A stretch of DNA of 64,000 nucleotides from Rhynchonema sp. JSB1_4 (taxonomy: Eukaryota > Nematoda > Chromadorea > Monhysterida > Xyalidae). The stretch is from assembly GCA_030248065.1 (NCBI GenBank), contig JASAMV010006278.1:1-64000 (forward strand), read 5' to 3'. Below are positions 1 through 64,000 of this stretch, one piece after another. The position numbers were made by a program, and so were the translations under genes. Below the pieces are notes generated by a model. That model did not search any database. It had not been told where the DNA came from and was given only the letters and a program-made list of their open reading frames with translations. How positions within the stretch are numbered: position 1 is the first letter of the stretch; each line of letters begins with the position of its first letter.

Positions 1-463
1 TTAGGCTTAATGTGCCACAGTGTGTTATGATGTGATGACTGATGAGCACCACACAACCGCTTTGGCGAATACTGTCTGCATCAGCCGTATGATTGTCATT
101 GCTTCTTGTCTAGCTTCTCAACGATTTTTTGTGCGTTGTTTTTCGAGAAGCACCAAACAAGTGACACACAGCGAACTTGGGCCAACGCAATCCAGAGGCG
201 TTTCTTTTGTTAACAACAACATGGGTTATGCACTATGTCGTCAATATGAAGCATAAAAACGTGGAACAACACACAACGCTCAAATGAGAAGAAGCCCGAT
301 GGGGCGCAAAAACTAAACTGGCAAGTTGGAGCGGCCGTCCAATTGTGACGTCTCTCACTTGTTTGTGTCCAATGTTTGGTGCAGGTCCGGTGTGGCACTT
401 TAGTTACTTTGCTGCCACACATTATCGTACCATCGTTCTTCGTTTCCACTTTGGCTCAAAAAA
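1..463. other. Upstream flank, no gene recognised
   Basis: Short open frames on both strands here look like shadows without domain-like content. The last ~100 bases before 464 would be promoter and 5' leader of the EGF-repeat gene. I see no clear TATA box or other named site. Confidence 0.5.
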
Positions 464-2671
464 ATGGCTACCGCTCTGGAGCCAGTGATAATTTTCATGA
501 GTGGCCTGGTCACATCATTGGCATTACAAACATTCAACCACTCGGTGTACTACTTTGAATCCTACGAGACGTTTCGCAAATACACCGATTGCATAAATCT
601 GGCCAGAATGGTTGAGCATCAGAATTTCGGCACAATTTTGGGGCTGGAAGCGGACCGTGACGTGCCGAATATGTACAAAAAGGTGAACATCAAGGACTAC
701 GAACCGTCATTGGTCGGTATTAGGAAGACCATGTTGACAATGCGACAGTTCTGTGACCAGTGTAGGCGAGGGGGCTTCAACGAGACGAAATGTGATGTCA
801 ATAAGTGTTATAAAGGTTAGATTTTTTGCATCACGTACATGTATACATGTGCCTGGGCAAGTTGAAACAGTATCATACTTGATGCTCGATCGGCCCTGCT
901 TGCTCATGCTGCTCTTTCGATTAAAAAAGAGTAGTAGATTTACGGAGGCCATTCTTGACCAGCGTAAAAGTTGCTCCCAGACAGCTAATGAACACGCTAT
1001 TTGTGACGCCAGGCAAATTTAGTGACATCAGTCAACCGAAATTATCCTCAAGGCATCCGATACGATCACCAAGTTTGATATTCAATATCTGCCATTGTGC
1101 AAATCACCAACGCGTTCAAAACTCCATTCACTAATCGATCTATCAGCCAATCACGTATTCAACCCATTCACACATCAATGTGAATGTTCGCATCGTTTCA
1201 CCGACGTCAACTGCAGTCGACCGCGTTGTGGTGCACACGGTGTCAACCTGGCACACAGTCCGCACTTGTGCCAGTGCACGCATGTCAGATGGACGGGCAC
1301 GTTCTGTCACATTTGCATTGGTTGGTGTTGATATTTTTTGAATGGTGCCTTTTTCTTTTTTGTTCTTCATAGTCTTGTTCATTTTGTCCGCACTTTTCTT
1401 CCACAGCTTATGGACTGATGAGTACCACACAGGCTCAGACTAAGACGAACCGGAGCCACAATGGGTTGGCGGTGCACTGGGTCATCGTCAGTGCGAATGC
1501 ACCAACTGACACCAAACACCCGGATAATGGGCGAATGTCGCACACACATTTTACAGCCAAATCAACCAAGGTGTACCACGCGAATGGCACCAGTTCGTGT
1601 GAGTGCATCCCCGGTTGGACAGGACCAGTGTGTGACCATCGTATTTGCACGGATCAGTCGCGTACGATGGTCAACAATAATCAATGTGTGTGCAAAGCGG
1701 GATATAGCGGCAAGAACTGCTCAGAGAAAATATGCAAAAATGATGGATATTGGGATGAAAATTCAAGGTGCTGAGATCACCCAGTTTTTAAAAATGATTC
1801 TTGATGTCGTGAACGTTTCGCCCCCATTTTGTTCATGAATAACTCGAGATTCACTGACGTCCCTAACATCGATCAGCGTTAAAGTTTTTTGTCCATAAAA
1901 TAAAGGTCACTTGACCAAGACTATATCGTACCGAACCGATCATCGAGTTCAATACCAGTCCATTTCAATTACAGAAGCTGTCACTGCGCGATGGACTGGT
2001 ACGGCGCGACGTGCGAGTTGATCCAATGTCACAATGGGGGTACACCTGTGAATGACAAAGGCACACCACCAGAATGTGTCGGATGTTACTGGCCGTTTAC
2101 GGGAAGGTGAGACAAACATCTGGCCGGCAAAAAAACTATTCGTGATCGGATTTGTCTTGGTCGGTCACCAGACGGTTTTTTTTTACCACAACCGCTTTGA
2201 AATGACTAATTTCGACTAGGGTAAAAATGCCCATATCAGAGGGCTTTCACGTTTGGTCGAAATTAGTCACACAATACAGTGAACCTCGATAACAATCAAT
2301 TGGACCAAGACGGATTCGAACCGATCACATCATCAAGTCTGACAGAGGTCTTTAGTCATTTTTGTCACAGATTCTGTCACCAGCCGCAAATGGTCTCCTC
2401 GATCACACGCACCGGTCCAATGGCAGTGCTTCTGTCGTGCATTGGCTTCACCTGCTGTTGTCTGTTTTGGTGGTTCACGCCGAATTTCTTCAATTCCTGC
2501 TGTTTTCCACAACCTCTGATTCGACCGATGCTGCCTGTGCGATCAAGGCGACAGATCATAAGGGTCCCGGACAAAACAAGGAGTCGGGAACAGCCTTGCC
2601 AAGACACAATGGTGCAATCCTATGTGGGATTCACGTCGCCAGATGAAGATGATGCAATAATGTTGGTGTGA
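464..2671 (+). CDS. EGF-repeat single-pass membrane protein (spliced)
   Basis: Probable cell-surface protein. Exons read as 464-~815, 1032-1320, 1557-1767, 1975-2106 and 2371-2671 (stop). The first exon starts at an ATG followed by a hydrophobic signal-like stretch (VIIFMSGLVTSLAL). It ends in a Cys-rich part (CDQCRRGG...CDVNKC). Exons 2-4 carry successive EGF-type segments, for example CECIPGWTGPVC and CVCKAGYSGKNC. The last exon has one membrane segment (MAVLLSCIGFTCCCLFWWF) and a ~70-residue basic-then-acidic cytoplasmic tail ending DEDDAIMLV. Junctions from exon 2 onward are in phase. Exon 1 with its best donor (AAAG/GTTAGA) ends one base out of phase with exon 2, so a small exon may be missing between 816 and 1031. 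A second acceptor at 1406 would extend exon 3 by 50 in-frame codons. I cannot name an ortholog. Confidence 0.72.
1471..1503. repeat. Dispersed ~33-bp repeat with GGTGCA...TGCACC ends
   Basis: The core GGTCATCGTCAGTG lies between GGTGCAC and TGCACC, which are inverted copies of each other. Other copies: 17374-17400, 17992-18023, 22689-22726, 26390-26419, 55528-55558 and 55871-55900 (+ orientation); 41302-41328, 50532-50558 and 51548-51570 (- orientation). All lie in introns or between genes, apart from possible exonisation of this copy if the acceptor at 1406 is used. The family is unnamed to me. A very short terminal-inverted-repeat element is one reading. Confidence 0.7.
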
Positions 2672-3303
2672 ATTGGACCTATGCAATGTTTAAAATGGTA
2701 TTGATTTTATTGCTAATCAAATACAGCAGTTGAATAAAAGTGTTTTCCAAACGGTAAATCAAAAATCTGAGCATAAATCATTTAAGGTCAACTTGCACTT
2801 CAGTTCTTCTGTAATTAATAAACCAAATCATTCGATTGAAAAAAAGTTGAAACCCAGCCACCAAAGAAAAACCGAAAACAACTAGATTGAGTTGAGCGTT
2901 GCTAATTGATATCAAGTTCACCCCAAGTTATTGCAACGCTTGATTTAAGAAGGCAGTTGTGGGCTTTGGCAGCAACAACGCTTTCATTCACCAATGAGAG
3001 TAAAACATGATCTTTTTTACTTTGATCACGGAGCTGGTGCGCCTAAACCTGAACCTGACGAGACAATGACCGCCACGGAATGTCCACACATCTCAAACCT
3101 GTGAGGCGATGCAACCCAAAGCGCAGTACTGCCTCTTGACGGTCGCGTAAAATTCTGATTTTTTAAGACGAAATCGAAAAGTGAAAACAAAGAAAATTAT
3201 AACGTGTCTCATTCACATAAATAACGAAGTGGTAAATTTTTGTGTGCATGTGGTCATAGTGGAATGCAACAGAGTATCCATCGGCCGTCAGTCCCCTCTA
3301 TGT
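2672..3303. other. Convergent intergenic region
   Basis: The space between two convergent genes (EGF-repeat gene on + and ShKT/DB gene on -) contains their 3' ends. It is AT-rich with no convincing coding frame. Confidence 0.6.
2733..2738 (+). terminator. Poly(A) signal AATAAA of the EGF-repeat gene
   Basis: A canonical AATAAA lies about 62 nt after the TGA stop of the EGF-repeat membrane protein, in AT-rich 3' sequence. Confidence 0.55.
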
Positions 3304-10497
<7,194 letters not shown>

Positions 10498-13400
10498 AAC
10501 GACTGATCAGTGAGATCGATATCAATTGATTTTGTTATCGATTGATTCGTGGGTCCGTTATGTCATTTTGTTGCGACTCAATTTATACACGCGGACTATC
10601 TGGTATCATACATGTTGTCACCGTAAACTTGGCACGTAAAGCAACGTGGGGATCGCTGAATTTATTACTACACGTTGAATTGACATTTACCTGAAAGCGT
10701 GTTCATTGATTCACTCATTGAGAACGATGCATTAACAACTACATACCATTAATAATATTATTAATGCCAATTATAAATACTGAATGAGTCCCGCAATCGT
10801 TATCATAAAGCCTTAGAACCAATGTGAAAGAAAGAGAAAGACAATAGAACAGATGCATGAACAAAAACAAAACCAAAAGAAACGCAACACGGTAATGAGT
10901 GGGTGTGACGTTTGAATGCATGTAACCAGCATGCGCATTTGTTAATGACCGACCATAACAATAGAAAGGTCGGCCTGGATATAACAATAAAGATGTGCTA
11001 TCAGTTGTCAAAGACCGACTTGTACTCTTTTACATTACTAACCACTGATTATGTAATATCAGTGCGTGCATCTTATCGACATTGAGTATATGCGAGTGCT
11101 GCATGCTTGGATGAGTGTGGAGCATGCCTCTGCTTTTCACTTGGTTGATTTGTAGAAAAGTTGTGTGTTGCGGTTGTGAAATTAGTCTGGCTCATAGTTG
11201 GTCCGTCAACGGACATGCCTGGCACAGGCAGAATATTAGTACCACACGCGCCAGCATAGTGTGAAGTGCAATTGTGAAGTGAGATTTTTATCGTGTTTAT
11301 GAATAATCTCGCTGCAAAACTAGGATTGACAAATGTCCGTGTGTAAAAGCGCGCAACATACTCATATGGACGGCCCTAATATTCTAGCCGCACACTGACG
11401 CAGAACACGCTGGGAGATCGTTTGAGTATAACCAACCTCAAATGCCGAAACTATGTCGAGCCTATGCTTGCGCATCTGGACAGGAGCTGACTTTGCTGAC
11501 GAGGACACGCGAGCAGGGACGAGACGCGGGATAATTTTATTAACAATTAAGGTGCTCATCTGGTGTACATCTTGCGTAATATATACCTACTACGTATGTA
11601 CGTATGTGTACTTGTCAGGCATCATTCATTTGACAAGGTGATCTGTTACCAAAAGACGTTAAGGGAAGTGCGTGCACATGCGAAACCACACCACCTCAAC
11701 TTTGAACGCCGACGTGAAGAATTTTTTGAAGAAAGTTTGTTTAAATATACAGACTATAACATATATATGTTTTTGGGAACCCAGACTATGATATACACCT
11801 ACCAGATGGGCCTTGTTATATGCATTCGAACGTCGAGAAACCGTTCTTTCGGGTGTCTCGTCAGAATTATGATACATACATACCTATACACTATGGTGAG
11901 AATAACTGATATCCCACCTTGCGCAACCCTACGCAACATGAGGTATTTTTTCATAATAAAATGTAATATCTCATTTTTTCAGCGTTACACTTTAACGTTG
12001 ATTTTTCTAAATGAGTAACATAAAAACTCGTACATTCCACTTGGATATCCAGCAATAGGGACAAACTGACGCGCGCACACCATGGGCTCGTGTTACATGA
12101 GAGTTTTGTCATAAATTCAATAGCATTGCGTGGGTGGGCATTGTGCAATCGTGGAAGATGAGTGTTATGTATCTATATTATTGTTATGATTGTTGAATTG
12201 ATTATTGAATTAAATCTTTCGCTATTGTTGATAACACGCAACAACATCTATTGCCGCTGGACTCCTATTGAAATCATGAAAAAGATCTTGACTTCACTGT
12301 GTAAACACGGTTGTTCACCACAACAAAACCGATGACCAATGTGTTTGGGATCAACAACTTATAGAATTTATGCGGTGCATAACCCGGGGTGGTGGTAGAA
12401 TCCTCACAAGAACACCCATGGACGGTGCAAAAAATAAAGTACACATGCAAAGAAAAAATGAAATCTCTTTCGGTTTGCAAACCTCTCTTGGTTGCCATTA
12501 AAGAAGACACATAAACACATAACCGGTTGGAGGGCGGATCAAGGAAGTCCATGGATAAAAAGTGCGCAATTCTCCAAGGGCAAACACGCGTTAAGTGATT
12601 CGGATCATTGAATATGAGTCTCTTAACCAAGTTTGCAAGTTTGACATCAACAAGGGGGCAATGGGTTGGTCACAAACCAGCACGTGAGGAAAGCATCCGG
12701 CCCCGGGGTTTCACCCCAATTGAGTTTTTACTGAGACGATATTGTCCTTTGCAATATATCAATGACAATTGTAACTTATTCAAAATCGTAAATATTACCC
12801 GCCCAAAGCAACAACGCGATAGCACTTGGCAGAAAACGAAACCCATCTGTGTAACGTGCACCTGGCATGTACATGTTGCTACAGATGCCGCTTTTTGGTG
12901 ATTTCCGCACCTGCCAATCCCTTAACTTTGTCCAAAGCATCTATAGCCAACAAAATATCTATTGAGCAAAGTGTATTTGTAGGTCACTAGAACAATACAC
13001 ATCCAACTAACTCAATCAACCTGCTTTGCCACGAGTTACACACGTGTATCATGCATACCAAGCGGCTGACTTCCGATGTCACTTTGATCTGAGCGCACAT
13101 CAACGCCTATATTGTCAAAACATTTGCCTGTTGCGATTGGGAATGTTTCACTACCGATTGGCATTATATCTTGCCATTTGTTTGTTCATATGTGTATTAC
13201 AGAGAATCACGCCCCATAAAGTGCCCATGTTCATAAGATTCAAATCTGAGGTCGGCCAAAAGTCAGGTGTTTATGGTGTATGAAGTTGTCAGCAGACATT
13301 GGAATCTCCTTTGGATTTGGTCACGTGTTTCCTTATACATATCAGATGTTAATAGAGACCACAGGATATGTCCACGTGAGGTGGGGCATGGAAAACTAAT

Positions 13401-13725
13401 AGGTTATGAAAAATGTGAATTCTTGCATATTTTCATAATGTTGATGCGACAAAAAATGAATTTTATGATAAATGCGTGAACTAACACATTACTTCCTGGA
13501 ACGCTTGGCTTGATGGATTAGACGTTACATTTTTTCAGCGCTTCCTGAGAACTTTTATATCTCGTTGATAAATATCTCCATCGGTAGACAGCCCAGAAAT
13601 AGGGGTCCACATTCGCACACTAGATTGATCATCTTGTTTAAGTCCCTTGACCAGCGTTTTCTTTACAAAAGTGGAGCTGTCAAATAGCCTATCCATTTGT
13701 TTGTTGAGTTGAGATGAAGTTTTAA
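10498..13725. other. Intergenic, no gene recognised
   Basis: This stretch runs from the 5' flank of the ShKT/DB gene to a MITE. It is AT-rich with only short unconserved open frames. 10498-10600 would include the ShKT/DB promoter. I see no coding pattern, RNA gene or tandem array. Confidence 0.5.
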
Positions 13726-14072
13726 GGGCTGACTTAGCCTGAACACGGAAACCGGAACACGGAAATAATTCCGATACAAAATTATTTCACTTATTTCCGT
13801 GTCACGGAAATATTTTTTTATTTTCGCGGAACACGGAGATACTGTATTTCCGTGTCAAGTTGCTGTTTGGGTCAACACCGGGGCTTTTGACTTCAGCACG
13901 CTGGCTTTTGTCATCCACCACCGCAAAATCACCGTTTGCGTGCCTGAAGCATTTCCGTGTTCCGTGGCAAGGAAATATTTCCGTGTTCCGTGATTGTCAA
14001 AAGTATTCACGGAACACGGAAGACGGAAATATTTCCGTGTTCCGGCTTCCGTGTTCAACCTAAAGTCCGCCC
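13726..14072. mobile_element. Fold-back MITE with TAA target duplication
   Basis: Terminal inverted repeats of ~50 bp start GGGCTGACTTAG at the left and, inverted, GGGCGGACTTTAG at the right. They are flanked by TAA at 13723-13725 and 14073-14075. Inside are many copies, in both orientations, of the self-complementary unit CGGAAATATTTCCGTGTTCC. The 3-bp TWA duplication and GGGC ends suit a PIF/Harbinger (Tourist-like) element; that class is inferred. Confidence 0.75.
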
Positions 14073-14318
14073 TAAGAAATAAAGGTTCGTGTGCGAAACA
14101 AACAAATGGTAACATTGTTATAATGGCATTGCAACTTTGAAAATAAAGGTTCGTGTGACACAATCAATAACGAAATGAAAATAAAACTACTGTAGTACAT
14201 AGCTGTTGTGCACTTAGCCCTAATATTAAGTCTAGATTTTACCCTTTGTGGGCCGGTAGCGTAACTTGAAAAAGTTTTGCGTTTCGAATTTGACAACAAT
14301 CGCAGTGATCACAGTTGT

Positions 14319-17300
14319 TCACTCCTTCTTCTCCTCGGCTGGTGGTGCATCTGCTGGTGCTGCAGGTGCTGCTTCTTCTTTCTTGGCTGCCGGCGGGGGC
14401 TGAAATGAAACATCATGCCTGGGTACAACAACTTTTCATGAAGTTTTGTATATCTTACACGTTGTTTTCTTTGTTTAAACCGAAAATACATAAAACTGAG
14501 CGGACTCCGTTTCAGCGCATTATTCCATGGAGTTTCTTTCCCATGATTGTCGATCTTTTCGGCAGGGAAATTTCGGATTCGACCTCCTCTAATTTTCATC
14601 GCAAGCGATGTTTTGCCAGTATTCCTTACATATGTACGTATAAACCACATCGATCGCAGGATATTGTGGAAAAAAATGAAGATCTCTAGAAGCATATCAT
14701 GTGCAAGCTATGTATGTTGTGCTCATCTCACCAACATATTGACGGACATCTGGCCACCACACAAACAAACGCCCACCTTTTCGTCGTTTATCATGTTTCA
14801 CACAAAATGTGTTCTTTTGTTTTACAGAAACACTGATGGTTTCGGACACGCGCAGGAAAGGGGAAAGACACTCTGTTCGGCTCTATAAGTGATATAAAAA
14901 CTATGAGTCATTCGCGTATCGCACGTGTGCGGTCCTTGAAGAGAGTGCATTGTTTGTTTGTGTGAGCAGGAAATCAATTGAGTTCGAAGAAGCCTAACTT
15001 ATATTCTTGAAAACCCAATCAGAGTTTCTTCGGAAGCCGTTCAGTGTCCGTTACAACTCAGTATTTAACCACCTCCGTTTCTGGTCTACAATTATCGTGA
15101 AGGATTCCTTCGTTTCTTTACCTCTCTGAGCAACAAGCACAAAACAACGGCAATATGGTTCTGTCATTGACGCTGCTCGGTCTGCTGTCCATTAGCGTCA
15201 TGCCGTATATGGTTGACGCGTCCACGCTTCACATCCACAACAACTGTCCTCACCGAATCAGTGCCGTGTGGACCGGCAATAATGGACGGTTACCGTTTGA
15301 GTTGTGTGGACTCAACCACGGACAACGCTGTACGCGCAACATGCGCAATGGCGATGGCGGCAATTTGAAGGTTTGTTTGTTTTTACCAATTTTTTATGAA
15401 TATTTTTTGCACTTGTGCGATAGATGCTTTGTTTCCCACCAATGCATCTGGATGTAATCAACTGATGAGCATGGCAGTATACCATCTTGGAGGATCCCGT
15501 CTAGAAAAACCGGTCGAATATTTCTCCACGGTGCCCTCAACACTTATTTTCTTCGCTTGTTTAGCACAGTGGGACGCTGCATGAGCCAAAGAAGACACGC
15601 CACAAACGGGATTGCCGATGTTTCAATAGTGTAAATATCTCCTTCCAGAACGGTTTCCAAGGTCAAACGCTGGCCGAATTCATGTTCCACGCAAACGACA
15701 AGGATTGGTACGACTTATCGGTCGTAGTAGGTTACGACACGCCCATGCAGATTGTGCCAAAGAACTGCAACGGATGTCCCGGCAATTGTTACGCGGTCAC
15801 GTGTGAGTGCTTGCTGATGTTTCATGTTATCACCATTGTGTCAGCAAATCGAACGCGCGGGCTTGTATTGGGGGAAAAACAATTGAACTAAACCCTTCGC
15901 AAATGCCGAACTCTTCAGGCCGGAACGCGCGTTGCCCGGATGCGTACCTGTTTTGGAATGACGACACGAAGACACACTGTGCTGCACCTGGTGGCTCTTT
16001 TGATGTCACGTTTTGTCCATAAGCGATTGTGAAATTCAGCGGAAAGTCGTTTTGTTTTCATGGTAACTTATGGAAGTTTGTCAGTTGCGACATCTTTGAC
16101 ATCGTCTTACGTTCGACGTCTTTGTTTTGTTTTAGACAAATTTCTTCAATAAGTCGTTTTACTTATGCTTCAGCTTTTGCTGTAAATTGCATTCTTGCAT
16201 TATTTATTGTTTGAAGAAGCATTTCATGTTTGAAAGAAGTGGTTTGTACCTATTATTGTCAATTCAATTATTGTCAATTACTGCCGTGAGGTACGGTATG
16301 CCCCATCACATACATATGCGTCGAAGCCACATTTACACGTTTTGCTGGACTGAAGGTTGTCAATGGTTCTCCGCATTCCCAAGACACTATTTGCTTCAAC
16401 CACTTAGCAAGACATGACCACACACGAAAATGACTAACGTCTGGTTCGTCGACCGGTATCGGTCCCATTTTGATGGCCGGCACTGGCGGCTTTGCGCCTT
16501 CGATAGGAGCCTGAAACATTAGACCAGAGATGGGTCGCTTTATGGTCGGTCCCATGTCAGAGTTTAGCTACCTCATAATATGCAAAAATAACATCGGCTG
16601 TTGCTATGCCCACCCGCTTTTCGTCAGTTGTGTGAGAACACCAATTTATCGCACAATCACTGACCGTTTCCTGGTATTTAGCGAACGGCGGATTATCCTC
16701 CATCTCCTTGCGCAGCACCTTTATTTCGTCCGCGTTGTACGTGCGTCCCCAGTCGGGTGGCGGACGGCCCGATCCATGCAACACTTCCTTCTGTTTCTTG
16801 GGACGATCCTGATTTGGCAAGGGATATGTGGCATGTGTTTGTACCCCTGTTCTGCGTTCAACTAACCCCCAATTGATACAAATCACGTCGTTCCCCGTAA
16901 GGTCGTCGATCAATCTGACGATCGGACGCCGACGACACTTGGATTTTGAACTGAAATGATTCTGCGGTTGAAGAAAACTGGCCAGAAAAAGTGGACCTAT
17001 GCTTTCTTTGTTGGTGTGACACGACGGTCACGATGTTGTATGGACGCACCGGATGTTTAGCGTTGGCGTACTCCTCAGGATCCAGACCCATTTTGGTCGC
17101 TTTCTGCTTCAGCCGTTGTTTGTGACGCTCTTTCAGCTCGCGAAGCTGCAAAATACAAGCAAACGCAGTTGTTAGAGCTTATTCAGGTAATCAAAGGTCG
17201 CTGGGGCTTGCTTTCGGTTCCTGCCGCGTCCAACTACACATGGTTTGCGCCCGGAGCCAGAGATGAAGCTCACGATCTGCAGATACAGAGTTGCGGGCCC

Positions 17301-19395
17301 CAAAAACACCAAAATGCCCTTGTCAAATTATCTTTGGCCACTGTCGCGTCGACTTGCTCTCGCCGACGTGTGCAGTGCACCAGGTCATCGTCAGTGCGGG
17401 CGAAATGTGTCAGAGACGAGCGCATAAACCCGGAAGTGCTCTTCATGTGAAACATCACGAGTCCCATATCACTAACATCGTACTCCTGTTTCTTCTGTTT
17501 TTCGGCCATGTCATATTTCTTTGTCTCCAATGTGACAATGCGTGCGTGCAACGCCTTGATCTTGCCCCTCAGCTGAGTCTCGTCCAGCGAATCTAACTCG
17601 AGGTCAACACTGAACTGAAAGTACACCGGTGAAATTTATATTTCTTAGGTTATTGGCCCGTATCAGGTTTGTGGGCACGCACTACAAGAAGAGGCAAATT
17701 TTATTCGGACTGTATTTTGCGACAGCGTTGACTGCACTAATTTTGATTGACAAAATGTGTCAAAGCGCTGCGTTGTCTCACTTGTGCCATGAACTCAGCC
17801 TTTGCCGCCATCACATCGTCGTGTTTCATGCTCTCGGGTGCCGGGGCCGGGGTCACACCGTCATCCGTCTGGCCCTCGAGTTTGTTCTGAAAAAAATTCT
17901 GTGTTTATGCGTTTTTCCCGAAAAATTTCACCGAGGTTAATCCAGAAACGTATACTTTTGGTTGCTCGTTTCGACCTTCACAGACGGGCAAATGCACCGG
18001 GTCATCGCCAGCGCGAATGCACCAGAGATGGCCACACTCGACACAACAAGAAACGATCTACATAGTTGTGTTGCTCGCGTGAAACATCGCTGTTTGTGCA
18101 AACGCACAAAGTAATCGGATCCAGGTCCAGAAACAATTTCAAAAAATCCACATGCCCACCTTTTGTGGCAGCACAAAGTTCGGTTTTCCCTCGCCCGACA
18201 CTGACAGCTTAGCAGCCCCAGCCATCATTTCAACCTTTTTCTTACGCATCTCCGACTTCTTGCGTTTCTCGGCCTCTTTGCGATTCTTGGCTTCCTCCTG
18301 CAACTCGCAGAAAGTTAGGCGGTGCACCACCAGGTCACCATTCCGTACGCGTGAAGCCCAAATAACCACGTGTGGTTTCAGGAACAACACTAAAAGCTCC
18401 GATCTGTGATGAAACATCACTAAATGTCTTAGGGGCAGCGCCGGTGCGCACAAGACAGTGCGTGAGGTTGGATGATGTTTCACTCGAACTATAAACGCAC
18501 CTCCTCCGCCCTCCGTCGTTCCTGTGCTCTGGCCAACATTTCAGCGATCTGTTCGGCCTCCTCTTGGCGCTCTCGTCGGCGTTCTTCCTGCAATACATAC
18601 GACCAACGTGTGATTCGAGATTTTGATCTTTGTATTCACTCAGGTTTGATCTTTTATTTGAATTCACCCGTTGTACAAGCAGTTCCTCCAGCTCAGCAGC
18701 CATCGCCGCCATCTCTTCCGCGCGTTGCACCTCGTACTCTTTGAAGAACTCCTCATCCGCCGCGCGTTGTTTGCGACGTGCCACCTCGAAATATGTTCGT
18801 TATAATTCTTTTTTCAAAATTTTTTTTTGTAAAACATTGCACATGCGTGTACTAACCAGCAACGCCTTCTCCGTATCCGTGAGCCTGAAAAGTAAGGAAG
18901 AAAATCATTCGCTGTTTGGGACGGTTCGCCTTGTCCTTGAAATAAATTAAAAAATGGTGCTTGTAACTGAGTTGAAAAAAAATCGATAGATTGGATAAAT
19001 GGTAAAAGTATACAAGAAACTCAGAATTCTTCACGAAATAATATGTTCACGAACATGCAACTCGAACATACTGACACCGTGTTCACTCACTTTCTTCTGA
19101 AATTAATTAAATGTGCAAGTTTGTTTGCTAATCCGCTGAAAATGTGGGACCTCCGAAGGCGTGTAGGCGTTCTCAAAGACCGATTTCAAGAGTTGAGCTT
19201 ATCCGCACAGATTATCGTTTATTCTTAGTGCGAACGCGCGCCAGAGTACTAAACGTCATAGGCCAGGCGATGTCGTGTTTTTGTCAGTTTGACGATGCAC
19301 GCAGGGACCGGTGGTGTACCAGGCGATCGTCTGTCAATGCGACCATCCCCAACCCACACTCACCCTTGCATCTCTTCATCTTCTTCATCTCCCAT
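14319..19395 (-). CDS. Troponin T, 12 exons, 373 aa
   Basis: Thin-filament protein that links tropomyosin to the troponin C/I calcium switch. Exons, 5' to 3': 19395-19364, 18884-18857, 18784-18668, 18587-18501, 18297-18160, 17886-17782, 17614-17477, 17145-17050, 16950-16867, 16808-16665, 16510-16439, 14399-14319. All junctions are in phase. The start is acidic (MGDEEDEEMQ), as in the family. A long Arg/Glu/Lys-rich helix follows (residues ~20-134) and contains GKPNFVLPQK. Then comes the conserved core: ALHARIVTLETKKYDMAEKQ, KKQEYDLRELKERHKQRLKQ, GLDPEEYANAKHPFKIQVSS and RPPPDWGR. The tail is Ala/Pro/Glu/Lys-rich (PAEEKKE) and lacks the poly-Glu run of insect troponin T. The last intron (2.0 kb) houses the thaumatin-like gene on the other strand. 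C. elegans has several troponin T genes and I cannot say which is orthologous. Confidence 0.93.
15155..16022 (+). CDS. Thaumatin-like secreted protein, nested gene, 209 aa
   Basis: Secreted member of the thaumatin/PR-5 family. Nematode members are linked to innate immunity, but a role here is inference. Exons: 15155-15370, 15565-15800, 15845-16022 (stop); both junctions are in phase. A signal peptide (MVLSLTLLGLLSISVMPYMV) precedes the mature start TLHIHNNCPHRISAVWTG. Further family landmarks are GQTLAEFMFH, DWYDLSVVVGYDTPMQIVPK, CPDAYLFWNDDTKTHC and the terminal FDVTFCP. The joint between exons 1 and 2 is the weakest: the usual WGRxGC segment is not obvious, though the frame is kept. A TATA-like TATAAG at ~14884 may drive it. 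The whole gene lies within the last intron of troponin T, on the opposite strand. Confidence 0.85.
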
Positions 19396-20588
19396 CTTGA
19401 CTGATTGACTGATTTATTAAATCGATTGGATTCAATTAACAACCTAGACTTGACACAATCAGGTTGAAGCGACCACGACTTAGGACGACCTAGTAACAAC
19501 GACAGATGGCACAAGAAAACCTTCTGTGACTTCTGTGACTGTGCTGTTCAACAAAGGCTGAAACTTGACACCCAGTATTTGGTTTGTCACAGGCCACGGA
19601 TGCGCGAGCGCGAGTGCCTGTGTGATTCTGTTTGACGCCGCATTTGTGTTTTATTTTAGTTTTTCGGTGTGCGAGGTTTTCGAGGGGTAAACGTCGGATG
19701 ACCTTCACAAGTGTGAGAGCTAAAATATGACCCAGGCTACAGTACCTGCCTGTGTGAAATTGGATGCTTGTGCAACTTTCCGAAAAAATCTTCGGCGAGT
19801 GAAATGCACCCCATTTTCATGGCAGCTGTCCTGCTTTTGCCCTTTGTTTTGTTTTGTGCAAGCAAAGTTAAACAGATTTGTTGCGTATGCGTTGCTTCTG
19901 GACAAGGTAGAACAAGGGTTTTGAGCTTCGTTTTTATCGAGTTTCGTCACATAAAACAAACACAGAACTTCGCATGTGAACTTTGTACATAATGATCGAG
20001 TCACGACAGGGAGTGCTTGCGAAATACGTTCACACGAACGACGTGAAGCTATCATCCGGGACACACTGCATTGCACAAACCCACTCTTCGGTTGACGATT
20101 TGAAGAAACAACGGTGCTGAAGTGGAAAACAGGAATTAATTTCTTTTCAACTGACAATATATATTGTGGCGTTTATAGGCAGGGTAAACTTGGTTGGGAC
20201 TCGGTTTCAGTTGGATCCGATCAGATCAATCGATTCCAGTCCGATAGATGTGGTCGGTTCAGATAGATGCACATACAGTGATCGTATCCCCAAGTTAGAC
20301 ACCGCCGCAAACGTTAAAAAATGCCATCAGAGCGCCCCTCCTTTGACCTACCCTGAGTACGGTGTCCAACGGTGATTTCGGGCAATGCCAGCGTCTCGGA
20401 CATCGACAAGCTGGTTGAGTGTGGAGGAGTTTGCCCTTTGTGCTCATCCGAATCTGACTACAGTGGTGAATGTCGTCGTAGATGTTGCACAACGACTCGG
20501 CACTGAACGGAGAGCGGAACTGCGATGGTTGGAGGATGGCCTGTGATGGTAAACGTATACATACATAAGCTAGTTTTGTGTCAAATTA

Positions 20589-20818
20589 AGGTCGATTTAT
20601 ACTTCTAACTTCCGGGAAGTAGAAGTCAAAATCCGGAGAAGTCACTACCACGCAGAAGTGCCCGGCAAGCAGTGATTGCTTGTAGTGATTGCCTGTTCCA
20701 CTCTGTCCTTTGACCGCCACCTGCCGTCTGCTGTTCTTGCTCTGTTAATGAGCTGACTGAACGGGCAGTCACAAATTTCTGACTGCTACTGCCGGGCAGT
20801 CAGAGTATAAGCCGACCT
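20589..20818. mobile_element. MITE with TTA target duplication
   Basis: Inverted ends AGGTCGATTTATACT and, read inverted at the right, AGGTCGGCTTATACT. Direct TTA lies at 20586-20588 and 20819-20821. The body is 230 bp and non-coding. A 3-bp TTA duplication suits PIF/Harbinger-type transposition (inference). Confidence 0.7.
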
Positions 20819-20829
20819 TTAGTGGCATC

Positions 20830-21038
20830 GTACAGTACCGGGTGCAATTCTAGGCTGAAAGTTGAAGTCGCGTGCACGCGCGTGCGAGACAATGCAAAGT
20901 ATAGGCAAAAGTCGATGTAACTTCGCGTGCACGCGAAGTTTTGCGCGTGCGCTGGCATGCGTTGCCTATGTTTTAGCACTAGGAAGTCGCGTGCACGCGA
21001 CTTCAACTTTCAGCCTAGAATTGCACCCGGAACTGTAC
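20830..21038. repeat. Large imperfect palindrome
   Basis: Arms of ~50 bp contain CCGGGTGCAATTCTAGGCTG and its inverse CAGCCTAGAATTGCACCCGG. Each is followed inward by TCGCGTGCACGCG-type words. A second perfect palindrome (AACTTCGCGTGCACGCGAAG and onward) sits in the middle, at ~20919-20940. This is probably a fold-back transposable element; no clear target duplication was seen. Confidence 0.75.
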
Positions 21039-22225
21039 ACCTTGTGACATGAAATTCACGTGCGTTCACCCGGTAGACATCCGGTTGAATCTGATTCCAC
21101 AATTGGCACCCAGATAATGTGACAATGTTGCCTGAAGGATTTTGTGCTCGCCCAACCAATGCTCATTTGGCCGAGTTATTCCGCAAAATTATTGGTCCTC
21201 GCACGCAGCTTTTGGCTAAGTGAGGGGGCCAAATCCAAAAAGTCACTTTTATCTGGTGCTTATTCCGTATTTGAAAAGTCATTTTTATCTGTGGTTGCAT
21301 AGAATTTCACGCTTTTTGCACCAAATAATGTACAAAATGTGACACTGCACGCGAAGCGCCTTCCTTTTCCGAAACGGTGCCCCCCCCGTTCAGATGCCAA
21401 ATGGACCAAAGGGGGCATGGCCTCTGTGGCCCCCAGGATCCGCCCTTATCGCAAGAACTCTTCAACTCATGAGAATGCGTTTCGGCATCAGTCTGCCATA
21501 GCGAAAACTTCCGGGTGCGAATATACGTGATTTTCGCCAGTTCAGATGCCACTTCCCCCGATGAACCTGTGCGTCAACCAGCAGCGCAACAGCGGCCAGT
21601 GAGACGAACAGCAGTTGTCGCATTGTGGTGGACGGTCGTGTCTCTGAAAAACAGAATTGAGCCTGAGGCATCAAGGTTATGCGGTTCTTTTTGGATCTCT
21701 CGGGTGCAGTGCCGGTGTCGGGTGCACATTGTGGGAACATGGGTAATAGAGGCAGAGGCCGTCGCACACAAACTGCTCCACATGTACAGATGTACCGCGA
21801 TTGTTCAAAAAGTCCTGCGCCACCAGCAGGTTCCCTCTTTCACCGCTTACACGGCAGTTTCACAGGGAAGCACATTCGAAAAAAAAACTGACACAAATGA
21901 AACAGCAAGTCAGCAGCGGAGAAAAACTTTGAGCACTAACTAAAGTGACATTGACCACAGTGGCAAGGAGTGTGAAGGAGCGAAAGATGCGCCACCCAGC
22001 TGCGACATTAGTTTGGTGAACAGGTTTTTTGGTCAGACAATGAAATACGGCCGGCGCTTAGCTGACACGGAACTTCGCCGTTGCAGCAGCTTAATGTGGA
22101 CATGTGCAAGTGCTGCCCATTTGGCAAAATAGATGCTGCCGGCGCCTTTTCTGATTTACCACAATGATTGAGTTTTGGGTATTGTGTACCGCTGTTTACC
22201 GTACCGCGGATTTACCACAGTTTAT

Positions 22226-22451
22226 GGGTGATATTTTCGAAACGGTGTAAAGGTCAGTTGGGAGTAAAGGTCGGTGGAAAGCTCGGTCGACAGCTCAGTG
22301 TAATAGACCTCGGTGTAAACTTGAAACATTCCACGTTAATAACAGGCAATGTTTCACGTTTACACCGAGCTACGTCGACCGAGCTTTCGACCGAACTTTA
22401 CACCGACCTTTACGCCCAACTGACCTTTACACCGTTTCGAAAATTCCACCC
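22226..22451. mobile_element. Fold-back MITE, copy 1 (GGGTG...CACCC)
   Basis: The left end GGGTGATATTTTCGAAACGG is matched, inverted, by GGGTGGAATTTTCGAAACGG at the right. Both arms continue GTGTAAAGGTCAGTTGGG and AAAGGTCGGTG, and the whole element folds on itself. A second copy lies at 53699-53889 in a GALNT intron. Flanking TAT/TAC may be a worn 3-bp duplication. Confidence 0.8.
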
Positions 22452-24178
22452 TACGTAGATTGATCTGGGGCTAGCATGACCCGGTGGCGCCATGGCTCGA
22501 AAAACCAGCTGTGGTCTTCAGGTGATCACTCAAGTTACCAAGAAGCTCAGCTTCAATCATGCCTGACACCACCAGCGCCTTGTTCCAGGCAAGAAAATTA
22601 ACATATACATTATGAAACTTTCACATAATTTTCTGTGAAACAACAAATGAACTGACATCGCTGGTGTCAATTGGCTTCAGGTTCAAACGGTGCACTATGT
22701 AGGTCATCGTCAGCGTGAACGCACCAGATGGCCAGAGCACCAGGTTCCTGCTCGGTGCCCGAGAGGTGCTTTCTTGGTTCCGACATTGCTAGCTGCGCTT
22801 TGTGTCGCAGACAGTGCTCTGTTGTGCGCACACACATGTGCGCACTGCATACAAACGAAAACCATTGCAATCAGCCATGTTGCACGCGTTTGTTGTGTCA
22901 AAACAATTTTGTTCGCTCAGCTAAATAAAACGTTGGCACGTGGTTGGTTCTTGTTGACAACGGGAACCAAGCAGACACCAACTAATAACCATGCTGCAAC
23001 TATGGCAGGACCAAGTAAAAGCCGCTCAAGAACCAGGCACCCGACAGTGACGCTCAGGTGAATAAAGGGTTTCACAGCTCAGGTGGAATCTCTGATCATG
23101 GCATGGCCCAATGAACCAAGCAAAAGATGAAGCCATGAGCGAGCAGACAGCAGCTCACCTGGGTAGCTCGAGTTTGATTGTAGCACGATGTGTGGTTGAC
23201 GGGTGACAGCACTTCGTTAGCAAACAGAGACACGGGTTCGGCCGAGCAACCAACGACTGTTTTCACTTTGTGCGTGCGCGCATGTGCAGAGTGCACGGCG
23301 GTTGTGACTAAACTATTTTCGCTGTCATGTCCCGTTTGCGTTTACAGTTTTGTAGCGTCCGTCTAGTTCATGTTCAGATTAATTGCTGCCTCCTTGTTAT
23401 GAACACAACAACTATAAACGGTTGTGGGTTGCACTGCCTGCAAGGGCAGGGTGCACGCGTGTTACGCTGCAACGTCTCCCCTTCTTATCAATATGTTGAC
23501 ATGTTATTCTCACGCTCGCACCAATTAGTTATGTACCGTAAATTGATTCATAAATTGCGCAATTTCAAACACTGTGTTTGTTTCAGGGTTGAGTGCGTTT
23601 ACACACTTGCTCATGCACAGTAAGTTGATGTACTTTTGTTTTCGCTTACCATCTCCAGATGCTGTCTTGCTGACGTGTTCACAGCCTCACCCTTGATGTG
23701 ATAAGAACATGCGGTGGAGAAATGGGTGACAATCTTGGAAACACTGTCAATTCGTTTCTCTGTTTCCGGTTTTTGACGCTAGAAATTAATGCTCAACCAA
23801 TTAAGGTAACCCTTTTTTCATCGTCAATTGTACGAAACCTGACCAATTGTAGTGTAATGTGCGTTACGTATTACCTGTGTACATGTACACAACGAGTATG
23901 GCAAGATAGCTTCCATCTTAAAGCTGCGTGACGTTTCTGAGAAACTATGCGTTTGATTGAGAAAGCCCGGACAGTAACCGAACACCAGAGACTTCTCAAA
24001 AAACAGCTATAGCCGCAGAAAACAGCTGATTGAGCAAAAGCTGGGAATATGACCTGTGTCCCCAGGCTGTTGCTCGCACTGATCTGCTAAAAGAGTCGGA
24101 GGTCGAGGTCGGTCAAGCAGCACACAAACTCTGTTGCATGTGCGTGCGTGTATTCGTCGCTGTGAAACATCAGACGAC

Positions 24179-26679
24179 CAATGTGGCATGAGGTGCGAGT
24201 ATAAATCCAGCGGACTGAAGCCATAGAAATTTGTTGTTGTTTCTTGTGTCATGAAGGGGTGCGGCAGCGTTTTGTTGATTATGTTCGCACCCCGGTTTTT
24301 TGAGCGGCCCGTGCTCTGGCGTGCGAAAAGAGGCAACACACCGCATCCACTTTGCAAGCAGAGCACAGTGATTACCACAAAAGGGGGGACGGGACAGCAG
24401 ATGAGAAGTGCAAAGTGGCGAACGAAACACGCCAAAGTCATTCGTGTTGCTGTCGGCTATGGGCACATCAGTTGACTGACTGACTGGATTGACTGCAAAC
24501 GACTGCAGCTAAAAGACGATAATGTTGAAAAGCGATCTACCGGTAAAATGCAGCGCAGCACCGCCGTGGAGGGCCACTCGGTGTAACAAATAAAACGGAA
24601 AAAAAGTTTTACACAGTCGCGCACGCACACGGAGCAGTTAAGCGCACTATGCAGTTAGCCGACGATTGAAAAGCAAAAACCGAAAGTGCATTGCATTCGT
24701 TTTGCATTTGCTGTCGCCTGTCGTTTTTGCTAGTTTTTACAATGCGCCGGGCTTGCGGATACCCATTGTTCACTCGCGGAGCGGCTGGCTTCAAGTCGAA
24801 AGTCGGACACGAACCGTTTATTAAATCTTACGCCACAGTCACCGCAATGCCCGATGCGCCACGTCAGGGTTGAAACTGGTGTGCAGCGAAAAACTGCTCC
24901 AGTCGACTGCTGCTGTGGTGGTGACGCAAAACAGCTACAAATCAGCTAGCCGCACGTTCATACATATACGTGGACTAGCCATACCTCCATTGTGGCAGCG
25001 ACGCGACTGGGCTGGTCAGGTCAGGTTGCTGGATGGGCGGTAGGTATGTGTCGCCGAAGCGAGCATTCATGTGAAAATCACGGTGGGCGCATAGACCTGC
25101 GACGCAAAATGGTTCCCGGATGAGCATGTGACCATATATAAACTGCGAAACATCAGCTTCTTGCGATCACCATGCGGTGCATGATCAGCTGTGCATGCAA
25201 TACCAACTCCCACTGCCTTCGTGAAACATCAGGTATGGTGATGTGTGATTTGTTGTCCCATCTTCCCATCTCTGTCTGGATGCAAAAACACACTCTCACA
25301 GTTTGAGAAAGAAGGCAATATCATTTCAGCTGAACCAGCCAGGAGAGCAACAGAATGCGACTTCACAACGCAACCGGATAACTAGAAGAAGTATATACAC
25401 ACCGAGCGCGCTTGTCCCCGCTGCTAAACGTACAAAAAGCAAACAAACCAAAAAGAAGACTGGTCCCGTGTCCGCACAGGCTATGGGCCATGTCGTCTGT
25501 GTGCCTCGTGCGCAGGGCAGCCGTATTTTCAGCCGTTTGTGTCACATTTACGGTTTAAAAACGCACCAAGACGGTGAAAACTTCAGTGATCGGACGGCAG
25601 GCAGCAGGCTGACAACACGCTAAATCCACACGGCCACATACTGCCCCATGCATTGCGCACACATCACAACACCAAGTGAGACGAAGAACCGTCAAAACGT
25701 GCCGGACGCGGGTAAAAGTTGTGTCGTCGTCGCTCGCTAGGCAGCAAAAAGGAGGACGCGATGTGCTTCAGCCACATTTCACGCTGCAGTGACATTGCTT
25801 GGATCTGAAGCTGGTGCATTGCTGAGAAACTGGGTGTCGTCCGCCCCTGTTTCCCATGCTGCAGTGTTGTATGCATCATGTAAAATTACCATGTTCCATT
25901 TCCAAGTTCTAATTGTTTGACGTTCATCACTTGTCGAACAAGGGCACATTTTGTTAGCAGTCGATAAATGCCGTAGTGAGTTCGGTTACACATTTTTAAT
26001 TTTACCAAATGTGCATGCACTTCGGGGCTGCACGTTTCTCCCTGTCCCAGTTTTTTGCACCACATTTCACACAATTTTGTTCGATTTATTTTTCACCTGT
26101 CAGCAGAAATAATGCGCGCGCTCATATTTGCTGTCCTCAAACATTTTGGATACATGTTTACATGCTCGTTTCTTTGGGAGCTGTGTCCCCACCACGTTAT
26201 GTGCTTCACCTTGAATTAACCGTTTCCGACCGGAAATACTTGGACTTCGTCAACTTTTCACGAGCGATCGATCGCAAGCGCATGATCCTAGAGCAGACGC
26301 CTCTCGTCGTCCCAAATCTTTGGTCGGATCGGACTGCACTTATGATTTTGTGATAAAGTGGTGTTTTCAACCTACATTTGCAAACGAGCGGTGCACCAGG
26401 TCATCGTCAGTGTGAATGTAAAATGTGTCATTGCACACCACAGCACACTGGTCTTTTGTGTGGTCTGACCTAGCGCATGTTGCCAGAACGAGATGGCACA
26501 GCACGAGAGCGAAACCGCTTGTTGTCCTGCTGCCCGTGTTGTGCATAATTGTGCATGAGAACGGCCAGATTGCAAGTGCATGTATCAGTGTGCCGGAATG
26601 GTTTGATACGGTAGTTATTGTCAACGTCAGGATTGTCGGACTCAGAACTGGAGTCCCTTTTGAGTGACGTCAAACTCAT
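24179..26679 (-). CDS. Hypothetical spliced gene, function unknown (partial model)
   Basis: Not recognised. Four exon candidates join in phase: 26679-26626 (MSLTSLKRDSSSESDNPD), 25858-25690 (HGKQGRTTPS...RPARFD), 25096-24985 (MNARFGDTYLPPIQQPDLTS...) and 24214-24179 (SPLDLYSHLMPHW). Each has an AG acceptor and GT donor of the style of the firm genes. The last donor is followed after 6 nt by TGATGTTTCA, as in real introns here. Exon 2 carries a helical, amphipathic stretch (HQLQIQAMSLQREMWLKHIA) then a basic run (PSERRRHNFYPRP). The frame is open 12 codons upstream of the chosen Met (an ATG at 26715), and the 3' end is not found. It may be a regulatory protein or may not be a gene at all. Confidence 0.35.
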
Positions 26680-27149
26680 AGTCCTGGCCTGGCCCTGATG
26701 CCTGTGGTGTGACAAAATTAAGAACGCGTGTCACTTTGTTGCCTGCGCTGCGGCCAATGCATGATCGCCATGATCATGCATGATTGCTGTCGGGCCGGGC
26801 CGGACTCCTTCCCGACATTGCCCAGCCAAAATATTGAAAAAATCCTGGAGGGGGTTCCCCCCTAACAGAGGTCGCAATCGGGCCGGCCCGACCTCGGGCC
26901 GGGCCGGGCCGGGCCGGGCCGCGATTTTGGGCTTTTGGCTCGGGCCGGGCCGGGCCGGGCCGGAGATTTGGAGGGTCGGGCCGGGCCGGGCCGGGCACCC
27001 CGGCCCGAAGCTTCTGAAGTGACTTATTTTATTGAAAAAGTAGGGATTTTTTTGTCAAAAATACCAAAATTTCTGACGGATTCGGCAAGTAAGTGATCAG
27101 TATTGTCTCTATCTGACGACCATTTCATGGAAAACAATGTATTTTCAAC

Positions 27150-27969
27150 CAGTGGTGTAGCTACCCAGGCGGGGCGGCAACCTACAGTACCACCAAAAAT
27201 GTGGGACGGCAACCTACCTACTGTACCGGCCGGGCTCAGTGTTGGAGGTGGGGGGGGGGGGGGGGGGGGGGGGGTAGCCCCCCCCAGTACAGTAGGTATC
27301 CCCCCCTCGCCTGGTACAGTAGGTATCCCCCCCGATGTTTGGCATGGTACAGTAGGTATCCCCCCCGATTTTCACCCCGGTACAGTAGGTATCCCCCCCG
27401 ATTTTGCCCCAAAAGTGCCAATTTTTGACCAAAATGGCCGAAATTAGTGCAAAATCAGTGGATTTTACCTCAAATTACCCGAAATTCGTTCGCTACGCGC
27501 GCAAATACTACGTTTTCACACGATTCCACACATAATAAACACATAAAAAATTTTCACCCCAAAACCAAACCCCCCCCCAACCCCCCCCCCCTAGGTACAT
27601 AACCCCCCCCCCCCAGGCCATCGGCTCTGGTACAGTAGGTATCCCCCCCTCTCCGAGCGCGGTACAGTAGGTATCCCCCCCTCCAGAGTACCTCCAACAC
27701 TGGCCGGGCTAAGGGGGAACAAAATTTTTTCGGTCGAAATTTTGAAGAAAATGTGCTCTAAAACGCTAATTTCGCGCGTAGCGCGGCGATTTATCGCCTA
27801 TTTGGAGTGAAAAGTACCGATTTTATATTCCATTTTGAGCCAAAAATCGCAACTTACTGTACTAGCCGCCGGGCGGCGACCTACCTAGTGTACCAGGATG
27901 GAGCGTCAACCTACCTACCTACTGTACCTAGGGGGGACCCCCACCGCCCCACCCCCTGCAATACCGTTG
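27150..27969. mobile_element. hAT-like family F, copy 1 nested in A1
   Basis: Starts CAGTGGTGTAGCTACCC and ends GCAATACCGTTG, a worn inverse of the start. It is flanked by TTTTCAAC at 27142-27149 and 27970-27977. The family A copy at 60174-60749 carries the uninterrupted site (near 60547-60562, inverted), which shows the boundaries directly. The internal word is CAACCTACCTACTGTACC. Confidence 0.82.
27237..27702. mobile_element. hAT-like family B nested in F1
   Basis: Ends CAGTGTTGGAGGT and ACCTCCAACACTG; perfect 8-bp duplication GCCGGGCT at 27229-27236 and 27703-27710. Subterminal arrays repeat GGTACAGTAGGTATCCCCCC. Long G and C runs flank them. Confidence 0.88.
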
Positions 27970-28590
27970 TTTTCAACCAAAAAATAGGTTCAAAAAATCG
28001 TAAAAATTATGACAAAAATTGGGTTAAAATCTGAGCCAAAAAATTCGGGCCGGGCCGGGCCGGGCCGGAGATTTGGGGGTTCGGGCCGGGCCGGGCCGGC
28101 CAAACCCGGCCCGATTGCGACCTCTGCCCCCTAAGGTACCGTAAAAACCTACCGTAAAAACCTTAAATAGAAGGGGGCTCTATTAATTCACTGACCCCAT
28201 TTTGGGGGGCTCTATTGCGGGGGGGCTCTAGTCTTGGGGGGCCTCTATTAATTCACTGACCCGAACCTGAAAAATTGTTCCCAGAAATACCCCCAAAAAC
28301 CCCTAAAAAGGGGCTTGAAAAAATGCTTTTTTCGCTTGTAATCGCATTTATTCGTGTCTATTTCAGAGGTCGCAATCGGGCCGGCCCGAGCTCGGGCCGG
28401 GCCGGGCCGCGATTTTGGGCTGTTGGCTCGGGCCGGGCCGGAGATTTGGAGGGTCGGGCCGGGCCGGGCCGGGCCGGGCACCCCGGCCCGAAGCTTCTGA
28501 AGTGACTTATTTTACTGAAAAAGTAGGGATTTTTTTGTCAAAAATACTAAAATTTCTGACGGATTCGGCAAATAAGTGATCAGTATTGTC

Positions 28591-29363
28591 CAGTGGTGTA
28601 GCTACCCAGGCGGGGCGGCAACCTACTGTACCACCAAAAATGTGGGGTGGCAAAGGCAACCTACCTCCTACCAGTGTAGTTCCTGGGGGGGAGGGGGGGA
28701 CCCCCCCTGAGGTACACTAATTTCCCCGACCAAGGTACACTAGTACACTAATTTCCCCTCCGGGTACACTAATTTCCCCAATTTTTGCCTAAAATGGCCA
28801 TTTTTAGGCCTAAAATGGGCATTTTTAGGCCTAAAATGTGTGATTTTTAGGTCAATGTTCTCAAAAGTCGCCAAAATACCCTTGTTCTGAAGAATTTTTT
28901 CCAAAAAGGGGTAAAAATAGGTCAAATTTTCTACCTCAAAAAGTGACTTTTTCCTGATTTTGGGTCTTCCCCCCCCCCTTCCTCCCCAGGGAGGTACACT
29001 AATTTCCCCTCCGAAAAAGTAGGGAGGTACACTAATTTCCCCGCCGGGCCAGGAACTACACTGCCTCCTACTGTACCGGCCGAGCTAGGGGGTGGGGGCG
29101 GATAAAAATTTTTAGGTCTAAATATTGATGAAAATGCGCTCTAAAACGCTCATTTCGGGCGTAGCGCGCGATTTTTCGCCTATTTGGAGTAAAAAATGCC
29201 GATTTTATGCCATTTTGAGCCAAAGATCGCAACTTACTGTACCAGCCGCCGGGCGGCGACCTACCTACTGTTATGTACCAAGATGGAGTGTCAACCTACC
29301 TATGTACCTACTGTACCTAGGGCAGGGGGGACCCCCCAGCCCCCACCCCCTGCAACACCGTTG
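28591..29363. mobile_element. hAT-like family F, copy 2 (chimeric flanks)
   Basis: The left flank is GTATTGTC, the target of copy F3. The right flank is TTTTCAAC, the target of copy F1. The host sequence between those two targets is missing. This fits recombination between two F insertions in different family A copies. Confidence 0.72.
28672..29063. mobile_element. hAT-like family C, copy 1
   Basis: Ends CAGTGTAGTTCCTGG and, at the right, GGAACTACACTG; perfect duplication CCTCCTAC at 28664-28671 and 29064-29071. The subterminal word is GGTACACTAATTTCCCC. It is nested in the family F copy. Confidence 0.88.
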
Positions 29364-29695
29364 TTTTCAACCAAAAAAATAGGTTAAAAAAATCGCAAAA
29401 ATTATGACAAAAATTGGGTTAAAGTCTGAGCCAAAAATTCGGGCCGGGCCGGGCCGGAGATTTGGGGGTACGGGTCGGGCCGGGCCGGGCCGGAGATTTG
29501 GGGGCTCGGGCCGGGCCGGGGCCGGCCAAACCCGGCCCGATTGCGACCTCTGGTCTATTCGTCAATAAGAGGCGTATTATTATGTGCTCTGAACGAACAA
29601 CAAACGTGCATAAATGTACCTGTGCACCACTATCAAGCCTTAATACACTACTGTATAGGGGATGTTGCTTAGGGGGGCTCTATTAATTCACTGAC

Positions 29696-30375
29696 CAGAG
29701 GTCGCAATCGGGCCGGGCCGCGATTTTGGGCTTTTGGCTCGGGCCGGGCCGGAGATTTGGAGGGTCGGGCCGGGCCGGGCCGGGCACCCCGGCCCGAAGC
29801 TTCTGAAGTGACTTATTTTACCGAAAAAGTAGGGTTTTTTTGTCAAAAATACTAAAATTTCTGACGGATTCAGCAAGTAAGTGATCAGTATTGTCCAGTG
29901 GTGTGGCTACCCAGGCGTGCAATCAACCTACTGTACCACCAGAAAGGCCTGCAATCAACCTACCTACTGTACCGGCCGAGCTAGGGGGGGGGAACAAAAT
30001 TTTTATGTCTAGATTAAGATGAAAATGTACTCTAAAACCCTCGCGATTTTTCGCCTATTTGGAGTGAAAAATATCGATTTTATACCATTTTGAGCAAAAA
30101 ATAAATAAAAAATATAAAAATAAAAAATACCTACTGTACCAGGATGGCGCGTCATCTACCTTACCTACCTACTGTACCTAGAGGGGGAACCCCCCACCCC
30201 ACCCCCAGCCACACTATTGGTATTGTCTATCTGGCGACTTTTCGTATTTTTGACAAAAAATCCCTACTTTTTTCAGTAAAATAAGTCACTTCAGAAGCTT
30301 CGGGCCGGGGTGCCCGGCCCGGCCCGGCCCGAGCCAAAAGCCCAAAATCGCGGCCCGGCCCGATTGCGACCTCTG
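29696..30375. mobile_element. hAT-like family A, copy 3 (rearranged)
   Basis: Both outer ends carry the same family A arm in inverted orientation, so it looks like an inverted duplication. Flanks TCACTGAC and CTCCAAAA do not match, which supports rearrangement after insertion. Contains family F copy 3. Confidence 0.7.
29896..30219. mobile_element. hAT-like family F, copy 3
   Basis: Ends CAGTGGTGTGGC and GCCACACTATTG; perfect duplication GTATTGTC at 29888-29895 and 30220-30227. Confidence 0.82.
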
Positions 30376-30596
30376 CTCCAAAATAATCAAAATCGCTTGC
30401 TGGCGCAAGCCTAGCCCCCAAAATGACCATTTTTGCGCTTTCAACACCGATTTTGCTCGATTTTCTTCTTAAAAAATTGACCTTTTTTGAATAACCCCCC
30501 TGGGTATCCGAGCTTTTTTATTTTAGGGAGCAACCCCCTTGGTATCCGAGATTTTTCATTTTGGGTATCCGGTATCAGAAAATTTTGGATTTTGGG

Positions 30597-30963
30597 TAGT
30601 TCCTGGGGGGGGAAGGGGGGATCGCCCCCCTCGGGTACGCTATCTCCCCCTCAGGTGGTACACTATCCCCCTATCTCCCCCTCCGGGTACACTATCTCCC
30701 CCAATTTTTGCCCAAAATAGGCATTTTTAGGCCAAAAATATGTGATTTTAAGGTCAATGTTCTCAAAAGTCGCCAAAATACCCTTTTTATGAAGAATTTT
30801 TTCCAAAAAGGGGCAAAAATAGGTCAAATTTTCTACCTCAAAAAGTGACTTTTTCCTGAATTTGGCTTTTCCCCCCCCCCTCCCCCCTCGGGGGTACACT
30901 ATCTCCCCCTCCGAAAAAAACGGAGGGTCCGCTATCTCCCCCTCCGGACCAGGAACTACACTG
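30597..30963. mobile_element. hAT-like family C, copy 2 (worn left end)
   Basis: Right end GGAACTACACTG is intact. The left end begins at TAGTTCCTGG without CAGTG. The body has the family word in the form GGTACACTATCTCCCCC. The target duplication is not clear (GTATCCGG at right; the same word at ~30565). Confidence 0.65.
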
Positions 30964-31019
30964 GTATCCGGCATCCTGACTTTTTGATTTCCCAACGATA
31001 CCACTGCCCATACCTACCC

Positions 31020-31495
31020 CGGAATAGAGCCCCCGTAATACAGCCCCCCAGAAAGGGGTGTTTTCGATATTTTGTAACTTTAACAGCGGCAATTATGCTT
31101 AAAAGGCTGTATTCCAGAGGTCTCAATCGGGGCGCACCGCGATTTTGGGCTTTTGGCTTGGGCCGGCGGGCCAGTCACCCCTGCCCGAGAGGCCGGGCCG
31201 GGCCAGAGATTTGGGGGCTCGGGACGGCCGGCCAAACCCGGCCCGATTGCGACCTCTGCTGTATTCTGTTGTGCTTGTGCACGCAAGCTTAAACAACGTT
31301 TGACACAGCAACACAGCCTTAGCCTTACCATACCACTAGTCTGTGGTACGGCCACGACGGTGATGGTTGGGGGGGGATGGGGTTCTATTAATGGGGGGTC
31401 AATTGATGGCGGGTTCTATTTTTGATTTCGAACCATTTGGGTTGGGTTAAATTAATGGGGGGTAAATTAATGGGGGTTCTATTTCCGACAATTTT
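31020..31495. mobile_element. TA-target element family H, copy 1 (inverted, approximate limits)
   Basis: Shares its body with the complete copy at 60825-61245, in reverse orientation. Its right end reads TTCTATTTCCGACAAT. It is interrupted by a short family A element at 31115-31258. The left limit is uncertain. Confidence 0.6.
31115..31258. mobile_element. hAT-like family A, copy 4 (144 bp)
   Basis: Ends CAGAGGTCTCAATCGGGG and CCCGATTGCGACCTCTG; perfect duplication CTGTATTC at 31107-31114 and 31259-31266. The homologous H copy at 60825-61245 has the empty site (GAATACAG, inverted, near 61031). Confidence 0.9.
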
Positions 31496-31499
31496 TTGG

Positions 31500-32665
31500 G
31501 CCGAAAATAAGCCTTCGTGAAAAAACCGGGTAAACTTTTCTTATATTTTTTGCCCAAACTGACGTTTTCACCATCATTTATCAAACGTTGCTTCGGGAAG
31601 TTCATCAATGCCGATGTGCCACCCAGAGGCCTTTTATTTATATGTTTGCGTGCCATCAGTGGTGTCGTTGAGAAATCGAAATTTTCTCATACCCAGTCCA
31701 ATTTTCGGGAAATTTCCCATACATACCCCCAAAAATCAAAAATTTCCCATACCAGGGGGGGTTTTCCAAAAACTCAAAAATTTCCCATACCCGAGGGTGG
31801 GGGTTTTGAAAAAAATGACCCCAAAAATCTTCTAAAAGTGCCAAAACTGGTCTAAAAAGTGCTTAAAACAGTGTTTTCTTGCGGTAGTAAGCTATTTTTG
31901 ACATTTTTGGACGAAAAATGGCCAATTTTGGTACTTCTCGGGGTCAAAAAGTCATTTCTTAGGGGTGCTTGTTCCAAAAGTGAAAAATTTCCCATACCCC
32001 ATACCCCCGGCCGATTTCCCATACCCCATACCAGGGGGGGTAACCCCCCCCCCCCCAACGACACCACTGCGTGCCATCCAGTTTTTTATTTCTATTTTTG
32101 GCTGCTAATTATGAACTTCTGTACTTTTTCATCCAGTTCTTCAGCTAGCTAGACAGTTTTTTCTTGTTTTGTGGGGCTGGCTAGGACTCTTAGAATTTTT
32201 CTGCCACTTTTTAATTTTGCCAAAATATTTTTAAATTTGTTTTTGCGAGGAATTCTGTTTTTTTCCAGATAATGTTAATTCCTATTTTATTTGTCTTGTT
32301 TGTTGTATTTTTTCTCATCGTTTCGGTGCTAATCATCTGATAGAATTCCTTGGCTTGGAGACGTTTCATGTTTCCATCAAGTAATTAGGCCTTGGCCTGG
32401 CCTGTACCTACCTTGCGAGCCACACCACATTTGAACCACAAGTAATTTATCTTTCACGCTGCGAGCGAAGCACATGAAACTTGGAAACTGGGGAGTTCAA
32501 AGTTCAATCGTATTTTATTGGCCGAAAATAAATTTCCGTGAAAAAACGCGTAAAGTTTTTTTTATTTTTTTGCCAAAACTAACGTCTTTGACCATCATAA
32601 TTTTGCAGTGTTGCTTTAGGAAGTTCATCAATGCCGAGGCGAGGTGCCACTTGGAGGGCAAAACC
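31500..32665. repeat. Diverged ~150-bp repeat pair flanking family D
   Basis: 31500-31650 and 32520-32665 share GGCCGAAAATAA, GTGAAAAAACG-like, TTCATCAATGCCGA and GTGCCAC stretches in the same order. The family is not identified. Confidence 0.55.
31657..32069. mobile_element. hAT-like family D
   Basis: Ends CAGTGGTGTCGTTG and CAACGACACCACTG; perfect duplication CGTGCCAT at 31649-31656 and 32070-32077. The subterminal word is AAATTTCCCATACCCC, iterated at both ends. Confidence 0.88.
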
Positions 32666-34040
32666 CACGTTACTTCACCTCACCTCACCTGAGATCAGGG
32701 ATTTTTAACCAAAATTGCTAGCCGTAAGGTACTGCGCTACATAGTTAGATTTCAGATTAACCAGTTCACCAGTCCCAACTGGCTGATGAAATGTTGAGGT
32801 CCAGTAGCGCTGGTGGTATTTTTGTCATTTTGGGCAGTCTTTGATTGTCAATAGAAGTGTTTTTACTCAAACACTTGCAGATTTATTGTCATGCAAGCCC
32901 TGAAAAGGAAAGCACTCGTAATCATTATCCATGTAATGTGTTGTTGCTTGTTTTTCAATGTGGCCTGTTTTTTGTCCAGTATGGCGTGACGTGTTGTTTC
33001 CATTAATTCACGCATTAGCTCTTTGTTGCTGTCCGAAAAGTACACGTCATCGATATTTTTGACTCATCTTTGTTTTATCGGTTTCTATTGTTTTTTTGGC
33101 CAGTGTAAGTGAGGCAGCAATCAGCATATGGTGTCCTCATGAATAATTAATGGACTGGACTTAGAATGCCAAGTGCCTTTGGTCTTTTATTATACAACTG
33201 CACTACCCTCCATTGTGCTTGAATTTGCTGTATTGTTTGCTCTGTCTGTGTACTTCTGGTCAGTTCCAGAAACTGTATTAGTTGTCTTGTTCAGTTATCG
33301 TCAAATCATGACATATTTGTGCCCTTTTTTTCTTCGTCCCCAAAGCAATTACAACATAATTTTCGTTTCCAGGGTCCATCACCTATTTATTTCATCTGTT
33401 CACTCACCATCACAAATCCGGTCGCATTGATTGCGCACACCACCAAATTACCCGAATTCATTTTGGTTTTTGGTTGTTGGAATCGTTAAGTGGTTGTTAA
33501 AAAACATCGACATCGCGTCGATTGAAGGTGAGACAGTGGGCCATTTGCACTTACGAAAACCATTCCTTCCAAACGAACCGCTTGACAACTGAAGACCATT
33601 GTGTCGACCGGGAAACCGGCACTTCATATTCTTAAAATTAGCAGTTTTGCAGTGAAATCAGACCGTAGATGATCAGTGGTCATCAAAACAATGATTAAAC
33701 GAAACGAAACACGTCTAAACGTCGAGCTTATTTTTTTAAAAAGCTGATTCAAATGAACAACAAATGAAGGCTTGTTCCGAGTAACACATCAACACTTCGG
33801 TCAGGCAACAGCGCAGAAACAGTAGGGGGTCTGGCCGGGCAGCTCATTATCACCATTTGTGGCTCGTTTGCCAAAAATCTAGTGTTTCATTCTTACTTCA
33901 GCACTGGCCCCCTGAAATTCTGGTGGCTCATTTGCCAAAATCTTGTGGCCCATTCACAATTTTTAATGGCCGAATGAGCCACCGTTAGTGGCAAAAAAAC
34001 CCTGAAGATTGCCCATGATTACAGTTGCAGCGTCTGCACG
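32078..34040. other. Intergenic flank of the SERCA gene
   Basis: AT-rich, with only a worn repeat copy near 32520-32665 and no coding pattern. The final few hundred bases would be promoter and 5' leader of SERCA. Confidence 0.5.
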
Positions 34041-45887
<11,847 letters not shown>

Positions 45888-48800
45888 GTGCCGTGCAACC
45901 GCTGTATTAACACTATATTGCTAACAAATATATATATGACCATGTTGGACATTTATTGCATGCTGTTTGCCGTGCGCGTGTGATGTGCATTGACATCGTG
46001 CTATCTTGCACACCGAATGTGCTTTTGAGCCTGGATTGTTATTGTTATTATTTGACCCCTTTCACCGGAACCAATCAAAGGCTTGATGATTCACAACAAT
46101 TAATGGCCTAATTTATGTCGTTGGTGTTTGTCTGTTTTGTTGCAGGATTCACGTTGTTACAAATAATAACGCGCTTAACCAGTGGCCTGTTTTTGTTACG
46201 TGACTTGTACCGTACGTTCAGCTCGTGTGCCGCTCACATGATATTTTCGATAATATGTAATTATAATAATTGCGTTCTGTTGATTATATTGTTTTGTCTT
46301 TACTAATGAAGTGAGGTCAAATTTATGTATCTATTGCCCTCCATTCCTGCAGCACTAATTCCTTGCGAAATTATGAGTTGTCGTGGAACCGTTCTCTTAT
46401 TCGGTACTTGCCTTTCATGAAAATCAATCTTAACGTTTTCAATATTATTATGGCGAGATCGGTTTTCACCGTCATCCCGTTTTTCAACTCCTGGGGTCTT
46501 TTCATTCCCCAGATGTCAGAGTTAAGTTCAGCAGAATTCTTGTTCGGGTAGAGTATTACGGCATCTGAGCACCTGCTAAGCACACAGGTTTCCTTCGCAC
46601 ATCCACGCTTTACTATCGGTTGTGGTCTGTCTGGATTATAGCTATTGTTGTTCGTTTGATTGGCGATGTCCTGAACATTCAACATTCTCTATATCCTCCT
46701 GAACGCACCTTCACTCGGGCACCCGCCCATTTTGCACTTACAGTTGGCTCATATAATATACAAACATTTGTTTCGTATGTGCTAAAAATTTGGTTGATTC
46801 AAGCACTTACGTTCCTATCACCATATACATGATCAATACAGGACTGCATACGGTTTCTACACAAAATGCGCAAACCTTGTGTGGCTGTGCTAGTCTGACT
46901 ATACACGTTACTAGGTACCACCGCATCACAACTTTGTGAGTTGATATTTCTCTCAATTGGCCTCTGTGGAAAACAACATTTTTGGAATGTGAGCGGTGAA
47001 TGACTGTATTTGCAAGGTGTTGTATTTCACATGTTCTATTTATTGGCCAGGATTGTTTTTATTGTTGCTCTTATCTTTCATGCCATTTGTACATAGTACG
47101 TTACTTTCTATTGTTCTTTTCTGAATAAAACCATTGTTGTTATTGATTTTTACTATTTATATCACTGTGCATGGTTGTGCTGTGCCGTGGTGTTTGTTGA
47201 TCGGCTTCTTGTGTATTCTTATCTGAACTCTGGACTATTCATGTAATTTACCTGATGTTACTCGTTTGTGTTTGGCATGTGTTTCCTGCGTGATCTTCAC
47301 TTTTTTTCTCATGGCCATATTATTATCAGAGAGCATGGACGATGGCTTGGTGTTTAGCGTTCGCAGCCCAGTACTAACATTGCAATTTCTTTGGGAATCA
47401 AACGAAACACCAAATCCGTCCGTGTTTAACATTGAATGCAGTCTGCTCGGTCAAGATTCGTGTGTTGCCAACGGAATATCATTTGAATTTAAAATAATAA
47501 TAATAAATAATGGTGATGTGATCATGATACGTAATAAAAAATCTAAATCCCCCATTTGTTTCACTAACGGCAACCGTGTGCTGTGATTATTAATCACATT
47601 CATTCGGTGGTTTGGCGATCTAGAGGTTATACGAACCTGATATGGTCAACTTGCATCATATCTTTCTCTCGGGTTTAGAGTTCACAGCTGATGGATCGTA
47701 GCAAACATCGTTAGGATAGACTTTTTGGAGGGAATTCATAACTACTTGTTTGCAAACCGAGCGCACGATCATTTCGTCGAAGCTGTTCCGCTGATGAAAA
47801 ACAAGCATATAACCAAATCCTTATTTTCAGTGGAAGACCCGGTCAGCAAGATGAAATAAATGTGGATGGACCCCCAAAAGTTATGGAATGAAGAGAATAT
47901 GGCAGTTTTATAAGATTCTTTTTTGATAAATGTTTATTTTTTTGGGTTTGAGCTCATCCCGAGCGTTTCTCTCTCCCGGTTCCACTCGAAGGCTTGACTC
48001 TATCTTGTCATCGTGTAATTGGAAGTTAATATCCGGTTAACGTTTCGAAATGATGTCCCTTATATTTTTTGATTTGTTCTTCCCCAATAGGCTTCAATTG
48101 AAAAGTTTGTTCAACATTTTTTAACGTGTCCTGTTGTAAATAGCATTTCCCTATCGCAACCCAACACTGCGCTGGTTTTCCTGGTATTTCTTGTGTTCTA
48201 GTCGTTTTTAGTGATACATGTTGTTATATCTCATGTTTTTCGATGTTGTACTTGTGCATTTTCTTTGGTCGACTGCAAGTTTGACCGAACTTTTACCGAA
48301 CGTACAACAAACTTTCAGTCCTCATAATCTATGACGCGTTATCGGGCTTCTTTTAGGCGTGTTTAGTGCTCCATAAGCGGTCGTACTACTATCTCTACCT
48401 GCTAGTTGATTGGTATATTTACATATGTAAATCAATGAATTTAGTGGTGCTCACCAATACACACGAGTGTGGCTTCTCTACTACCTATGATTATGCGTCG
48501 TTTATTATGTGACTGACTCATTTCGTTTCGTGCTCTGTTCTACTGTGAATTGATACGTTTTCTTTTCTAGTCGCGTCGTGCATGTGGTCTTTATTATGAT
48601 TGTTTTGGTTATTTGCGAAATTGTACTTTATATTTAACGTCGTGAGATCGTAGTTCTTTTCTATATTGACAGTCGATCTGATTAGAGCCTGATGTTTGTT
48701 TAGCACGTTCGACCTCCATTAGCATCATGGTTATCACATACACTGTGTCTTGGTCTGACCACTTCTGCACGGCACTGCTATGCTCACATGTCCCCAATAT

Positions 48801-49513
48801 ATTATGTGTGTTGATCTTTGTTGCCTTTTATTATCACACACTACCCCCAATGCTGTGTGCGTCTCCAATATGCCTATTGAACATACAATATGAACGTAAT
48901 TACCGGTGGTGTCCCTCAAGGAACTTTCTCGTCATCATAATGTATCCGACTAATTGTCTTGCTAAAGTTGTTTCCACGTGTATTAGCACGCTCTAGTAAG
49001 TAGAAGTTGCTATAGATTTGGAAATTACATTGTAGTGCAACACCCTGAGCAGTTCGCATAAGTTATGAAACCAATAAAAATTTTTGGCAGGATAACAAAT
49101 TTCCGTCTATTCTTCAGGCATTACATGATTATGTATGTCTTCCCTCATGATATTGAAAACTGCACTGAACTTGATAAAATGAATAAAAATGTTTAAAAGA
49201 ATCAACCGATGTGATAGGTTGTCCTTGTTGTTGAGTTGTTTGCGGTGTGGTTGTCTTAATCCATGAGTGGACTAATATCCGAGCCCTCGTTATTTTCAAG
49301 TGCGTTACGAATGTGGGCCATTTGTAATATTTCCGTTGAACCATTTTCGGATGTTCAGGTCTTGTAATGAAGTTCCTGTTTCAGCTTGGTCTCCACAGCG
49401 CGTGGCAGGCGGCGAAGCCATTTACTGATTGGACTCTTATCTGATCTGATCCATCAATAATGCAATTTGAGTTTGGCTAGCATCTCCAAATCGTCACTCA
49501 GGGTGGCCTTGCC
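45888..49513. other. SERCA 3' region and intergenic
   Basis: AT-rich. The SERCA 3' untranslated region probably extends some way; an AATAAA lies at 47124-47129. A 106-codon frame at 47266-47586 begins with a signal-like stretch but has no recognisable domain and is not called as a gene. The last part is upstream of GALNT. Confidence 0.45.
47124..47129 (+). terminator. Candidate poly(A) signal, SERCA
   Basis: AATAAA in a T-rich stretch 1.24 kb after the SERCA stop. The distance makes assignment tentative. Confidence 0.3.
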
Positions 49514-52500
49514 ATGCGAGCATTGCGCGTGTTGTTGCCTCGCCGCAAGGAGAACTGTCTCAATTTCATTGTTGTTGCCGGGCTTTGTCTGGCCGGCTTC
49601 TACGCGTTCACCGCATTCACAAGCACCAAATCAGCCATACCTCCATTGGTACGTCGGACTGATGGCTCCCTGAACGAGCAAGGTGATCTTCATGACGACA
49701 GTCCAGTCAAGCTGCACGTCATTCCGGACTATTCGCAGAAACGCACCGGGCCCGGAGAGATGGGGCTGGGCGTTGTATTGGAGGGAGAGGAGAGGGAACG
49801 AGGCGAGAAGGACATGAAGAAATGGTTCATGAATGTCGTCGCAAGGTGAGTTGATAATCGTCAAGTTTGTTGTTGTTTCTACTTTGTTGACGGAAGGACG
49901 AACGTCTGTTTTTCAGCGACAAGATCTCACTGGATCGAAGCATTCCTGATGTGCGAAGCTCAAGGTGAGTTTGTTGGCAAGTGTTTGATGCGACTGCTTG
50001 ATTTGTGTTTGTTTCTCCTGGTCGTCCGCTGGAAATCAAACTCGGCGATCGAATCGGATCAACATGTGCTGGTCACGGAACATTTTTCATTAAGATATTT
50101 CACGATTCGTTCATTTCGATTTCGATCAACGTAAAGTTCATTTTTACAAACTGTCTGGGAGCCAAGCTCCGCTGCCAGTCGGAATCAGCAGCACATGTAA
50201 ATCTCATGAAGCTAAATGACAAAAAAATCTATGAACTTTCCCATCATCGTTGTCTTTTCAGTTGTCGAGCCAAGCAATATGACAGCAACTTGCCCAAAGC
50301 CAGTGTGGTCATTATATTCACCAACGAGGCGTGGACACCCCTGATTCGTACAGTGCACAGCGTGTATAACCGATCACCGCAGACATTGTTGCATGAAATC
50401 GTGCTGTTGGATGATGCCAGTGATAGGGGTCAGTTGGCGTATTGCAAGGGTTGCACAAGCAAGATTGTTTCAGGCGAGCATAACCCCTCACCAGCTCACC
50501 TGTGGGTTTGGGACCCCGTGGCCGGCTTCATGGTGCTTTCGCACTGATGATGACCAGGTCGAAACAGGCCGTCAAGACATGTTGCTCTGACGTCTATTGT
50601 GCACCAATGTGGCCAAAAGCTTGGAGTTCTCACGTTGATGAGAAAAGTGTTTCACAGCCGCTCACCATTTTTTCTCAGACGAACTCGGTGCGAACCTCGA
50701 TCGCTATATTCGTCGTTTTGGCGGCAAAGTCAAACTGAAGCGATGCGCCGAACGACAGGGCCTGATTCGAGCCAGACTCGAAGGCGCCAAGGTGGCCACC
50801 GGTGACGTGCTGGTGTTCTTGGACTCGCATTGTGAAGCAAACACTGGATGGTTCGTTAGTTGGGCGGGGGCCGGAAGGTTCTTGGTTGGTGGCTTGCATG
50901 ACGGGGTTATCTCAATGAGGCTGGGTTGAGTGGTAACTTGATGGTTAACGGCAGATTGGAAACCAAAATTACGTTCGAAAAGCTTCACTGAAAAGCGGTC
51001 ACGACGCAATGAAATTGTAACGTTCGCTTTTTCATCCTGCTCTTTTTGCTCTTTTCACTAATATCTGGAGGTCACCGTCTCTCATTGATCACCATCGTAC
51101 TGGATGTTTCATCCATCATCTATCCCTGCAGGTTGGAGCCAATCCTACAACGAATCAAAGACAAACGTTCGGCAGTGCTGGTGCCGATGATCGATATGAT
51201 CAGTGACCATTCGATGGCTTATTCGGGTGGCGGGGGCTCGGCGGTGGGCGGATTCTGGTGGTCGTTGCATTTCAAGTGGGACTCGATGCCACGGGTGGAA
51301 CAGCAGAGACGCACTAGTGACACGGATCCGATAAGGTTGGTGTTGCTAGTGGAAAGTATAGTATTTTGTTTTTTCCAAGTATTTTGTTAGTGTGTAGCAA
51401 GTGATGTGCTATGAGCGCAATAAGTCCAAGTTCAAGTTTTTATCAACACTGCCGTCGCAAAGTCTTTGAACATCAATCTGGGGTTTCTATCGCAACACAT
51501 TACAACTTGCGTTCATCTTGTTTGGGTGGTCACGTTGCGTTCCTATTCATTCGCACTGACGATGTCCTGGTAACCTTGCCCGTCCGTGAAAATAGGACGA
51601 AACGGGTAAAGCCCCATCGCCATTCATTCCTCAACAGTAGACAATGTGCGAATGCACCAGATGCCCACGTGACCCCAAAACCCATGTGTGCGCCTTATTG
51701 TATTTCAAAAGCACGAATGTAATACCCGCTAGCAATCGAGCGCCGTTACCTGCCCGTCTTTCTAGGTCACCAACCATGCCCGGCGGACTGTTTGCAGCTG
51801 ACCGCAACTATTTTTGGGAAATCGGCGGCTACGATCCCGGAATGGACATCTGGGGTGGCGAAAATCTCGAAATTTCGTTCAGAGTGAGTGAAATACCAGG
51901 TCTTGGTTTGGAAAGTATGTTGTGCTTTGCATGTGTTCTGCAATTCATTTTAAATATTGTTGCTGGTGGTTCACAGCTAGAGGCGTCAGCTCCGGTGTCA
52001 GATTTTTTTGCGGCCAAGTGTGTGGTTGGGTCTCCTCAACAAACAGGACATGATTTGTGCAGCGTGTTTTTGGTTCCGCGTTTATCCTGCACTAAACCAT
52101 GTCCGGCAGTCACTAACCACGTACACAATGTTGTAGACGTGGATGTGCGGCGGCACATTGGAGTTCCTGCCGTGTTCGCACGTCGGCCACATATTCCGCA
52201 GTGGACATCCGTACAATATGACCGGCAAGGATGTGCACGGCATCAATTCGGCACGATTGGCCGAAGTCTGGATGGATGACTATAAACGGCTGTTCTACAC
52301 GCACAGACGGGATCTCAAGGTTGGGTCAACGGATGTTTTGTTCAACATCTGAATAACAGTTGTCAATTGTGTAAGCTTTGTTCTGTTTTCACCGATCGGC
52401 AATGCGCCAGAATGCGAAAGCACCGGTTGGCTAATTGATATGTGGTCGACTTAGATCATCAACTACAGTCGTCAACTAAAAGCAGACCGGAGCGAGCGCG

Positions 52501-54308
52501 AGAAAGAATACATATACATAGCATTCGGCCTGATTGACCACATATTAACAAGCCCACCAGATGGCCCTAAAACTTGTCTATTATCAGTATAAACCCTGAG
52601 GTCCCTCCTCAAAATTCTCTGTTTCGACTGGTGTTCTGGTCCAGCTGTCAAATAAAGTGTGGGAAATGTGACGAACGGTCCACTCCCCACTCAGAACGCC
52701 GACATCGGTGACATATCTGAACGCAAGGCGCTACGCGAACGACTAAAATGCAAAAGCTTCAAGTGGTACCTAGACAATGTGATACCCGATAAATTTGTGC
52801 CTGATGAAAATGTGATTGCGTTCGGAATGGTTGGTTGGCTGGTTTTTTGTGCCTTCTAGTTAACGTCATATTTGGTGGTTTGTGCTTGTTCGTCTTGAGT
52901 ATCAATACCGCTATCCTAGTCATTTCTGAGTACAGTAAACTGCTAGGCGACACCAATGGAGGTACGTTTCCTTGACAGACTCATAAATGTTGGCCGGTTA
53001 ACATTGTCATTATCACGTGACCTTTTCGCTTAGGGATATTGCGAGCTTTAATGGCGCCTCTAATTTCGACCTACCTGTAAATTGTTCTCAGACAAACTTT
53101 GCTTTGATCGAAATTTCAGTAAATCTAAAAATATATTTCGTGGAAAAGTCACTACGACCGATCCTATCCAGTTTGTTTACAAAGGCTGATGTGGTTTTTC
53201 TTTTCATTAATTCTTTATCTGACGCGTAGGTTCGCAATCCATCCAGCCAACTCTGCCTCGACACATTGCAACGCGATGAAAAACTAATGCTCAACATTGG
53301 CGTCTTCTCGTGTCAGAACGGCGCCAGCTCGTCTCAGGTGATCTGCTGGTTGTTGATTGCGTTTTTGGACTTGGTTTATGTCAGATGTTGAGTCAGGAAT
53401 TGTTAGACATGAAACATTGGTGACGAACTTGACGGTCGGTCGGTGTTGCGTTGATTTGCTTTACTTGACAGGTTTGCCGTCGTGTCTACACTTCATCTTC
53501 GTTTGCTTGCACATTCAGGTGTTTTCCCTGACCCCCGAAGGCAATTTGCGACGCGAGGAGACCTGTGCGGGTGTGGGACAACCGCGCGAGGATAAATGGA
53601 GGAGAAATGTACAATTGTCCTACTGTGTGTCGAGAAGTGAAAATCAAAAATGGTTGGCCTTTTCATTGATTTTAGCTGGTGGATGGTTGGCTCACAAAGG
53701 GTGATATTTTCGAAACGTTAAAGTAGTTGGTAAAGTGAAAACTCCTATAAATCCCAACTTGAAACATTGCACGTTAATAACAGGCAATGTTTCACGTTTA
53801 CACCGAGCTACGCCGACCGAGCTTTCGACCGAACTTTACACCGACCTTTACGCCCAACTGACCTTTACACCGTTTCGAAAATTCCACCCAAAGGCAGCGT
53901 TTGGTTTGCGTACAATGTAGGAACATACAGTATGTATACGTACAGTAAGAGGGCATACGCGGAGTGGAATTCTGCAATTTGGATCACTGAAAGATATCAG
54001 AGCCTAACGGCAGATTGGGAAGTAAATATCGTTCAAAAGGTTTTATGTAACAAAAACGGTCACATGTATGTACATGGGGGTCACTATAAAGAGTGTACAT
54101 TGTGCAGAGTTGTTTTGTATGCCCTGATATATCAAGGCATCGTCAATTGCCCCAAAATCATCTAATCCACGTGGAAAGCGGGTTGTGTCTCGATTCGGAA
54201 GCACTCAAGAACGGAGATGACGTCCTGGTCACCAAATGTGTGGACGGGAAAATCTCGCAAATTTGGGAATGGGAACAAACGGGGAATGCGAAAGCGCAGG
54301 AGGACTGA
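49514..54308 (+). CDS. Polypeptide N-acetylgalactosaminyltransferase (GALNT family), 11 exons, 590 aa
   Basis: Golgi enzyme that starts mucin-type O-glycosylation by moving GalNAc from UDP-GalNAc to Ser/Thr. Exons: 49514-49845, 49917-49964, 50262-50428, 50679-50850, 51132-51335, 51766-51883, 52137-52319, 52695-52829, 53230-53337, 53519-53652, 54137-54308. All junctions are in phase. Type II membrane layout: short basic N-terminus ([14 protein letters not shown]), then hydrophobic anchor ([15 protein letters not shown]) and stem. Catalytic part: [43 protein letters not shown], the DSH metal motif (231-233), [11 protein letters not shown] (from 337) and [20 protein letters not shown] ricin-type lectin domain follows (~450-590; [21 protein letters not shown]). 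The last acceptor (TATCAAG) was chosen by phase. Nematodes have several gly genes; I cannot assign one. Confidence 0.94.
53699..53889. mobile_element. Fold-back MITE, copy 2, in GALNT last intron
   Basis: The right arm is nearly identical to the copy at 22226-22451 (AATAACAGGCAATGTTTCAC, then ...CCGTTTCGAAAATTCCACCC). The left arm is shortened and decayed. Flanked by AAA on each side. Confidence 0.8.
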
Positions 54309-54961
54309 GTTACCCGGTTACACTTGAGCTTTGAATAATTATTGTCCGTGACCAATTTTTGTATCGTCAACCTTTGGAGCACAAGGATTGATCATTGTGT
54401 TTTTCGCTCACTTCGGTTTTTGAACACGTTGCTTGCTTTGTGAGGTTTTTTGTTTTCTTCACATTTGGCTGTTGTTTTGTATATGGTACACAATTTATAT
54501 CAACACAAACTTATGCATTCCAAGGAACCACAATTTCTCTTGATATACTGCTTGATATAATCAATATTTATTACCGTCATAACTTATTTTGTAATTTACT
54601 TCTCTGGCTTAAAATTGGTATTCGCTTTGATTTTTTGCTGCAACTTGTGATCTAGACGTGCCTATATTATCTCCTGCTGTTTCGTTTTGTCTGGATTCCA
54701 GCACCACAATGTTCTCCTTGTTGTTCTATGTGTATTTTATTCATATTTATTGTCGATCTTGTTGTTTGCTAGGCTCTGTTGATGTCGCTGATGTTATTCT
54801 GGTCCAAACATGGATAAAAAGAGTATGTGTTCGACGATCAGATCTCGCGTTGTGTGTTTGTTAAATGCCGGAAAGCGTGACTCGCTGATCAAATAATACC
54901 TTCACTCGAATGGACTGTGTACGAATATTTCCAAATTTGTTATTTCTCCGCGAAAAGAACA
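54309..54961. other. GALNT 3' flank and DENR promoter side
   Basis: AT-rich space between two genes in the same direction. No coding pattern; it presumably holds the GALNT 3' end and the DENR promoter. Confidence 0.5.
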
Positions 54962-56711
54962 ATGGCCGAAGCAGCACCAGTCGAAATGGAGTCCCCTTTC
55001 CCAATTGGACCGCAACCGGGTGTGTCCTATCCGCTCAAAGTGCAATATTGTGGAGGTCGGTGTTTGACCTTTTGGTTTTTTCATTGTAAAAATGTATATA
55101 AAGTGCATTTTTTTTGCAGAATGTTCTTTGCCTATTGAGGTAAGCCTTATTCATCGTTCGGTTTTGTCATCTTCCACTTTGTCGTCTCACTTTGTATTGA
55201 TGCTTAACATCTGATCTTAGCCTGATGACTATTGTTTCTCGCATTTTGCTGCGTGTTTTGCAGTATTGCGATTTCGGACCCAGCCCCGATGCATGCAAAG
55301 CCTGGCTGCAGACCAATCTGCCAGATACGTTTGCTGAATTGAATGTGGCCACTGGCGGCGCGGACGGGGATGCTGCGGGTGCGTTTCGTTGATGTTTCAT
55401 TTGTGATGGTGGTCACGCAACTGTTTGGATCGGAATTTAGTTTTTAGCCAATCTTGCTGGTAAAATGTGGAATGTCGTGCATTGTGCTTTTCATTGCGCC
55501 CATTACCACCTGTCTACAAACATCTGTCCAGCAGGTCATCGTCAGTATGAATGTACCAAATGCCCACTCTACTCTAAAATCACTGCATCACATGTTTTAT
55601 ACCAAATTTACAATCGCCCTTGAAATTTCAGGCGACGAAGGCAAGAAATCGAAGAAACGCGGCGGCAAGGGCACGAAGAAGGCCAAAGCGAAGGGCACGG
55701 AGGCCGAGCCGCACATCACACTGGCACGGTCGAATAGGGGAAAGAACAAATCGGTGACGGTTGTGAAGGGAATGAAGGCATCCGGTTTGTCGGATTGTGT
55801 ACAATTGTGATATCGCAACACAGCAATGTACTGTTTGTTTTCCCCTTTCGATCTGCTCTCCCAAGCGTGTGGCGCACCAGGTCCTCGTCAGTGCGAATAC
55901 ATCATGTGGTCACCACGTGACCCTGAAAATAATGAGCCCTGCCCATGAACTGTACTTTATTTTGGAAGTGAAAAGTCACTGTTAAAGTTCAAAGGTAGCC
56001 TTTGAGAACGGCTGATGTTACACGCGAACTAGACAGGGACATCACAAATGCTGCTGAACGCTATTAATTTCACGGACCACCAAAACATTAGTTTATAGAA
56101 CACTGAGTCATTTTGTGCTCCACGCGTAATATCGATGCTGGCACAGCCAGGCCAGCCTGTTTCTGAAGTGAGACGTGGCACAAGTTCTTTCTGACCACAC
56201 TGTACTCATCATGCAGGCCTCGACCTCAAAGTGGCGTCCAAATTCTTCTCGAAAAAGTTCGCAGCGAGCAGCTCGGTGACGGGTGACGATGAAATAGTGA
56301 TATTGGGCGATGTGAAGGACGAACTGTTGGACATCATACCCGAACAATGGCCCCAGGTCGGTTGTGAGGCGAATATTCTTGGCGCCGTGCGTATAAGCAT
56401 CGACTGTCATGTCACGGCCCATTTTTTTCTCAAAAAGTGGCAGGTGTTGCAAAGGTGTAAGGCTAAATTTTTTAGGTACTCTAAAACATGTCAGGTGTGC
56501 TCTGAAACAGACCGCAGCTAGGGTATGTTGAGAAGCAACATTTGCGCCTCTGGTGTCATCCACTTGCGGGGCATCGTTTTGTGGGCGTCACTTCAGCCAT
56601 CTGGTCATAACATCCAAAAAAAGTTCAGCGAGTGTTCTCAGACCCAAAATTTGTTTTAATTTGCAGATCCCCGAAGAATGCATTGAAGACCTTGGCGAAC
56701 AAAAACGGTGA
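54962..56711 (+). CDS. DENR: Density-regulated protein DENR, 6 exons, 188 aa
   Basis: Translation factor that works with MCT-1 in ribosome recycling and re-initiation in the cytoplasm. Exons: 54962-55055, 55120-55139, 55264-55378, 55632-55784, 56217-56356, 56667-56711 (stop). All junctions are in phase. Exon 2 is only 20 nt and is needed to complete the conserved KVQYCGECSLPIEYCDF stretch, which holds the N-terminal metal-binding cysteines. A Lys/Gly-rich linker (KKSKKRGGKGTKKAKAKG) leads to a SUI1 domain (~110-188) with VTVVKGMKASGLDLKVASKF, FAASSSVTGDDEIVILGDV and the terminal ECIEDLGEQKR. Length matches the family (~190-200). Two copies of the GGTGCA/TGCACC dispersed repeat lie in introns 3 and 4. 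Confidence 0.95.
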
Positions 56712-57543
56712 AAACAAACCTCCAATGTGTTTTTTTTCATATTAATTGTTGATAATTGTTAATGCAGTTCGCAGTGCAGTGAAGTGAACTGATGCTTCAT
56801 GATGCCGGTGTTTTTGTTTGATGTGCAAACCAATAAATTCGCGGGCTGCGCCCTTTTGACTTCGTTCATCTTCGGTATTTTACGGCAATGTAAAAAGAAC
56901 AGACAGACATACCTTCACAACATAATGTAACCAACACGTAAATTGACAAGAGAGAACAAAAGAAGATTCCCGCATTTCCACGAAAACAGGTTTTAGAGAA
57001 AATTTAGTGAGTGACTGAAACCACGTTGTAATCGTTTACGTTTTGGTATCCATCTGCAGATTCGCTAAATTTCAGCACGCACAACTGGAAATGAGTTACC
57101 GCAATTGTTCGAAAGGCAGAACCGAGCGTTAGCAACTACACAACAGACAACGAAGAATTTTTATGAATCGTGTTACTAACTACTTCGGTTCCACACGCAA
57201 AATTATCTTCAGTCATGCAATACCCTGGCAAAAATTCACAAAATCTACAGCTAAAACGGTTATTTAGCACTGCACGACCGAAAGTAGGCAGGCAAGCAAC
57301 TGATTCATAGCGCTTGCTCCGTAGATTTTATGGCTTATTACGCAGGAGAAAAGACGAACATTTTTGCACGAAACAGAGCAAACGTCATAAAAACCATAAC
57401 AAGAACACGCCGTGACACAACAGCGTGTATGCGTGGCATATTACACGATTGGATTGGTTTGTTTGTGTATGAGAGTGAATCAACAGCGAAAATCAACAAG
57501 ACGAATGCACACAACAATCTTGATTCATACATAAATGCACTCG
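56712..57543. other. Convergent intergenic region DENR / Sm D3
   Basis: Contains the 3' ends of DENR (+) and Sm D3 (-). A 134-codon + frame at 57330 is the antisense shadow of the Sm D3 Gly-rich tail, not a gene. Confidence 0.6.
56832..56837 (+). terminator. Poly(A) signal of DENR
   Basis: Canonical AATAAA 121 nt after the DENR stop codon. Confidence 0.55.
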
Positions 57544-60500
57544 CTAACGACCACCGCGGAATCCGCCCCCGCCGCGGCCACCGCCACCGCGTCCGCCGCC
57601 GAAACCGCGACCGCCGCCGCCACCTGCAAAATTATATGTATGCGACTTGTGGTTCGAAGTTATTAAGTTCAATTTTCTTGTTCCACAGCGTGTTGCAAAA
57701 ACGTTTGGCACTCATGCTGCTGGGTGGCTGTTGATTAGTGGATCGAGTGAAATAAAACTTCCGACCGAGGTCGTCAAATAGAAACAACTCCGGTATCAAA
57801 TTTGGCGACCGGAGAGAGGACGGGATGATCTGCTTTGGTGACATGACTTTTTGGGATATTGTAAGATCTACTGACGCCGCATATTTGACCAAAGGAAGTG
57901 GTTCACTGAATGTCTGGGAGCAACGCCCACGCACGGTAGATAACGGTGGCATCAGCGAAGAAGCCTTGAAGTATCTCTCGATGCAAAAATGACGTGACCA
58001 GGCCAACCCTAATTTATGATCCGATCCCAAAACATATTTTAATACGCCTCTGTCAGCCTGGTGCTCCCACAACAGCCCCGAATAAGAACACAAATGTGCA
58101 AACATACGTCCACGGAACGCGCCACCCCTGCCGCCCCGTCCGCCTCTGCCGCCAAACGCCGCTGTGGCCATCGCTGCGGCTGACTTTGCTTTGCCGATGT
58201 TTTTGAACATCGGGGCATTCTTCAGCATATCGGGCAGGATGAGGAATCTGATTTTCGAGCCGCGAATGAAGACGTTTTCGAGTTGTGCCACTCGACCGTC
58301 GCGATACGTGACTGAGATGTCGGATAACTGACAGTTCATGTTGTCCTCGGCTTCGACCAGCTTGCCGCGGTACACTTCGCCTACAAAATGGACAATCAGC
58401 TTTGAAACCACGCACAGCAAAACTACTCGTCTGATGATAGAAAGAAGTCACGATTAGAACACTCAACTCACTCAGAAACTGGAACCCGACCGACCGCGGT
58501 AGGTGTTGTCCGATCAATCAAAAGGGTATTTTGGCGTTTTTTAACAACATTGACCTAACACTCGGCCCGGCTCGGTTGAATTTGGTACAATGGAGCAGGA
58601 GCGGGGGCACCTGGGTACAGGTACCCCCCGAAAAGTCACGAAAAGGGATACCTAAATCGCGACTTTCACTCTCGAACACTTCAAAAGTAAAAAAATCGCG
58701 CGCTTCGCGTGTCAAACACATGCATTTTGGAGCAAAAAAGTCAAAATGTAAAGGAGCAAAAATGCCAAACACAAACATTTTCACTGATGTGGGATTTAAC
58801 CGGCACGGTGCCGAATTTGAACAAGCACAGTGGCGTGGGGTACCTGGGTACACGCACCCCCTCAGCCGCTCACAAACAGGACCCCCAAAATCGCAAGATT
58901 TTGGCTCCCGAACACTTCAAATGTCAGAAAATCGCACTATAGTTTGTATCGGTACAGCAGCTCTTCACATACCTTGTTAATCAAACCAGAGATTAGGATG
59001 GGGCCGGGTAACCTCGGCCCGGCCCGCTCAGGCATTTTTAGGGATATTTCTGGGAATAATTTTTCAGATTCGGGCCAGTGAATTAATAGAGCCGGAGCCC
59101 CCCCCCGGAATAGAGCCCCCAAAATGGGGTCAGTAAATTAATTGAGCATACCCGATACTTGGCAAATGCCGAGACCCGATAGTTCATGAAAAAAAGCCGA
59201 TACTCGATACTTCGAAAATAACCCGATAACGCCAAAATACCCACAAAAACGCCGTTTTTATGGCACACGCGCGCAAATAATTTTTTATAAAAATCTTGCT
59301 CTGTTGTTGTGTCATGCAACGTGAAAACAGCTGACCAACACACATTAAAAAAATTGTAGTTCGTAAAACAGTGAACATCTGGAAAGCTGTTTTGGAATCG
59401 CGAAAAGTGTAATACCCGATACCTTGGAACATGCCGATACCCGATGCCCCACACTTTTTGGGTGCCAATACCCGATACCTTCCGATCCCTACTTAGGGGG
59501 CTCTATTAATTCACTGACACTTTTTGGGGGCTGTATTACGGGGGGCTCTATTAAATCACTGACCCCTTTTTGGAGGGCTCTATTCTCGGGGGCTGTACCG
59601 CAAAAACCAAAATACAGCCCCCCGAATAGAGCCCCGAAAAAGGGGTCAGTGAATTAATAGAGCCCCCAGTGTAGTGGCTGGGGGGAGGGGGGGATTCCCC
59701 CCTGAAGAGAGTGTCCTTGCAACCACCCCTTGGGGGGATGGGGGAAGGGTAAGTACCTACCTTGCAACCACCCCGGAGGGTAGCTTGCAACCATCAATTT
59801 ATGGTTTTTATGGGCAAAAAAGCGTGTTTTTCGACCTCAAAACGCGCAAACCTCCATATAATAGGTGTTTTAGGGAAATTTTCGGTCAAAATGGAAAAAA
59901 GTACTAATTTTTCGGCCAAATTTGCAGTATAATGCATGCAAAAAACACCCTTTTTTCGGACCTCAGCTCAGGGGTACCTTGCAACCATCTGGATCCATCC
60001 CCCCAAAGGTACCTTACAACCATTTGCCTGCCACTACACTGGAGCCCCCAACAAGTAAACTCTTCTATACTATGCAGTTGTGTATTAAGGCTTGATAGTT
60101 GTGCACGGGTACATTATGCAGGTTGGTTGTTCGTTTAGACCATATAATACGCCTCTTATTGATGAATAGACACCAGAGGTCGCAATCGGGCCGGGTTTGG
60201 CCGGCCCGAGCCCCCGAATCTCGGGCCCGGCTCGAACCCCCAACATGGATTTTTTTTAACCAAATTTAGTAGCTTTTTAGCTACTAAATTTTTTGAAAAG
60301 CTAGTTAATTTTCAAATTTAGTAGCCTAAAAGCTACTAAATTTTGTATGTTGGCCAAAAAAGCTAGTAAATTGGCTTTTCAGCGGCAAAAAAGCTACTAA
60401 ATTTTTGATTTTACTAGCTTCTTGCTACCAGCCCATTTTGAAAAAATAAACCCTGACCCCCAAATCTCCGGCCCGGCCCGAATTTTTGGCTCAGATTTTA

Positions 60501-61588
60501 ACCCAATTTTTGTCATAATTTTTGCGATTTGTTTGAACCTATTTTTTGGTTGAAAATTCATTGTTTTCCATGAAAAAGTCGTCAGATAGACAATACTGAT
60601 CACTTAGTTGCCGAATCCGTCAGAAATTTTAGTATTTTTTGACAAAAACAATCCATACTTTTTCACTAAAATAAGTCACTTCAGAAGCGTCGGGCCGGGC
60701 CCCGACCCTCCGAATCTCCGGGGCCGGCCCGGCCCGATTGCGACCTCTGATAGACACGAATGAATAATGCGATCATAGGCGAAAAACATCCTTTCAAGCC
60801 CCTCTCTGGTGGTTTTTAGGGGTACCGTATTGTCGGAAATAGAACCCCCCCATTAATTGACCCCCCATTAATTGAACCCCCCCTAAATGGCTCGAAATCA
60901 AAAATAGAACCCCCCATTAATTGACCCCCCCATTAATAGAACCCCACCCCCAACCTTCACCGTACCACAGACTAGTGGTACGGTAAGGCTGTGCTGTTGT
61001 GTCAAACGTTGTTTAAGCTTGCGTACACAACAGAATACAGCTTTTTAAGCATAATAGCTGCTGTTAAAGTTGAACAATACCGAAAACAAGCCATTTTTAT
61101 GGGCATCAGTAACAACGATTTTTTTCGTCGGGGGCCAAATGAAAAATATAACCCCCCCAATAATTGACCCCCCCATAAATTGAACCCCCCCAAAATGACC
61201 CCAGTGAAAAAATAGACCCCCCGGGTTCTATTTCCGACAATACGGTATTTCAGGGAACAATTTTTCAGATTCGGGTCAGTTAAAAAAGGGAGCCCCCCGG
61301 AATAGAGCCTCCCCAATGGGGTCAGTGAATTAGAGCCTCCTGTATTTAGGTTTTTATTTTTTACGGTACCCTCTGCGCGACCCGCGACGCGCAACTTTTT
61401 TGGAGATTTTTGGTCAGACGCTTTTGGCTTCCGACCCCGCCCGACCGAACCCGATCCTAATCTCTGTGGATCAAACCAAGACGTGCGTGGATGAAAAAGG
61501 AAAATGACGACAAACCTGTTGAAGTTTCCAACGTGATAATGTGGCCTTCGGCCTCATGCAGCACTTTTATAGGCACGCCAATCGACAT
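57544..61588 (-). CDS. SNRPD3: Small nuclear ribonucleoprotein Sm D3, 3 exons, 141 aa
   Basis: Core spliceosomal protein of the heptameric Sm ring around U1, U2, U4 and U5 snRNAs. Exons, 5' to 3': 61588-61516, 58380-58108, 57623-57544. Both junctions are in phase. Exon 1 reads [20 protein letters not shown], near identical to known Sm D3 starts. Exon 2 gives the rest of the Sm fold: [40 protein letters not shown] and [20 protein letters not shown]. Exon 3 encodes the Gly/Arg-rich tail ([16 protein letters not shown]), the usual site of arginine methylation. Intron 1 is 3,135 bp and filled with transposons, including families A, E and H. Confidence 0.96.
58525..59666. repeat. Degenerate repeat mosaic in Sm D3 intron 1
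   Basis: Contains worn pieces of several elements: AGGGTATTTTGGCG (also in family C bodies), CTGGGTAC / GTACCCCC words, GGCCCGGCCC, and iterated GGGGCTCTATTAATTCACTGAC units in both orientations (59085-59130, 59498-59662). Limits of single elements could not be fixed. Confidence 0.55.
59667..60041. mobile_element. hAT-like family E in Sm D3 intron 1
   Basis: Ends CAGTGTAGTGGC and GCCACTACACTG (the right copy reads TGCCACTACACTG). Flanks GAGCCCC on both sides, a 7-8 bp duplication blurred by a C run. The subterminal word is AGGTACCTTGCAACCA. Confidence 0.72.
60174..60749. mobile_element. hAT-like family A, copy 5 (empty F site)
   Basis: Ends CAGAGGTCGCAATCGGGCC and its inverse; perfect duplication ATAGACAC at 60166-60173 and 60750-60757. 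It carries the family body without the F insertion found in A1. It therefore shows the pre-insertion state. Confidence 0.9.
60825..61245. mobile_element. TA-target element family H, copy 2
   Basis: Perfect inverted ends CCGTATTGTCGGAAATAGAA at both sides, with TA at 60823-60824 and 61246-61247. The surrounding GGGG-TA-TTTC sequence matches an uninterrupted relative near 28290 (inverted). The subterminal word is CCCCCATTAATTGACCCC. A TA duplication suits a Tc1/mariner-type mechanism (inference). Confidence 0.78.
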
Positions 61589-62820
61589 TTTGCATTTATT
61601 AGACTGAAAACAAGTGTATTTGAAAGCTAAACCTTTTCACTTGCTCTACCAACTTCAGGTATTTAACTTTAACTGTGCTTCTGCTTTTCTGCTTGCTTTG
61701 CTTTTTTGCTTTGATTTGTTTTGTTTGCGATTTGACTTTCTCTTTAATTTTCGAAACGTTTTGAAATCAGCGACTGACACGGCTCAACGATGGACCGCAG
61801 TTTGGTTGAATTAAAAATTAAAATTTGTCCATAAACCGTAATCAACGCCTTGATTTCGCCGAAAATTTATATTTTAAAGTTCTTCAGAATTGCCTTCAAC
61901 ACCAAACGAAATCACACTCGAAATCCAAATCATTTTTGTGCTGCAGTTTTGCCCTGATGAGCGATCCTGTTGGGTCAATCGGCTTTGATCGGTTTCGAAG
62001 CAGAATGCGCGAGTGCTAGGGGTCGATGTTTCAAGGGCTTTCACCTCAGCCCGAGCTCTGGTCATCAAAGACATAGAAAAACAGAAGGACGGGACTTGCA
62101 ACCGTCTGAGGCTTTCACCTCAGCCCGAACTCTGGACATCAATTATACAAGAACGTGATATGGCAAAGATTATTCATGACGTAAAATTATAATCTTTGCC
62201 AATTAAAAATGGGCGAAGGAGCAAAAAACACTCAGCTAACTAAAAGCTTTTGGCCGCGCATGAATTGCCATGCACGAGAAAATGACGCAAAAGTGTAGCA
62301 TGTCAGGCAGGACTGAAAATGATAGCAACACCAACAGCTGAAACGAAGCTGAAAACAAATACATGGCACTCTCCGGTCAGGCAACCGCAACACGAACATT
62401 GAAGTCAGTCCTGTCTGACACACCACACTCTATCTTGACTAAAAATTATGTCATTCGTATTCGAACTCCAATAAAAAATGCTGTGAACCAAAAAATGCGT
62501 GTCCGCACGTATCCATTCTCGGGTGCGAAAAAGAATTCAACAATTGGACCGGTTATTCTCAGTAAAAGAGAGAGACTGATTTTTCAGCGTGAGAGGAGAC
62601 GCAGAGATAAAAGGATTCGTAACCGGCCCGACCCCCGACCCGACGGACCAAAACTCCGGCCGGCCCGATTTGAAAGTCCAAAATCGCGACCCAGCCCGAG
62701 CCTAAGGTCGCCCCGACCCGAGTTTGGGTTCAAAGGAAAAAATGGTCAAAAAAGCCAAAATTTCCAAAAATTTTCTTGGAAAACCATGTTCATGTTATTC
62801 GGTTTCTGTGAATCGGGTCC
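61589..62820. other. 5' flank of Sm D3 and intergenic
   Basis: The Sm D3 promoter side is T-rich (61650-61760). A direct repeat containing CTTTCACCTCAGCCCGA occurs twice, at ~62036 and ~62110. A frame beginning at 62363 is not recognised. 62620-62720 is a worn family A-like GGCCCGACCC stretch. Confidence 0.45.
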
Positions 62821-62828
62821 ATCAGATC

Positions 62829-63228
62829 CAGTGTAGTTCCTGGTCCGGAGGGGGAGATAGCGGACCCCCCGTTTTTTTCGGAGGGGGAGATAGTGTACCC
62901 CCGAGGGGGGGGAAGGGGGGGGGGGGAAGACCCAAATTCGGGAAAAAGTCACTTTTTGAGGTAGAAAATTTGACCTACTTTTGCCCCTTTTTCGAAAAAA
63001 TTCTTCATAAAAAGGGTATTTTGGCGACTTTTGAGAACATTGACCTGAAAATCGCACATTTTAAGCCTAAAAATACCCATTTTAGGCCTAAAAATGGCCA
63101 TTTTAGGCAAAAATTGGGGGAGATAGTGTACCCAGAGGGGGAGATAGGGGGATAGTGTACCACCCGAGGGGGAGATAGCGTACCCGAGGGGGGGGGACCC
63201 CCCCCTCCCCCCCCCAGGAACTACACTG
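62829..63228. mobile_element. hAT-like family C, copy 3
   Basis: Ends CAGTGTAGTTCCTGG and CCAGGAACTACACTG; perfect duplication ATCAGATC at 62821-62828 and 63229-63236. The subterminal word is GGGGGAGATAGTGTACCC. Confidence 0.9.
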
Positions 63229-63239
63229 ATCAGATCCCA

Positions 63240-64000
63240 CAAAAATGTTCGTATACCGTATTCCCTAAAATAGAGCCCCCAAAAATACAGCCCCCCTAAA
63301 AGGGGTCAGTGAAAAAATAGAGCCCCCAAAAATACAGCCCCCCCCCAACTTGGAATTCCCCCGCTTGGGGGTCGTAAAGTGAAGTTCCTGTATAAGACAC
63401 CTTGTGTACAACGTTTGTGGTTGAGTGTATGATGACGTAAAGCCTTTTATGGAAGATCTGCACCTAAAAACACTCAATAATGACCAGTAACACCCTGACA
63501 GAACTCCATTTTAGGGGTATTTTTGGAACATTTTTTTGAGATTTTGGGCAGCGAAAAAATACAGCCCCCCCAAAAAAATACAGCCCCCCTAAAAGGGGTC
63601 AGTGAAAAAATACAGCCCCCCTTGTATTTTAGGTTTTACGGTACTCTGCGCGAAGCGCAATTTTTTGGAGATTTTTGGTCAAAAAGGCGTTTTTGGCTTG
63701 AAATTTGAGCAATCCGGACCAGATGTGGGAATCGGGCCGGCCGGGCCCGGCCCGAACCTCGGGGCGGGCCGGGGCGCGGTTTTCCGCCCGAACGGTCGGG
63801 GCGGGCCGGGCCGACTTTTCGGACTGTCGGGCCGGGCCGGGCCGGGGTGGCCGGCCCGAAAAGGCCCGACATCATCGAATTTCAATAAAAAATCGTGATT
63901 TTTTAGGCTAAATTTGCCAAAATTTCTCGCGATTCTGCAAATAAGTACCGACTTCCACTATTATCAGGTATTTCTAAGCCAAAAAACAGTAATTTTTGCA
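63240..64000. repeat. Repeat-rich end of window
   Basis: 63255-63645 has ATAGAGCCCCC / ATACAGCCCCC units between TACCGTATTCCCTAAAAT and an inverted ATTTTAGGTTTTACGGTA, probably another TA-type element. 63730-63860 is a GGGCCGGGCC array of family A type, cut by the window end. Confidence 0.5.

Follow-up and report, generated by a model that had tools for sequence, protein, structure and literature searches.

The hAT element Hermes offers a close comparison for the elements reported here. The sections of PMC10368747 that we draw on place subterminal repeats at both Hermes ends, LE-STR2 to 7 in antisense and RE-STR1 to 5 in sense; read from the tips inward, these by our own reading amount to a direct orientation across the element, like that of the arrays described below. 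The same sections describe end asymmetry as important for activity, and report that the BED domains are not contacted by the right end, that mutation of inner left-end sites does not strongly reduce transposition, and that an element with two left ends is not rescued by restoring asymmetry over 50 bp. Since the right end makes no BED contact and mutation of the inner sites has no strong effect, a hAT element may not depend on having arrays at both of its ends. The Hermes sites are the 4-bp AAGT/AAGC (PMC10368747), whereas the motifs described here are longer and family-specific.

Transposase binding to subterminal motifs is also described for Herves, at CG/AATTCAT motifs of both ends, and for Ac, at repeated AAACGG (PMC3143072 and PMC3260210, cited jointly for Herves and Ac/Ds); the parts of these papers considered here mention no coherent motif switching within a family, unlike what we find in family C. 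In Galileo of Drosophila mojavensis coexisting subfamilies exchange sequence, and tandem repeats have been proposed as secondary binding sites, but Galileo belongs to the P-element superfamily and has long TIRs, and the portion of its description used here mentions no case of motifs being replaced as a set while the core is shared (PMC3573991). The mar element of Drosophila is, like the elements here, a short non-coding hAT MITE; compared by its brief description (PMC3517528), it differs from the present case, where many families share one genome and family C has four motif classes.

The window that we analysed, a stretch of 64,000 nucleotides from the nematode Rhynchonema sp. JSB1_4, contains a pile-up of short non-autonomous hAT-type MITEs (Table 1). 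In keeping with MITEs, the elements are short, non-coding, present in high copy number and uniform at their ends. A search with Sm D3 gave 1286 matches; among the best 120, the first has 83% identity over 73% of the query and others reach 95% over 61%, and none is marked as coming from the source species.

Table 1. Elements in the window, with their flanking duplications and subterminal motifs
Element	Coordinates	Strand	Target-site duplication or flanks	Remarks
A1, hAT-type MITE	26866..28126	+	CCCCCTAA, exact 8 bp	TIR CAGAGGTCGCAATCGG
F1, nested in A1	27150..27969	+	TTTTCAAC on both sides, 27142-27149 and 27970-27977 (direct reading)	recurrent site inside A
B, nested in F1	27237..27702	+	GCCGGGCT	motif GTACAGTAGGTATCC x6, 6/6 on + strand; left 4, right 2
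A2	28364..29552	+	GTCTATTT/GTCTATTC, 7/8 identical	
F2, nested in A2	28591..29363	+	GTATTGTC left, TTTTCAAC right	apparent recombinant
C1, nested in F2	28672..29063	+	CCTCCTAC	motif class I, GTACACTAATTTCC x5, all +
A3	29696..30375	+	unmatched	inner arms in part inverted
F3, nested in A3	29896..30219	+	GTATTGTC on both sides, 29888-29895 and 30220-30227 (direct reading)	commonest F site inside A
C2	30597..30963	+		left tip lost; motif class III
A4	31115..31258	+	CTGTATTC	deletion form of A, 144 bp
D	31657..32069	.	CGTGCCAT	exact ATTTCCCATAC x5, all on +
G	37789..38178	.	GTCTGGTG	GCAAGAAAGC x3 on +; left 1, right 2
A5	60174..60749	-	ATAGACAC	
C3	62829..63228	-	ATCAGATC	motif class III, CTATCTCCCC sites x5

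Tips and target-site duplications

All ten 8-bp duplications of the original prediction proved exact. A blind scan of the whole window for CAGNG..CNCTG pairs flanked by an exact 8-bp duplication yielded 3413 candidate pairs, eight of them bordered at their tips by an exact 8-mer, and recovered A1, A4, A5, B, C1, C3, D and G; the duplications of F1 and F3 were read directly. When the same 3413 pairs were examined at nine outward offsets, no exact 8-mer was found at any of them, and in each of the eight scan-found elements the exact duplication extends no further than 8 bp. The exceptions to exact duplication are A2, A3, F2 and C2. Tips of the form CAGNG..CNCTG are present in A, B, C, D and G. 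The original description, in which all families start with CAGTG or CAGAG and end in the inverse, does not hold for the right tip of F, which is CAACGG in F1 and F2 and CAATAG in F3. The right tip of F is mostly CAAYG; by our own count, among the 100 genome-wide matches listed, 35 start with CAATGG and 11 have a right-type tip with CAGTGG.

Subterminal arrays and the motif classes of family C

Most families carry a motif that recurs close to each end, for the most part directly oriented. The motif is family-specific and about 10–20 bp long in B, C, D, F and G; GGTAC-headed motifs similar to those of family C are present in B, F and X2. Every scanned set shares words directly between its ends; in X1 both direct and inverted words are common to the two ends. 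For family A the evidence of arrays is weak: A4 and A5 share no 10-mer between their ends, and the word shared in A3 comes from the nested F3. Neither the direct arrays nor the division of family C into coherent motif classes formed part of the original prediction.

It is usually the tips that define a MITE family. In family C, subfamilies are instead separated by the inner arrays, and both ends change together: over one TIR and a similar core we distinguish four motif classes. The left array and the right array are of the same class in 27 of 27 classed C copies. The right-array pattern has 2621 genome matches, and among 77 further readings of right-array site pairs 73 were of the same class, four were unclassed and none was mixed. 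Between classes III and I the specifier has seven fixed columns and no polymorphic one, the core one fixed and 36 polymorphic. Within classes, which are themselves named by motif, the specifier varies by 0.8–3.3% and the core by 4.8–13.2%. Four class changes are needed on the core tree, the minimum being three. The spacers between the motifs also differ between classes (8–15 of 43). Classes I, III and IV retain TCCGAAAA as their right-hand spacer although both adjoining motifs differ. By eye, class III has the array features of class IV and a core that groups with class I; spacer counts alone do not show a III–IV affinity (III–IV 11, I–III 12 of 43). Recombination of C cores between classes is only suggested by these patterns. 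A literature search at the level of titles and the beginnings of abstracts, which gives weak evidence of absence, retrieved no report of set-wise subterminal motif switching.

We consider it likely that the nest consists of hAT MITEs mobilised in trans, that the arrays are putative transposase sites, and that the array of family C was switched as a set. hAT transposases would cut and paste the non-autonomous elements in trans, generating the 8-bp target duplications; cleavage would take place at the short inverted tips, and BED-type domains of an oligomeric transposase would bind the family-specific arrays. As the arrays run mainly in the same direction, their binding by BED-type domains would make the two ends differ in polarity, as in Hermes, and the end asymmetry known from that element may be common in hAT elements. 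In family C the motif would have been switched at both ends, with identical tips and a similar core, following a change in transposase specificity. More tentatively, the whole set of putative binding sites may have been replaced at both ends, the four classes recording specificity switches that arose by divergence of hAT DNA-binding domains within one genome and that exclude cross-mobilisation between classes. If such switching is true, diverged DNA-binding domains for the four motifs are predicted among CAGTGTAGTTCCTGG-tipped elements, and the family would be a natural data set for the joint change of a transposase and its recognition sites.

It is rather unlikely that the direct repeats are instead satellite-like, homogenised by slippage or gene conversion, with the classes as by-products of concerted evolution. 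Copies do recombine, F2 joining two F insertion lineages; by eye class III pairs a IV-like array with a I-like core, and the inner sites are not required in the published Hermes data considered here (PMC10368747). However, homogenisation has to contend with a spacer that stays constant in three classes between differing motifs, with arrays about 200 bp apart that show no left/right mismatch in 27 copies, and with a specifier less variable than the core within classes, though these are motif-named.

Genome-wide copies and superfamily assignment

The ends of A have 2429 exact matches genome-wide and none in the control; end patterns gave 6802 matches of C/X3 type, 2709 of F type and 1688 of B type. 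Sampled copies share their boundaries and carry 8-bp duplications: at up to one mismatch these were present in 26/39 pairs for A, 7/9 for B, 10/15 for C, 4/5 for D/G and 41/52 for F, and in the pattern listings adjacent end pairs keep them in 18/21, 12/22 and 10/27 cases for A, B and C. CAGNG..CNCTG tips and an nTnnnnAn target preference are a hAT signature. The target bias is clear in A and B (in A, T at position 2 has a frequency of 0.55 and A at position 7 of 0.54, against window backgrounds of 0.28 and 0.26), and is slight in C (0.37 and 0.28). The coincident copy boundaries, the 8-bp duplications and this bias in A and B support the hAT reading put forward originally.

The accompanying claim was that none of the elements encodes a transposase and that they were moved in trans. 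A Pfam search of the ten longest of the 52 open frames in the nest gave no match, so that the elements were probably mobilised in trans. Rfam at gathering scores gave no match in positions 26000–33000. By eye, the ORF lists of ten long A copies, seven of them with exact outer duplications, and of one 2-kb C copy contained nested MITEs and no transposase. Genome-wide, we searched for the domains PF05699, PF14291, PF14372 and zf-BED, and scanned for tips at thirty PF05699 loci and in ten longer windows. PF05699 gave 150 scored matches; 20 of the 30 loci sampled lie inside elements that end in CAGTGTTCGAACGG and are flanked by exact 8-bp duplications, and BED and PF05699 both occur in TAGGGATCGGCG-ended elements, with exact duplications in 13 of 13 pairs. 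PF14291 and PF14372 had no match in this genome, but none in the control genomes either. All that these searches yielded were deletion derivatives belonging to two further hAT families, and they found no transposase with the ends of any of families A–G.

In favour of membership in another superfamily such as P, KDZ, Merlin or MULE, several superfamilies make 8-bp duplications, and the searches with PF05699, PF14291 and PF14372 gave no matching transposase. We regard such an origin as very improbable, for the CAGNG tips and nTnnnnAn sites are those of hAT elements, and the two remnant-bearing families, which carry hAT domains, share the 8-bp duplications and direct arrays.

Nesting of F in A

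The order of nesting, with B inside F1 inside A1 and with C1 inside F2 inside A2, is as first described; its reading as separate local insertions throughout is not borne out. The 8-mers GTATTGTC, TTTTCAAC and AAAACAAT are all present in the core of A1. It is very improbable that local insertions piled up independently, without composite amplification. B and C1 do each have their own exact duplication inside F, but 47 of the first 100 F ends listed lie within one mismatch of these three fixed A sites, and among the A copies that carry F at GTATTGTC the outer duplications are of at least five kinds (L005, L008, L009, L010 and L018). The F-in-A arrangement is largely inherited, an ancestral composite amplified as a unit, and F2, with its two different flanks, seems to have arisen by recombination between two of these composites.

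Elements of the window and their genomic copies

We scanned the window, which is part of contig C3841 in the 204-Mb assembly, blind for CAGNG..CNCTG pairs spaced by 80-4000 bp and bounded by an exact 8-bp target-site duplication. The eight elements recovered are exactly those of the original prediction minus family F; in a shifted-offset control, 3413 candidate pairs gave 0 matches at nine outward offsets. Exact duplications also flank the copies F1 and F3, and all the listed duplications thus hold. The predicted CAGNG..CNCTG ends hold for the eight scanned elements and fail for F1 and F3, whose right tips start CAA, not CAG. Of the other copies, A2 has flanks matching at 7/8 positions, F2 has differing left and right flanks, C2 has lost one tip, and A3 has no matching duplication in the window. 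Pfam domains in window frames outside the nest are those of a cation ATPase, a glycosyltransferase and an LSM protein.

The 19-bp end of family A has 1210 forward and 1219 reverse matches in the genome (control 0 and 0). Patterns for C/X3-type (X3 being another tip-defined family), F-type and B-type ends, which include an eight-base flank and by design miss flanks beginning with C, gave 6802, 2709 and 1688 matches (controls 5, 23 and 2). Duplications were surveyed in 78 sequences (77 loci plus the window; L001, the window copy, was left out), allowing two tip mismatches and picking the best-matching right end. Duplications with at most one mismatch were found in 26/39 pairs for A, 7/9 for B, 10/15 for C, 4/5 for D/G, 41/52 for F and 30/33 for the tip-defined family X1, while all 13 pairs of a further such family, Y, were exact; sets with similar tips overlap here, D with G and X3 with both C and X2. 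For random flank pairs the matches ranged from 28/2000 (A) up to 353/2000 (F), the F value being inflated because F copies share insertion sites. Among the matches listed, adjacent plus-minus pairs had a matching duplication in 18/21 (A), 12/22 (B) and 10/27 (C) cases, whereas shuffling gave rates of 0.039, 0.035 and 0.015; some of the misses are probably due to the flank filter and to truncated neighbours.

Target sites of the form nTnnnnAn and CAGNG tips are hallmarks of hAT elements. The frequencies of T at position 2 and A at position 7 of the flanks are 0.55 and 0.54 for A, 0.50 and 0.40 for B, and 0.37 and 0.28 for C. The elements are hAT MITEs, ordinary in kind; it is the array evidence that is unusual.

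Matched subterminal arrays define four classes of family C

For each copy we collected 11-mers common to both ends, with one base-shuffled version as a control; shuffled copies shared none. Direct-orientation sharing was seen in 11/11 copies of A, 5/5 of B, 8/8 of C, 4/4 of D/G, 28/28 of F, 25/25 of X1, 12/13 of the X3 set and 12/12 of Y. Inverted sharing was seen in no copy of B, C, F or Y, and in 8/11 of A, 1/4 of D/G, 24/25 of X1 and 3/13 of the X3 set. The case for A is weak, since A4 and A5 yielded no representative shared motif and that of A3 belongs to the nested F3. The claim is also put more cautiously for X1, whose copies share words in both orientations.

Forty further C loci, chosen by tip pattern and blind to motif, brought the number examined to 49. 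Twenty-nine copies are 330-430 bp long with both tips, and 27 (L084 and L117 dropped) were classed, each on two or more exact sites of a single class: I (GTACACTAATTTCCCC, 4 copies), II (GTACACTAACCGCCGC, 6), III (GTACACTATCTCCCCC, 8) and IV (GTACGTCTGTTCCCCC, 9). No copy among the 29 combines exact signatures of two classes, and a class assigned from the left array only is matched by the right array in 27/27. In the window, C1 is class I, and C2 and C3 are class III. Apart from near-matches and a relic, L108 is the only one of the 22 left-out copies to show two classes; there, a class IV copy has inserted and its tip cuts a class II site. L101 and C2 each have a single near-match to IV within a C-rich stretch, which looks like chance. 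L118, in which the left motifs and the right tip are gone, combines class III right sites with a left spacer resembling I and II and is a possible mixed-class relic. A pattern of 35 places across two right-hand sites, which fixes site spacing and missed one common class IV form, gave 2621 matches (control 0); in 77 of the 100 matches listed, 73 site pairs are of the same class, 4 unclassed and none mixed.

Between class consensus sequences the tips show 0/30 differences, the specifiers 18-42 in 59-60, the spacers 8-15/43 and the core 6-22 in 157-178. Within classes, which were named by motif, variation is 0.8-3.3% in the specifier and 4.8-13.2% in the core. Taking class from the left array and specifier from the right, III versus I has 7 fixed and 0 polymorphic columns in the specifier and 1 and 36 in the core; for IV versus II the counts are 17 and 3, and 9 and 65. 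Fisher p values over six contrasts (2.3e-5 to 1.2e-9) are descriptive only, as columns are not independent. A core-only tree, motifs excluded, needs 4 class changes (minimum 3), and the core gives no separation of I and III.

Both C ends change class together and, because the tips are identical, class identity resides in the arrays. From sequence, the simplest account of the matched classes would be that the arrays must be bound by a protein specific to each class, in all likelihood a hAT transposase, such that recombinants with mismatched arrays would fail to be mobilised. Homogenisation through conversion, which could be how the arrays change, remains a rival, as does the spread of cores between classes through recombination.

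In Herves (PMC3143072) and Ac (PMC3260210), the transposases are reported to bind repeated subterminal motifs. Part of the Hermes report (PMC10368747) gives LE-STR2 to 7 as antisense and RE-STR1 to 5 as sense; read from the tip at each end, as the figure legend suggests, we take their polarity to be direct, as here. For Kat1, polarity is said in part of its report to differ between ends (PMC4763223). The same part of the Hermes report describes loss of most or all activity on symmetrising the ends. It also describes a right end making no contact with BED domains, inner left-end sites whose mutation did not strongly reduce transposition, and a two-left-end element not rescued by asymmetry restored over 50 bp; these last three results count against a simple version of the array-binding model.

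Search for a transposase

As predicted, the nest appears to encode no transposase: the ten longest of its 52 ORFs (at least 60 aa) have no Pfam match. In the genome, PF05699 gave 150 scored matches from 330 candidates. Of 30 sampled loci, 20 are X1 elements, 1.1-1.5 kb long, tipped with CAGTGTTCGAACGG and bounded by exact 8-bp duplications, five lie in TAGGGATCGGCG-tipped elements (Y) and five more were not assigned to a family. The eight BED loci sampled comprise seven Y and one X1 (L071). L073 has a Pfam-confirmed BED domain, and L028, L042 and L067 a Pfam-confirmed hAT dimerisation domain. Copies with TAGGGATCGGCGTCGG tips have many stretches 98-100% identical to each other, and sister deletion forms retain a BED finger or hAT dimerisation domain. 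We read the X1 and Y loci as putative deletion derivatives of two hAT genes. No sampled X1 or Y locus carries A-G tips, and the expected hAT transposase with matching ends was not found among the PF05699 and BED loci sampled. Searches with PF14291 and PF14372 gave 0 matches, in control genomes likewise.

Nesting and composite amplification

The nest had been taken for separate insertions, which stands for B in F1 and C1 in F2, each with its own duplication, and largely not for F in A, where sites recur and composites were copied. Of the first 100 F ends among the matches listed, 47 lie within one mismatch of three 8-mers, GTATTGTC (30), AAAACAAT (11) and TTTTCAAC (6), all contained in the A1 core, and A copies that carry F at GTATTGTC are bounded by at least five distinct outer duplications; F thus inserted into A at three sites, after which the composites were multiplied. 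In A2 the left flank comes from one F lineage and the right flank from another, an indication that copies have recombined.

On contigs C9 (L060), C214, C256, C176, C156 and C89 (61301-66260) of the assembly (G000), mirrored opposite-strand positions share an 8-bp flank; these are large inverted duplications that may be artefacts of assembly or amplification. Other repeats of the window are tabulated, among them GGGGGGCTCTATTAATTCACTGACC-like repeats that are perhaps the further repeat H of the original prediction.

Locations of element families and further repeats
Feature	Location	Characteristics
X1 family	L021-L050, L061-L070	CAGTGTTCGAACGG tips; hAT C-terminal domain remnant
TAGGGATCGGCGTCGG-tipped family	L024-L026, L030, L048, L067, L072-L078	exact 8-bp duplications
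Further element	window 59667-60041	CAGTGTAGTGGC tips; direct CTTGCAACCA motifs; flanks AGAGCCCC / GAGCCCCC not matching in register
GGGGGGCTCTATTAATTCACTGACC-like repeats	window 28137-28260, 59496-59592	form resembles subterminal motifs
TC microsatellite	window 5580-5939	360 bp
Repeat pair	window 22318-22451, 53756-53889	134 bp, 99% identical
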